Below, in pieces: positions 1 to 52,839 of a stretch of 52,839 nucleotides of DNA; within the stretch, counting starts at the first letter, position 1, and each line of letters begins with the position of its first letter. Origin of the DNA: Corallococcus terminator (GTDB taxonomy: Bacteria; Myxococcota; Myxococcia; Myxococcales; Myxococcaceae); assembly GCF_003611635.1 (NCBI RefSeq), contig NZ_RAVZ01000014.1, positions 1 to 52,839 of the forward strand, read 5' to 3'. The notes beneath the pieces were generated by a model. That model was not told the DNA's origin. It did not search any database and saw only the letters and a list, made by a program, of their open reading frames with translations. A program made the translations under genes and the position numbers.

Positions 1-819
1 CGCGTCCCGGTGGACCGGGTCGCCGTCAGTGTCCGCGACGTGCAGAAGGCCCAGGAGCTGGCGGCACGCGGCGTCCGGGTGCGAAGAGGCGACTTCACGG
101 ATCCGAAGAGCCTGGAGCACGCCTTCGAGGGTGCGTCCCAGGTGCTGATCATCTCGTCGAATGCGAGCGCGTATGGCGGCGATCCCCTCGCCCAACATCT
201 CGCCGCCATCGACGCCGCACGGGCCGCGGGCGCCCGGCGCATCGTCTATACGAGCCACATGGCCGCAAGCCATTCGTCGGCGTTTCCCCCGATGCTCGAC
301 CACGCGGCGACGGAGCAGATGCTGGGCGAGTCCGGTCTGGCGTGGACCTCGCTTCGCAACGGGTTCTACGCGGAGAGCGCGACGTTCCTGCTCGGCAAGG
401 GCCTGAAGACGGGAGTCTTCGAAGCACCCGCGGATGGCAAGGTCTCCTGGACCACGCACGCGGACCTCGCGGAGGCGGCAGCGGTGATCCTTGCGAACGA
501 GGGTCGGTACGACGGGCCGACACCGCCGCTCACGGCGGAGCAGGCGCTCGACTTCGGAGCCCTGTGCGACATCGCGTCGAGCATCCTCGGACGCCCGCTC
601 CGTCGAAGCACCGTGTCGGAGGACGCGATGCGCGCGCAGCTCGTGGCCTTCGGCATGCCCGCGCATGTCGTCGCCATCTCGCTCGGCCTCTACCGCGCGA
701 GCCGCGACGGCGAATTCGCGGCCACCGATTCCACGCTGCGGAAGTTGCTCGGGCGCGCGCCGACGGGCATGCGCGAGGTGCTGGCCGAGCAGTTGGGCCG
801 AACGGCTGACGGCACCTGA
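1..819 (+). CDS. NmrA/SDR-type NAD(P)-binding reductase, 5' end cut by window
   Basis: The reading frame is open from the first base and ends at TGA 817-819, so the true start and the N-terminal GxxGxxG dinucleotide loop lie upstream of the window. What remains fits the NmrA / quinone-oxidoreductase-2 branch of atypical short-chain dehydrogenases: an RVRRGDFTDP segment after the second strand, a VLIISS strand, an ARRIVYTSHMAA segment, and a LAWTSLRNGFYAE segment near residue 115 of the visible part. These proteins bind NADPH and either reduce quinone-like substrates or sense redox state; the substrate here cannot be told. A GTG at position 10 could be taken as a start but would remove the cofactor loop, so I treat the gene as partial. 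Confidence 0.8.
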   Translation, partial: RVPVDRVAVSVRDVQKAQELAARGVRVRRGDFTDPKSLEHAFEGASQVLIISSNASAYGGDPLAQHLAAIDAARAAGARRIVYTSHMAASHSSAFPPMLDHAATEQMLGESGLAWTSLRNGFYAESATFLLGKGLKTGVFEAPADGKVSWTTHADLAEAAAVILANEGRYDGPTPPLTAEQALDFGALCDIASSILGRPLRRSTVSEDAMRAQLVAFGMPAHVVAISLGLYRASRDGEFAATDSTLRKLLGRAPTGMREVLAEQLGRTADGT

Positions 820-938
820 CGAAGGTCAGGGCATCAGGTGCTGTCCGAGGGCCTGGAGGTCCTGGCCCCCCAGCCCGACCCCAGCCAGCGGTTCGCCATC
901 GCGCGGGCCTCTTCCATCCGTGTCCCGCCTACGAGCGT

Positions 939-2441
939 GTGGCAGAGTCCCACCGCTTGCATGCCTTCACGTTCGCACGTCGGTTCCGCGCCTGGCATCT
1001 CGTGCTCGGGGCCTTGTTTGTCTACACGCTTGTCTGCGTCTGGACCGCCTTCCGGGGCGGGCTGTTCGGGTTCCACGATCTCGGCCTGCTGAACGACCTG
1101 TTCGCGAACGCGGTGCACCACGGTCGTCCCTTCTGGGTGACGGACGCGGACCTCAACCACCTCACCATCCACTTCACGCCGACGCTGCTGCTGCTCACGC
1201 CGCTGTTCCTGCTGAGTGACTCGCAGTTCCTGTTCGTCGTACTGGGGCTGGTGGCGCTGTATGGGGCCGTGGCGCTCCAGGTCTGGTGCTTCGAGCGCAT
1301 GTTCGAGGAGCGGGAGTTGCTTCCCGCCACGTGGCGGCCCTGGGCCAGCGTCGCCTTCGCGCTGTACCTGGGGCTCAATCCCTTCGTGAAGACGGTCGCG
1401 CTCTCCGCGCACTTCGAGGTGTTCTTCCAACTGGGCGCCACGGCGGTGCTCGTGCTCCTGCTCCGGGGGGCGCGGATGCGGTGGGTCGTGCCCATCGCAC
1501 TGCTCACGCTGGGCGTGCGTCCGGATGGAGGTCTGTTCCTCGCCTTCCAGTCCGCGGCGTTGCTGCTGCTGCCGGCCGTGGCCCGTCCGCCGCGCGCGCT
1601 GCTCACGCGCAGGGCACTCGCGGTGTCCGTGCTGTCCCTCGGCTACCTCGCGCTCTGTGTCGCGGTGGTGCTGCCAGCGCTCGGGACGCCCTCGGGCACC
1701 CGGTTCTGGTCGCACTACGGCAGCACCTGGGGACAGGTGGCCCTCACCGCCCTGGGCGACCCTGGACGGGTGGTGCACGACGTGTCCACCAGCGGGCTGG
1801 TGGCCTTCCAGCGAAGCTTCCTGTGGATCCAGTTGCTCGCACCCGCGGCCACGCTCCTCAGCACCCTTCCGGGCACCTTCTTCTTCATGGCGGACGCGAC
1901 GGACAAGCGCCTGCTCTGGTTCTACAACTCCGCCTTCCTGCTGCCCGGGCTGGGCGTGTGCGCGGCGGCGGGCTTCGGCCAACTCATCGTGCTCTGGAGG
2001 GGCGTGGTCGCGCGCGGGTGGGTTCCCTCCCGGGCCGCGATGGCGCCCGCGTTGCTGCTCGCCGGGTTCGCGCTCATCCAGGTCACGCGCTTCGACCGCA
2101 CCGTGGGCGCCCCGCGCCTGCGTCCCATGCCTCCGGTGGATGAGGCCTTCCGCCAGGCCTTCGCGCGCCATGTCGAACCCTGTGCTTCACGGCGGGGGGT
2201 GGCCACGGACTTCCACTCGGTCGTCTTCGTGCCCAACGACCACGACCGCTTCCTCCTCCACCACTACGAGCGGGCCCAGGTCGTGCTCGTTCCCCCGCGC
2301 GTGGACTCCCTCATGCTGGGGGCCGCCTCACGGGAGGCGTTCCTCGACACGCTCGTGCGCGACTCACGGTTCGAGGAGGTGGCGGATCCAGGAGCGGTCC
2401 GCGTCTTCGTCCGGACGGATGCGCGCGGCTGCGGTTCCTGA
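939..2441 (+). CDS. DUF2079-like polytopic membrane protein
   Basis: A 500-residue protein with a GTG start. After a short basic N-terminus it carries about nine to eleven hydrophobic segments and ends in a soluble tail of roughly 120 residues. The early FHDLGLLNDLF and HFTPTLLLLTPLFLL stretches resemble the DUF2079 family of GT-C-like membrane proteins, whose substrates are unknown. There is a 119-base gap from the reductase upstream, and the ATP-grasp gene downstream is convergent 25 bases away, so it is probably transcribed alone. The start is not certain because no strong Shine-Dalgarno sequence precedes the GTG. Role in envelope glycan metabolism is inference only. Confidence 0.72.
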   Translation: MAESHRLHAFTFARRFRAWHLVLGALFVYTLVCVWTAFRGGLFGFHDLGLLNDLFANAVHHGRPFWVTDADLNHLTIHFTPTLLLLTPLFLLSDSQFLFVVLGLVALYGAVALQVWCFERMFEERELLPATWRPWASVAFALYLGLNPFVKTVALSAHFEVFFQLGATAVLVLLLRGARMRWVVPIALLTLGVRPDGGLFLAFQSAALLLLPAVARPPRALLTRRALAVSVLSLGYLALCVAVVLPALGTPSGTRFWSHYGSTWGQVALTALGDPGRVVHDVSTSGLVAFQRSFLWIQLLAPAATLLSTLPGTFFFMADATDKRLLWFYNSAFLLPGLGVCAAAGFGQLIVLWRGVVARGWVPSRAAMAPALLLAGFALIQVTRFDRTVGAPRLRPMPPVDEAFRQAFARHVEPCASRRGVATDFHSVVFVPNDHDRFLLHHYERAQVVLVPPRVDSLMLGAASREAFLDTLVRDSRFEEVADPGAVRVFVRTDARGCGS

Positions 2442-2465
2442 CGCGGTTGCCCGGGGCGGGTGGAA

Positions 2466-3317
2466 TCAGCCCGTGCGCTCCTGCTCCAGGTCCAGCACGC
2501 GCTGCCAGAGCGCGAAGGGTGACACGCCGACGTAGCCGCTCTCCTGGCCGTCGTTGCACTCGATGACAATCCACCGGCCGGACTGCTCCTGGGCCACATC
2601 GACGACGAGGAACGGGAGCGCCACCCGGCGCGCCGCCTCACCCGCGAGCGCCAGGGCGTCGTGCTCCTCGCGGGGCGTCAGCGTGTACGGCGTCCCCTGC
2701 CACCAGTACGGGCCCCAGCCCACCAACTGCTGACGCCACCAGAAGGTCCTGAACTCGAACGAGCGCGGCAGCGCGTCCGCGCCCTGCGTGTCGTCCACCC
2801 TGCGCAAGGGCCGCAGCTCGCGGCACACCACCTGTTGCCAGTGCAGGATGGGGTCCTGGGCGTAGGCCTCCATCGCCTGACGGAAGGCGTCCGGGCCCTC
2901 GATGATGGAGAGCGACTTGCGATGGCGGCTCGTCTGCCGCGCCCCCTTGAGGAACACCGGCCAGCCCACGCGGCGCTCCACCGTGTCCGCGTCCGGAGGG
3001 GCGTCGAACCAGACGCTGCGCGGCGTCAGGTCCTCCAGGAGCGGATACCAGTGCGGCAGCTCCGTCGCGCGCTGGTGCTGCTCCGGCGAGTGGATCAACC
3101 GCAGGCCCTGCGCCTCCAGCTCCCGGTAGCGCTCCACGTAGTCCGGCCAGGCACCCGCGCGCGCGACGACGTCGATGGGTGCTTCGGGCAGGACATAAGG
3201 CCTGCGGCAGGCGAAGAACCGGTCGAAGGCGAAGTCGTAGATGCCCGTCCCCGTCTGGGCGGTGAGCAGCCACAGCCGGTCCTCGACCTTCAGCAGATCC
3301 TCGCCCGCTCTCAACAT
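2466..3317 (-). CDS. ATP-grasp domain protein of unknown substrate
   Basis: A 283-residue soluble protein. A VFLKG strand with lysine follows the GWP turn (about residue 137), and the C-terminal half has FLVVDVAQ followed by WIVIECND, the acidic Mg-binding strand of ATP-grasp enzymes, with the terminal asparagine kept. This resembles small uncharacterised ATP-grasp proteins that ligate or phosphorylate unknown substrates. ATG at 3317 is the first reasonable start. The gene is co-oriented with the EamA transporter, 47 bases downstream of it, so it could be the last gene of the cobalamin adenosyltransferase-queG-EamA transcript. No transmembrane segment or signal peptide is visible. Confidence 0.65.
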   Translation of the reverse strand: MLRAGEDLLKVEDRLWLLTAQTGTGIYDFAFDRFFACRRPYVLPEAPIDVVARAGAWPDYVERYRELEAQGLRLIHSPEQHQRATELPHWYPLLEDLTPRSVWFDAPPDADTVERRVGWPVFLKGARQTSRHRKSLSIIEGPDAFRQAMEAYAQDPILHWQQVVCRELRPLRRVDDTQGADALPRSFEFRTFWWRQQLVGWGPYWWQGTPYTLTPREEHDALALAGEAARRVALPFLVVDVAQEQSGRWIVIECNDGQESGYVGVSPFALWQRVLDLEQERTG

Positions 3318-3364
3318 GGACGTGAGCGTGCGGCCCCTTCCCGCTCCGCGTCAACGCGGGCCCT

Positions 3365-4315
3365 TCAGCCCGCGCGCACCACCACCGGAGGAGGCTTCAC
3401 CGGCGCGGCCTGCGTCAGCCGCACACCCACGAGCACCAGCGCGCCGCCCAGCGCGAGCTCCCAGTGCAGGGCTTCGTCCAGGAAGGCCCAGGCCGCGAGC
3501 GCCGTCGCGGCCGGTTGCAGGTTGGAGAAGATGGCCACCTTCGACGCCGGCACCTTCGACAGCGCGTAGTACCAGAGCAGGTACGCCACCACCGACGTCA
3601 TCAACCCCAGGTACACGATGGAGGCCTTCGCCGCGAAGCTCGCGGCCCACACCTGACCAGGCTCCAGCACGAACGGGATGAGCGGCAGTTGCAACGCCGT
3701 CGCCACCGTCATCGTCCACGCCGTGGCGCGCAGCGCTCCGTGTTCGGCGGCCAGCGGTCTGCCCTCCGTCGTGTAGATGACCCACGCCACCACCGCCATG
3801 AGGATGAGCAGGTCGCCCTGGACAGAGCCCTGCGCGCTCGCAAGCCCCCGACCCAAGAGCAACACCACCACGCCCACCAGCGCGGTGAGGATGCCCGCCG
3901 TCGCCCGCCGGGATGCCCGCTCGCGGCCCAGCACGAGGCTGGCCACGTACACGCCCAACGGCGTCAGCGCGTAGAGCAGCGCCGCGTGCGCCGACGTGGA
4001 GCGCGACAGCCCGGAGAAGAACAGCGTCTGGTTCACCGGCCCGCCCATCAGGCCCAGCAGGGCCACCCGCTTCCACGCCGAGCGCGGTGGCAGCTTCGGC
4101 CCCGGCGTCAGCGCGAGCAGCAGCGTGAACGCGACGCCGCACACGAGGAAGCGCCACAGCACCACGGTGAACGGCGACAGCTCCGTCATCGCGCGCTTGG
4201 CCGCCAGGTACGTGCCCGCGCTGATCAGCACCTGCAACGCCAGCGCCGAGTACACCCGCCCGAGCGGCGGAGCGACGGCCCCCGGTGTCACGACTCCAGT
4301 TGGAGAAGCGCCCAT
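3365..4315 (-). CDS. EamA-family (DMT) permease
   Basis: A 316-residue integral membrane protein with about ten hydrophobic helices arranged as two repeats, typical of drug/metabolite transporters of the EamA family. Motifs include AKRAMTELSPFTVVLWRF in the first repeat and GLMTSVVAYLLWYYAL in the second. Such proteins export amino acids, nucleotides or small metabolites; the substrate cannot be read from sequence. Its ATG lies 28 bases inside the 3' end of queG, so the two are translationally coupled and likely share a transcript with the adenosyltransferase gene upstream. Confidence 0.87.
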   Translation of the reverse strand: MGASPTGVVTPGAVAPPLGRVYSALALQVLISAGTYLAAKRAMTELSPFTVVLWRFLVCGVAFTLLLALTPGPKLPPRSAWKRVALLGLMGGPVNQTLFFSGLSRSTSAHAALLYALTPLGVYVASLVLGRERASRRATAGILTALVGVVVLLLGRGLASAQGSVQGDLLILMAVVAWVIYTTEGRPLAAEHGALRATAWTMTVATALQLPLIPFVLEPGQVWAASFAAKASIVYLGLMTSVVAYLLWYYALSKVPASKVAIFSNLQPAATALAAWAFLDEALHWELALGGALVLVGVRLTQAAPVKPPPVVVRAG

Positions 4316-5307
4316 TTCGCGGCGCTGCGTACCAGTTCGCTGGAATCGTCGCTGAGTTTTTCGAGCAGCGGCCGGACGTCCGCCTGCCGTGCCACGCCCA
4401 GCGCATAGACAGCGTTGCGCCTCAAACCGTCATAGCGCGCACGGGCCAGCGCCGTGCCGGGGATGAGTTCCTTGTATTGCTCGGGTGTCAGCGCCGCCAG
4501 CTCCGCCGTGCCCAGCGACGCCACCGCGCGGGGCGTGAAGCGCACGTCCTCCGCGTGCACCGGCTTGCGGTTGAGCGGGCACACCTGCTGGCAGATGTCG
4601 CAACCGAAGATGAGGTTGTCGAACTTGAACCGGAACGCCTCCGGCACGTCGCGGTCGCGGTTCTCGATGGTCTGGTACGACAGGCACGCCCGGGCATCCA
4701 CCTGCCGGTTGCCCACCAGCGCGCCCGTGGGACACGCCATCAGACACCGTCGGCAGGAACCGCAGCGGTCCGCCACGGGGCCAGGCGGATATTCGTCCAC
4801 CGCCGCGTCCAGGATGAGCGTGGCCAGCAGCACCCACGAGCCGTGGGATTCGGTAATGAGGCAGCCGTTCTTGCCCACGTACCCCAGGCCCCCTCGTGCG
4901 GCCCAGACCTTCTCCATCATGGGCCCGCTGTCCACACCGCCGTAGGTGCCCAGCCCCGGGTACCATTCGTTGATCGTCTTGCGGAACGCCTTCATCCGGT
5001 CGCGCAGCGTGGAGTGGTAGTCCCGGCCTCGCGCGTACCGTGCGATGGGAGAGCCCTGCGACGGCGCGTCATCCCGGTAGTAGTTGTTGGCGAAGGACAG
5101 CACCGTCTTCGCGCCCGGCAGCAGCACCGACACGTCCAGCCGCTCCTCCGCGCGCGACCCCATCCAGTCCATGTCCGCGTCGTAGCCGGCCTCCAGCCAC
5201 GACAGCAGCGACGACGGGGGAATGGGCTCCGCTCGAGCGAAGCCGATGAGGTCGAAGCCCACCTGCTGGGCGAGGTCCCGGAGCCGGGCGGTGGGCAGCG
5301 GGGTCAC
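4288..5307 (-). CDS. queG: Epoxyqueuosine reductase QueG
   Basis: A 339-residue protein that catalyses the last step of queuosine tRNA modification, reducing epoxyqueuosine to queuosine with cobalamin and two [4Fe-4S] clusters. Visible hallmarks are VDSGP with the catalytic Asp126, GYVGKNG at 143-149, a ferredoxin-like CGSCRRCLMACP at 182-193, and CDICQQVC at 236-243. A C-terminal HEAT-like helical segment follows, as in the longer QueG form. I chose the GTG at 5307 (VTPLPTARLRDLAQ); the open frame upstream of it is the shadow of the next gene. Only two bases separate it from the adenosyltransferase gene, which makes the adenosylcobalamin form of B12. Confidence 0.95.
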   Translation of the reverse strand: MTPLPTARLRDLAQQVGFDLIGFARAEPIPPSSLLSWLEAGYDADMDWMGSRAEERLDVSVLLPGAKTVLSFANNYYRDDAPSQGSPIARYARGRDYHSTLRDRMKAFRKTINEWYPGLGTYGGVDSGPMMEKVWAARGGLGYVGKNGCLITESHGSWVLLATLILDAAVDEYPPGPVADRCGSCRRCLMACPTGALVGNRQVDARACLSYQTIENRDRDVPEAFRFKFDNLIFGCDICQQVCPLNRKPVHAEDVRFTPRAVASLGTAELAALTPEQYKELIPGTALARARYDGLRRNAVYALGVARQADVRPLLEKLSDDSSELVRSAAKWALLQLES

Positions 5308-5309
5308 GG

Positions 5310-5870
5310 CTACTTCGAGGGCTTCTCGGGGATCCACTTCACGTCGGGCAGGCCGACGCGGAAGTTCACCAGCCGCGCCACGACGAAGAGCAGGTCCGAC
5401 AGGCGGTTCAGGTACATGGCCACCGCGGGCGGGGCCTTGTCCTCGCGCAGCAGCGTCACGACCCGGCGCTCGGCCCGGCGGCACACCGTGCGCGACAGGT
5501 GCAGCGCCGCCGCCGCGGGCGCCCCCCCCGGGAGGATGAAGTGCGTCATCTTCGGCAGCTCCTCCTCGTACCGGTCGATGTGGCGCTCCATCTCCTCCAC
5601 CCACTCCGGCTTCAGCTCCGGAATGTGCGCCGCGGCCTTGGTGTGCGGCGGCGTGGCCAGCACCGCGCCCACGGTGAAGAGCTGGTCCTGGAGTCGATGC
5701 AGGAGGTGGTCCAGGTCCGCGGGCAGCGGGAAGGTCCGCGCGAGGCCCAGCGTGGCGTTGAGCTCGTCCACCTCGCCGTAGGCGTCCACCAGCGCGTCGT
5801 CCTTCGACACACGGCCGCCACCGAACAGGCCCGTCTCTCCCGCATCGCCGGTCTTCGTGTAGATCTTCAT
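5310..5870 (-). CDS. PduO-type ATP:cob(I)alamin adenosyltransferase
   Basis: A 186-residue cytoplasmic enzyme that transfers the adenosyl group of ATP to cob(I)alamin. The N-terminus KIYTKTGDAGETGLFGG is the PduO-family ATP-binding motif. GEVDELNATLG, FILPGG and the SRTVCRRAERR / YLNRLSDLLFV helices complete the fold and trimer interface. Length is typical. ATG 5870 has a GGGTGGA ribosome site close by. It is the first gene of a run with queG and the EamA transporter, and it is divergent from thyA across 94 bases. The linkage to QueG, a cobalamin enzyme, makes sense metabolically. Confidence 0.94.
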   Translation of the reverse strand: MKIYTKTGDAGETGLFGGGRVSKDDALVDAYGEVDELNATLGLARTFPLPADLDHLLHRLQDQLFTVGAVLATPPHTKAAAHIPELKPEWVEEMERHIDRYEEELPKMTHFILPGGAPAAAALHLSRTVCRRAERRVVTLLREDKAPPAVAMYLNRLSDLLFVVARLVNFRVGLPDVKWIPEKPSK

Positions 5871-5964
5871 TCCACCCTCATAACGGTGCTTCACACCCGA
5901 CACTACCCAACCGGCGCAGAGCAGGAGGTTGATCTGGAGCCTGCACCCAATCCATAAGGGGCGC

Positions 5965-6759
5965 ATGCAGCAATACCTGAGTCTGCTGGACCATGTCCTG
6001 CACCACGGTACGAAGAAAAGTGACCGGACCGGCACGGGGACCCTGAGCCTCTTCGGCCATCAGCTCCGCTTCGACCTCGCCCAGGGCTTTCCCCTGGTGA
6101 CGACGAAGAAGCTGCACGTGAAGTCCATCCTCCATGAGCTGCTGTGGATGCTCCGGGGGGACACGAGCGTGCGCTCGCTCCAGGAGCAAGGCGTCACCAT
6201 CTGGGACGAGTGGGCCAACGCGGACGGCAGCCTGGGCCCCGTCTACGGCCACCAGTGGCGCTCGTGGAGCACGCCGGACGGCACGCCCGTGGACCAGATG
6301 CGGCAGTTGGTGGAGGGACTCAAGAAGAACCCGGACTCGCGCCGCCACCTGGTGAGCGCGTGGAACGTGGCGGACCTGCCCGCCATGAAGCTGCCCCCCT
6401 GCCACGTGATGTTCCAGTTCTACGTGGCCGACGGCCGCCTCTCCTGCCAGCTCTACCAGCGCAGCGCGGACATCTTCCTGGGGCTGCCCTTCAACATCGC
6501 GTCGTACGCGCTGCTGACGATGATGGTCGCGCAGGCCACCGGCCTCGTCGCGCATGAATTCATCCACACGCTGGGCGACGCGCACCTGTACCTGAACCAC
6601 GTGGAGCAGGCGAAGGAGCAACTGAAGCGCGAGCCCCGCGCCCTGCCGCGCATGCGCATCAACCCAGACGTGAAGGACCTGTTCGCCTTCCGCTACGAGG
6701 ACTTCACGCTGGAAGGCTACGACCCGCACCCCGCCATCAAGGCGCCCGTGGCTGTATGA
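5965..6759 (+). CDS. thyA: Thymidylate synthase ThyA
   Basis: A 264-residue protein, the same length as E. coli ThyA, that methylates dUMP to dTMP with methylenetetrahydrofolate. The nucleophile is Cys146 in [12 protein letters not shown], and the phosphate-binding arginines lie in [11 protein letters not shown] and [16 protein letters not shown] start at ATG 5965, behind AAGGGG at 5956-5961; an upstream in-frame ATG at 5929 would add twelve residues that do not resemble the family. The stop overlaps the start of folA as ATGA, which couples synthesis of dTMP to recycling of the dihydrofolate it produces. Confidence 0.97.
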
Positions 6760-7244
6760 CCCAGCGCCTGTCCGCCATCGTCGCCATGGCGGCGAACCGC
6801 ACCATCGGCCTGGGCAACACCCTGCCCTGGCGCCTGCCGCAGGACCTGGCCCGCTTCAAGCGCCTGACGATGGGCCACACCCTCGTCATGGGCCGCAAGA
6901 CGTACGAGTCCATCGGAAGGCCCCTGCCCGGCCGCACCACCGTGGTCCTCACCCGACAGCCGGACTGGGCCGCCCCTCCCGGCGTCCAGGTGGCTCACTC
7001 CGTGGACGAAGCCCTGGAGAAGGCCCAGGCGGACAGCGAGGTCTTCATCGCGGGCGGCGCGGACCTCTACGAACAGACGGCGGACCGGTGGCACCGGCTC
7101 TACCTCACCCGCATCGCGCGCGACTTCCCCGGCGACGCCTTCTTCCCGCCCGTGGACCTGTCCACGTGGAGGCTCGTGGAGGAGGAATCCCACCCGGAGA
7201 CGGACCTCCCCTTCGGTTTCCTCACCTACGAGCGCCAGGGATAG
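6756..7244 (+). CDS. folA: Dihydrofolate reductase
   Basis: A 162-residue enzyme that reduces dihydrofolate to tetrahydrofolate with NADPH. Motifs are [19 protein letters not shown], with the acidic active-site residue at Asp30, [15 protein letters not shown] for NADPH binding, and [11 protein letters not shown]. It overlaps thyA by the ATGA tetranucleotide and is certainly in the same operon. Nothing is unusual in its length or motifs. The next gene starts 155 bases downstream after a separate regulatory region. Confidence 0.96.
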
Positions 7245-7346
7245 CCCCCATTCCCGGGACTGCGGCATCGACCTCCAGTCGCAACGCGTGTTCACGGGAA
7301 GTATCGAGCTCCCAGCCCCCGTGTTCACCGAAGGGGCGCTGTATCC

Positions 7347-7367
7347 TGATATTGATTCTCAGAATTG
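7347..7367 (+). promoter_or_regulatory. Fur-type iron box (two overlapping 7-1-7 sites)
   Basis: TGATATTGATTCTCA at 7347-7361 matches 12 of 14 defined positions of the 7-1-7 Fur consensus TGATAATnATTATCA. A second 7-1-7 element, TGATTCTCAGAATTG, starts six bases later, the offset seen in classical Fur boxes, and contains a perfect ATTCT/AGAAT dyad. A TATCCT hexamer abuts it at 7342-7347. It lies 33 bases before the iron-permease gene and stands out as A/T-rich against its surroundings. Binding by a Fur-family repressor is inferred from sequence. Confidence 0.75.
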
Positions 7368-7399
7368 AATGACCCTGGGGGCGTTGGTAGAAGTCGGAC

Positions 7400-9274
7400 G
7401 TGAATCGCGCCGCCTCCGTCACGCTGTGCCTGCTGCTCGCGCTGTCCTCCACCGTCCGGGCCGAAGCGCCCGCGTCCGACGAGGGGCGCACCTGGCACCG
7501 GCTGGTGGGCATCCTCCAGTACCTCCAGGCGGACTACCCGGCGGCGGTGTCGTCGCGCTCGGAGTTCGAGCTGACGGAGCAGAAGAGCTTCGCGGCGGAG
7601 GCGCTGGACGCGGCGAAGGACCTGGGCCCGGCGGCGGCCACCTTCGTGCCGAAGGTGCAGGCCATCCAGGCGCGCGTGGACCAGTCCATCGATCCCGAAG
7701 GCGTGAGCCGCGACTGCGGTGAGCTGGTGGAGAGCCTGGTGCTCGCGGGAGGCCTCGCGCGCAGTCCCCGCAAGACGCCGGACCTGGAGCACGGCGCGAA
7801 GCTGTTCCAGGCGAACTGCGCGGCCTGCCACGGCGTGGACGGCAAGGCGGCGGTGGCCATCGCGGCCAACATGGAGCCCGCTCCGGCGAACTTCCAGGAC
7901 CCGGAGCTGATGGAGGATGGCCTGACGCCCTACAAGGCGTTCAACACCACCAGCTTCGGCGTGCCCGGCACCGCGATGCCGGCCTACCCCACCCTCTCCG
8001 AGGACGACCGCTGGTCGCTCGCCTTCTTCGTCTTCACGCTGCGCCAGCCGCCGTGCCAGGGCGAGCCGCCGCGCGCCTCGCTGGAGCGACTGGCCACCGC
8101 CACCGACGCGGAGCTGGCGAAGGAGTACGGCGCGGACAAGGTCGCGTGCCTGCGCCGGAACATGCCGGACGAAGACGAGGAGAAGGCCCTGCTCGCCGCG
8201 CGGCAGTCGGTGGGCAACGCGATGCGCATGGCCGCCGCGGGCGACTACGCCAGCGCGAAGACGGAGCTGCTGGACGCGTACCTCAACGGCCTGGAGCCAG
8301 TGGAGCCCAAGCTGCGCGGACGCGACCCGGTCCTCACCCAGAAGCTGGAGGAGGCCTTCATGCAGGCGCGGCTCGCCGCCGAGCGCAAGAGCCCGCACCT
8401 CCAGGACGAGGGACGGGAGCTGCTGTCGCTGCTGGACCAGGCGCGCAAGACGAACGGCAGCACGACGGACATGCTGTCCGTGGCGTGGCTGACGCTGCTC
8501 ATCCTGCTGCGCGAGGGCTTCGAGGCGACCATCATCGTCACGGCGCTGCTGGCGGCGCTCAAGAAGATGAAGGCCATGGACCAGGTGCGCGTGGTGCACG
8601 CGGGCTGGGTGTCCGCGCTCATCGTCGGCGCGCTGGCGTACGTGCTGGGCCGCAAGCTGCTGGCCGGCGCGCAGCGTGAGTGGCTGGAGGGCGTCACCGC
8701 GCTCGTCGCCGTGGGCATGCTGCTGTACGCGGCGCTGTGGCTCAACGCGCGCGCCAACGTGAGCCACTTCATGGGAGAGCTTCGCCAGCGCATGCAGGGC
8801 GCGCTGGGTCGGGGCAGCACCCTCGGCCTGTTCGCCATCGCCTTCACGTCCGTGCTGCGTGAGAGCTTCGAGACGGCCATCTTCCTGCAAGGGCTCGCGG
8901 TGGACTCCGCCGCGGGCGTGGTGTGGGGCGTGGTGGCGGGCATCGCGGCGCTGGCGGTGATGGTGCTCTTCATCAACCGCATGGGCTACCGGCTGCCCAT
9001 GAAGGCGCTCTTCAACCTCTCCACCGTGGTGATGGTGGTGACGGCGGTGATGTTGCTGGGCAAGGGCATCCATTCGTTGCAGGAGGTGGGCGCGCTGCCG
9101 CTGGTGCCGGTGCGCTTCTTCACCGTGGACATGCTGGGCCTGTACCCGGATGCCCTGTCGTTGGTGCCGCAGGTGTTGCTGGCCGTGGCGCCGCTGGTCT
9201 ACCGGGCCGTGCGCCGCCGGGCACGCGTGGAGGCAGCCGGGGACGGGGCGACGCAGCCGCCGCCCTTGCGGTAG
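7400..9274 (+). CDS. Cytochrome c / FTR1-type iron permease fusion
   Basis: A 624-residue envelope protein starting at GTG 7400. A signal peptide (residues 1-21) is followed by a helical region, then a c-type cytochrome domain with CAACH at 140-144 and likely axial Met193 in TAMPAYP. The C-terminal part (about 358-605) has around seven membrane helices and both iron-permease REXXE motifs, REGFE at 371-375 and RESFE at 487-491. FTR1/EfeU permeases import iron coupled to oxidation of Fe(II). Here an electron acceptor is built into the same chain, replacing the separate partners of Efe-type systems. The upstream Fur box supports iron-starvation control. Confidence 0.9.
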   Translation: MNRAASVTLCLLLALSSTVRAEAPASDEGRTWHRLVGILQYLQADYPAAVSSRSEFELTEQKSFAAEALDAAKDLGPAAATFVPKVQAIQARVDQSIDPEGVSRDCGELVESLVLAGGLARSPRKTPDLEHGAKLFQANCAACHGVDGKAAVAIAANMEPAPANFQDPELMEDGLTPYKAFNTTSFGVPGTAMPAYPTLSEDDRWSLAFFVFTLRQPPCQGEPPRASLERLATATDAELAKEYGADKVACLRRNMPDEDEEKALLAARQSVGNAMRMAAAGDYASAKTELLDAYLNGLEPVEPKLRGRDPVLTQKLEEAFMQARLAAERKSPHLQDEGRELLSLLDQARKTNGSTTDMLSVAWLTLLILLREGFEATIIVTALLAALKKMKAMDQVRVVHAGWVSALIVGALAYVLGRKLLAGAQREWLEGVTALVAVGMLLYAALWLNARANVSHFMGELRQRMQGALGRGSTLGLFAIAFTSVLRESFETAIFLQGLAVDSAAGVVWGVVAGIAALAVMVLFINRMGYRLPMKALFNLSTVVMVVTAVMLLGKGIHSLQEVGALPLVPVRFFTVDMLGLYPDALSLVPQVLLAVAPLVYRAVRRRARVEAAGDGATQPPPLR

Positions 9275-9282
9275 CGTGGAAC

Positions 9283-10032
9283 GTGGTGAAGCGCTCCCCC
9301 CTGTACCTACCCCTCGCCCTGCTGCTCGTGTCGGGCCTGGCCTCCGCCCAGGAGGCCCCCGCCGAGCCGGCCACGGCTCCCACCGGGAGCCTCACGCCGC
9401 CCCCCCTGGTGGGCGCGGCGGAGGAGGACGTACCGCCGCCACCCGACATCACCTCCCAGGGGGATGTCTCCTCCGGGGCGCGTCCGTCCGTCACCGCCGG
9501 GGCCCTGCCGGACGCGCGTCCTCCGCCGTCGAAGGACCCCGTGCCGCGCGTGGCGGTGGAAGTCTTGGGAGGCGCGTCGGGCGGCGTCGTGGGCGCCACC
9601 GTGCTGGGCTCCTTCGGGTACCTGTTGGGCTCCGCCACGGTGGGGTGTGACGAGTGCCTGGTGATGGCCGTCGCGGGCGCGGCGGCCGGGGCGCTCATCG
9701 GCATCCCGGTGGGCACGTACGCGGGCGGCCGGTTCATGAACGGGCGTGGAAGGCTGGGCCCCACGGTGGCCGGCAGCATGGTGGGCTGGGGCGCGACGCT
9801 GCTGGGCATCTCGCTGGTGAACAGCGGCGGCTCCGACGCGCCTCCCGCCGTGAACGCCGCGCTCTTCATCCTCCCGGTGGTGGGCGCGAGCGTGGGCTAC
9901 GAGCTGACGCACAGCAGCGCCATGCGCGTGGAGGAAGCTTCGCGGCAGTCCCGCTCGCAGGGAGTGACGCTGATGCCTGTCGCCACCTACGGCGCGAAGG
10001 GCCCGCACCTGGGCCTGCTGGGCAGTTTCTAG
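9283..10032 (+). CDS. Exported hypothetical protein with glycine-rich hydrophobic segments
   Basis: I do not recognise a family. The 249-residue product starts at GTG 9283 (or GTG 9286), eight bases after the iron permease stop, so it is probably co-transcribed with it. A signal peptide (LYLPLALLLVSGLASAQ) is followed by about 70 residues rich in Pro, Ala and Thr. Next come three or four glycine-rich hydrophobic stretches such as GGASGGVVGATVLGSFGYLLG and AGAAAGALIGIPVGTYAGG, resembling glycine-zipper membrane segments. The placement suggests an accessory envelope protein for iron uptake, but that is inference from position only. Confidence 0.6.
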   Translation: MVKRSPLYLPLALLLVSGLASAQEAPAEPATAPTGSLTPPPLVGAAEEDVPPPPDITSQGDVSSGARPSVTAGALPDARPPPSKDPVPRVAVEVLGGASGGVVGATVLGSFGYLLGSATVGCDECLVMAVAGAAAGALIGIPVGTYAGGRFMNGRGRLGPTVAGSMVGWGATLLGISLVNSGGSDAPPAVNAALFILPVVGASVGYELTHSSAMRVEEASRQSRSQGVTLMPVATYGAKGPHLGLLGSF

Positions 10033-10039
10033 GACCGCG

Positions 10040-10483
10040 TCAGGAGGCATCCGGAGGGGGATGCCCTCGCGCGAGCGCCTTCTTCAGCGCGTCCAGCAGC
10101 TCCGGGAGACGGGCCATCAGGCCCTCGAAGTTCTCGTCGGTGAAGGCCAGCGGCGTGTGCTCCTTGAAGCGTTCGGGGAGCGGGATGAGCTCCAACTCGG
10201 CATGGGAGCTGGGAGTTCCCCACGTGACGCTCGCGTCGGCGAGGATTGGCGCCCGGTCCAGATGGGCAAGGCCCAGGCACAGCGCGATGCCAGAGGTCCC
10301 GTCGGGCAGCGCGTGCTTCAGCTCGCAGTCGATGCCGATGTCGTGGCCCTGATACCGGGTGAGGCTCCCCGTGGAGGAGTCCCAGACCGTCACCTCGACG
10401 TCGGGGTGACTTCTCCGGAGCTGCTCCGCGCACGCCTCCAACAGCGGCTTTGCCCGGAGGCGGAGTGTTGAAACCGGATCCAT
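10040..10483 (-). CDS. Hypothetical cytoplasmic protein
   Basis: A 147-residue protein of unknown function with no signal peptide or membrane segment. The start at 10483 is well supported by a strong GGAGGTGAT ribosome site just upstream. Secondary-structure pattern suggests an alpha/beta domain: a helical N-terminus, then strands VEVTVWDSS, DIGIDCELKHAL and SGIALCLGLAHL, and a C-terminal helix with LPELLDALKKAL. It is convergent with the exported protein (7-base gap) and lies 34 bases after the Nudix/MBL gene in the same direction, so it may be transcribed with it. Confidence 0.6.
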   Translation of the reverse strand: MDPVSTLRLRAKPLLEACAEQLRRSHPDVEVTVWDSSTGSLTRYQGHDIGIDCELKHALPDGTSGIALCLGLAHLDRAPILADASVTWGTPSSHAELELIPLPERFKEHTPLAFTDENFEGLMARLPELLDALKKALARGHPPPDAS

Positions 10484-10517
10484 GCATCACCTCGGAGGTG
10501 TTCCGCTTCGGGAGGCT

Positions 10518-12050
10518 TCAGGCACCCACGCGGAACCAACTGAAAGACTCCTCGCGCACGCGCCCCTCCGCCACCAGCTTCTCCAGCGTGGCCAGGGCGC
10601 TGCGCTCCGCCACCGGATGCAGGAGCGGCGGAGTGTCCGCGTAGGCCGTCGCCACCACCTCCGCCAGCGTGGCCCCCGTCTCGGGCACCGCCTCCAGGAT
10701 GATGGCCTCGCGCTGGGCGCGGTGGTGCAGGTACTCGTCCAGCTTTCGCGGGCCGTCCGGCACCGGCGCGCCGTGCGCGGGGTACAGCGTGGTGACGGGC
10801 CAGTCGCGCAGCCGCCGCAACTGCCCCAGGTAGTCCACCATGTTGCCCTCGGGCGGATCGATGACGATGGAGCCCACGCTCGCCACCATGTCCCCCACCA
10901 CCGCCGCCTTGCTGCGCGAGTCCACCAGACACACGTGGCCCTGCGCATGTCCCGGCGTGTGCAACACGCGCCAGCGCTGCGGCAGCGGGCCTCCCAGCTC
11001 CAGCACCTCGCCATCCTCCAGGAGCCGCTCCGCCTGGAAGTCCAGCCGGTCCGCCGTCCGCGCGTGGCACCAGAGCGGAATCCCCAGCCGCTCCTTCACC
11101 GCGAGCGCCCCACCCACGTGGTCGCCGTGGTGGTGGGTGAGCACCACCGCCACCGGCCGCATCCCTTCCGATTTCAGGCTGGCCACCAGCGACAGGAGCT
11201 TCGCGTACTGCTTCACGTCCGACGAGCCCGGATCCACGATGAGCAGGTCGCCCGTGCCCAGCACGTACGCGTTGGTGTGCGTTGCGGGGGGCAGCGTGGG
11301 CGTCTCCAGCGCCACCACGCGCACGCCGCGCTGGAACTCGATGCGCTGGGCCACATAGCCCGGGCAGTACGGCGGCGTGTTCAGCCGCGCTCTCGCCTCC
11401 GCTTCGTCCTTGAACTCCGACAGCACCTGCAACGCGTGCTGCGCGGGCGGGTGCAGGAGCGCCGTGCCGTCACTCCAGCGCGACAGCGCGTCCTCCGGGC
11501 GGATCCACGCGCCCTCGGACAGCTCCCCGGGGACGATGCTCGCGGTCGCCGTCTCCGGCAGCTCCACCAGGTAGAAGCGCGTGTCGAAGCGCACCGGAAT
11601 CGAAGGCGGGGTGATCCACCGACCCGCGGGCTTCAGGTCGTCCGCGCGCAGCAAGAGCGAGTGGCGCGACAGCCACTCGCTCCACTTCACAGAACCTGCG
11701 AGCAGCGCGGTCCGGGCCTCCGCCAGCGCCTCCGGGGCGAGCGCCCGAGCGCCCTCCGCCACCAGCACGCCCGCCTCCTCGAACAATTCGCGCGCCGCCG
11801 CCGAACGCAGCGCGGCCTCTTCGCCCTGCGCGCCCTGCACGGGGACGCCCGCGTCGTCGCGGTCCAGCTTCCCGCCGGGGAACGCGTAGAAGCCGCCGGC
11901 GAAGGCCAGCGCCCGTTCGCGCTTCACCCAGAACACCTCCACGCCCACGCCATCGCGCGCGCGGCGGTAGAGGATGACCACCGAGGAGGCCCGGGGTTCG
12001 ACAGGGGCATGGGGCGCGAAGAGGCCCATGCCGGGAAGGGGCTCGCTCAT
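10518..12050 (-). CDS. Nudix hydrolase - metallo-beta-lactamase-fold fusion
   Basis: A 510-residue two-domain protein. Residues about 20-200 form a Nudix domain of the NUDT8/NUDT19-like type: FPGGKLDRDD at 58-66 followed by ARELFEEAGV at 86-95, with the extra residues usual for that subgroup between the halves. Residues about 225-510 are a metallo-beta-lactamase fold with THHHGDHVGG (metal ligands around 306-311), HTPGHAQGH and a C-terminal winged-helix-like segment as in LACTB2-type hydrolases. It probably hydrolyses a nucleotide-linked acyl compound such as a CoA derivative in two steps, but the substrate is unknown. The start at 12050 is set by the domain border; the next gene ends upstream with a 14-base gap. 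Confidence 0.85.
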   Translation of the reverse strand: MSEPLPGMGLFAPHAPVEPRASSVVILYRRARDGVGVEVFWVKRERALAFAGGFYAFPGGKLDRDDAGVPVQGAQGEEAALRSAAARELFEEAGVLVAEGARALAPEALAEARTALLAGSVKWSEWLSRHSLLLRADDLKPAGRWITPPSIPVRFDTRFYLVELPETATASIVPGELSEGAWIRPEDALSRWSDGTALLHPPAQHALQVLSEFKDEAEARARLNTPPYCPGYVAQRIEFQRGVRVVALETPTLPPATHTNAYVLGTGDLLIVDPGSSDVKQYAKLLSLVASLKSEGMRPVAVVLTHHHGDHVGGALAVKERLGIPLWCHARTADRLDFQAERLLEDGEVLELGGPLPQRWRVLHTPGHAQGHVCLVDSRSKAAVVGDMVASVGSIVIDPPEGNMVDYLGQLRRLRDWPVTTLYPAHGAPVPDGPRKLDEYLHHRAQREAIILEAVPETGATLAEVVATAYADTPPLLHPVAERSALATLEKLVAEGRVREESFSWFRVGA

Positions 12051-12064
12051 GGTTGCACCATCCT

Positions 12065-13357
12065 TCAGGACTCCGTCGTCTGGCCGAGCAGCCGGCCCAT
12101 CATCTCGCGCGCCCGCTCCGCCTGGTCCGGCCGGACATAGAGCCGCGTCAGTCGCACCGCGCCACTGTAGCGCTGGTACAGCGGCGTGTACCGCGCCACC
12201 TCCGTGAGCCGGCCCGTGGAGACATCCAGGATGAACAGGCCCGGGTTGCCCCCGGCCGCCCCCACGTACTTGCTGAGCGCGCCCTTGGACTGCACGGTGT
12301 AGTGCTCGAAGCCCTCGCTGGTGAGCGCGCTGTTGAGCACCTCCAGGTCGTAGCCCATGTCCCGTTCGGTGAACTGCGCCAGCAGCTTGAAGCCCTGCCG
12401 GCGGCTGATGCGCTCCGCCCACCGGTTCTTGGAGCGGCGCAGCGTGTACCAGAGCGCCGCGTCGTCACAGAGCAGGAAGGCCTCCGGATCCGCCGGAATC
12501 TCGAACTCGCCGGGCGTCTCCTCGTAGTACCGGCGCAGCATGTGGTCGAAGTTCACCGACGTGTGGTGCAGGTACACCGACACGAACATGTGGTAGCGGC
12601 TGAGCAGGAAGTCCTCGAACGCGAACGCCGCCGCGCGCGACAGGGCCAGCACCGCCTTGCCGTCCTTCACCGCCGGGTTCAGGTTGGAGACGATCCAATC
12701 CAGGTCGTACCGGCCGTAGTTCACGCCCGTGTAGAACGAGTCGCGCAAGAGGTAGTCCATCCGGTCCGCGTCCAGCTCCCCGGAGACGATGGCGCGCAAG
12801 AGCGGCGTCCAGTCCACGCCCTTGTGGGTGAAGCCCGGGTCCTTGGGCGGCTTCGCGCCGGAGATGAGCGCCACCGTCGCCATGGGGGTGATGCCCCGGG
12901 GGCTGAACTCGCGCTGGATGACCTCCGTCAGGGAGCTGTCCAGGATGAGCTTGGCGGTGAAGTCCTCGTGGTTCGCCTGCTCCCCCTCCGCCACCGAATC
13001 CAGCCAGCCGGGCAGCCGCAGCAGCGACCGCCGGGGCGCGATGCGCTCCGACGCATGCGACAGCGGCATGTGCCCCAGGTCATGACACAGCACCGCCAAT
13101 CGCACGGCTTCGCAGAAATGTTCACGCACATCGTCCGGCAGGTCGGACCGGCTGGCGACGGCGCCGAAGACGCGCGAGGCGACGAACATGGCGCCCAGGC
13201 TGTGGGCGTGGCGGGTGTGGGTGGCACCCGGGAAGGCCATGTCGCCGAAGCCCAACTGCCGCACGTAGCGCAGGCGCTGGTAGAAGCGGCTGTCGATGAC
13301 GGCCTTCTCCGAGTCGCTCACCGGGATGACGCCGTGGATGGGGTCGCGAATCCGCAT
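12065..13357 (-). CDS. HD-domain phosphohydrolase (SAMHD1/YwfO-like)
   Basis: A 430-residue cytoplasmic metal-dependent phosphohydrolase. The N-terminus IRDPIHGVIPVSDSEKAVID and FYQRLRYVRQLG resembles the YwfO/SAMHD1 branch. The HD signature is complete: His in HSLG near residue 52, His92-Asp93 in LCHDLGHMPLSH, and Asp in GELDADRMDYLLRDS. Family members hydrolyse dNTPs or related nucleotides. ATG 13357 has AAGGAC six bases upstream. The Nudix/MBL gene follows at 14 bases, suggesting a shared nucleotide-sanitising theme (inference). It is divergent from the ATP-grasp gene at 13533. Confidence 0.88.
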   Translation of the reverse strand: MRIRDPIHGVIPVSDSEKAVIDSRFYQRLRYVRQLGFGDMAFPGATHTRHAHSLGAMFVASRVFGAVASRSDLPDDVREHFCEAVRLAVLCHDLGHMPLSHASERIAPRRSLLRLPGWLDSVAEGEQANHEDFTAKLILDSSLTEVIQREFSPRGITPMATVALISGAKPPKDPGFTHKGVDWTPLLRAIVSGELDADRMDYLLRDSFYTGVNYGRYDLDWIVSNLNPAVKDGKAVLALSRAAAFAFEDFLLSRYHMFVSVYLHHTSVNFDHMLRRYYEETPGEFEIPADPEAFLLCDDAALWYTLRRSKNRWAERISRRQGFKLLAQFTERDMGYDLEVLNSALTSEGFEHYTVQSKGALSKYVGAAGGNPGLFILDVSTGRLTEVARYTPLYQRYSGAVRLTRLYVRPDQAERAREMMGRLLGQTTES

Positions 13358-13532
13358 GTCGTCCTTGCCGGGCTTCTGGGATCCCGGACCTCCTCCAGGC
13401 GGTCGCCCACCTTGGAGGTCACCTACCGTACCGCAGACCTTGACGGGCGGTAGCCCTGTGAGGGGCCAACCAGCCACCGTGCCTCAAGCTGGGAAGGTCC
13501 CTGGGGACGTGCTAACCCTTCGCCCACTCCGA

Positions 13533-14633
13533 ATGCACATCATCCTGCTGCACAATCGTGACCACGAGCTGCTTGAAGAAGACCCGGGGCGCGAAGCCCG
13601 CGAGGACGTGGTCCGGGTGGCCGAAAGCCTGGCCCAGGCGCTGAGCCGGGACGGCGTCAACGCCGAACCGCTCGCCATCGAGGGCGACCGGCTGGACTTC
13701 GTGGAGTCCCTTCGCTTCCTCCAGCCCGACCTCGTGGTGAACCTCTGCGAGTCGCTGGCCGCCGACAGCCGGGGGGAGATGGCCATCCCGTGCCTGCTGG
13801 ACGCGCTGGGGCTGCCGTACACCGGCTCGTCCGCCCTGTCGCTCGGCCTGGCGCTGCACAAGCCCAAGGCGAAGGAGCTCCTGCGCGCCAACGGCGTCTC
13901 CACGCCCGCCTCCTGTGTGGTGCGCCGCCGGGAGGACGCCCTGGCGGTGGACCTGCCCTGGCCCCTCATCGTGAAGCCCGCGCGCGAGGATGCGAGCGTG
14001 GGCATGGACTTCGACTCCGTGGTGACGGAGCGCTCCGCGCTGGTGCGCGCGTGCGAGGCGGTGCTCAAGACCTTCCACCAGCCCGCGCTGGTGGAGCAGT
14101 ACATCCCGGGCCGTGAAGTGTACGTCCCGCTGTTGGGCAACAGCCCGCGACAGGCGCTGCCGCTCACGGAGATCCACTTCGGCCACGCGTTCGACAACCG
14201 TCCGAACATCGTGTCGTACCGGGCCAAGTGGGAGGTGGACTCGCCGGAGTACCGGGATTCGACCTCCGGGCCGTGCAAGCTCGACGCAGTGCAGGAAGCC
14301 CGTTGCGTCCAGACGGCGCTGGAAGCATTTGCAGCGCTGGACTGCCAGGACTATGGACGCGTGGACCTTCGGGTGTCGCCCGAAGGTGTGCCGTACGTCA
14401 TCGACATCAACCCCAACTGCGACCTTCACCCGGGCGCGGGGTTCGCGAAGGCGGCGCAGGCCGCTGGGATGGACTACGCGACCCTGGCCTCACGAATCGT
14501 GGAGGTCGCTCTCGAAAGAGCCCATGGAAATCCGCACACTCGAAAGAAAGGACCGGGAGCCGCTCGTCGCGTTGATCCGGCGAATCGAAACCTTCTCGCA
14601 GGAGGAGCAGGACTGCGCCATCGAGCTGGTTGA
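13533..14633 (+). CDS. D-alanine-D-alanine ligase-like ATP-grasp enzyme
   Basis: A 366-residue ATP-grasp protein resembling D-Ala-D-Ala ligases. Visible motifs are DLVVNLCESLA, ALGLPYTGSSALSLGLALHK, LPWPLIVKPARE with the ATP-binding Lys, LVEQYIPGREVYV, and a C-terminal VIDINPNCDL with the Mg ligands Asp and Asn. It lacks the usual serine-rich loop of true Ddl enzymes, so it may ligate another pair of substrates. Residues 331-366 lie inside the next gene in another frame and look low-complexity and basic, so the natural end may be near residue 330. Start ATG 13533 gives MHIILLHNRD, a typical first strand. Confidence 0.8.
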   Translation: MHIILLHNRDHELLEEDPGREAREDVVRVAESLAQALSRDGVNAEPLAIEGDRLDFVESLRFLQPDLVVNLCESLAADSRGEMAIPCLLDALGLPYTGSSALSLGLALHKPKAKELLRANGVSTPASCVVRRREDALAVDLPWPLIVKPAREDASVGMDFDSVVTERSALVRACEAVLKTFHQPALVEQYIPGREVYVPLLGNSPRQALPLTEIHFGHAFDNRPNIVSYRAKWEVDSPEYRDSTSGPCKLDAVQEARCVQTALEAFAALDCQDYGRVDLRVSPEGVPYVIDINPNCDLHPGAGFAKAAQAAGMDYATLASRIVEVALERAHGNPHTRKKGPGAARRVDPANRNLLAGGAGLRHRAG

Positions 14634-14997
14634 CACCGCGCTCACCGCGGGCAACCGGGACTACTCCATCCTCGTGGCGGACCGCGGGCAGGAAGGCGGC
14701 CTCGTCGGGTACGCGTGCTACGGCCCGACGCCCATGACGGAGAACGCCTTCGACCTGTACTGGATCGCCTCCTCTCCGGAAGTGCGCGGCCAGGGCATTG
14801 GCGCCGCGTTGGTGTCCGCGATGGAGGGCGACCTGCGCCGCCGCAAGGCGCGGCTCATCCGCGTGGAGACGAGCGCCACGGAGGCCTACGGCCCCACGCG
14901 CGGCTTCTACGCGTCCATGAAGTACGGGGAAGAGGCGCGCCTGCGGGATTTCTACAAGCAGGGCGACGACCTCATCATCCTGACCAAGCGCCTGTAG
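14524..14997 (+). CDS. GNAT-family N-acetyltransferase
   Basis: A 157-residue GNAT protein. The acetyl-CoA-binding loop is VRGQGIGAALVSAME, preceded by DLYWIASSPE on beta-4 and followed by RLIRVETSAT on beta-5; the C-terminal ARLRDFYKQGDDLIILTKRL segment is common in this subgroup. The substrate is unknown. The ATG at 14524 gives the natural N-terminus MEIRTLERKD, so the gene overlaps the upstream ATP-grasp frame by 110 bases. The two are likely an operon, possibly acting on the same small peptide or amino acid. Confidence 0.88.
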   Translation: MEIRTLERKDREPLVALIRRIETFSQEEQDCAIELVDTALTAGNRDYSILVADRGQEGGLVGYACYGPTPMTENAFDLYWIASSPEVRGQGIGAALVSAMEGDLRRRKARLIRVETSATEAYGPTRGFYASMKYGEEARLRDFYKQGDDLIILTKRL

Positions 14998-15015
14998 TCC
15001 CCGCCGTCCCAAACC

Positions 15016-15040
15016 CCTGGGCGTGAAGACGCCGCCCAGG
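15016..15040. terminator. GC-rich hairpin between acetyltransferase and transglutaminase genes
   Basis: CCTGGGCG at 15016-15023 and CGCCCAGG at 15033-15040 form a perfect 8-bp stem with a 9-base loop, 18 bases after the acetyltransferase stop. There is no T-run, so it may be a weak terminator or a transcript-end stabiliser rather than a full intrinsic terminator. Confidence 0.35.
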
Positions 15041-15060
15041 TCCCCGTCAGGAGGGGGCAG

Positions 15061-16623
15061 ATGCCTTCCATGAACCGACCGATGCGACGCACCCGTCTGG
15101 GATTGTTGAGCCTGCTCACCCTGCTGGCGGGGGCCCCCGGCCCCGCCTGGGCCCAGGCCCCCTCCTCCGCCGCGCTGAAGTCCCAGGCGAAGGCCGCGGC
15201 GGCCAAGGCCCAGGCGAAGACGCAGGCCCCTGCCCCGCAAACGCAGGACCTGTCCGACGCGCTGAAGGCCCCGCGCCCCAAGGGCGGCGAGTACTTCGGC
15301 CTGTACCTGATGGACAAGAAGGTGGGCTGGTTCTTCACCGACCTGACGGCGCTGCCGGGCGGGAAGGCGCAGAGCGTCAACGAGCTCATCTTCAAGGCGC
15401 AGGTGGGCACGCGGGTGTCGGAGCGCGTGCACCGCGAGGTGCGCGTCTACGAAGCGAAGCCCGGTGGGCGCCTGCTGTCCTTCACCGTCACCCAGCGAGG
15501 GGATGGAGGGGACAGTGAATTGGTGGGCACGGCGACGGCGGACGGGCTGCGCGTGGTGCGCAAGCGTCCGGGCCAGCCGGAGGAAGTGCTCAAGCCGATG
15601 CCCGCGCCCAAGGAGACGGTGGACGACGCCGATCAGGCGCGCGTGGCGCTGCTGCGCGGCAAGCAGGTGGAGGGCGTGCTGCTGGACGGCACCGACCTGG
15701 AGGCCTACCGCACGGTCACGACGGTGGAGGCGCCGGAGGAGCAGGTGCTGGGCGGCGTGAAGGTGAAGCTCGCGCGCGTGAGCACGCTGTCCGACAAGGA
15801 GAAGGTGCCGGTGGCGGCCTTCCTGACGACGGACGGGAAGATGGTGCGCGTGGACTTCGGCCAGACGATGCAGGCGCGAGCCGAGTCCGAGAGCGTGGCC
15901 AAGCGCATGGACCTGGTGGAGGTGTTCGGCCTCACGCGCGTGGTGCTGCCCAAGGCGCTGCCGCCCAAGGCGCGGGAAGTGCCCGGGCAGGTGACGCTGG
16001 TGATGAAGAACCTGCCGGCGAAGTTCCAGCAGGACACGTACCGGCAGAAGTACAAGGCGCTGCCGGATGGCCGCGTGGAGGTGACGCTGATGGCGGCGCC
16101 GCCCGCGCCCAAGGGCCGCAAGCCCCGGCCGGTGGCGGATCCGAACGGTGGGGAGAACCTCAAGTCCACGCTCGCGGTGGAGTCCGAGGCGCCCGCCATC
16201 ATCGCGCAGGCCAAGAGCATCATCCGGGAAGAGAAGGACGCGTACACGGCGGCGCGGATGCTGTCCGCGTGGGTGTACAGCAACCTGCAGAAGGACTACG
16301 GCGCCAGCGCGGACCGGGCCACGGACGTGCTGCGCCAGAAGAAGGGCGACTGCACGGAGCACTCGCTGCTCACCGTCGCGATGATGCGCGCGTCCGGCAT
16401 CCCCGCGCGGCGCGTGGACGGCGTCATCTACATGGTGAACTCCGACGGCGTGCCCGCGCTGTACTGGCACGAGTGGGTGGAGGCCTGGGTGGGCGAGTGG
16501 ACCCAGTTGGATCCCACCTTCAACCAGCCCGTCGCGGACGCCACGCACTTCGCCGTGGGCTACGAGGGGAACGCGGAAATCACGCCCCTCATCGGTTCGC
16601 TCCAGGTCACCGACGTGAAGTAG
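15061..16623 (+). CDS. Secreted transglutaminase-like protein
   Basis: A 520-residue protein with a signal peptide (basic start, LGLLSLLTLLAG core, cleavage near AWAQA at 29-33). An Ala/Lys/Gln-rich linker is followed by a long beta-rich region and a C-terminal transglutaminase-like papain fold with the full triad: Cys431 in KKGDCTEH, His470 in YWHEWVE and Asp484 in LDPTFN. Such proteins act as peptidases or crosslinkers in the envelope. ATG 15061 sits behind a strong AGGAGGGGGC ribosome site. Transcribed alone or as the last gene of the run starting at 13533; the next gene is convergent at 28 bases. Confidence 0.88.
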   Translation: MPSMNRPMRRTRLGLLSLLTLLAGAPGPAWAQAPSSAALKSQAKAAAAKAQAKTQAPAPQTQDLSDALKAPRPKGGEYFGLYLMDKKVGWFFTDLTALPGGKAQSVNELIFKAQVGTRVSERVHREVRVYEAKPGGRLLSFTVTQRGDGGDSELVGTATADGLRVVRKRPGQPEEVLKPMPAPKETVDDADQARVALLRGKQVEGVLLDGTDLEAYRTVTTVEAPEEQVLGGVKVKLARVSTLSDKEKVPVAAFLTTDGKMVRVDFGQTMQARAESESVAKRMDLVEVFGLTRVVLPKALPPKAREVPGQVTLVMKNLPAKFQQDTYRQKYKALPDGRVEVTLMAAPPAPKGRKPRPVADPNGGENLKSTLAVESEAPAIIAQAKSIIREEKDAYTAARMLSAWVYSNLQKDYGASADRATDVLRQKKGDCTEHSLLTVAMMRASGIPARRVDGVIYMVNSDGVPALYWHEWVEAWVGEWTQLDPTFNQPVADATHFAVGYEGNAEITPLIGSLQVTDVK

Positions 16624-16651
16624 CCGTCGGCGGTGTCCCGGGCCGCTTGTT

Positions 16652-18739
<2,088 letters not shown>

Positions 18740-18899
18740 GAGGGCTCCCGGGGCGCGGAGATTTCGCGACCCATCACATTGTGAGCCCGGGTGCTCGGGA
18801 GCAAGCCGAAATGGCCTCACTCGCCGCTGGCCAACGGCCTTCTGGTGCGCTTTGTCCAGGGGCGTGCGTGCGTCCGCCGACTCCACCTCCGGCCTGGGA

Positions 18900-20228
18900 A
18901 TGAGGGCCTGTGTCGTCCTGGTGGCGCTGGGCGTGGGCGTGCGGCTGGCCCTGGCGCTGGGCACGGACGTCTACTTCGACGAAACCTATTACTGGCAATG
19001 GGCTCGGCATCTGGCGTGGGGGTACTTCGACCACCCGCCGCTGGTGGCGTGGCTCATCGCGGCCCTGGGCATCCGGGGCACCGCGCTCTTGTGCGGCCTG
19101 GGCACGGGCGCGGCGGTGTGGGGACTCGCGCGGGATGTGTACGGGTCGAAGGACGTGGCGTGGCGCGCGCTGTCCCTGTGGAGCGTGGTGCCGGTGGGCA
19201 TCATCTCCGGCGTCTGGGCCACGCCCGACTCGCCGATGCTGCTGTTCTGGGCGCTGGGCCTGTGGGCGCTGTACCGCGAGAAGTGGGTGCTGGCGGGCCT
19301 GACGTGTGGACTGGCGCTGTTGGCCAAGTATCCGTCCGTGCTGCTGGGGCTCGCGTTCATGCTGGCGGCGCTGCGGGCGCGAAGGCTGCCGGCGGGCGCG
19401 TGGCTCACGGCGGGCCTTGCGCTGCTGTGCTTCCTGCCAGTGGTGCTGTGGAACGCGAACCATGAGTGGGTGGGCTTCGCGTTCCAGTTGAACCACGGCC
19501 TGGGTGGCACCGGCGGGTGGAAGACGTTCGGAGAGTTCGTGGCGGGGCAGTTGGCCATGGGCGGGCCGCTGCTGTTCCCGCTGGCGGTGATGTACGCGGT
19601 GCGGGGTCCACGCGAGCAGTTCCTGCTGCGCATGGCGGCAGTGGTGCCGTTGGTGTTCTTCGGCTACGCGGCGGCGCGCACGCGGGGCGAGGCCAACTGG
19701 CCGGCGGCGGCGTACCTGGCGGCGTGCATTGGCGTCGCGGGCATGAAGCACCACTGGCAGCGGGACACGGCGTGGAGCGGAGCAATCATCTCGCTCGCGG
19801 TGGCGTCGCACCTGCTGTTCCCAGTGCTGACGTTCGAGCGCGACGTGCTGCTGTCACGGACGCATGGCTGGAGTCCGCTGGAGAGGCTGTCCGCGCCCGA
19901 GCAGCTCTTTGCAGGCATGACGCCCGGACGCACGGCGGTATACGCGCCCTCGTACCAGCTCGCCTCGCAGGTGGCGTACTACGCGGGCGTGGAGACGGAC
20001 ACCGAGGGCCCGGCCCGGCGCAAGAGCCAGTACGACGTCTGGCCTCCGCTGGAACTGAAGCCCGGGCAGGACGTGCTGTGGTGTTCGGAGAACGGCGCGC
20101 CACCGCCGGAGGAGCTGGTCCAGCGCTTCGGTTCGGTGGAGGGCCCGGTGGAACTCGTGGGCGACTTCCGGGACCGGAGGCTGCACACGTTCACGGTGTG
20201 GCGTCTGGGTGGGATGAAGCCAGACTAG
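18900..20228 (+). CDS. GT39/PMT-like membrane glycosyltransferase
   Basis: A 442-residue polytopic protein of the ArnT/PMT superfamily (GT-C fold). The first helix is followed by [30 protein letters not shown], split here at the acidic pair Asp27-Glu28 that binds the metal and lipid-phosphate donor, and [19 protein letters not shown] carries a second typical Pro-Asp. About ten helices and a periplasmic C-terminal domain follow. It likely transfers a sugar from a polyprenyl-phosphate donor to lipid or protein in the periplasm. ATG 18900 is selected over a longer open frame that overlaps the divergent promoter region. Confidence 0.85.
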
Positions 20229-20234
20229 CGAACC

Positions 20235-21377
20235 GTGAATCGACTCTATTGGAGCCTCCTCTTCCTGGCCGGCGCGACTTGTACGAGCCGTCAAGCGCGG
20301 CCCGACTCAACAGAAGATGTCCCTGTTCCATCAGCACAGGAACAGGCCCTCTTGATGCCAGAGGGATGTGAAGTGCTCGATCAGGGAACGTTTCCCCTGT
20401 TCATGCACAGAGGGACCCCCTTCACCGAAGTGGAAGTCAGTACGAACGGAGGCAAGGCCCGCACCTCCATGGTCGTGGATACGGGCTGGTCGGGCTGCAA
20501 CGCCCTGGATCCCTCGCTCGCCGAGGAGCTCGGGCTCAAGCAAGCGGACTCCGCACCGTGCTCGGGGGCTGGAGCGGGCACAGTGGTTGCTGGGTACCAA
20601 GGCGTGAGCTTTGGCCCCTGGCACGGCTGGGATGTCGTCCCCCATGACATGTCCGGGACAGAGGAGCTGCCCCGGCATCCGCGACAGCGCGGTGCCATCG
20701 CATCCGGGACCCTGGTCAACAACATGGCGGAGTTCGATCTGGGGCCAGACGGGAGCGCACCGGGGATGCTCCGCCTCTTCTATCGCGGCGACATCAACGT
20801 CTGCGCGGAGCCCAGAAGGCAGCTTGAGCAATGCCAGGCGCGCTGGGCTGGACTCTCGATGGAGGAAATCCCGCTGCGCTTCTACGGCTCCTGCATCACC
20901 GGGGAGTCACGGGGCGAGGACGTCAAGAACCGCTCGGTCATCCCGACCATCACGGCCGCGGTTTCAGGAGTCGAAGGATTGTTGCAACTCGATACGGGGA
21001 GGGACACGTCCAATGGCAGGGTCGACGTGTCGGTGAACGAGGCCTATGCCGAGAAGATTCGCGCCCGAATCCCCCTCAAGCAGAGAGGTCCGGAGACGGC
21101 GGCACATGGCAAACCCGGCTGCTTCGAATCCGCATGGGAGCCAGAGGATGCGTCAGAGCGTCTGGAGCTTCGAATGGGCAGCAAGGTCATCGCACTCGAG
21201 CAGCTCGTCGTTCGCAAGGGCACCTGCCAGACACCCTACGACGGGTCAGAGCCGGCGGGACTCATGGGGATGTCTGTCCTGGGACAAGCGCGTCGATTCG
21301 TACTCGACCCACATTCCAGAACATTGTTGATGCAGTGGAGGACGCCAGGACCGGAGCCGCTGACCACGCCCCCGTAG
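20235..21377 (+). CDS. Exported pepsin/retropepsin-like aspartic protease homologue
   Basis: A 380-residue protein starting at GTG 20235, six bases after the glycosyltransferase stop. The N-terminus has a hydrophobic signal (YWSLLFLAGATC) that could be a lipoprotein signal with Cys16, although the -1 Thr is atypical. Two aspartic-protease-like sites are visible: VVDTGWSGC with Asp82 and LQLDTGRDTSN with Asp253, one in each half, as in two-lobed pepsin-like proteins. The second lacks the usual small residue after Gly. Target unknown. Base usage is slightly lower in GC than the neighbours, which may reflect later acquisition. Confidence 0.65.
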   Translation: MNRLYWSLLFLAGATCTSRQARPDSTEDVPVPSAQEQALLMPEGCEVLDQGTFPLFMHRGTPFTEVEVSTNGGKARTSMVVDTGWSGCNALDPSLAEELGLKQADSAPCSGAGAGTVVAGYQGVSFGPWHGWDVVPHDMSGTEELPRHPRQRGAIASGTLVNNMAEFDLGPDGSAPGMLRLFYRGDINVCAEPRRQLEQCQARWAGLSMEEIPLRFYGSCITGESRGEDVKNRSVIPTITAAVSGVEGLLQLDTGRDTSNGRVDVSVNEAYAEKIRARIPLKQRGPETAAHGKPGCFESAWEPEDASERLELRMGSKVIALEQLVVRKGTCQTPYDGSEPAGLMGMSVLGQARRFVLDPHSRTLLMQWRTPGPEPLTTPP

Positions 21378-21462
21378 ACGAGCGAGAGGCTCGCACTTGA
21401 GGTGCCCTTCGAATGCCCCCTGGAGCACCTGAGCGGCAAGGTGTGGGGCTCGGCGGCGGCGG

Positions 21463-21491
21463 CTGACTTTCCCTGGATTTCTCTCTATCCT
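21463..21491 (+). promoter_or_regulatory. Candidate sigma-70-type promoter of the defensin-like gene
   Basis: CTGACT at 21463-21468 (4 of 6 to TTGACA) and TATCCT at 21486-21491 (4 of 6 to TATAAT) are separated by 17 bases. Transcription would begin near 21498, about 30 bases before the start codon. Between the preceding gene and this site lies an inverted repeat AGGTGC/GCACCT (21400-21430). The call rests on spacing and position only. Confidence 0.4.
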
Positions 21492-21529
21492 CGGTCGCTG
21501 TATCAAACCCCACCCCTCAAGAGGTTGAG

Positions 21530-21745
21530 ATGAACTCCTCCGTGAAGAAGGCTGGAAAGCTGCTGCTCGCAGTCGCCGTGGGCGCGGCCGTGTCGTTTGG
21601 CTCCACCGTGGCGGCCTACTCCCGCCCGTCGGAGCCGCTGTCCTTCTGCCAGGGCAGCCAGGGCGGCACCTGCGTCAATGACTGTATCGCCGACGGGTTC
21701 AACCTTGGCCGGTGCTCCGGCGACGTCTGCGTCTGCTTCTACTGA
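21530..21745 (+). CDS. Exported defensin-like (CS-alpha-beta) cysteine-rich peptide
   Basis: A 71-residue precursor with a clear signal peptide: Lys6, Lys7 and Lys10, a hydrophobic core to about residue 27, and likely cleavage after VAA near residue 29. The predicted mature peptide of about 42 residues has six cysteines at 40, 48, 52, 62, 67 and 69. Their spacing, C-x7-C-x3-C-x9-C-x4-C-x-C with Gly60-Arg-Cys62 as the GxC element, is the pattern of CS-alpha-beta defensins of invertebrates and fungi. Expected bridges are 40-62, 48-67 and 52-69. A related peptide, AdDLP, has been described from the myxobacterium Anaeromyxobacter. GAGG at 21521-21524 is the ribosome site. An antimicrobial or signalling role is inferred. 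Confidence 0.8.
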   Translation: MNSSVKKAGKLLLAVAVGAAVSFGSTVAAYSRPSEPLSFCQGSQGGTCVNDCIADGFNLGRCSGDVCVCFY

Positions 21746-21758
21746 GAACACCGCATCC

Positions 21759-21783
21759 ACGCCCCCGGAGAGCCCGAGGGCGT
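21759..21783. terminator. Hairpin terminator between convergent genes
   Basis: ACGCCC at 21759-21764 pairs with GGGCGT at 21778-21783, extended inward by CGG/CCG after one mismatch, leaving a 5-base loop. It sits 14 bases after the defensin-like gene and 19 bases beyond the stop of the convergent lipoprotein gene, so it could serve both strands. No T-run follows. Confidence 0.5.
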
Positions 21784-21802
21784 GCCACGGCCTACGTGCG
21801 CG

Positions 21803-22426
21803 TCACGGACAGAGCGTGCCTTCGCGGCGGCACACCCGGTCACCGCAGAAGCACGAGTAGCCCGTCGCACAGGGGCCACAGGGCGGGGGCGTATAGGCCT
21901 GTCCGACCACCGTCACGGTGTTGAGCAACGTGGCGTGCGCCGTCTCCGCGTAGAGCCGGAAGTCGTAGGAGCTGCCCACGTAGATCCAGGGCACGGACAC
22001 ACAGCCGCTCGGGCCACGGGACATGAGCGACTCGGGCTGGCCGTTCATGCTCACCCACACCTCGCCCGTGGTGGCGTTGGTGACGCTCCAGCAGACATTC
22101 GTCGTGCCGACCGTGGTGACGTTGGTGTTGATGCGCACGGTGGTGGGATTCGCGGTGACGGTCCCAGAGGGGATCGGCGCGCACGTGGACTCATTCCCCA
22201 GCCGGGGAAGACACGGGAACTCGACCGGGTTGCACCGGGTGGAACACGTCGAGGACACCCGGGTGTAGCCCGGGGGACACAGACCACAGACCACGATCGT
22301 CTGGGCCAGGGCGGCCTCTTCACTGGAGACCTGCACCGCGTCGTTGGAGGCCTCCGTGTCCTGGAAGTCCGGGCCGGCGCAGGCCACGGCGAATGCAGCG
22401 AGAATCAACGGCAGGATGCGCTTCAT
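21803..22426 (-). CDS. Cysteine-rich lipoprotein
   Basis: A 207-residue protein with a type-II signal: RILPLILAAFAVAC, lipid attachment at Cys16. ATG 22426 has the strong ribosome site AGGAGGGG. After a short acidic linker come cysteine clusters, CGLCPPGYTRVSSTCSTRC near residues 47-65 and CGPCATGYSCFCGDRVCRREG near the C-terminus. Between them is a beta-rich domain (VRINTNVTTVGTTNVCW..., WIYVGSSYDFRLYAE) resembling bacterial Ig-like folds. Function unknown. It faces the defensin-like gene across a shared terminator, which is noted but proves nothing about a link. Confidence 0.75.
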   Translation of the reverse strand: MKRILPLILAAFAVACAGPDFQDTEASNDAVQVSSEEAALAQTIVVCGLCPPGYTRVSSTCSTRCNPVEFPCLPRLGNESTCAPIPSGTVTANPTTVRINTNVTTVGTTNVCWSVTNATTGEVWVSMNGQPESLMSRGPSGCVSVPWIYVGSSYDFRLYAETAHATLLNTVTVVGQAYTPPPCGPCATGYSCFCGDRVCRREGTLCP

Positions 22427-22491
22427 GGGCAACCCCTCCTCGTATGGGTTTACGCGGAGCAGCGGATCATGAAGGCACCTGGAAACCCAAC

Positions 22492-22521
22492 GATTTACAC
22501 ACCCGGAGTGAAGTCCCGCAA
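22492..22521 (-). promoter_or_regulatory. Candidate promoter of the cysteine-rich lipoprotein gene
   Basis: On the minus strand TTGCGG (22516-22521) and TAAATC (22492-22497) are 18 bases apart, followed by about 65 bases to the start codon. The stretch is A/T-richer than its surroundings. Weak call from hexamer similarity. Confidence 0.3.
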
Positions 22522-22588
22522 AGGTGTCATGCTTCCGACGACCAGCTTGCGCGCGGAATGGACTCTTCCAATCCCAGCGCATCCCAGG

Positions 22589-23869
22589 TCAGTCGTTCGC
22601 CGCGCCCGCGAGGATCCACGAGCGGACCCGGACGACCTGGCCCGGGTTCAGATCAAAGTAGTCCGTGTCATTCTTGGGCATGCGGCTGCCGCACGCCGTG
22701 CCCTCCATCTTCTGGACGAGCGCCGAGTTGTCCGGGTCGCCGGGAGACACGCGCATGACCGTGCCACAGGCATTGGCGGTGACGTTGACGAGGTTGCTGT
22801 AGCTGCTGCCCGAAGCGAGGTTGAGGCTCCCGCTGGCGTCGTGACAGCCCGTGCACTGCGGGACGGAGGCCCACACGCTCTGGATGTCCGCGGAGTAGCG
22901 GGGCACCGAGACGGGCACGATGAGCGTCCGGACCACGGGCGCCCCCTGTCCATCCGTGACGCTCACGGAAACGGTGAACGACGTCTGCGTGCCCACGACG
23001 GGCGAGTACCACTGTGCGCTCGCGCCGGTGCGGCTGCCCACCCAGGTGCCCTGTGATGCCGGGGCCGTCTGCGACCACGCGTAGGTCAGCGGGTCTCCGT
23101 CCGCATCGCTCGCGGTGATGGTGAACGTGCCGGTCGTGCCAGCCACCAGTGTCGCCGGCCCGGAGATGGTGGCGGTCACGGTGGGCAACCGGTTGAACTT
23201 CTGGACCCCGATGTCGACGGTGCGCTGCGCACTTCCGCCCTTCCCGTCGGTGACGGTGACGCGCAGCGTGTACGTCCCGCTGGCGCTCACATCCGGAGCC
23301 GTCCAGGTAGGAATGCTGGAAGCAGGGTCGCTGAAGGTCCCCAGGGGAGCGGCAGGAGCCACCTGCTCCCATGCGTACGTGAGCGAGTCGTTGTCCGCGT
23401 CGGAGGCGCTCACCGCCAGGACGGTGGACTGCTGCTCATCGAGCGTGGAAGGCGTGGCTGTGGGCGCCGACACCGTCGGAGGGTTGTTGCCGGTCATGGG
23501 CGGCGTGACATCCACGGCCACCGACCCCTGCGCGGAGCCACCCCGGCCGTCGCTCACGGTCACCGTCAGCGTGAAGCGCTGGCTACTCTCCACCTGCGGC
23601 GCGGTCCAGGTGGGACTGGCCAGGGAGGCGTCATCGAACGCGCCCGCCGGGGACGCAGGGCTCTGCGTCCAGGAATAGGTGAGCATGTCCCCGTCCGCAT
23701 CCGACGCCTGCAACGTCAACTCCACCGGGCCACCCGTGGTCGACTGCGTTGCCTGGGCTGTAGGACCGATGAGGGTCGGTGGTGTATTGCTGGTGGGCGA
23801 AGCGTCATCGTCGCAGGCGAGCCCGATGAGCAGCAATGGCAACAGCAGTCGTGACGATGGACGGTACAT
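22589..23869 (-). CDS. Lipoprotein with three PKD/Ig-like domains and a C-terminal CxxCH domain
   Basis: A 426-residue lipoprotein: signal LLLPLLLIGLAC with lipidation at Cys19 and an acidic DDD after it. Three tandem beta-sandwich repeats of about 90-95 residues each start near PPTLIGPTA, PPTVSAPTA and LPTVTATIS, and each carries an LTYSW/LTYAW and LTVTVSDGRGG-like strand pair. The C-terminal 95 residues form a cytochrome-like module with CTGCH at 339-343, VSPGDPDNSALVQKM and RMPKN, a pattern common in planctomycete and myxobacterial surface heme domains. ATG 23869 has a GGGGGA ribosome site. Probably an outer-membrane protein that binds heme; electron transfer is inferred. Confidence 0.82.
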   Translation of the reverse strand: MYRPSSRLLLPLLLIGLACDDDASPTSNTPPTLIGPTAQATQSTTGGPVELTLQASDADGDMLTYSWTQSPASPAGAFDDASLASPTWTAPQVESSQRFTLTVTVSDGRGGSAQGSVAVDVTPPMTGNNPPTVSAPTATPSTLDEQQSTVLAVSASDADNDSLTYAWEQVAPAAPLGTFSDPASSIPTWTAPDVSASGTYTLRVTVTDGKGGSAQRTVDIGVQKFNRLPTVTATISGPATLVAGTTGTFTITASDADGDPLTYAWSQTAPASQGTWVGSRTGASAQWYSPVVGTQTSFTVSVSVTDGQGAPVVRTLIVPVSVPRYSADIQSVWASVPQCTGCHDASGSLNLASGSSYSNLVNVTANACGTVMRVSPGDPDNSALVQKMEGTACGSRMPKNDTDYFDLNPGQVVRVRSWILAGAAND

Positions 23870-23972
23870 GGGGGTCCCCCTCGGAAAAACCGCCGGGAAC
23901 CTAGCAATCCGCTGACCGCGAGGGACCCGGTGCCGCATCGCACGGAGGTCCCTCCCCATTGAAGACTTCCTC

Positions 23973-24878
23973 TCAGGAGTACCTGCCCGCGAAGGCAGTC
24001 ATGAGCATGGCGAGCAGGAATGAGAAGTAGCTGATGCCCGCCAACCGACCCGACCGGCCGCGAGGACTGCGGGTCTTGAAGAACAGGGCCACGTTGAGGA
24101 CGCCCACCGCGACGGGAAACAGGAAGAGCCAGGCGGTCCCCTGCGACAGGTGGAACATCAGGCCCGCGGCCCCCACAACCAGCGCGAAGGCGAGGAGGCC
24201 GCTGACCACCGAACCCACCTCATCGGAGTACAGCTTCTCCCCCGGCTTCGTGGACCCCGGCCACGCCGTCTTCCGCATCACTTCCCAGTGCAGGTAGATG
24301 AAGACCAGCCCCAGCACGACGAGCAGCCCTTGCGGCTCCGGAGGCCGGCCTGCCCGCTCCGCCTGCGCCACCCAGACATAGGCGCCCTGTCCCACGTGCA
24401 ACTGGATGGCGACCGCGATGGTCAGGAACATGCTCCCCTGGTACGTGGTGCTGTTCAGCTCCAACCACCAGAGGAACAGGCTGTAGAGCATGATGCCGAG
24501 CAGGATGAGGGCTCGCAGCCAGGACACCGCCAGGTTGGAGCCGAGCAGGATGACGGCGCACACCGCGAGCGCGACGTACAGGTCCTGGAAGCTGACGTCG
24601 CCTCGCGCCAGTCCCCGCTCCGGATTGTGGATCCGGTCGTATTCGTAGTCGCGCAGCTCATCCACGATGCGCATGAAGTAGCCCACGCCGAACACGCTCG
24701 ACGCCACGTGCAACAGGTCTCGCGACAGCGTCGGCCCCTGCCCTCCTCCCAGCGTCCCCAGCATGCCATCCAGGCTCAGGGACCAGAGCGTGACGACCGC
24801 CAGGTAGAACAGTGGCGGGTAGCGCTGCACGGAGTAGCGCAGCACGGCCCGGATCCGTGACACCACGGTCCGGCTCAT
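23973..24878 (-). CDS. UbiA-family prenyltransferase-like membrane protein
   Basis: A 301-residue protein with about eight membrane helices. The first acidic motif of UbiA prenyltransferases appears as D73-x3-D77-x3-D81 in IVDELRDYEYD, followed by NPERGLARG at 85-93, the usual Asn-Pro-x-Arg turn. A second acidic patch, LYSDEVGSV, lies in the cytoplasmic loop around residue 217, as in the family's second site. UbiA enzymes join a polyprenyl diphosphate to an acceptor. The acceptor is unknown. Its ATG overlaps the stop of the dikinase gene as ATGA, making it the last gene of the five-gene operon. Confidence 0.8.
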   Translation of the reverse strand: MSRTVVSRIRAVLRYSVQRYPPLFYLAVVTLWSLSLDGMLGTLGGGQGPTLSRDLLHVASSVFGVGYFMRIVDELRDYEYDRIHNPERGLARGDVSFQDLYVALAVCAVILLGSNLAVSWLRALILLGIMLYSLFLWWLELNSTTYQGSMFLTIAVAIQLHVGQGAYVWVAQAERAGRPPEPQGLLVVLGLVFIYLHWEVMRKTAWPGSTKPGEKLYSDEVGSVVSGLLAFALVVGAAGLMFHLSQGTAWLFLFPVAVGVLNVALFFKTRSPRGRSGRLAGISYFSFLLAMLMTAFAGRYS

Positions 24879-27571
24879 GTCGACACCACCGTGACCGTGC
24901 CCGTGGAACCGTCCACGCGGATCCGCGCGCCGTCGGGGATTCGTGTCGTCGCGTGCGCCACACCCACCACCGTGGGAATGCCGAACTTCCGGCCCGCGAT
25001 GGCCGTATGCGACAGCATGCTCCCCCGCTCCACCACGATGCCGCCCGAGGCCAGCATCAGGAAGAGCCAGCCCGGGTCCGTCTCCTTGGCGATGAGGATG
25101 TCGTCCTTGGTGAGGGAGCCCACCGCTCCGGGGTCCTTCACGACGCGCGCGAAGCCTTCGACGATGCCCGCGCTCGACCCCAGTCCCTTGAGCAGGGAGG
25201 CATCATCAATGGCAGCCTCCACCGCCCTGGGAATGCCGTCCGCCACGCTTCCCACGGTGGTGAAGTCGCGCGGCGGCTGCCGCTCCTGGTTGTCCTGCTG
25301 CTCCCGGCGACGCAGCCGCACGAGTTCGCCCAGGTTCCGGGTGACGCTCCGGCCCTCGAAGTGGTCCAGGATCTCCCGCAGCGTGAGGTAGTGCACGTCC
25401 AGCGGTGAAGCGAACACGCCCCGCTCCGCCATCCGCTGCCCCAGCGCCGCGAACACGCTCTTGCTGAAGCCGAAGAGCTGGCCGCGCCAGAACCGGCTGT
25501 CCTCGCGCAGGCCAATCACCGTGCGCAGCCGTTCCAGCAGTTGCTGGACCGCGAGCTTCCGCAACGGCTGTCCCTTCAGCAGCACCGCCAGCCGCGTCTC
25601 GGCCTCCGTGCGCCGCAGCACATCCGAGGTCCGCAGCTCCGCCCGGGTGACGGACGTGCGCGCGTAGGACTGGACGATGCGCACCAGCTCCCACGGCGTG
25701 TCCCGCAGGTTCGGGCGCTCCACATTCAGCTCCTGGACGCCCCGGTCGCCGTACTCGCTCAGGTGCTCGCGGAAGGCCCGGGCGAAAGCGGGAGCTACCT
25801 CTCCAGAGGCAAGCCTGCTCCACACCTCCTCCGCGGTCCCTTCCGCGAAGAGCTTCGACAACGCCGCATCCGCGCGCACGGTCTCCGCGAGCGCCACCGC
25901 GGAGAAGAGCGCGTGGCTGCCTTCATCCGGCCGGGCTCCGCACAGCAGTCCCGCGAGCAGTTCGCTGGGGTCCGCACCGGTCCACTTGCGCAGGTATCGG
26001 CTCGCCAGCCCGTAATACGAATTGATGTACCAGTGGTTGATGAGCGTCAGCCCCCACCAGTTCCCCACCTCGCGCCAGACCTGCCGGAAGTGGTGGATGA
26101 GGACCAGTGGATCCTCCCGATGCAGGGACAGCGTCCGCAGCCCCGCGAGCGTCTGTCTCCACCATGCGGCGTACTTCTCGAAGTCCCGCTGGAACGACAC
26201 GGTGGCGGCCAGCGCCCCCACGGCCGAACGACCCAGCGCGAACGCGTAACTCGCGGTGTTGGGGAAGCTCTCGCGGTGGCCGGGCAGGCGGATGACCAGC
26301 GAGGCATCCAACTGGAGCACGTCCTCCAGGTCCCGCATGGAGGTGACCGCGAGGAAGGGATTGATGCCATTGACGTGCATCAGGTTCGACAGCGAGTGGT
26401 AGACGCGCCCGTCGATGAACCCCAGCATGTTCTGGAACGCCGGGCCGTGCTCATGGAGCGTCCGCGCGTCCGCGCCCCACATGCGGCGCTGGAAGTCATG
26501 GAAGATGACCTCGTAGAAGTGGCTCGCGAGCGAATACGTCAGCGGCGTGGTGACGCCCGGGAAGCTCTCCGACACGTTGCCGCAACCCCAGACGCGAATC
26601 TTCCGGAAGTCGAAGGCGATGGGCCGCGATTGCAGCACGTGCAGCGTCCCGTCCTCCGTGAACGTGCCCTCGATGTCCTGGGGAACACCGAAGGTGCGCT
26701 CGATGTCCTTCGCCAGCGTCGCCAGCCGCTGGAGTTCTGCGTCCGTCAGGCAGGGCGCATCCCGCAGGGCCTCCGGCACGGGCTGTTCCAGCAACCCACC
26801 GCCGGGCTCGGGGTTCTCGCACAGCATCTCCGCCTTGTGGCCCAACTGCCGGTCGATGCGGCCCGTCTGCGGATGGATGAAGTAGTGGTCCACCCCGACC
26901 TTCTCCTGGACGACGCCCTCTCCAATCCCGTGCCCCGCGACGATCAGCGTCCTGCGCTCCGTCGTCTTCGGGTCGCACGTGAAGAGCACGAACGAGCGGC
27001 GCCCCGGCACCATCCGCTGGACGCCCACCGCCACGGTGAGGCCCCGGACCTCACGCCCCTGGGACAGCCGGTAGATGAGCCCCTCCGGCGTATAGGCCGA
27101 CGCCCAGCACCGGCGGATCCGTTCGAGCAGTGCGTCGCGCCGCACATAGAGGAACGTCGAGCTCACCCCCGCGAAGGGGTCGCTCTCCGAGTCCTCGCTC
27201 TCCCCCAGCGCGCGGCCCACCACGGAGGCCCGCACCGCGACCACCGCGTTGGCTCCGAAGGTCCGGTCGAAGGCCTCCAGGATGGAGGCCTCGCGCTCGG
27301 CGCTCAGGGGCACTTCGACGAAGAGCCGTTCAATCTCCTCCGCGACCCGGCGGATGTCCTGCTGGGATGAACGGTCCACCGTCGCCGTGAGCCGCTCGAT
27401 GGCGGGCAGGATGGGCCGCGCGACCTCCTGGAACATCGTGGTGGTGAGACAGAAGAACTCCGGCACGGGGAAGCCCTGCCGCGCCAGGTGCTGCTGGCGC
27501 GCGAACTTCTGACCGACGTGGCTCGGGTCTCCGGCCTCGGTCATGGACACAAGCGGAAGGGGGGCAGGCAT
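24875..27571 (-). CDS. Rifampin-phosphotransferase-like dikinase (PPDK ATP-binding plus His swivel domain)
   Basis: An 898-residue protein. Residues about 20-330 form the PEP-synthase/PPDK ATP-binding domain, with FPVPEFFCLTT, VVAVRASVVG, FAGVSSTFLYV, VQRMVPGRR and TLHVLQSRPIAF. A helical middle of about 470 residues follows. The swivelling phosphohistidine domain is at the extreme C-terminus with GSMLSHTAIAGRKFGIPTVVG (catalytic His855). There is no C-terminal PEP-binding barrel, so the layout matches rifampin phosphotransferase rather than PEP synthase. It likely moves the beta-phosphate of ATP to a small hydroxylated molecule bound in the middle domain. GAAGGA precedes ATG 27571; the next gene overlaps by 4 bases. 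Confidence 0.85.
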   Translation of the reverse strand: MPAPLPLVSMTEAGDPSHVGQKFARQQHLARQGFPVPEFFCLTTTMFQEVARPILPAIERLTATVDRSSQQDIRRVAEEIERLFVEVPLSAEREASILEAFDRTFGANAVVAVRASVVGRALGESEDSESDPFAGVSSTFLYVRRDALLERIRRCWASAYTPEGLIYRLSQGREVRGLTVAVGVQRMVPGRRSFVLFTCDPKTTERRTLIVAGHGIGEGVVQEKVGVDHYFIHPQTGRIDRQLGHKAEMLCENPEPGGGLLEQPVPEALRDAPCLTDAELQRLATLAKDIERTFGVPQDIEGTFTEDGTLHVLQSRPIAFDFRKIRVWGCGNVSESFPGVTTPLTYSLASHFYEVIFHDFQRRMWGADARTLHEHGPAFQNMLGFIDGRVYHSLSNLMHVNGINPFLAVTSMRDLEDVLQLDASLVIRLPGHRESFPNTASYAFALGRSAVGALAATVSFQRDFEKYAAWWRQTLAGLRTLSLHREDPLVLIHHFRQVWREVGNWWGLTLINHWYINSYYGLASRYLRKWTGADPSELLAGLLCGARPDEGSHALFSAVALAETVRADAALSKLFAEGTAEEVWSRLASGEVAPAFARAFREHLSEYGDRGVQELNVERPNLRDTPWELVRIVQSYARTSVTRAELRTSDVLRRTEAETRLAVLLKGQPLRKLAVQQLLERLRTVIGLREDSRFWRGQLFGFSKSVFAALGQRMAERGVFASPLDVHYLTLREILDHFEGRSVTRNLGELVRLRRREQQDNQERQPPRDFTTVGSVADGIPRAVEAAIDDASLLKGLGSSAGIVEGFARVVKDPGAVGSLTKDDILIAKETDPGWLFLMLASGGIVVERGSMLSHTAIAGRKFGIPTVVGVAHATTRIPDGARIRVDGSTGTVTVVST

Positions 27572-27584
27572 GGCGGGGGTTCCT

Positions 27585-28556
27585 TCAGGAACGAAAGGTG
27601 TCGAGGGCAGCACGCAGGGCCTCCACCGGAGACCGGGCGAGGAGCGCACGCGTGCCGGGGACCGCCTTGAGCCGCGCGACGTCCAGGCACTGCGAACGGG
27701 TCAGCAATTCCAGACGTTCGGCCAGCGCCTGGGCTCGGCGGCTGGGAGCATCGCGCAGGGCGTTCAGGAGCAGGTCGGGGACGCGCACCTTCACGACCGG
27801 CTCGGGCAGCCCAAGTCCCTGCACCAACGTGCCCAGGAACTCCGAGCGCACCAGCGGGCGCGCATACGCCACGTTGTATGCCCACTGTTCGGGACGGCGC
27901 GCTTCCGCCATGCGCCGCGCGAGCTTCCAGATGATGCGCGCATAGTCATCCACGTCGATGACCGAGCAGGCCACCGAGTCCGCTCCAAGCTGGCGCCTGC
28001 GCTGGAGCATCTTCACCATCGCGGGGAGGACGAACCGGTCCCCCCTTCCGATGAGGAAGCGCGGACGCAGCAACACCGCGCCCAGACCGGCATCCGCAGC
28101 GTGCTTCGTGATGAGCGCCTCGGACGCCACGCGGGAGCGCGCCAGCGGCGTGACGGGGACCAACGGATGCTCCTCCGTCACTCCCAGATGCGGCCCCGGG
28201 CCGTAGACAGACATGGAGCTGCCGTGGATGACGCCCAGGCAGTCCTTCGTGAGCCGTGACAGCAGCCGCCGTGTCCCTTCCACGTTGGTCCAATCGAAGC
28301 CCGTGCCGTCGGTGTCCCGGGGCTTCGTGGCGAAGTGGAGGACGACGTAGGGATGCGACGGGAACAACGCCTCCGGAATGCCGTGCAGGTCTCCCCGCAC
28401 GACCTGGACTCCGTCTCCCCACGACCGTCCATCCGGGGTGCGCACCAGCGCGTGCACGGGATGCGTGCCGCGCTGTCGCAGGATGGCCTGTCCCACGAGG
28501 CCGGTCGCACCGAGCAGCACGACGCCCACGCCGTCCCCGCCCGTTACCAGAGCCAT
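27585..28556 (-). CDS. Extended SDR (NAD-dependent epimerase-like) with altered catalytic pair
   Basis: A 323-residue Rossmann-fold protein. The nucleotide loop is GATGLVG at 16-22, with VVRGDL at 52-57 and SSMSVYGPG at 113-121 carrying the catalytic Ser region. Where extended SDRs have YxxxK in a PYxxSK context, this protein reads PLARSR: Tyr is replaced by Leu138 and Lys by Arg142. It may be a non-oxidoreductase binder or use another base. Its stop lies 13 bases before the dikinase start, and its 5' end overlaps the methyltransferase gene by 13 bases. It is therefore an operon member, possibly modifying the operon's product. Confidence 0.8.
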   Translation of the reverse strand: MALVTGGDGVGVVLLGATGLVGQAILRQRGTHPVHALVRTPDGRSWGDGVQVVRGDLHGIPEALFPSHPYVVLHFATKPRDTDGTGFDWTNVEGTRRLLSRLTKDCLGVIHGSSMSVYGPGPHLGVTEEHPLVPVTPLARSRVASEALITKHAADAGLGAVLLRPRFLIGRGDRFVLPAMVKMLQRRRQLGADSVACSVIDVDDYARIIWKLARRMAEARRPEQWAYNVAYARPLVRSEFLGTLVQGLGLPEPVVKVRVPDLLLNALRDAPSRRAQALAERLELLTRSQCLDVARLKAVPGTRALLARSPVEALRAALDTFRS

Positions 28557-29191
28557 GGGACCAGCCGCTTGCGCGTCGCCGCGTAGGCTTCGTAACCGGG
28601 GAAGGAGCCCAACAGCAGCCGCTCCTCATGCCGGATGCGCAGCAGCACCGCCGGAACGAAGAGCAGCACGAACGCGGCGATGGCCGGCACGCTGGGGAAG
28701 ACGAGCAGGTAGCCCACGTGCGCCACCAACATCCCGGTGTACGCCGGGTGCCGGAGCTTCCGGTAGACCCCCCCCGTGACGAGCAGGTCCGCATCCGGCA
28801 GACGCACGCGGTGCGAATACGCTCTTCCGAGCGTACGGATGGCCGTCAGTCGCAGCGTCACCCCACCGATGAAGCCAAGCAGCCCCACCGCACGAATCCC
28901 GGGGCCCGCCTCCAGCGTGGGAAACGCCAGCGCGAGCAACAGCGTGGTCAGCCGCGCCACTGCATAGAGTTCGAGCGTGGAGCCATCGCGCTCCGCGGTG
29001 GGCTTGCTCGTCTCACGCAACGTCACCCGGCTCTCAATCAACATCCACGCTACGTAGGCCGCGATCATCAGGCCCGCGATGACACGGCTCTCCTCCGGCG
29101 TGCGCGCAAGCTGCCGGAGGCCCAGCGGGACGAGCAGCCCCAACCCCGTCACCATCAGCAGGGTGGGCATCCAACGGTGCAGGTGCTTCAC
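28544..29191 (-). CDS. Isoprenylcysteine carboxyl methyltransferase-like membrane protein
   Basis: A 215-residue protein with about five membrane helices and the ICMT/PEMT C-terminal signature: GGVYRKLRHPAYTGM (His148) for S-adenosylmethionine binding, and RHEERLLLGSFPGYEAY, in which the Glu189-Glu190 pair and the Tyr follow. ICMT-type enzymes methylate carboxylates of prenylated substrates, and some bacterial relatives methylate other lipids. The pairing with a UbiA prenyltransferase in the same operon is therefore suggestive. The start is GTG 29191, overlapping the stop of the hotdog gene as GTGA. Confidence 0.82.
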   Translation of the reverse strand: MKHLHRWMPTLLMVTGLGLLVPLGLRQLARTPEESRVIAGLMIAAYVAWMLIESRVTLRETSKPTAERDGSTLELYAVARLTTLLLALAFPTLEAGPGIRAVGLLGFIGGVTLRLTAIRTLGRAYSHRVRLPDADLLVTGGVYRKLRHPAYTGMLVAHVGYLLVFPSVPAIAAFVLLFVPAVLLRIRHEERLLLGSFPGYEAYAATRKRLVPWLW

Positions 29192-30006
29192 GACGCCGCC
29201 TTGCTGACGGCGCCAAGCAGCCCCGAGAAACAGCAGACGTTGTCCTGCCAGCCCTGCACGGCGATCCACATGCGGCCCTTGCGGCCTTCGGCCCGCACCG
29301 GCTCCGCCCACTCCGGGAGCCGGTAGCTGACGAAGGTGCGCATCACCAGCGGCGCGTCGTGGCGCACGAAGCGCTGAAACTCCAGCGTGAGGCGGGTCAG
29401 GATGATGACCCAGTCGAACGGCAGCCCCACGCCGTGAATGCTCGCGAGGCTCGCCTGGCGGGCAATCTCCGTGAGGAGCATGCCCTGCACGTGCTCGGAG
29501 GGATGGTCGAAGAGGAACTCGGGCGACTCCATGAACGCGTTGAACTGGTGCAGCGCACCCACCCGGTGGCCGTTCGCGAGCAACACGTTCGCCGGCTCCC
29601 GCTTGTGGACGAGCACCGCGTCCGTGCGCTCCATCGGCCGCGTCTCTCCTTCCGCGAACAACTGGCGGCCTTCGGAGACGGGGTTCTTCACCGGCACGCG
29701 GCCCAGGAGTTCAGTGAGGTTCGCCGGCGGGTCCTTCTTCCAGGGACCGCCCACGCCTACTCCCACGGGCGTGGCGTCCGCCCAGTCCGCGAGTTCACGG
29801 TGTTCGGCGGCGCGCGCTCCCAGGTAGAGGCCACCGTGCTGCTGGAGGACGGCCGCCAGGAACTCGGCCTCCTCCACGTTCTTCACCGGGATGCGACACG
29901 GGTGGTCCACCTCCGGGAGGAGGAACTCCGGCACGAGCAGGAAGGGGACAGCGTCGGGCGACTCCACCCGCACGCGACGCGCGGGGAGGCTGGATGCGGC
30001 TTCCAT
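29188..30006 (-). CDS. AfsA-like hotdog-fold protein (A-factor synthase family)
   Basis: A 272-residue soluble protein, first gene of the operon. It carries the AfsA-family marks: VHKREPANVLLANG at 133-146 (the HK-x-NVLL element at the domain start) and FLFDHPSEHVQGMLLTEIAR at 164-183, the FDH...GMLLxE-RQ helix of hotdog A-factor synthases. AfsA condenses a beta-ketoacyl chain with dihydroxyacetone phosphate to start gamma-butyrolactone signals in Streptomyces. Here the second domain is present and the first is reduced, so the substrate may differ. ATG 30006 is preceded by GGAG inside an inverted repeat. Assignment from motifs, without a database search. Confidence 0.72.
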   Translation of the reverse strand: MEAASSLPARRVRVESPDAVPFLLVPEFLLPEVDHPCRIPVKNVEEAEFLAAVLQQHGGLYLGARAAEHRELADWADATPVGVGVGGPWKKDPPANLTELLGRVPVKNPVSEGRQLFAEGETRPMERTDAVLVHKREPANVLLANGHRVGALHQFNAFMESPEFLFDHPSEHVQGMLLTEIARQASLASIHGVGLPFDWVIILTRLTLEFQRFVRHDAPLVMRTFVSYRLPEWAEPVRAEGRKGRMWIAVQGWQDNVCCFSGLLGAVSKAAS

Positions 30007-30008
30007 GT

Positions 30009-30039
30009 CTGTCTTTCTCCAACTGAGGGGGAAAGACAG
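30009..30039 (-). promoter_or_regulatory. Inverted repeat over the leader and ribosome site of the AfsA-like operon
   Basis: CTGTCTTTC at 30009-30017 and GAAAGACAG at 30031-30039 are perfect 9-bp arms; with the next three bases (one G-T wobble) the stem reaches 12 bp around a 7-base middle. On the coding strand the promoter-proximal arm precedes, and the other arm contains, the GGAG ribosome site, ending two bases before the ATG. It could be an operator for a dimeric repressor or an RNA hairpin hiding the ribosome site. Confidence 0.6.
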
Positions 30040-30161
30040 TCTAGGAATCCGGGTATCTCGATACGAGGACCGGGGGAGACCACCCGGTGCGCCGCTGGAT
30101 CAGGACCCGGGGGATGCGCGCGATCCTGTTCGTGAAACACGACCCTGTGACAGGTGAGACC

Positions 30162-31922
30162 TCACTGTCCTTCGGGCATCACCGGCTCGCAGCGGACCAG
30201 CACCTCCAACTGCTCGCCCCCGCCTCCCAGGTAGATGGTGCCCGTCGTCGGCGTCGCGTCCGAGTACTGCCGGCCTACCGCCACGCGCACGTGGTCGGTC
30301 TGCGTGAGGATGCCGTTGGTCGGGTCGAACCCCTTCCACCCCACCTCCGGCAGATACACCTGCACCCACGCATGGGACGCTTCCGCCTGCGCCGTGTTCG
30401 CGTGCTTGGGCCCCGTGTAGAGGTAACCGCACACGTAGCGCGCGGGCACGCCCAACAGGCGCGCCAGGCAGATGAACACGTTGGCGAAGTCCTGGCAGAC
30501 GCCCCTGCGCGCCGAATACACGGAGAAGGCCGTGGTGTTCAGCGTCGTCGTGCCCTGCGCGTACTGGTACTCCTTGAAGATGGAGTAGTTGATGTCCAGC
30601 AGCGTGTCCAAGAGGTCGAAGTCGTTGCGGCGCGCGAAGCTCATCGCGTACTCGGACAGCTCCTCCAACTGCGTGTCCGGCAGCTCCGGCGGCAGCAGGT
30701 ACGGCTGGAGCATGTTCGCCTGCCACGGCATCCACACCAGCGGCAGCACCGAGCGCACGTGCAGGGGCCGGTATCCCAACGGATCCGTGTCCCGCAGCTC
30801 CACGCGCGAGCGGGCCTCCATCACCAGCTCCTTGTAGGGCATGTCCACCATCGCCCGGCGGACCCGGTTGCCGAAGACGTCCTCGTACTCCGACCGCGTC
30901 ACGCCCACCGACAGCGTCACGTCGTGCGACAAGAGCGACTGGAGCCGGTCATGCCGGGGCGTCAGCCTCAAGAGATGGGAGCTGCGCTCCACCGGGTTCT
31001 GGTAGCGGTAGACGGTGCGGTGCACCACGTCCATCACCCGCACCGGCGTCTCCGGCGGACGGCGCAGGCGGCTTCGCGCCTCGAACTCCGCCGCCATCGT
31101 GGGCGCCACCGTGCCCTGGGCTCCCGGCGGCAGCGCCTCCACGCGGATGGCCCCCTGGCGCACCAGCACCAGGCCTCCGGGCGCAAGCTGCGTCCAGTTC
31201 GCTGGCACGTCCGTGCGCGAGCCCAGGGGCTGCGTGGCGACGATGACGCCCTTGCGGCTCTTGGCGCCCCGGCGCGTGAGGTCCAACTCCACGTCCTCGT
31301 CGCCCAGCACCAGCCGCTCGTAGGGCGGCGACACCTGCCACACCCAGCCCTGCGTCGCCCCGGTGCAGTCCGCGTACAGCATCAGGTCCCTGCCGTCCGA
31401 CACCACCAGCGTCAGCGGCCCCAACTGGTTCAGCTCCTCCAGCCACGCGCGCAGCCGGAACGCGTCCACCTCTCCCAGGCTTCGCCAGCCCTGCTCCTGC
31501 ATCCAGTCCAGGAAGCGGCAGAACAGCGTCTCCGAGTCCGTGGAGCCCACGGGTTCGAAGCGCGCCCCAGCGGGAATCTTCAGCCGCTGCTCCAGGCTGC
31601 CGCTGTGCGCGAGCAGCCAGTCCCGGCCCCAGGCGCTGCGGACGAACGGCTGGGTGTTGGCCTCCGTGATGGGCCCCCACGTCGCCGTGCGCAGGTGCAG
31701 CAGCATCAGCGAGGACTCCAGCGGATCCCACGTGCGCACCAGTTCGCTGCGGGTGCTGTGCAGTTGGGGCGCGGCTTCCTTCAACACCGCGGCCGCGAAC
31801 TCGCCGCCCGGGTAGTAACCCACGCCCCAGCCGTCCGGCGGCTTGCGTCCGGGAGCAAGACAGCGCAGGTCCAGACCGGGAGCGAGCTCTCCCTCGAAGG
31901 ACAGCGCGAGCAGGTTCAACAT
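30162..31922 (-). CDS. Degenerate class-II amidotransferase domain fused to transglutaminase-like protease
   Basis: A 586-residue two-domain protein. Residues 1-260 look like a YafJ-type Ntn glutamine amidotransferase: DGWGVGYY at 30-37, LLHLRTATWG at 74-83, NTQPF, LLAHSGSL and STDSETLF. The nucleophile that should follow the initiator Met is missing: residue 2 is Leu (MLNLLALSFEG). Residues 296-540 are the transglutaminase N-domain and catalytic fold with Cys476 in RRGVCQDFANV, His518 in ASHAWVQ and Asp533 in GFDPTNG. It ends the triad with the ATP-grasp and alpha-E genes, 11 bases downstream of the latter. The triad is widespread and of unknown function, probably making and cleaving an unusual peptide bond. 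Confidence 0.85.
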   Translation of the reverse strand: MLNLLALSFEGELAPGLDLRCLAPGRKPPDGWGVGYYPGGEFAAAVLKEAAPQLHSTRSELVRTWDPLESSLMLLHLRTATWGPITEANTQPFVRSAWGRDWLLAHSGSLEQRLKIPAGARFEPVGSTDSETLFCRFLDWMQEQGWRSLGEVDAFRLRAWLEELNQLGPLTLVVSDGRDLMLYADCTGATQGWVWQVSPPYERLVLGDEDVELDLTRRGAKSRKGVIVATQPLGSRTDVPANWTQLAPGGLVLVRQGAIRVEALPPGAQGTVAPTMAAEFEARSRLRRPPETPVRVMDVVHRTVYRYQNPVERSSHLLRLTPRHDRLQSLLSHDVTLSVGVTRSEYEDVFGNRVRRAMVDMPYKELVMEARSRVELRDTDPLGYRPLHVRSVLPLVWMPWQANMLQPYLLPPELPDTQLEELSEYAMSFARRNDFDLLDTLLDINYSIFKEYQYAQGTTTLNTTAFSVYSARRGVCQDFANVFICLARLLGVPARYVCGYLYTGPKHANTAQAEASHAWVQVYLPEVGWKGFDPTNGILTQTDHVRVAVGRQYSDATPTTGTIYLGGGGEQLEVLVRCEPVMPEGQ

Positions 31923-31933
31923 GGGCGCGGACT

Positions 31934-32914
31934 CTACCCGGCCATCTCCTGGGTGCCCACCTGCACGGGGGCCCGCCCGAAAAAATCGCGGGAGATCAGC
32001 GTGCACAATGCGTCCGTGCCCTCCACCATGCGCGTGAGCAGGGCGTGCACCGCTTCACCCTCGCCCGACAGGGAATGAGGCGTCAGCTCCTCCACCAGGG
32101 GCACCAGCCGGGACAGGCACTCCTCCCCCGGCTGCCCCTTGGCCACCACCGGGCACAGGTGCCCCAGGTAGCGGTACGCGGACTCCAGGCAGAAGCGCAC
32201 CGAGCGCGGGAAGCGCGGCTCGAACAGCAGGAACGCCGCCACCGCGTCCCCCGTCACCCGGCCCTGGTGGCTCTTCATGAAGGGCTCGAAGCCGGAGCAC
32301 GCGCGCAACAGCGACAGCCACAGCGCCGTCTCCACCACCCGGTGCTTCTCCTCGCTGAAGATGTGGTGGTGCACATCCAGGAGGCGCGACGTCTGCCCCG
32401 CCCGCTCCAGCATCACGCCCAGCCAGACGAACTCCTGGGGCGTGTCGTGCAGCATGGTGCTGTCCAGCAGGCCCAGGCATAGCTGCACCATGCGCCGGAT
32501 GTGCTGGTAGAAGCCGAAGCGCGACGCGGCGTACTCCGCCCGGCCCGTCTCGCCGGTGAGGAAGTGGTACAGCTCGTTCGTCACCTCCCAGCACTCGCGG
32601 CTGACCACCTCGCGGATGGTGCGCGCGTTGTCTCGCGCCGCCAGCACCGTGTGCACCAGGCTGGAGCCGTTGTCCTCCTCCCAGGTGAGGAAGTGCTGCA
32701 CCGCCTCGCCGTCGGATTCGGCCTTCACGCCGTGCTTGAGCGCGAAGGTGGCCCGCTCACCGAAGATGGCCAGCGCCGGCACCCAGCACTGGTCCGCCGG
32801 CAGGTCCGCGTCCAGCGCGAGCTGATCCGTCATCTGCAACACCCGCGCGACGCTCTCCAACCGCTCCAGGTAGCGCCCCAACCAGAAGCAGTGCTCCGCG
32901 ATGCGGGCAATCAT
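31934..32914 (-). CDS. Alpha-E domain protein (DUF403)
   Basis: A 326-residue all-helical protein of the alpha-E family, starting [21 protein letters not shown], split at the characteristic WxGRYxER motif. Acidic and histidine residues recur through the helices (DVHHHIFSEEKHR near residue 190). The family is nearly always next to a circularly permuted ATP-grasp protein and a transglutaminase-like protein, as here. Its start overlaps the upstream gene's stop as ATGA, so the pair is translationally coupled. Biochemical function is not known. Confidence 0.92.
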   Translation of the reverse strand: MIARIAEHCFWLGRYLERLESVARVLQMTDQLALDADLPADQCWVPALAIFGERATFALKHGVKAESDGEAVQHFLTWEEDNGSSLVHTVLAARDNARTIREVVSRECWEVTNELYHFLTGETGRAEYAASRFGFYQHIRRMVQLCLGLLDSTMLHDTPQEFVWLGVMLERAGQTSRLLDVHHHIFSEEKHRVVETALWLSLLRACSGFEPFMKSHQGRVTGDAVAAFLLFEPRFPRSVRFCLESAYRYLGHLCPVVAKGQPGEECLSRLVPLVEELTPHSLSGEGEAVHALLTRMVEGTDALCTLISRDFFGRAPVQVGTQEMAG

Positions 32915-34383
32915 GCATCCTCCTTCTGGACCCAGGTGTCCTTGGAACCGCCACCCTGGCTCGAGTTGACCACGTAGGAGCCCGCGCGCAGCGCCACGCG
33001 GCTCAAGCCGCCCGGCAGCACCCACGGCCCCTGCGGCGTGGTGAGGATGTACGGCCGCAGGTCCACCCGCCGGGCGACGACCGTCCCGGAGGCCGCGTCC
33101 CACGTAGGGCAGGTGGACAGCTCCACGCGCGGCTGCGCGATGTAGCGCCGGGGCTGCGCGAGGATGCGCTGGCGGAAGTCCTCCCGCTCCTCCTTCGTGG
33201 ACTGCGGTCCCATCAACATCCCGTAGCCGCCCGCCTCGTCCACCGCCTTCACCACCAGCTCTTCCAGGTGCGAAAGCACGTAGCGGCGGTCTTCCTCGCG
33301 CGCGCACACGTACGTGGGCACCTGCGCCAGCACCGGCGTCTCATTCAGGTAGAAGCGGATGAACTCCGGCACGAACGCGTACACCGCCTTGTCATCCGCC
33401 ACGCCGTTGCCCGGCGCGTTGGCCAGCGCCACGTTGCCCGCCGCCCAGGCGCGCAACAGGCCCCTCACGCCCAGCATGCTGTCGGGGCGGAAGGCCTCCG
33501 GGTCGATGAAGGCATCATCGATGCGCCGGTAGATGACATGCACGCGCTTGGGCCCGCGCGTGGTGCGCATCCACACGCGGTCGTCGTCCACGAAGAGGTC
33601 CGCGCCGTGCACCAACTCCACGCCCATGGTGCGCGCGAGGAAGCTGTGTTCGAAGTAGGCGGAGTTGTACGGGCCCGGCGTCAGCACCACCGCGGTGGAG
33701 CGCTCCGGGTCCTCCGGGGAGGATGCGCGCAGCGTCTCCGCGAGCTTCGCCGGATAGTGGTCCACGCGCCGCACCCGCGTGCGCTCCAGCACCTCCGGCA
33801 GCACGCGCTTGGAGAGCACCCGCCCCTCCAGCACGTACGACACGCCCGAGGGCGTGCGCAGGTTGTCCTCCAGCACCCGGAAGGTACCCTGCCCGTCGCG
33901 GATGAGGTCGATGCCCGCGATGTGGATGCGAACGCCGCCCGCGGGCCGCACGCCCCGGAGCTTCGGCAGGTACTGCTGCGTGCCCAGCACCATGTCCCGG
34001 AGCTCTGGCCGCCCGGCGAAGATGCGCTGCTCGCCGTACACGTCGTCCAGGAACAGCCCCAGCGCGCGCACGCGCTGCTCCAGCCCGCGCTCCACGTGCT
34101 CCCAGTCGGAGGCCGACACCAGCCGGGGGATGAGGCAGAAGGGGAAGATGCGCTCCGTGCCCCGCTGATCCGCGTACACGGAGAACGTCACGCCCTGGTT
34201 CATCAGCGCCCGCTCCGCCAACCCCTGCATCCGCGAGAACTCCGCCGGCGAACGCGTGCCCAGCCGCTCCAGCAGCCGCAACACGTCCTCGCGCGGAGCC
34301 TCCCCGGTGCCCAACAGCTCGTCCCAGGTGCCCGGCGCGACGCCATACCCTTCGAAGAGCCCTCGGACCTGAAGCTGTCTCAT
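32911..34383 (-). CDS. Circularly permuted type-2 ATP-grasp protein
   Basis: A 490-residue protein of the circularly permuted ATP-grasp family. Motifs are [21 protein letters not shown] with the Glu/Asp-Asn metal site, [36 protein letters not shown] and [12 protein letters not shown]. It probably forms a peptide-like bond on a substrate handled by the two proteins encoded after it. I start at ATG 34383 ([14 protein letters not shown]), because residues from the earlier ATG at 34422 are not family-like. First gene of the triad; the promoter should lie in the 326-base gap shared with the divergent HYR gene. Confidence 0.93.
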
Positions 34384-34709
34384 GGTGGACCTTGTCTCGT
34401 ACCCGAAGACGCACGACGCCATGCGTCAGAACGGACTCTACCGGGGGATTGTGGGGCGCGACAGTCGCCGGTCTCAGCGGATGGGAATGAGGGGCGCGCC
34501 GGTCGGTGGTGAACACATGAAACAGGTGTGACACCGGCCCCGTGCGATGGCTGGCGAACAGTCCGCCGGCCCCCCGGTTGTGGATCCGCCGGACCGTGAG
34601 GACGGTGCGCCCCCTGGATGGTTGAGGGCGCGCGGGGTCCGGGTGGCTCCACCGGCCAGCGGTCGCCAAGCAGTTGGTGTCACGGGCGTTGTGGCGGGGA
34701 GGGGTCGGG
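34384..34709. promoter_or_regulatory. Divergent intergenic region with palindromic element
   Basis: 326 bases separate the ATP-grasp and ELWxxDGT genes and must hold both promoters. I see a perfect GGTGT-G-ACACC dyad at 34525-34535, a GC-rich second half without a credible small gene, and GGGGAGGGG just before the right-hand start. No RNA gene or convincing -10/-35 pair was recognised. Confidence 0.4.
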
Positions 34710-37208
34710 ATGATGACTGACAGCGGTCGTGCGTGGCTTTCGGCGTTGGCACTGATGGCGGTCGGCGGTCCCGCGCTGGCGGCGGACGGCCCTGATTCGG
34801 TGAGCGTGCGTCGGCTGGCGGCGCTGCCGGGCGAGCGCGGCGACTTCGGCTCGGTCACGAACTTCGAGGTCCAGCCCCGGGCCTCCTTGAACGGGCGGCT
34901 GTACTACTTCACCGGCCCGCGCGTGGAGTCCTTCGACCACCGGCCCCTGACCCTGTGGTCGACGGATGGCACCGCCCAGGGCACGCGCTCCATGCAGGAC
35001 CTGATGCCGACCTCCGCCGTCATCGATCACATGACGTTGGCCTCGGTGCCCGGCCGCCTGTTCTTCACCGCCCGGAGCAACACCTCCGGCCGCGAGCTGT
35101 GGACGAGCGACGGCACCGCCCAGGGCACCTGGCTCGTGCGCGAAATCCAACCGGGTGCGGCCAGCGGCGTGCTCACGCCGAGCGCGCTCATGCCCTTCGG
35201 CACCTCCGTGCTGTTCGCCGCCGAGGACAGCGACGGCGACACCGAGCTCTGGAAGTCGGACGGCACCGAAGCGGGCACCGTGCGCGTCCAGGATGTGATG
35301 CCCGGCGCCCAGGGCTCGTCCCCGTTCCTGCGCGGGGCTTGTGGCGACGCGATGCTGTTCAGCGCGCACGGTCCCGAGGGCCGCGAGCTGTGGCGCACGG
35401 ATGGCACCGCCCAGGGCACCTGGCTCGTGCGCGACATCCGTTCCGGCGTGGGGTCCTCGGATCCCAGCGCCATCACCACGATGGGCTCCACCTGCTTCTT
35501 CACCGCGAATGACGGCCAGCACGGCCGGGCCCTGTGGAAGACGGACGGCACGGAGGAGGGCACGGTCCTGGTGAGCGACCTGGTGGCAGGCAGCTTCGAG
35601 CCGGAGCTGAGCCAGTTCACCGTGCTGGGCAACACGCTGCTGTTCCTCGTGAAGGACGGCCAGCAGGTGGACCTCTGGCGCACGGACGGCACCGAGGCGG
35701 GCACCCTGCCCGTGAAGCCGCTTCCCCGCGACCTCACCGGGACGGTCACGCTCGTCCGGGCGGGCGCGCGCGCCTACTACCTCACCCAGGGCACCGGCTC
35801 CGGCCGCAACCTGTGGGTGACGGACGGCACGGCGGAGAACACCGCAGTCGTCCCACTGGAGGACGCGGGCCAGCAGGTCCTGCCGCACTTCCTCGCCGCC
35901 TGGGGCGATGAGCTCGTCTTCTACCGCGCCTCCAACGATTGGAGCGGCGAGCTGTGGCGCACCGACGGTAGCACCCAGGGCACGTACCGCCTGGCCCGCG
36001 TGCCGGCCAGCAGGGGCTTCTCGCCGTCCAGGGTGGTGCCCTTTGGGGACTCGCTGCTGATGCCGGATGGCAGCCATTTCAGCGGCCTGTCGCTGTGGCG
36101 GCTGGACCGCGACCCCACGGCGCCCGCGTTCCGGGACTGCCCGGCCCATCTGGACGTCCCCGCCACGCATGCCCAGGGCACGGAGATGCACCTGCCGGTC
36201 CCCACCCTCACGGGTGGACAGGCGCCCCTGACGGTGCGCACCAGCCACCCGGAGGGCACGCCGCTGAGCCTGCAAACGGGCTTCGGCGTCCACTACCAGG
36301 CCGAGGACGCGCAGGGCCGGGTCGCCACGTGCTCCATCGACGTGACCGTGGCCAACCTGACCCCGCCCACCATCCAGGGCTGCCCGTCGGAGCTCGTCGT
36401 CAACACCCGCTCGCCCCAGGGCGCCCCGGTGTACTACCCGGAGTTCACGGTGACGGAGGAGACGGGCGGCGACGTCGTCACCTCCATCATCCCGGAGAAC
36501 GGCAGCACGCTTCCGCTGGGCACGACGCTGGTGACGATGACGGCCCGCGACCGCGCGGGCAACACGTCCACCTGCGCCTTCCCCGTCACCGTGCGCGACG
36601 GCCAGCCGCCCGCGGCCGCGTGCAAGGTGAGCGAGGTGCGCGTGGAGGCCGAAGGGCCCGACGGCGCGCGTGCGTGGTGGCCGGAGGCGAGCACCAGCGA
36701 CAACGTCTCCGCCCAGACGACCACCTCCCGGACGCATGCGCCCGGCGACCTGTTCCCCCTGGGCATCACCCGCGTGCAGCTCACCCGCACCGACGAGGCG
36801 GGCAACAGCCGCACGTGCGAAATCCAGGTGAAGGTGCGCGACTCCCGGCCGCCCGTGCTCTCCTGCCCGGAGGACGTCACGCTGAAGACCGCCGTGATGT
36901 CCGGCACCCGCGCCGACTACCCGCTGGCCTCCGCCGAGGACACCGTGTCCCAGGCGGAGCTGCTCTACAGCCCGGAGCTTGGGACGCCGCTGGCGCCGGG
37001 CCTGCACTCGGTGCAGGTGACCGCGCTGGACGCGGCCGGCAACGCGGCGCTGTGCAACTTCCACGTCGCCGTGGAGTACGACCCGACGTCCGACATGTCG
37101 CGCAGCCTGGGGTGCTCCCTGGGCGGTGGGCCCGCGTCGGGCGCGGGCTGGGCGGCGCTGCTCCTCCTCGGCTGGACGCTCTGCCGCCGGAAGAAGGGCG
37201 CGGCGTGA
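34710..37208 (+). CDS. ELWxxDGT/HYR-repeat surface protein with MYXO-CTERM-like anchor
   Basis: An 832-residue exported protein. A signal peptide ends near ALAADG at 25-30. Eight ELWxxDGT-type beta repeats (about residues 80-430, for example ELWTSDGTAQGTWLVREI) probably form a propeller. These are followed by four or five HYR-like Ig modules containing repeated PP-x-CP, GTTLVTMTARDRAGNTSTC and RTDEAGNSRTC strands. The C-terminus reads LGCSLGGG, a hydrophobic helix AGWAALLLLGWTL and a basic CRRKKG tail, as in the MYXO-CTERM sorting signal. Predicted cell-surface adhesive or binding protein. An in-frame ATG lies next to the chosen one at 34713. Confidence 0.9.
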   Translation: MMTDSGRAWLSALALMAVGGPALAADGPDSVSVRRLAALPGERGDFGSVTNFEVQPRASLNGRLYYFTGPRVESFDHRPLTLWSTDGTAQGTRSMQDLMPTSAVIDHMTLASVPGRLFFTARSNTSGRELWTSDGTAQGTWLVREIQPGAASGVLTPSALMPFGTSVLFAAEDSDGDTELWKSDGTEAGTVRVQDVMPGAQGSSPFLRGACGDAMLFSAHGPEGRELWRTDGTAQGTWLVRDIRSGVGSSDPSAITTMGSTCFFTANDGQHGRALWKTDGTEEGTVLVSDLVAGSFEPELSQFTVLGNTLLFLVKDGQQVDLWRTDGTEAGTLPVKPLPRDLTGTVTLVRAGARAYYLTQGTGSGRNLWVTDGTAENTAVVPLEDAGQQVLPHFLAAWGDELVFYRASNDWSGELWRTDGSTQGTYRLARVPASRGFSPSRVVPFGDSLLMPDGSHFSGLSLWRLDRDPTAPAFRDCPAHLDVPATHAQGTEMHLPVPTLTGGQAPLTVRTSHPEGTPLSLQTGFGVHYQAEDAQGRVATCSIDVTVANLTPPTIQGCPSELVVNTRSPQGAPVYYPEFTVTEETGGDVVTSIIPENGSTLPLGTTLVTMTARDRAGNTSTCAFPVTVRDGQPPAAACKVSEVRVEAEGPDGARAWWPEASTSDNVSAQTTTSRTHAPGDLFPLGITRVQLTRTDEAGNSRTCEIQVKVRDSRPPVLSCPEDVTLKTAVMSGTRADYPLASAEDTVSQAELLYSPELGTPLAPGLHSVQVTALDAAGNAALCNFHVAVEYDPTSDMSRSLGCSLGGGPASGAGWAALLLLGWTLCRRKKGAA
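34949..35990 (+). repeat. Eight in-frame ELWxxDGTxxGT-coding repeats
   Basis: The motif Leu-Trp-x-x-Asp-Gly-Thr-x-x-Gly-Thr recurs eight times at intervals of about 45-60 codons between 34949 and 35990. The nucleotide copies are similar, especially GACGGCACCGCCCAGGGCAC-type cores, and could support recombination. The seventh and eighth copies are less well conserved. Confidence 0.8.
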
Positions 37209-37268
37209 GGACGTGAGCATCCGGCATGGCGGCGAGGAGGACTTCCGCTACAGTCCCTCGCACGCCCC

Positions 37269-37811
37269 ATGGACCTCACCCTCTTCGTCGTCGGACTCGT
37301 GAAGGTCGTCTTCGGTGGCCTCGTCGCCGCGCTCGGCATCGGCCTGGGAATGCACGGCCTTGGCCGCCTGCTGGACAGCCACCCGGTGGAGGAGCTGCGC
37401 CAGGGCAACGTCGCCGCGGGGCTGGTGCACGCGACGAGCCTCGTGTCGCTGGGCCTGCTGGTGCAGCACGCGCTGAAGGCCACCGGGGACGCGGTGGACA
37501 TCGCGGTGCAGAACCCGCCCGTGCCGCCCATCGCGGTGCTCCAGTTGATGGGCCTGTCGCTCGTGCACGTCGCGCTGTCGCTGGCGGTGGGCGTGGCGGT
37601 GCTCGCGCTGGGCGTGCGGCTGTTCGACAAGATGACGCCGGGCATCGACGAGCTGGCGGAGGTGCGCAAGGGCAACATCGCCGCGGCGCTCATCCTGTGC
37701 GCCTTCCTGCTCGTCATCGCCCTGCTCACCGCGCCCGGGTTGCAGGCCACGCTCAACGGGCTCATCCCCTTCCCGCAGCTCCCCACCGGCATGCTGCGCG
37801 CGCCCGCCTGA
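37269..37811 (+). CDS. DUF350-family membrane protein
   Basis: A 180-residue protein with four hydrophobic helices in two similar halves. Each half has a basic-acidic cytoplasmic signature: LDSHPVEELRQGNVAAGLVHA and GIDELAEVRKGNIAAALIL, the EEI-xxGNxAxA motif typical of DUF350. The family often accompanies transglutaminase-like and ATP-grasp proteins and is of unknown function. It lies 6 bases before the next gene, so the two are an operon. ATG 37269 is chosen because it gives a short N-terminus before the first helix. Confidence 0.85.
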   Translation: MDLTLFVVGLVKVVFGGLVAALGIGLGMHGLGRLLDSHPVEELRQGNVAAGLVHATSLVSLGLLVQHALKATGDAVDIAVQNPPVPPIAVLQLMGLSLVHVALSLAVGVAVLALGVRLFDKMTPGIDELAEVRKGNIAAALILCAFLLVIALLTAPGLQATLNGLIPFPQLPTGMLRAPA

Positions 37812-37817
37812 CCTCGC

Positions 37818-38693
37818 ATGGCCGCGCGTTCCTGGATGCGGTGGTGGGTGTTGGCGCTGGTGGGCGCGGTGCTGGGCACGGCCGTGTGGCGCGTGGAGTT
37901 GCGCAAGGCGGGCCGGCTCGCGGAGCCCGCGCCGATGGAAGCGGGCACGGGCACCCCGGTGGAGGCCACGCTGGACCTGGGCACGGTGCTGGTGCCGGAG
38001 GACACGCCGCTGGAGCGCGCGCATGCGTATGACTGGCGCGTGGAGGGCCTCGCGCCCGCGCGGCAGCAGGTGGCCTATGGCCTGGGTGAGACGGTGGAGC
38101 GCGGACTGGAGCAGGCGCACCGCGACTACAGCGTGCGGCTGCGCTACCGCGCCATGGGCCCGGAGCGCTTCACGTACGTGGCGCCGCCGGGGTGCGGCAC
38201 GGACATGCGCTGCATCTACGCGGAGCTGATGCACAGCAACGCGGAGCCGGTGCGCATCCTGGGCGAACGCTTCGCCCTCTCCATCCGCGAACGGGACCTG
38301 GACGCGGCGCAGGCCACCGAGCTCATCCTCGGATTCGTGCGCCGCATCCGCTACGAGCTGCCCGGCAACGAACCCTTCGGCATCATCCCGCCGGGGCTGG
38401 TGCCCGCGCAGGACCGCGGCGACTGCGACTCCAAGGCGGTGCTGGCGCTGATGCTGCTGCGGCAGGTGGGCGTGGACGCGGTGATGCTGTACTCGGATGC
38501 GCTCGCGCACGCGGCCATCGGCGTGAGCCTGCCCGGCACCGGCACCCGCATCCCCTTCGCGGGACGCGGCTACCAGTATGCGGAGCTCACCGCGGACGGC
38601 TGGCCCCTGGGGATGATTCCGCCCCAGTATGACAAGCCGCAACTGTGGCGGGTGCTGCCCCTGCCGGACGCTCCGGCGCCATCGTCGGGCTGA
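37818..38693 (+). CDS. Membrane-anchored transglutaminase-like protein
   Basis: A 291-residue protein with one N-terminal membrane anchor (MRWWVLALVGAVLGTAVW). The C-terminal half resembles a transglutaminase-like cysteine protease: Cys203 in DRGDCDSKAVLALMLLRQ and His231 in LAHAAIGV, while the acidic residue is less certain. Its active site would be periplasmic. It follows the DUF350 gene at six bases. The last 107 bases run antisense inside the glycosyltransferase gene that ends at 38587. Confidence 0.7.
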   Translation: MAARSWMRWWVLALVGAVLGTAVWRVELRKAGRLAEPAPMEAGTGTPVEATLDLGTVLVPEDTPLERAHAYDWRVEGLAPARQQVAYGLGETVERGLEQAHRDYSVRLRYRAMGPERFTYVAPPGCGTDMRCIYAELMHSNAEPVRILGERFALSIRERDLDAAQATELILGFVRRIRYELPGNEPFGIIPPGLVPAQDRGDCDSKAVLALMLLRQVGVDAVMLYSDALAHAAIGVSLPGTGTRIPFAGRGYQYAELTADGWPLGMIPPQYDKPQLWRVLPLPDAPAPSSG

Positions 38694-40563
38694 GCGCGGC
38701 CTGCGTCCCCTCGCGCAGCTCCGCGTCCGCGCGCAGGGCCAGATAGGGCGCGCAGAGGAAGCGCAGCCCTTCCAATGCGAATTGCAGGGCCCCCAGCAGG
38801 AACAGGTCGGGCCGGGACAGGTCCGACAGGTGGAACAGCATCCCGGCCAATCCCAACAACGCTCCCCCCCATGACAACTCCGAGCGGGCGGAGGAGAGCG
38901 CGGCCCTCCAGCCCTTGCGAGACGCCTGGAACTTGTCGGTCCGCAGCCAGGGCAGTGGGTCGCGGGAGAAGAGGGCCGCCGCCGCCGCGCGCCGACGGGT
39001 GTGCTCCAGGGACGCGTTGGCGACGGCCGCTGCCAACAGGTCCTTCACGGAACACCGGAGCAGTTGGCGCCGCAGCAGGAACAGCATCCCGAAGTCGATG
39101 ATGGCCAGCCCCAACAGGAAGAGGAGGCCCCGAGGCAGGGGAATGGATTGCCGGGTGAACGCGAGCCACAGCAGGCCTGCCAGTGAGAACACCCACAGGG
39201 CATCCATCACCGTATTGGCCACCACCCCGAGCGCCTGGAAGACCGCGGCGCGCTTCGCCCGGGGGAGCATCCGGGGATACCGGCCGAACAGCAGCCCCCG
39301 CCAGTGGAGCTTGAACGTCTGGATGGGGCCCGCCGTCCAGCGGAAGCGCTGCTTCTGGAATTCCCGGAAGGTCACCGGCAACAGCCCCCGGCCAAACGTC
39401 CGTCCGATGAAGAGGCCCTGGCCGCCCCGCGCGTTCAACCGCAATGACAGTTCCGAGTCCTCCGTCAGGCTCGTCTCCGACCAGCCCCCCACTGCGTCCA
39501 GCGCGGACCGCCGGATGAGGCAGGTGGTCCCGATGAGCAGCGTCAAACCCCATTCGCTGAGGCCCGGAAGGCCCAGCCGGTTGCCCTGCCGCTCCTCCCA
39601 GCAGGAGGCCTGCTGGAAGCGTTTGCCCTCCCAGTCCCGGTAGTCATGCGGCGTCTGCACGTAGTCGATGGCGGGGTCGTCCAGGAAGCCCACCAGGCGC
39701 GACAGGAAGTCCGGCTCGCAGACGAAGTCCGCGTCGAGCACGGCCACCACCTCCGTGGCCTTCGGGGTGTGGCGCAACGCCAGGTTGAGCGCGCCCCCCT
39801 TCGCACCCGGCAGGGCCTCCACGTGGATGAAGCGGAAGCGGGCCCCCAGCCTCGCGCAGTGCGCTTCCACGGGGCGCCAGAGCGTCGGGTCCACCGTGTT
39901 GTTGTCCACGACGATGACGTCGAAGTTCGGATAGTCCAGCCGTGCAATGGCATCCAGCGTGGCGTTGACCACGTCAGGAGGCTCGGCGTGACAGGGCACG
40001 TGCACGGTAACCTTCGGGAACGGGGGCTCACGCCGTGGCGGCAGGGGCGCGGTCGGTCGCAGGAACCGCCGCCGCATCAGGGGTTGCAGGTCCGCGGTGC
40101 CCACGAGCAGTCCGTGGACGGTCTGGAAGCACATCAGGACCAGCCCCACGAACCAGGGGATGAACAGCAGGGTTCGCGCGAAGCTGGCGGACGCAGGGAA
40201 GTCCTCCTGGAACCACCACCACAGCAGCAGGTTGCTCAACCCAAGCCACATCAGCCGCTGGGTGAAGTACAGCGAGCGCACCACCGAGTCGTGCTTCAGC
40301 ACCCCGCACAAGGGAACCGCGACGAGCAGACTGCCCAGCAGGACCGGACCCAGGCCCCTCGCCGTTCCCATCACGAGCACGGTCAGAAGCGCGGCAAGGC
40401 CATACACCCCCACGAGCACCCCGCCGCTCCAACGACGTGCCTCCACGCCGAACCGCTGGTTCCAGAAGAACAGCAGCGCGAGGCCCACCTGCACACCGCC
40501 CAGAAAACAAAGGCTCGCCCCCAGCCCCCACTCCGACAGCCTGCCCACCCACGCGTCCATCAT
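38587..40563 (-). CDS. Membrane family-2 glycosyltransferase
   Basis: A 658-residue processive GT2 enzyme with several N-terminal helices, a cytoplasmic GT domain (about 185-420) and more C-terminal helices. Signature residues are the nucleotide-binding strand VTVHVPCHAEP, DAD at 277-279, TED at 367-369 and QxxRW in QRFRW near 405-409, as in cellulose-synthase-like and hyaluronan-synthase-like enzymes. No PilZ domain is seen. It probably extrudes a polysaccharide; the sugar is unknown. Start ATG 40563 sits six bases after AAGGAGG, better than the ATG at 40587. Confidence 0.87.
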   Translation of the reverse strand: MMDAWVGRLSEWGLGASLCFLGGVQVGLALLFFWNQRFGVEARRWSGGVLVGVYGLAALLTVLVMGTARGLGPVLLGSLLVAVPLCGVLKHDSVVRSLYFTQRLMWLGLSNLLLWWWFQEDFPASASFARTLLFIPWFVGLVLMCFQTVHGLLVGTADLQPLMRRRFLRPTAPLPPRREPPFPKVTVHVPCHAEPPDVVNATLDAIARLDYPNFDVIVVDNNTVDPTLWRPVEAHCARLGARFRFIHVEALPGAKGGALNLALRHTPKATEVVAVLDADFVCEPDFLSRLVGFLDDPAIDYVQTPHDYRDWEGKRFQQASCWEERQGNRLGLPGLSEWGLTLLIGTTCLIRRSALDAVGGWSETSLTEDSELSLRLNARGGQGLFIGRTFGRGLLPVTFREFQKQRFRWTAGPIQTFKLHWRGLLFGRYPRMLPRAKRAAVFQALGVVANTVMDALWVFSLAGLLWLAFTRQSIPLPRGLLFLLGLAIIDFGMLFLLRRQLLRCSVKDLLAAAVANASLEHTRRRAAAAALFSRDPLPWLRTDKFQASRKGWRAALSSARSELSWGGALLGLAGMLFHLSDLSRPDLFLLGALQFALEGLRFLCAPYLALRADAELREGTQAALSPTMAPERPAGAAPATVAACHTGAESSPGASRPR

Positions 40564-40718
40564 CCCGGTCCTCCTTCTCGCGGTCATGAACCGCCTCCAG
40601 GAGATGGGACCGTCGCGCGCCAGGGCGTACCGCGCGGAGGATGGAGCCTTCCCTCCCCGGGGCACGCCCTTCCCAAAAGGCCCGGCCGGTCCGCGCACCT
40701 CCGGTCAGGAGGACTTGG

Positions 40719-40752
40719 CGTTTACTGTAATTTCCAATATTCCAGATTTAAC
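40719..40752 (+). promoter_or_regulatory. A/T-rich upstream element of the chitosanase gene
   Basis: Between the divergent glycosyltransferase and chitosanase starts, about 34 bases are strongly A/T-rich (TTTACTGTAATTTCCAATAT and the following TCCAGATTTA) in otherwise very G/C-rich DNA. It ends 52 bases before the chitosanase start. It could hold a promoter or an activator site. No exact hexamer pair is assigned. Confidence 0.4.
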
Positions 40753-40804
40753 GGGGATGCAGCCTCACGGCCGGCCTCCACCGTCCACGACAGGGAGCAG
40801 GCAC

Positions 40805-42118
40805 ATGGAAGCGAAGCGTTCACGGGGTGGGGCCCGCCGGATGTTCATCCTCGCGGGGCTGACGGCGCTGGCCGCCGGTTGTGGCGCGGCGGAGGCCACC
40901 GACGCGGGAGCGGCGCCGGGCGAACTGGAGCAGGCGCTGGGTGCGTGCACGCACTCGGTCACCACGAACACGTACGTGGGCGCGGACTACTGGGGCACGC
41001 TGGTGTTCAAGAACACGGGCACGGTGGCCATCGCCAATCCGCAAGTTTCCATCGACGTGCCGTCGGGCGTGACGTGTGACGATGATCAGCCGGGGTGGAC
41101 GCACACGCAGTCGGGCCGCACGTGCACCTTCACGCGGACCTCCGCGCTGACGGTGGCGGTGAATGCGTCACACACGTTCTATTACTCCACCAACTCCAAC
41201 ACGTCGTTCACCGCGGCCAACGTGAAGGTCCAGTCGGACAGTTGTGGAACGACGCCCCCCACCGGCCCGGGCCTCACCGCGAACCAGAAGAAGGTGGCGG
41301 AGGCGCTGACGAGCATCTGGGAGAACGACACGCCCACGCTCAACTACGCCTACGCGGAGAACATCCAGGACGGGCGCGGCTACACCAACGGGCGCGCGGG
41401 CTTCTGCACCGGCACGGGTGACGCCATCCAGGTCGTGCAGTGCTACCGGGCGCTGCGCACGGAGGCCAACGGCAACCGGCTGGCGAAGTACTGGAGCGCG
41501 CTCACCGTCATCAACAACCGCTTCCTGTCCACCGGCCAGAACCAGGCCTCCACGGCGGAACTGGACGCGGTGGGCAACTGGACGGCGGACTGGGCGGCGA
41601 GCTTCAACACCGCAGCGACGAAGGCGGACTTCAAGCAGTGCCAGGACCAGGTGAGCGACGCGCTCTACTACACGCCCATCATGAACGAGGCCACGCGCTG
41701 GGGCTTCACCCAGGCGCTCACCAAGGCGGCGCTGTACGACGCGGCCATCAACCACGGTGAGAGCGGCGTGAACGCCATCATCCGCAGCGCCAACACGGCC
41801 CTGGGCAACAGCGGGCAGGTGGCGCCGGTGATTGGCTACAACGGCATCACGGAGAACGCCTGGCTCCAGAAGTTCCTGGAGAAGCGCCGGGACGTGCTCG
41901 CCTCCGACTCCACCTGGGTGGAGGCCGTGGACCGCGTGGCCGCGTACGAGAAGCAGCGCCGCGTGGGCAACTGGAGCCTGGGGACCGCGCTGCGCAACGA
42001 CGTGCGCGCCCGCGACTGCTGGGGCACCAGCTACCCGGCGAGCGGCTACACCGTGCGGCTCATCAACCCGGACGGCACCTGGAGCACGCCCTCCTCGTCC
42101 ACGTACGCCTGCCAGTAG
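40805..42118 (+). CDS. Lipoprotein GH46-type chitosanase with N-terminal CBM-like domain
   Basis: A 437-residue exported enzyme. The signal ends in LAAGC with likely lipidation at Cys26. Residues about 47-145 form a beta domain resembling a carbohydrate-binding module (WGTLVFKNTGT, CTFTRTSALTVAVN). Residues 158-400 are a GH46 domain with the acid catalyst Glu173 in TSIWEN and Asp189 in NIQDGRGYTNGRAGF. GH46 enzymes cut chitosan by inversion. A tethered chitosanase would suit a predator that lyses fungi. ATG 40805 has GGGAG nearby. Confidence 0.92.
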   Translation: MEAKRSRGGARRMFILAGLTALAAGCGAAEATDAGAAPGELEQALGACTHSVTTNTYVGADYWGTLVFKNTGTVAIANPQVSIDVPSGVTCDDDQPGWTHTQSGRTCTFTRTSALTVAVNASHTFYYSTNSNTSFTAANVKVQSDSCGTTPPTGPGLTANQKKVAEALTSIWENDTPTLNYAYAENIQDGRGYTNGRAGFCTGTGDAIQVVQCYRALRTEANGNRLAKYWSALTVINNRFLSTGQNQASTAELDAVGNWTADWAASFNTAATKADFKQCQDQVSDALYYTPIMNEATRWGFTQALTKAALYDAAINHGESGVNAIIRSANTALGNSGQVAPVIGYNGITENAWLQKFLEKRRDVLASDSTWVEAVDRVAAYEKQRRVGNWSLGTALRNDVRARDCWGTSYPASGYTVRLINPDGTWSTPSSSTYACQ

Positions 42119-42196
42119 CGGGGACGGGGCATGGGGCAGGCCACTGCTCGACACGGGCCGTGACGGCGCGCTGGCCGCCGGGGCGCCTGTGGTGGC

Positions 42197-44122
42197 ATGA
42201 CCTGTCCCATGGCCCGTGACGTCTCGTTCTTCGACAAGCTCGGCTCGCTCCTCGCCCAGGAACGCGAGGCCGAAAAGGCCCGCACGGTCGCGTTCGCGCA
42301 AGGGTTGTCCCTGCGCGAGCGCGAGGAGCAGGGCCTGTCGGTGTTGGACCTGGAGACCGTCGAGGAGGAGGTGGGCCTGGGGGGCCGCATCCTCCTCACG
42401 CTCGCCCGCGCGGACCGGGGGCGCCTGCCCACCCGCCTGTCCAACGGCGACTTCGTGGCGGTGCTGCCCCGCCGCGCGGAGGTGAAGGACCCAGCGAAGG
42501 CGCTCGTGTCGCGCGCCTCCTCCACCCGCATCCAGCTCGCGTTCGACCGCGACCCGCCCGCGTACATCTCCGAAGGGCTCTTGCGCCTGGACGTCGTCCC
42601 CAACGACATCACGTACGAGCGCGTGCGCGCGGGCCTCCAGCGCGTGAAGGCCCTGGACAAGGGCGCCGAACGGCACAAGCGCGAGGTGCTGCTGGGCAAC
42701 GAGCCGCCGCGCTTCGACAACCCGAAGGACTTCACGCCCAGCCGTCCGCTCAACCCCGAGCAGTTGGACGCCACGAAGCGCGCGCTGGCGGCGGAGGACT
42801 TCTTCCTGGTGCACGGCCCTCCCGGCACCGGCAAGTCCACCGTGCTCGCGGAGGTGGCGGCGCAGGCCGTCGCGCGCGGGGAGCGCCTCTTGTGCACCGC
42901 GGCCAGCAACGCCGCCGTGGACCACCTGTTGGAGTTGTGCCTGGAGAAGGGCCTGAGGGCCATCCGCGTGGGCCACCCGGCGCGCGTCGCCGCGCGGCTC
43001 CAGGAGCACACGCTGGACATCGTGGTGGAGGAGCACCCGGACCGCATCATCAGCCGAGACCTGTTCGACGAAGCCTTCGACCTGTTCGGCTACGCGCGCC
43101 GCCAGCGCAACCAGGGCCGCAGCCGCGAGCGCTTCTCCAACGCCCGCTCGTCCACGGCGGAGGCCAAGGACCTGATGGACGAGGCGCGCAAGCTGGAGAA
43201 GAAGGCCGTGCGCGCGGTGCTCGCGAGGTCCGACGTGGTGTGCGTCACGCTCGCGAGCCTGGGCTCCGGCATCCTCGCCGGAGAGGAGTTCGACCGGGCG
43301 CTGCTGGACGAAGCCACCCAGGCCACCGAACCCCTGGCGCTCCTGGGCTTCCTGCGCGCGCCCAAGGTGGTGCTCGCCGGGGATCCGCAGCAACTTCCAC
43401 CCACCGTGCTGTCACAGGAGGCGTCCAAGGCGGGCCTGGGCGTGAGCCTCTTCGAGCGGCTGCTCAAGGACCACGGCGACGACGTGAAGCGCATGCTGCG
43501 CGAGCAGTACCGGATGAACGCCACCATCATGGCCTTCCCCTCGCGGGAGATGTACGCCGACGAATTGCGCGCCCACCCGTCCGTGGCGGAGCGCACGCTT
43601 GGGGACGTGCTCACGCCCGGCGCCCAGGTGGACGCCCCGCCGGTGCTCTTCCTGGACACGGCGGGCAAGGGCTTCGACGAGGAGGTGGAGCCCACCACGC
43701 ACAGCCTCTTCAACCCGGGCGAAGCGGACTACGTGGTCGCCCGCGTGCGCCAGTTGCTGGCGTTGGGCCTGTCCCCGCGCGAGGTGGCCGTCATCGCCCC
43801 GTACAGCGCCCAGTCCCGCCAGTTGCGCGAGGCGCTGGAGGCGGTGCACCCGGAGGTGGAGGTGGACACCGTGGACGCGTTCCAGGGCCGGGAGAAGGAC
43901 GCCGTCCTGGTCAGCCTCACCCGCTCCAACAGCGAGGGGCAGTTGGGCTTCCTCAACGATTTGCGCCGCATGAACGTCGCGCTCACCCGCGCCCGCCGGC
44001 ACCTGTTCGTCGTGGGGGACTCCGCCACCCTGAGCAGCCACGCGTTCTACGCGCGCTTCATCGAAGGCACCCAGACGGACGGCGGCTACCGCTCCGCCTG
44101 GGAGTGGCCTGACCCAGCCTGA
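42197..44122 (+). CDS. SF1B (UPF1/IGHMBP2-like) helicase
   Basis: A 641-residue ATPase: an N-terminal domain of about 180 residues, Walker A GPPGTGKST at 207-215, DEATQ motif II around residue 373, GDPQQLPPT motif III, EQYRMN motif IV-like, and a helicase C-domain with VDAFQGREKDAVLVSLTRSN and NVALTRARRHL. The layout resembles prokaryotic relatives of IGHMBP2/SMUBP-2, which unwind RNA or DNA 5' to 3'. An alternative start is ATG 42209 (MARDVSFFDKL), four codons later and equally plausible. No partner gene was recognised nearby. Confidence 0.9.
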   Translation: MTCPMARDVSFFDKLGSLLAQEREAEKARTVAFAQGLSLREREEQGLSVLDLETVEEEVGLGGRILLTLARADRGRLPTRLSNGDFVAVLPRRAEVKDPAKALVSRASSTRIQLAFDRDPPAYISEGLLRLDVVPNDITYERVRAGLQRVKALDKGAERHKREVLLGNEPPRFDNPKDFTPSRPLNPEQLDATKRALAAEDFFLVHGPPGTGKSTVLAEVAAQAVARGERLLCTAASNAAVDHLLELCLEKGLRAIRVGHPARVAARLQEHTLDIVVEEHPDRIISRDLFDEAFDLFGYARRQRNQGRSRERFSNARSSTAEAKDLMDEARKLEKKAVRAVLARSDVVCVTLASLGSGILAGEEFDRALLDEATQATEPLALLGFLRAPKVVLAGDPQQLPPTVLSQEASKAGLGVSLFERLLKDHGDDVKRMLREQYRMNATIMAFPSREMYADELRAHPSVAERTLGDVLTPGAQVDAPPVLFLDTAGKGFDEEVEPTTHSLFNPGEADYVVARVRQLLALGLSPREVAVIAPYSAQSRQLREALEAVHPEVEVDTVDAFQGREKDAVLVSLTRSNSEGQLGFLNDLRRMNVALTRARRHLFVVGDSATLSSHAFYARFIEGTQTDGGYRSAWEWPDPA

Positions 44123-44329
44123 AACATGTTTGTCATTCCAACGACTTCGGGTTGCCCTGCGGGGCTACGCAAGGAGTGCGACCCAGGCGCCCGAAAATTG
44201 TCGGCTCGCTGAACGAATTTTGTCACTCGTGCGGCCGCAAGACGAGGAGATGGCCGGATATCAGGCGTTTGGCTCAAGCCCAGGGGTCGGCACGAAGGAT
44301 GCTTCTGTATCGGGGCAAGGAGGGGAGCA

Positions 44330-44518
44330 ATGTCCCAAGCGCCTGTGGTGACCAAGGAGAATGACGTCTGGGTGATTCGGATTGATCGGCCCAACGGCAA
44401 GGTCCAGGAGTACCGCTGCGCCACGGAGAGCCAGGCCCGGCAGTTGGCGCTGGTGCTCGGCCGTCCGGACTCGGGCGGCCCGCCGCGTCCCGCCTCGTCG
44501 TCCAGCAACGCCGCCTGA
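44330..44518 (+). CDS. Small conserved-looking protein, 62 aa
   Basis: A 62-residue protein with a strong AAGGAGG ribosome site and start at ATG 44330. It reads as one beta-hairpin and a helix (VWVIRIDRPNG, VQEYRCATESQARQLALVLG) with a disordered Pro/Ser/Ala tail. No family is recognised. The leader between 44123 and 44329 contains two similar A/T-rich pieces, CGAAAATTGTCGG and CGAATTTTGTCAC, 14 bases apart, which could be promoter elements. A hairpin follows the stop. Small DNA- or ribosome-associated proteins have this shape, but no role is claimed. Confidence 0.6.
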   Translation: MSQAPVVTKENDVWVIRIDRPNGKVQEYRCATESQARQLALVLGRPDSGGPPRPASSSSNAA

Positions 44519-44528
44519 GTTCACGCCA

Positions 44529-44551
44529 GGGGCGGCGATGCACGCCGCCCC
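44529..44551 (+). terminator. GC-rich hairpin after the 62-residue gene
   Basis: GGGGCGGC at 44529-44536 and GCCGCCCC at 44544-44551 make a perfect 8-bp stem with a 7-base loop, 10 bases after the stop codon. It lacks a T-run but is well placed to end the small transcript. Confidence 0.5.
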
Positions 44552-44596
44552 GGTCCAAGCCGACCCAGCGTTGTCGCGCGGCCTCGCCCGCCCTTG

Positions 44597-44614
44597 ACCC
44601 GACGTGTGTCGGGT
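44597..44614 (+). promoter_or_regulatory. Palindrome overlapping a TTGACC element before the toxin-like gene
   Basis: ACCCGAC (44597-44603) and GTCGGGT (44608-44614) form a perfect 7-bp dyad around GTGT. The first arm overlaps TTGACC (44594-44599), a -35-like hexamer, and the dyad ends 17 bases before the start at 44631. It could be an operator. No good -10 element is visible. Confidence 0.4.
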
Positions 44615-44630
44615 GTGAAGGGGCGGGGCC

Positions 44631-45563
44631 ATGCACTTCCGTCCATTCCTTGTATTGCTGCTCTTGTCGGTGGCCTGCGCCACGACGGAGTCGCGTTCGC
44701 GTCCGCCAGCGGTCCGGACGGTGCGGCTTGGCAACCTCCAGCGGGCTGCGGCCCTGCCCTGGACGGACGATGGGCGGTGCGTCGTCCAGGAAGCATCCCA
44801 GCCCTGGCCCGGGGTGGTGGAGCGGTGCTTCCACGCGCTCGACACCCGGAGGATCCGCTTTCGCGACACCGCGCGGCGGTGCTCCGTGGCCTCGGCGGAT
44901 GCGGCCACGCTGGAGATGATGGTCGGCGTCTGCCTGCTGACGCAGCCGGAGCTCGTGGTGGGGGCCGTCGTCGTCATCGGCCTGGTGGTGGTGGCGGTCG
45001 CCATCCACGAGGAGATTGAGGCTTATGAGCTGAGGCATTCGTTTCCTGAAGAGGGCTCCCTGGAGGATGCCGAACCGGAAGCGATGCCCGTGGCCCAGGA
45101 GTCCGGGACGCAGCGGAAGCCCGTGCCGGATCCGTCTCCCGCCGGGCAGGACTTGTTTCCACCGGGGCCTCCGAGGGACTCGGATCCGCGAGAGCGCCGT
45201 CCGGAGTGCGCGCCGCAGCCCGTGCCTCATCTGGGTGGGGATGCCCTGCACAACATGTGCGCGGACAGGGTTCCGCTGAACGGGTTCCCCGGCTTCGATG
45301 TCCTCGTCAACGGGAAGCGCTTCGACGCGCTGCAATCGCGCGTTCGCGTGCTGTGGGAGATCAAGACCGACAACTTCGAGACGTACCCATCCGACCTTCG
45401 CGAAATCGTGCTCCGAAAGCAGGCGCGAGAGTTGCGACGTGAGCGAGAACTCGCGGAGGCCTGTGGGTTCGATTTCCGGATCGGAGTACGCAGCGCCGCG
45501 CACGAGAAGGCCCTGCGCGACCAGGACCCCACCTTCAAAATCGTCGTCATAGACTGGTGCTGA
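44631..45563 (+). CDS. Candidate lipoprotein nuclease toxin (SitA-like, REase-fold C-terminus)
   Basis: A 310-residue protein with a lipoprotein signal (FLVLLLLSVAC, Cys16), a central hydrophobic helix (about 98-126, VVGAVVVIGLVVVAVAI), a Pro-rich spacer and a C-terminal domain of about 100 residues. That domain has FDVLVNGKRFDAL and WEIKTDNFE, giving the D...ExK core of a PD-(D/E)xK nuclease (Glu243, Lys245), followed by an Arg/Lys-rich helix. I recall similar C-termini in myxobacterial DUF6310 proteins, which are among the SitA toxins passed between cells by outer-membrane exchange; this recall is unverified. The next gene begins one base after its stop. Confidence 0.65.
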   Translation: MHFRPFLVLLLLSVACATTESRSRPPAVRTVRLGNLQRAAALPWTDDGRCVVQEASQPWPGVVERCFHALDTRRIRFRDTARRCSVASADAATLEMMVGVCLLTQPELVVGAVVVIGLVVVAVAIHEEIEAYELRHSFPEEGSLEDAEPEAMPVAQESGTQRKPVPDPSPAGQDLFPPGPPRDSDPRERRPECAPQPVPHLGGDALHNMCADRVPLNGFPGFDVLVNGKRFDALQSRVRVLWEIKTDNFETYPSDLREIVLRKQARELRRERELAEACGFDFRIGVRSAAHEKALRDQDPTFKIVVIDWC

Positions 45564-45564
45564 A

Positions 45565-46326
45565 ATGCCGAACACGCAGCCCAAAGCACTGATCATCATC
45601 GAATACGCGCCTGCGCTCCTGGGAAACGATGGGCGCCCTGCCGCGATTGTTCATGGAATGGAACGCGCACTCCCAGGCCTGCAACTCAGGTGGACGACGT
45701 CCGAGGACGGTCAACGCACCCTTCTGTCGGATCGTGATGCGTGGCTCGCCCAGCAGAAGCTGGACGGAGAGTTTCCGCTCCTCCACAACTGCGACGAGCG
45801 TGCCTTCGCCTCAGTGGCCGGTTGGGCTGGTCCAGCAAGCAGCGCGCCGGGCGGTCAGGCCCGGCTCGAAGTCCATGCAAAGCTGCCGCTGAACACGGAA
45901 TGCATCGCGGCGGCAGCGGCTGTCCTGGAGGGAGTCGCGGAAGGTGCTCACGCTCTCTGGGGGCATCTGTCACCAGAGGGCTACGGAGGGGAAGTCTCGC
46001 AACAGGTGCGTCACGGTGCACATGGACCGGAGCGCTCTCCCCGGGGGCTTCCCATGCTCGACATGCCGTGGAACCTCCCCGCACCCGCGACACCGCACTT
46101 CATCGGGTGGCTGAACCATTGGTCCGCCGCCGCCGCCCAGGTCATCGGCTTCCCCGACCCCGCGCGGGACGCGGACCTGCTCTCCCGGTCGCGGCGTACG
46201 GCCTCGGGCGGCTGGATCGTCCAGCTCACGGACTCGCCGCTGGACCTGGACAAGCCGGCCCACCTGGACGCGCTCCTGCGCGCCTACGAGCGCTTCCCCA
46301 TGATTGGCGGACGCGAGGCCCCTTGA
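45565..46326 (+). CDS. Candidate immunity protein for the adjacent toxin
   Basis: A 253-residue cytoplasmic protein of no recognised family, possibly DUF5953 by recollection. It starts one base after the upstream stop (TGA-A-ATG), so translation is coupled. It has no signal peptide; a mixed alpha/beta pattern with IIIEYAPALLG at the N-terminus and a Pro-rich loop near 160 is all that can be described. The tight coupling to a secreted nuclease-like lipoprotein is the main ground for calling it an immunity protein. It could also be a chaperone or unrelated. Confidence 0.5.
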   Translation: MPNTQPKALIIIEYAPALLGNDGRPAAIVHGMERALPGLQLRWTTSEDGQRTLLSDRDAWLAQQKLDGEFPLLHNCDERAFASVAGWAGPASSAPGGQARLEVHAKLPLNTECIAAAAAVLEGVAEGAHALWGHLSPEGYGGEVSQQVRHGAHGPERSPRGLPMLDMPWNLPAPATPHFIGWLNHWSAAAAQVIGFPDPARDADLLSRSRRTASGGWIVQLTDSPLDLDKPAHLDALLRAYERFPMIGGREAP

Positions 46327-46371
46327 GGCCCACACCCCGTTCCTGACACACGGGCAGCAGGAGCCACCCTC

Positions 46372-47253
46372 ATGCCCGCCGCCCCCTTCGAATCACTCAC
46401 CCTGGATGCCGAGGGCCTGCCGCTGCACGTGCGCCAGCGACACCCGGGCGGAACGCCCGCGGTCCTGTTCCTCCATGGCTGGCTGGACCACTCGCACAGC
46501 TTCGACCCGCTCTGCGAACACCTGCCCCCCGACTGGCGCACGGTGCTGCTCGACTTCCGCGGCATGGGGGAGAGCGGCCACGTAGGGCCCGGCGCCGCCT
46601 ACCACCTCAGCGACCACCTGCTGGACGTGGAGGCCACCCTGGACGGGCTGGCCCTGCCCACCGTGCACCTCGTAGGACACTCGCTGGGCGGCATCGTCGC
46701 ACTCGCATACGCCGCCGCGCGCCCCGAGCGCATCCAGAGCCTGACCCTCATCGAAAGCCTGGGCCCCTCCGGAGGTCCGCCCGAGGGCGCGGTGCAGCGG
46801 CTGCGCGGCTTCCTGGACGACGCGCGCCGCCCGCCCAACCGCAAGCGCTACCCCACCGTGGAGGCCGCCGCGGAGCGCCTGCGCCAGGCCAACCCCACCC
46901 TGTCCCCGGACGCGGCCCTGCTCTTCGCCCGCCACGGAACCCACCCCACGCCGGAAGGCGAGCAGGCCTTCACCTTCGACCCGCGCCACCGCCGCCGCTT
47001 CGGCCAGGGCTTCGACGAGGCCCAGTGGCTGGCCCTGGAGGCCGCCATCACCTGCCCCGTCCAGGTCCTGCGCGGAAGCGAAGGCCTGTCCCCTTCCCCG
47101 GCCCTCCTCCAGGGGAGGCTGGACGCATTGCGAACCCTGGTGGGCCCACCCCAGGTTTTCGACGGCGGCCACCACGTCCACCTGGAGCAGCCCCAGGCCG
47201 TGGCCGCCGCGATCGCGACCTTCGTCCAGGCAAACGTCTCATCCCGGACCTGA
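46372..47253 (+). CDS. Alpha/beta-hydrolase
   Basis: A 293-residue alpha/beta-hydrolase with the oxyanion HGW region (LFLHGWLDHSHSFD at 32-45), DFRGMGES at 61-68, the nucleophile elbow VGHSLGGIVAL with Ser104, and the late catalytic His in FDGGHHVHLEQ near residue 265. The substrate is unknown; such proteins act as esterases, lipases or epoxide hydrolases. CAGGAG lies about nine bases before ATG 46372. It is 45 bases from the candidate immunity gene and may be transcribed with it, without a known relation. Confidence 0.85.
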   Translation: MPAAPFESLTLDAEGLPLHVRQRHPGGTPAVLFLHGWLDHSHSFDPLCEHLPPDWRTVLLDFRGMGESGHVGPGAAYHLSDHLLDVEATLDGLALPTVHLVGHSLGGIVALAYAAARPERIQSLTLIESLGPSGGPPEGAVQRLRGFLDDARRPPNRKRYPTVEAAAERLRQANPTLSPDAALLFARHGTHPTPEGEQAFTFDPRHRRRFGQGFDEAQWLALEAAITCPVQVLRGSEGLSPSPALLQGRLDALRTLVGPPQVFDGGHHVHLEQPQAVAAAIATFVQANVSSRT

Positions 47254-47485
47254 AAAGATGGGGGTGAGGGTTGGCAAAAGGTCAGGAAAAACCTTTCACC
47301 CTCCAGGGCACCCTGTTTCCCTCCAGCGCTCACTTGGCCGCCAATCCCCGAGCCAAGTCCCTGATTTCAGGTGGATGCCTCCTCCGGTCCCGCGACGGCA
47401 CGGGACTTGATTAGACCCTGCCCGAGATGGATCACGTGTCCCGGGCATCCGTGTGCGTGTGGGTTGGAAGGGTGGGGAGCGGACA

Positions 47486-50485
47486 ATGGTGAAGGGGTGG
47501 AGGGGTCGGTTCGTCCTGCTGGCTTCGCTGATGGCAGGGACGCTGGCGTGTCACGAGGAAGACCAGACGCGCGGAGTGCAGGCCACCGCGGTGCTGGACA
47601 TGGAAGCGCTCGACTTCGGCGAGGTGCCGGTGGGCGAATGGCGTGAGCGCGAAGTGCGCATCCGCAACGTGGGCTACGTGCCCTTCTCCGCGCTGGAGGC
47701 GCTGGGGCTGGGCAACAATCCGTCGTACCAGGTGGAGCTCACCGAAGGGGGCGGCCGCGTGCCGCCGGGCGAGTCTCACGTGGTGAAGGTTCGCTTCCAC
47801 CCGCTCGCCGAAGGCGCCGTCGAAGAGACGCTGCGCGTGACGACGGACGCCAACGTGGGCTCGCTCAACCAGTTGCCCGTGCGTGGCATGGGCACGCCCA
47901 CGCCCATCGGCGTGAACCCGCCGGTGCTGGACTACGAGACGCTGGAAGTCGACAGCGACCGCGTGCTGGAGGTCACCGTCACCAACCCGGTGGACCTGCC
48001 CCTGACGCTGAAGGTCGCGGGCGACCAGGCGGACCCGTTCACGCCGGACACCATCACCGTGCCACCCAACAGCACCCAGGTCATCCGCACGAAGTACCTG
48101 CCGCGCGCGCTGGGCCAGATGGGCGCCCGCCTGGAAGTCGTGTCGTGCGAGACGTGCACCCCGTCCGTGGTGGACCTGAAGGGCAACTCCGTGGCGAGCG
48201 CCTTCGCGTTCGACCCGGCGCCGGTGCCCTTCGACGAGATCCCGGTGCACGAGCGCACCGAGTCCTTCACCCGGGCGCGCAACATCACCTGGCGCCCCGT
48301 CACCATCTCCACGCTGGCCACCAGCGACACCGCCTTCTCGCCCCTGTCCAAGCCCGAGGGCTCCACGGTGCAGCCGGGCGAGGTGGTGGAGATGCGGATG
48401 CAGTTCGCCGCGCGCTTCTCCGGCCCCAACGTGGGCAACCTCACCGTGGCGTACGCGTCCGACAAGGCGCGTGAGTCGCGCGTGATGCTGGATGCACGAG
48501 GCGGCCGGCCCACGCTGGCCGTGGCCCCGGTGGCGCTCGACTTCGGCGAGCTGCCGGTGGGCGGCAAGGTGGAGCAGGTCATCCGCATCACCAACGCCGG
48601 CAGCAACGGCCCCCTCACCTTCACCGGCGTGCGCGCCGAAGGCGACGCGGTGCAGTTCGCCGTGGCCACGCCCACGCGCGGCACGCAGAACTACCCGTGG
48701 AAGGCCGGCACCTGGCCCGCGCTGGAGGCCAACGGCCTCCAGATTGCCCCGGGCGACGACGCGCTGGAGTTGAAGGTCTACTTCGAGCCCAAGACGGAAG
48801 GGCCCTTCACCGCCACGCTCTACGTGCAGTCCAACGACCTGTTCACGCCCGAGCGCGCCATCACCCTCACGGGCCGCGCCCGTGCGAGCGGCCCCTGCGT
48901 GTATGAGCTGCTGCCCCAGCCGTCGCTGGAGTTCGCCAACGTGGCCCCGGGCCGCGGCGCGGTGCTGGGCTTCTACTTCCGCAACCCCGGCCGGGCCGAG
49001 TGCGCCATCAAGAACGTGCACCTGTCCAACGACGGCGGCGGCGTGTTCACCATGCCCGGCGGTCCCATCACCGGCGGCGTGGTGCTCTACGACACGGCCT
49101 TCAGTTCCATGATCTCCTTCCGGGCGCCCACCACGGGCGGTGAGTTCAACGGCGAGCTCCAGCTCACGGTGAACAACCCCGCCTTCCCCACGGTGACGCT
49201 GCCCATCCACGCCGTGTCGCAGGCGTCCTGCCTCGTCGCCACGCCGTCCTTCGTGGACTTCGGGCCCATCCGCTACGACTGCGCCGCGAAGCCCCGCAAG
49301 ACGTTCATCTCCAACCGCTGCAGCGAGCCGCTCACCGTGGCGGACGCCGTCATCGGCAACGGCACGAGCAACCAGTTCTCGCTGATGACGCCCGTCACCG
49401 CGCCCGTCACGCTTGGGCCGGGCCAGGGCTTCGAGATGGAAGTGAACTACGCCCGCAACGTGCTGGGCCAGCACTTCAGCCCCATGTACCTGCGGGCGGA
49501 CACGGAGCCCAACGGCTTCCTCGTCCCGCTGCTCGCGGAGACCAACCACGAGGGCATCCAGGTGGACCGCTTCACGCAGGGCACCGACAGCCAACTGGAC
49601 GTGCTCTTCGTGGTCTCCAACACCACCACCATGGACACCTACCAGCAGCGCCTGAAGTCCGCGATTCCCGGCTGGCTGGAGCGCGCGAAGGAGCTGAACG
49701 TGGACGTGCGCGTGGGCGTCACCAGCACCGGCCTCGTGCAGCGCACGGGCCTGTGCGGCGGCGGCGCCAACGGCGGTGAGGCCGGTCGCCTCTTCCCGGT
49801 GGACGGCAGCCGCGCCCGCGTCGTGTCCGGCACCAGCGCCAACGCGGCCACCACCATCCAGTCCAACCTGGGCGTGGGCCTCTGCCACAACCTGGTGCAG
49901 GGCCTGGAGACGATGCGCCAGGGCCTCTCCGCCCCGCTGTCCGAACAGGCCGACGACATCCGCACCGCGCAGCCCAACGACGGCAACCTGGGCTTCACCC
50001 GCGCCGCGGCCCGCATGGCCGTGGTGGTGCTGGCGGACGAGGATGACCATTCCGGCTTCGAGCCGGACAGCTACATCCAGTTCCTCCAGACGCTGAAGGG
50101 CACGGGCATGTCCCAGCGCAGCAACCTGCACGCCCTTGTCCCCACCAGCACCGCGTGCACCACCGCCGGCCCCAACGCGGACCGCTTCGCCGCGGTGGCC
50201 AGGGGCACGGGCGGTTCGGTGGGCTCCATCTGCGAGGGCGACTACCGGGGGTTCCTGGACCCCATCATCCAGCAGGCCGGTGAGCCGCAGGCCGACTTCA
50301 CCCTCACCGCCCAGCCGGACGGTACCGGGGAGCTGAGCGTGCGGGTGAACGGCCGCGTCATCCCCAGCAACCAGTGGCTGTACGACACGGGCCGCAACGC
50401 CATCATCTTCAACGAGGGCTCGGTGCCCACCCCGGGCCAGTCCGTGGAGATCCGCTACCGCAGCATCTGCGCCCCGACGCCGTAG
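47486..50485 (+). CDS. Large lipoprotein with ASH-like repeats and degenerate von Willebrand A-like domain
   Basis: A 999-residue lipoprotein (LLASLMAGTLAC, Cys22). The first 660 residues contain about six beta repeats of the ASH / choice-of-anchor-D type, with DFGEVPVGE, DFGELPVGGK and DFGPIRYDCAAKPR. A vWA-like region follows near residue 690 (LDVLFVVSNTTTM), where the metal-binding DxSxS motif of true vWA domains is replaced. AVVVLADEDDHSGFEPDSY, a typical later strand, is kept. A C-terminal beta domain ends the protein. Probably a surface protein. ATG 47486 has GGGGAG seven bases upstream; the earlier ATG at 47453 is disfavoured. Confidence 0.8.
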   Translation: MVKGWRGRFVLLASLMAGTLACHEEDQTRGVQATAVLDMEALDFGEVPVGEWREREVRIRNVGYVPFSALEALGLGNNPSYQVELTEGGGRVPPGESHVVKVRFHPLAEGAVEETLRVTTDANVGSLNQLPVRGMGTPTPIGVNPPVLDYETLEVDSDRVLEVTVTNPVDLPLTLKVAGDQADPFTPDTITVPPNSTQVIRTKYLPRALGQMGARLEVVSCETCTPSVVDLKGNSVASAFAFDPAPVPFDEIPVHERTESFTRARNITWRPVTISTLATSDTAFSPLSKPEGSTVQPGEVVEMRMQFAARFSGPNVGNLTVAYASDKARESRVMLDARGGRPTLAVAPVALDFGELPVGGKVEQVIRITNAGSNGPLTFTGVRAEGDAVQFAVATPTRGTQNYPWKAGTWPALEANGLQIAPGDDALELKVYFEPKTEGPFTATLYVQSNDLFTPERAITLTGRARASGPCVYELLPQPSLEFANVAPGRGAVLGFYFRNPGRAECAIKNVHLSNDGGGVFTMPGGPITGGVVLYDTAFSSMISFRAPTTGGEFNGELQLTVNNPAFPTVTLPIHAVSQASCLVATPSFVDFGPIRYDCAAKPRKTFISNRCSEPLTVADAVIGNGTSNQFSLMTPVTAPVTLGPGQGFEMEVNYARNVLGQHFSPMYLRADTEPNGFLVPLLAETNHEGIQVDRFTQGTDSQLDVLFVVSNTTTMDTYQQRLKSAIPGWLERAKELNVDVRVGVTSTGLVQRTGLCGGGANGGEAGRLFPVDGSRARVVSGTSANAATTIQSNLGVGLCHNLVQGLETMRQGLSAPLSEQADDIRTAQPNDGNLGFTRAAARMAVVVLADEDDHSGFEPDSYIQFLQTLKGTGMSQRSNLHALVPTSTACTTAGPNADRFAAVARGTGGSVGSICEGDYRGFLDPIIQQAGEPQADFTLTAQPDGTGELSVRVNGRVIPSNQWLYDTGRNAIIFNEGSVPTPGQSVEIRYRSICAPTP

Positions 50486-50516
50486 GGGGTTCGCGAAGAC
50501 TCGTGACGCAGCGCGG

Positions 50517-50556
50517 CCGGGCCGGTTCCCAGGGGGACTGGCCCGGTTCGCGTTTT
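50517..50556 (+). terminator. Intrinsic terminator after the large lipoprotein gene
   Basis: CCGGGCC (50517-50523) pairs with GGCCCGG (50540-50546), and the stem continues inward through GGT/ACT and CC/GG, for about 12 pairs including wobbles. The sequence TTCGCGTTTT follows, a partial T-tract. It sits 31 bases after the stop and is the best intrinsic terminator seen in the window. Confidence 0.75.
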
Positions 50557-50610
50557 CCGGGGTGACGGACTTTTGAGATCCGCGCGCGCGCGGCTATCGT
50601 CACGGTCGGA

Positions 50611-52254
50611 GTGGAAACGTTCGGCCGCTATGAATTGCTGCGCAAGCTGGCCACCGGCGGCATGGGGGCCGTCTACCTTGCCCGGCAGAAGGGGCCGGTG
50701 GGCTTCCAGAAGCTGCTGGTGGTGAAGCGGCTGTTGCCCCACCTGTCGGAGGACGACGAGTTCCTCCAGATGTTCCTGGACGAGGCGCGCATCGCGGCGC
50801 TCTTGAACCATCCGAACATCGCGCAGATCTACGAGATGGGGGATGTGGACGGGCAGTACTACATCGCCATGGAGTACGTGCACGGCGAGCCCCTGGGGTC
50901 GCTGGTGCCGCGCGCGTCGGCGCACCCGGGTGGATTCCCGCTGGGCCTGCGCTGTCGCATCATCGCGGAGGCGGCGGCGGGGCTGGACGCGGCGCACAAC
51001 GCGCGCAGTCCGTCCGGCCGCAAGCTGTCGCTGATCCACCGGGACGTGTCGCCGCAGAACGTGCTGGTCGGCTTCAACGGCGGCGTGAAGCTCATCGACT
51101 TCGGCGTGGCGAAGGCGCAGGGCAAGCTGTCCCAGACGGTGGTGGGCACCATCAAGGGCAAGCACGCGTACATGTCCCCGGAGCAGGCGCGGGGCGAGCC
51201 GCTGGATGCGCGCTCGGACGTGTTCGGGCTGGGGACGGTGTTCTACGAGCTGCTCACCAACGGGCGCCTGTTCAAGCGTGAGTCGGAGATGGCCACGCTC
51301 AAGGCGGTGGTGGGCTTCAAAATCGTCCCGCCGTCGGAAGCGGTGCCGGGCATCCCCAAGTCGCTGGACGCCATCGTGTTCAAGGCGCTGGCGCGCAAGC
51401 GCGACGACCGGTTCTCCACCGCGGGTGAGTTGCAGCTCGCGCTGGAGGAGTTCCTCCAGCAGGAGAAGCTGCACGGCACCAGCGCGCACCTGGCCGCGTT
51501 CATGCGCGACGTGTACGCGGACGAGCTGGAGGAGGAGCGCTTCGCGGCCGAGCCGACGATGATCTACTTCGACCCGCGCCTGATGGCCCGGCCGGGCGCC
51601 GCGGCCCCGAAGGTGACGGGGACGCTGCCGGCCCAGGGCAAGGCGCCCGCGAAGCCGCCGCCTCCGCCAGAGCCGTCCGCCGTGAGCCAGTCGTCGACGA
51701 AGGCCGCGGCCACGCCGGAGGACTCCGGGGTGGCGCGTCCTCCAGAGCGCCCCGTGAGGACGAAGGAGAACTCCGGCCTGAGCCGTCCCGAAGCGCGGCC
51801 GGTGCGCACGAGGGAGAACACCGGCCTGAGCCACGCGGACACGCGCCCCGTGCGGGGCGATGAGGACGCGGGCCGGACGGGTGAGAAGTCGGCCGGGTCC
51901 ACGCCGGAAGGGCCCGTGGCGTTCAGACCGACCGCGAAGCCCGTGCGCACGTCGGAAGGAGCCTCCGGCAGCCGGTCCGCCGCGAAGGCCGTGCGGACTT
52001 CCGAGGACGCCGACAGCCGTTCCGCCCCGAAACCCGTGCGCGCGCAGGAGGAGGCCGCCGACAGCCGTTCCGCCCCGAAGCCCGTGCGCGCGATGGAAGG
52101 TGCCGCCGACAGTCGTTCCGCGTCGAAGCCGGTGCGCGCGGCGGAGGACTCCGTCGGGGGCAAGGCGCCCGCGAAGGGAGCCCGCGCCTCCGAGGGCTCC
52201 GTCTCCAACGCCCGGCGCCCCACGCGCGGCAACGGCCCCGACTCCGACAAGTAG
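50611..52254 (+). CDS. Hanks-type serine/threonine protein kinase with repetitive tail
   Basis: A 547-residue cytoplasmic kinase starting at GTG 50611. The kinase domain (7-290) is complete: Gly-rich GGMGAVYLA at 16-24, Lys39 in LVVKR, HRDVSPQN with catalytic Asp145, DFG with Asp163, and SPEQARGEPLDARSDVFGLG. It is typical of myxobacterial kinases. There is no transmembrane helix. The C-terminal 200 residues are disordered, rich in Pro, Ala, Arg and Ser, and consist of tandem R/KPVR-x-E repeats. Targets and signals are unknown; the tail may be a scaffold or a substrate of the kinase. Confidence 0.92.
   Translation: METFGRYELLRKLATGGMGAVYLARQKGPVGFQKLLVVKRLLPHLSEDDEFLQMFLDEARIAALLNHPNIAQIYEMGDVDGQYYIAMEYVHGEPLGSLVPRASAHPGGFPLGLRCRIIAEAAAGLDAAHNARSPSGRKLSLIHRDVSPQNVLVGFNGGVKLIDFGVAKAQGKLSQTVVGTIKGKHAYMSPEQARGEPLDARSDVFGLGTVFYELLTNGRLFKRESEMATLKAVVGFKIVPPSEAVPGIPKSLDAIVFKALARKRDDRFSTAGELQLALEEFLQQEKLHGTSAHLAAFMRDVYADELEEERFAAEPTMIYFDPRLMARPGAAAPKVTGTLPAQGKAPAKPPPPPEPSAVSQSSTKAAATPEDSGVARPPERPVRTKENSGLSRPEARPVRTRENTGLSHADTRPVRGDEDAGRTGEKSAGSTPEGPVAFRPTAKPVRTSEGASGSRSAAKAVRTSEDADSRSAPKPVRAQEEAADSRSAPKPVRAMEGAADSRSASKPVRAAEDSVGGKAPAKGARASEGSVSNARRPTRGNGPDSDK
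51748..52155 (+). repeat. Tandem 48-51 bp repeats coding the kinase tail
   Basis: About eight copies of a 16-17-codon unit built on R/K-PVR-x-x-E-x. The last three copies, starting at 52012, 52060 and 52108, are exactly 48 bases apart and nearly identical (DSRSAPKPVRAQEEAA, DSRSAPKPVRAMEGAA, DSRSASKPVRAAEDSV). Earlier copies are more divergent. Length differences between strains would be expected. Confidence 0.8.
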
Positions 52255-52321
52255 CAACCAGGCCCGCGTGAGCGGCGCTCCCACCAAGGAGGCCTTCTTC
52301 GCGTGACGCCGTGGTTCGCCT

Positions 52322-52342
52322 CCGCCCGGATTCACCGGGCGG
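52322..52342. terminator. Hairpin between convergent kinase and binding-protein genes
   Basis: CCGCCCGG (52322-52329) and CCGGGCGG (52335-52342) form a perfect 8-bp stem with a 5-base loop (ATTCA). The convergent placement suggests bidirectional termination. There is no T-run. Confidence 0.6.
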
Positions 52343-52351
52343 ACATCGCGC

Positions 52352-52839
52352 CTACAGGCTCGCCAGCGCGACGCGGTACAGCGCGCGGTAGCCCATGCGC
52401 GGGGCGACCTCGAAGCGCTCCGCGTTGAAGATGTCGCCCAGGAGCGCCTGCCCGTCCGGCGTGGACTGCAACCCCAGCAGCGCCGACTCCAGCGACGCCA
52501 CCAGCGGCGCCGGCAACCCCATGGCCACGGGCACGCCGTCGTTGGGCGCCTCGTCCGTGTAGGCCAGCAATTCGAAGCGCGAACCCATCCCCTTGCCCAG
52601 CACGTCCTCCACGCCCGTGGCGAACGTCAGCCCGGTGGAGGCCGGCGGACAGAACACGCTCGTCACATCCGCCTTGCCCCCCAGCACCGCATCCAGCGCG
52701 CCCTGGTACGAGCCCGTGAACTGCTGCGACACGAACGCCCGCGACGGTTCCAGGCCCTGCGTCTTGAGGTAGGCGCTGGGCAGCAGGTAGCCCGCCACCG
52801 AATCGCGGTCCACCCACGCCGCCTTGGCACCCTTGAGCT
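52352..52839 (-). CDS. PhnD-type periplasmic binding protein, 5' end cut by window
   Basis: The frame runs off the right edge, so only about the C-terminal 162 residues are seen. VDRDSVAGYLLPSAYLK, FTGSYQGALDAVLGGKADVTSV and LLAYTDEAPNDGVPVAMGL are like phosphate/phosphonate ABC-transporter binding proteins of the PhnD family (lobe crossing, then the second hinge). It could bind phosphonate, phosphite or a related ligand, or be the sensing part of a larger protein. The signal peptide, transporter genes and any fused domain are outside the window. Confidence 0.75.
   Translation of the reverse strand, partial: LKGAKAAWVDRDSVAGYLLPSAYLKTQGLEPSRAFVSQQFTGSYQGALDAVLGGKADVTSVFCPPASTGLTFATGVEDVLGKGMGSRFELLAYTDEAPNDGVPVAMGLPAPLVASLESALLGLQSTPDGQALLGDIFNAERFEVAPRMGYRALYRVALASL

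What the first reader, a model, noticed from the sequence alone, without database searches (positions are those of the whole stretch)
21530..21745. Bacterial CS-alpha-beta defensin-like peptide
Six cysteines in C-x7-C-x3-C-x9-C-x4-C-x-C order with a Gly-x-Cys element, at the end of a signal-peptide precursor, match the animal/fungal defensin signature exactly. A defensin-like peptide (AdDLP) is known from the myxobacterium Anaeromyxobacter and was used to argue for a bacterial origin of defensins; a second bacterial example from another family would be valuable. The gene has a ribosome site, a plausible promoter and a terminator-like hairpin. Antimicrobial, signalling or predation roles are open.
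Basis: partly seen in the sequence, partly recalled or inferred. Interest (0 to 1): 0.9.

Follow-up and report, generated by a model that had tools for sequence, protein, structure and literature searches.

The report
Known-type myxobacterial defensin-like peptide
The window holds a real gene for a small secreted peptide with the six-cysteine defensin framework, but it belongs to a kind of myxobacterial defensin that is already in print, so it is a good new example rather than a new discovery.

Summary
ORF 21530-21745 (+) encodes a 71-aa precursor: leader, 10-residue tail, and a core C-x7-C-x3-C-x9-C-x4-C-x-C with G-x-C. It is not chance: the strict pattern occurs once in the window and in 0 of 120 simulated windows, and relatives keep it. 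P0001 found 34 places (E<1e-3) in 18 of 59 genomes, including 16 of 16 of its genus, which is Corallococcus by inference. 31 of the 34 keep the six-cysteine frame. Two predictions of moderate confidence give helix-plus-sheet topology, and the structural matches shown are, but for one, scorpion toxins, defensins or relatives of that fold. The defensin reading is right; the novelty claim is not. Cardoso et al. 2024 (PMC11561630) describe 74 bacterial cis-defensins in five classes, class I mostly from Corallococcus and class II including it, with an NMR structure of Myxococcus xanthusin-1. AdDLP has only four cysteines. The peptide best fits class II, though I could not compare it with the listed sequences. 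It is acidic, and xanthusin-1 was reported inactive against microbes, so function is open.

The parts
21463..21491 (+). promoter-like block CTGACT - 17 nt - TATCCT
   Evidence: position; not scored by the scan; both hexamers unchanged in C. praedator and in L054 of another genus; identity between window and C. praedator falls away upstream of about -75
21519..21524 (+). Shine-Dalgarno-like AAGAGG, 5 nt before the ATG
   Evidence: sequence; same in C. praedator
21530..21745 (+). precursor gene, 71 aa plus stop
   Evidence: 97% identical copy in G009
21530..21616 (+). signal peptide, residues 1-29 (KK, hydrophobic stretch, conserved SFxxT; cut inferred after Val-Ala-Ala)
   Evidence: alignment A1; cut site by inspection, no signal-peptide program was run
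21617..21742 (+). mature peptide, 42 residues: 10-residue tail, then the CS-alpha-beta core; net charge -2
21758..21784 (+). hairpin between convergent genes, no T run

Best explanation
It is a gene for a Sec-exported, three-disulfide CS-alpha-beta peptide (cis-defensin), one of two intact family members found in this genome, of the myxobacterial kind already described as bacterial defensin classes I and II. Shown here: the gene, the leader, the conserved six-cysteine framework, purifying selection in most of the compared pairs, and a predicted helix-plus-sheet topology. Inferred: the signal peptide is cut after residue 29, the disulfides 1-4, 2-5 and 3-6 form in the periplasm, and the folded peptide leaves the cell by a general route, since I recognised no dedicated transporter beside the gene. 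I think it most likely acts outside the producing cell as a small rigid binding scaffold in contacts with competing or prey microbes, by binding a specific envelope or protein target rather than by cationic membrane disruption. That last step is a guess at about 0.4, with no direct evidence; the stated confidence is for the identity of the peptide, not for this role.
For: Relatives: 34 places at E<1e-3 in 18 of 59 genomes, 16 of 16 of the genus; with profile A1, 41 of 145 genomes of the order at E<=0.01, some of them weak partial matches; with the core profile A6, 34 of 195 genomes of the phylum at E<=0.001, all 34 in one family. The six-cysteine frame is kept in 50 of 54 loci read (31 of 34, 19 of 20). 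The core profile reaches scorpion toxins at E 1.7e-7 and 3.7e-7, and plant, insect, fungal and actinobacterial defensins less strongly. Predicted H17-26, E30-34, E37-41 with seven sequences and E9-12, H19-26, E30-34, E37-41 from the sequence alone. Selection: dN/dS below 1 for the mature part in 16 of 19 hand-chosen pairs and for the leader in 18 of 19. Published kind: PMC11561630.
Against: Single-sequence profile matches are weak (best Pfam E 0.024, below its cut-off; best solved chain E 0.029). Models are of moderate confidence (mean pLDDT 68.6 and 72.6; pTM 0.42 and 0.45), Foldseek E is no better than 0.1 and 0.22, and VIA Z is at most 4.6. Two mature-part pairs have dN/dS above 2 (dS 0.04), one is undefined and one leader pair is 1.26. 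40 of 45 distinct precursors have a neutral or acidic mature part by a simple count, and xanthusin-1 was reported inactive, which speaks against a classical antimicrobial role.
Confidence: 0.93

Rival explanations
1. Classical antibacterial defensin: the peptide binds lipid II of competing Gram-positive bacteria, like actifensin and plectasin.
For: Same fold class. Actifensin, a bacterial CS-alpha-beta peptide, binds lipid II with nanomolar affinity (PMC12284004, passages). 12 of 25 family members match the NCBIfam actinodefensin model at E<=1, best 2.6e-5.
Against: Mature charge is -2, with only two basic residues in 42, while four of the nine plectasin residues linked to lipid II binding are Lys or His. 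P0001 itself is not listed for the actinodefensin model at E<=1. Xanthusin-1, the tested class II peptide, showed no antimicrobial activity (PMC11561630); PMC12284004 states the opposite of the same work.
Confidence: 0.25
2. A self-directed peptide: a signal, kin-recognition or developmental factor, or a structural part of the envelope or matrix, not aimed at other organisms.
For: A relative is present in 16 of 16 genomes of the genus. Conserved leader and diverse cores. No immunity partner recognised in a coarse comparison. Xanthusin-1 is expressed in all conditions tested, unaffected by a co-cultured competitor, and was inactive against microbes.
Against: No evidence of a receptor; subfamilies differ in copy number between species and some copies look decayed, unusual for an essential signal.
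Confidence: 0.3
3. A chance open reading frame or an unrelated Cys-rich peptide with coincidental spacing.
For: The window holds five matches to a looser six-cysteine pattern, so such spacing is not confined to this gene; but simulated windows average only 0.1-0.17 of those.
Against: Strict pattern once, 0 in 120 simulated windows; relatives with the same frame; fewer replacement than silent changes per site in most pairs.
Confidence: 0.02

Closest known systems
Bacterial cis-defensin class II (xanthusin-1, Myxococcus xanthus, PDB 7UNX), Cardoso et al. 2024, PMC11561630
   Same: Six cysteines, three-disulfide framework, GxC, signal peptide, N-terminal tail in the published range of about 8-13 residues (here 10, cut inferred), Cystobacterineae including Corallococcus
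   Different: First loop of seven residues, where 40 of the 45 distinct precursors read here have two to four.
Bacterial cis-defensin class I (corallosins), PMC11561630
   Same: Same framework and mostly the same genus (15 of 20 sequences from Corallococcus); the KCxN motif reported for four class I peptides occurs here in three relatives of the paralogue L031 (L007, L012, L035)
   Different: The window peptide has no KCxN and is acidic. Published class I has a tail of 1-4 residues; my inferred cut gives 10 here, but it gives 10-13 for all 38 precursors where the rule found a cut, L031's subfamily included, so tail length did not separate the classes in my hands
Actifensin / actinomycesin (PMC6989792, PMC8819291, passages)
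   Same: Bacterial CS-alpha-beta peptides; the solved chain 2ru0 (named as the actifensin/AMSIN structure) is matched weakly by the family profiles (E 0.037 and 0.036)
   Different: The actinobacterial peptides are reported as non-classically secreted, and those of Actinomyces as clustered between two ABC transporter genes; here a Sec-type leader and a gene without such neighbours recognised
AdDLP (Anaeromyxobacter), as described in PMC5116183
   Same: Myxobacterial, helix-stabilising cysteine motif
   Different: AdDLP has four cysteines and no GxC/CxG gamma-core; here six cysteines and GxC
Scorpion short K+ channel toxins (alpha-KTx)
   Same: Best-matched solved sequences for the family profiles (2rtz E 1.7e-7, 1q2k E 3.7e-7); 1q2k as aligned has the 4-3-9-4-1 spacing of the paralogue L031
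   Different: Bacterial, mostly acidic, no channel activity tested; common descent is not shown by this

Membership tests
CS-alpha-beta (cis-defensin) superfamily | Six cysteines with C-x3-C and C-x-C | tested here: met
   frame kept in 50 of 54 loci
CS-alpha-beta (cis-defensin) superfamily | Gly-x-Cys (gamma-core) | tested here: met
   Gly-Arg-Cys; this Gly is nearly invariant (at least 90%) in the 23 hand-picked cores
CS-alpha-beta (cis-defensin) superfamily | Helix packed on a two- or three-stranded sheet | tested here: met
   predicted only, moderate confidence; structural matches
CS-alpha-beta (cis-defensin) superfamily | Disulfides 1-4, 2-5, 3-6 | not testable with these tools
   no model coordinates among the files
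Bacterial cis-defensin class II (PMC11561630) | N-terminal tail of 9-13 residues before the first cysteine | tested here: inconclusive
   10 residues after the inferred cut, but the same rule gives 10-13 for all 38 precursors where it found a cut, so it does not discriminate
Bacterial cis-defensin class II (PMC11561630) | Clusters with the listed class II sequences | not testable with these tools
   the sequences are in a figure and supplementary tables, which were not open to me
Actinodefensin (NCBIfam NF038042) | Profile match | tested here: not met
   12 of 25 family members match at E<=1, but the model is not among the families listed for P0001
AdDLP-type four-cysteine peptide | Four cysteines only, no GxC/CxG gamma-core | tested here: not met
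   six cysteines and GxC; AdDLP as described
Antimicrobial defensin by function | Kills or inhibits microbes | not testable with these tools
   needs a bench assay

The most novel reading that the evidence does not exclude
A genus-wide, leader-conserved and core-variable multigene family of mostly acidic three-disulfide peptides, its genes scattered as solitary units, serves recognition between myxobacteria or of prey rather than killing; its cores, which among solved chains match scorpion potassium-channel toxins best, could be a remnant of the ancestral scaffold or of an ancient transfer.
Probability: 0.1. Interest if true: 0.6.

Novelty: new member of a known kind. Interest (0 to 1): 0.22.

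Why it matters
It adds that all 16 held genomes of this genus carry at least one relative, that one conserved leader carries several core subfamilies with different charge and loop length, and that the peptides are mostly acidic. These make functional tests by comparison of subfamilies practical; the real open question is what these peptides do.

Tried and rejected
Aspartic-protease neighbour (20235-21377, Asp_protease_2) as a maturation partner: rejected. No match at E<=1e-6 in the stretches held of 52 loci (53 entries, L054 entered twice, recounted), and in C. praedator the glycosyltransferase gene lies directly upstream of the peptide gene.

Conserved partner gene (transporter, protease, immunity): the shared ORF clusters that one search printed (the 40 largest) seemed to be shadow frames over the peptide gene or neighbourhoods of a subfamily; I recognised none across subfamilies. 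The scan was coarse (six-frame ORFs of 110 aa or more, no family annotation), so absence is not proved.

Genome-contig scan with P0001 alone found nothing. Pfam PF24552 over the genus gave matches in 14 of 16 genomes, none over its cut-off, and also rang in 7 of 14 control genomes, so it does not discriminate; three of its weak places away from the family, one of them in this genome, were read and are not six-cysteine peptides of this pattern. 7UNX was not among the 60 rows shown of 149 and of 87. A partial copy in G131 (L065) has no leader in frame and was not pursued. Alignment A3 misplaces the first cysteine; A5 was worse and not used, so a single-sequence model was made as a check.

Rows dropped before counts: one search leaves out six loci by hand (L006, L016, L036, L037, L046, L065) and three identical sequences of the 54, leaving 45; for seven of the 45 no cut site was found and the charge of the core alone was used. 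One search has 25 of the 34 loci: left out are L006, L036, L037, L045, L046, the identical L009 and L010, and the near-identical L032 and L033. The 23 cores were picked by hand and hold no decayed copy, so their invariance is partly by choice. The 19 pairs were chosen by hand among equal-length relatives. The structural tables show 50 of 129 and 50 of 99 Foldseek rows, and 50 entries each.

Full report
What is there. Bases 21530-21745 (+) encode a 71-residue precursor: a Lys-Lys pair, a hydrophobic stretch, Val-Ala-Ala, a 10-residue tail and a core C-x7-C-x3-C-x9-C-x4-C-x-C with Gly-Arg-Cys and an aromatic C terminus. A strict form of the pattern occurs once in the window and in none of 120 Markov-simulated windows.

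Relatives. A search of 59 related genomes with the precursor found 34 places at E<1e-3 in 18 genomes: 16 of 16 of the genus, plus G022 and G032. Of these 34 places, 31 keep the six-cysteine frame; L016 has lost the first cysteine, L036 and L037 look decayed, and among the 31 L046 lacks its own leader and L006 runs on past the core. Twenty further loci from the order-wide profile search were read; 19 keep the frame and L065 is partial. The leader is conserved while the core varies: within 25 precursors the invariant positions outside the leader are five cysteines and one glycine, and the first cysteine is nearly invariant. In 23 hand-picked cores all six cysteines are invariant and two glycines nearly so. 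In 19 hand-chosen equal-length pairs, dN/dS of the mature part is below 1 in 16, above 2 in two (dS 0.04) and undefined in one; for the leader it is below 1 in 18 and 1.26 in one. In this genome two places are strong, this one and G000:C321.

Which organism. A scan of named genomes with the paralogue subfamily returned five Corallococcus records and one Myxococcaceae MAG. By inference the window is from a Corallococcus species close to C. praedator, whose peptide is 97% identical.

Fold. With six relatives in the alignment the mature peptide is predicted as H17-26, E30-34, E37-41 (mean pLDDT 68.6); alone, as E9-12, H19-26, E30-34, E37-41 (72.6). The structural matches shown (50 rows in each) are scorpion toxins, insect, plant and fungal defensins, or peptides of that fold such as brazzein and a scorpion-toxin-based CD4 mimic, with one unrelated kinase at rank 48; that some of the less clearly titled rows have this fold is recalled. 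Scores are weak, as the chains are short (best E 0.1 and 0.22; best Z 4.6). By sequence the core profile reaches the scorpion toxins 2rtz (1.7e-7) and 1q2k (3.7e-7), and defensins with weaker E-values. Disulfide pairing could not be measured.

Gene setting. A promoter-like pair CTGACT-17-TATCCT lies 39-67 bases before the ATG; the scan does not score it, but its hexamers are unchanged in C. praedator and in L054 of another genus. Window and L054 match from 21459 to the end of the gene (80% over 284 columns) and not beyond, and none of the window's five tested neighbours matches in L054, so the gene behaves as a solitary unit. A hairpin without T run follows the stop codon and is conserved in C. 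praedator. The adjacent aspartic-protease gene has no match in the stretches held of 52 loci.

What it may do. The mature peptide has net charge -2; 40 of 45 distinct precursors are neutral or acidic by a simple count. [quoted passage not shown] A later paper says that it did have activity (PMC12284004, passages); I follow the primary report. A membrane-disrupting cationic action is therefore unlikely, and a specific-target role in microbial contacts is my best guess, at about 0.4.

Novelty. PMC11561630 reports 74 bacterial cis-defensins in five classes: class I with 15 of 20 sequences from Corallococcus, class II with 30 sequences from Cystobacterineae including Corallococcus and Myxococcus, and an NMR structure. 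PMC8819291 (passages) reports 48, and PMC6989792 (passages) cites a further 113. AdDLP has four cysteines (PMC5116183, passages). Searches for print on this family were. The window peptide fits class II by the length of its inferred tail, but that test does not discriminate here, and class membership stays open. It has a seven-residue first loop, which among the 45 distinct precursors only L001-L004 and L062 have. Whether its exact sequence is in the published tables could not be checked.

Noticed in passing
21459-21742, and L054 4736-5000: The upstream block, leader and core are about 80% identical at DNA level to a gene in another genus of the family, in an unrelated neighbourhood, with the match starting just before the promoter-like block; this may reflect transfer or transposition of a solitary unit.
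   Followed up: partly
20235-21377: A predicted aspartic protease (Asp_protease_2, E 2.9e-7; two D-T-G motifs by eye) sits between the glycosyltransferase and the peptide gene here but has no match in the C. praedator stretch, so it was gained here or lost there.
   Followed up: partly
21803-22582 (-): Convergent gene for a Cys-rich protein with a lipoprotein-like start, no Pfam match, partly conserved in C. praedator (80% over 92 residues).
   Followed up: no
L031 (G000:C321:37960-38157): The second intact family member in the same genome is basic (core +3) and has the 4-3-9-4-1 spacing of a scorpion short toxin; three of its near relatives carry the KCxN motif reported for class I.
   Followed up: partly
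L088 (G003:C200:11596-11688), L062, L063, L064: More distant six-cysteine relatives with different leaders, one (L088) with a longer third loop.
   Followed up: no
window, six frames: Five matches to a looser six-cysteine pattern against 0.1-0.17 expected; the other matches were not looked at.
   Followed up: no
PMC12284004 versus PMC11561630: The later paper says that xanthusin-1 was antimicrobial, while the primary paper says that it was not.
   Followed up: yes
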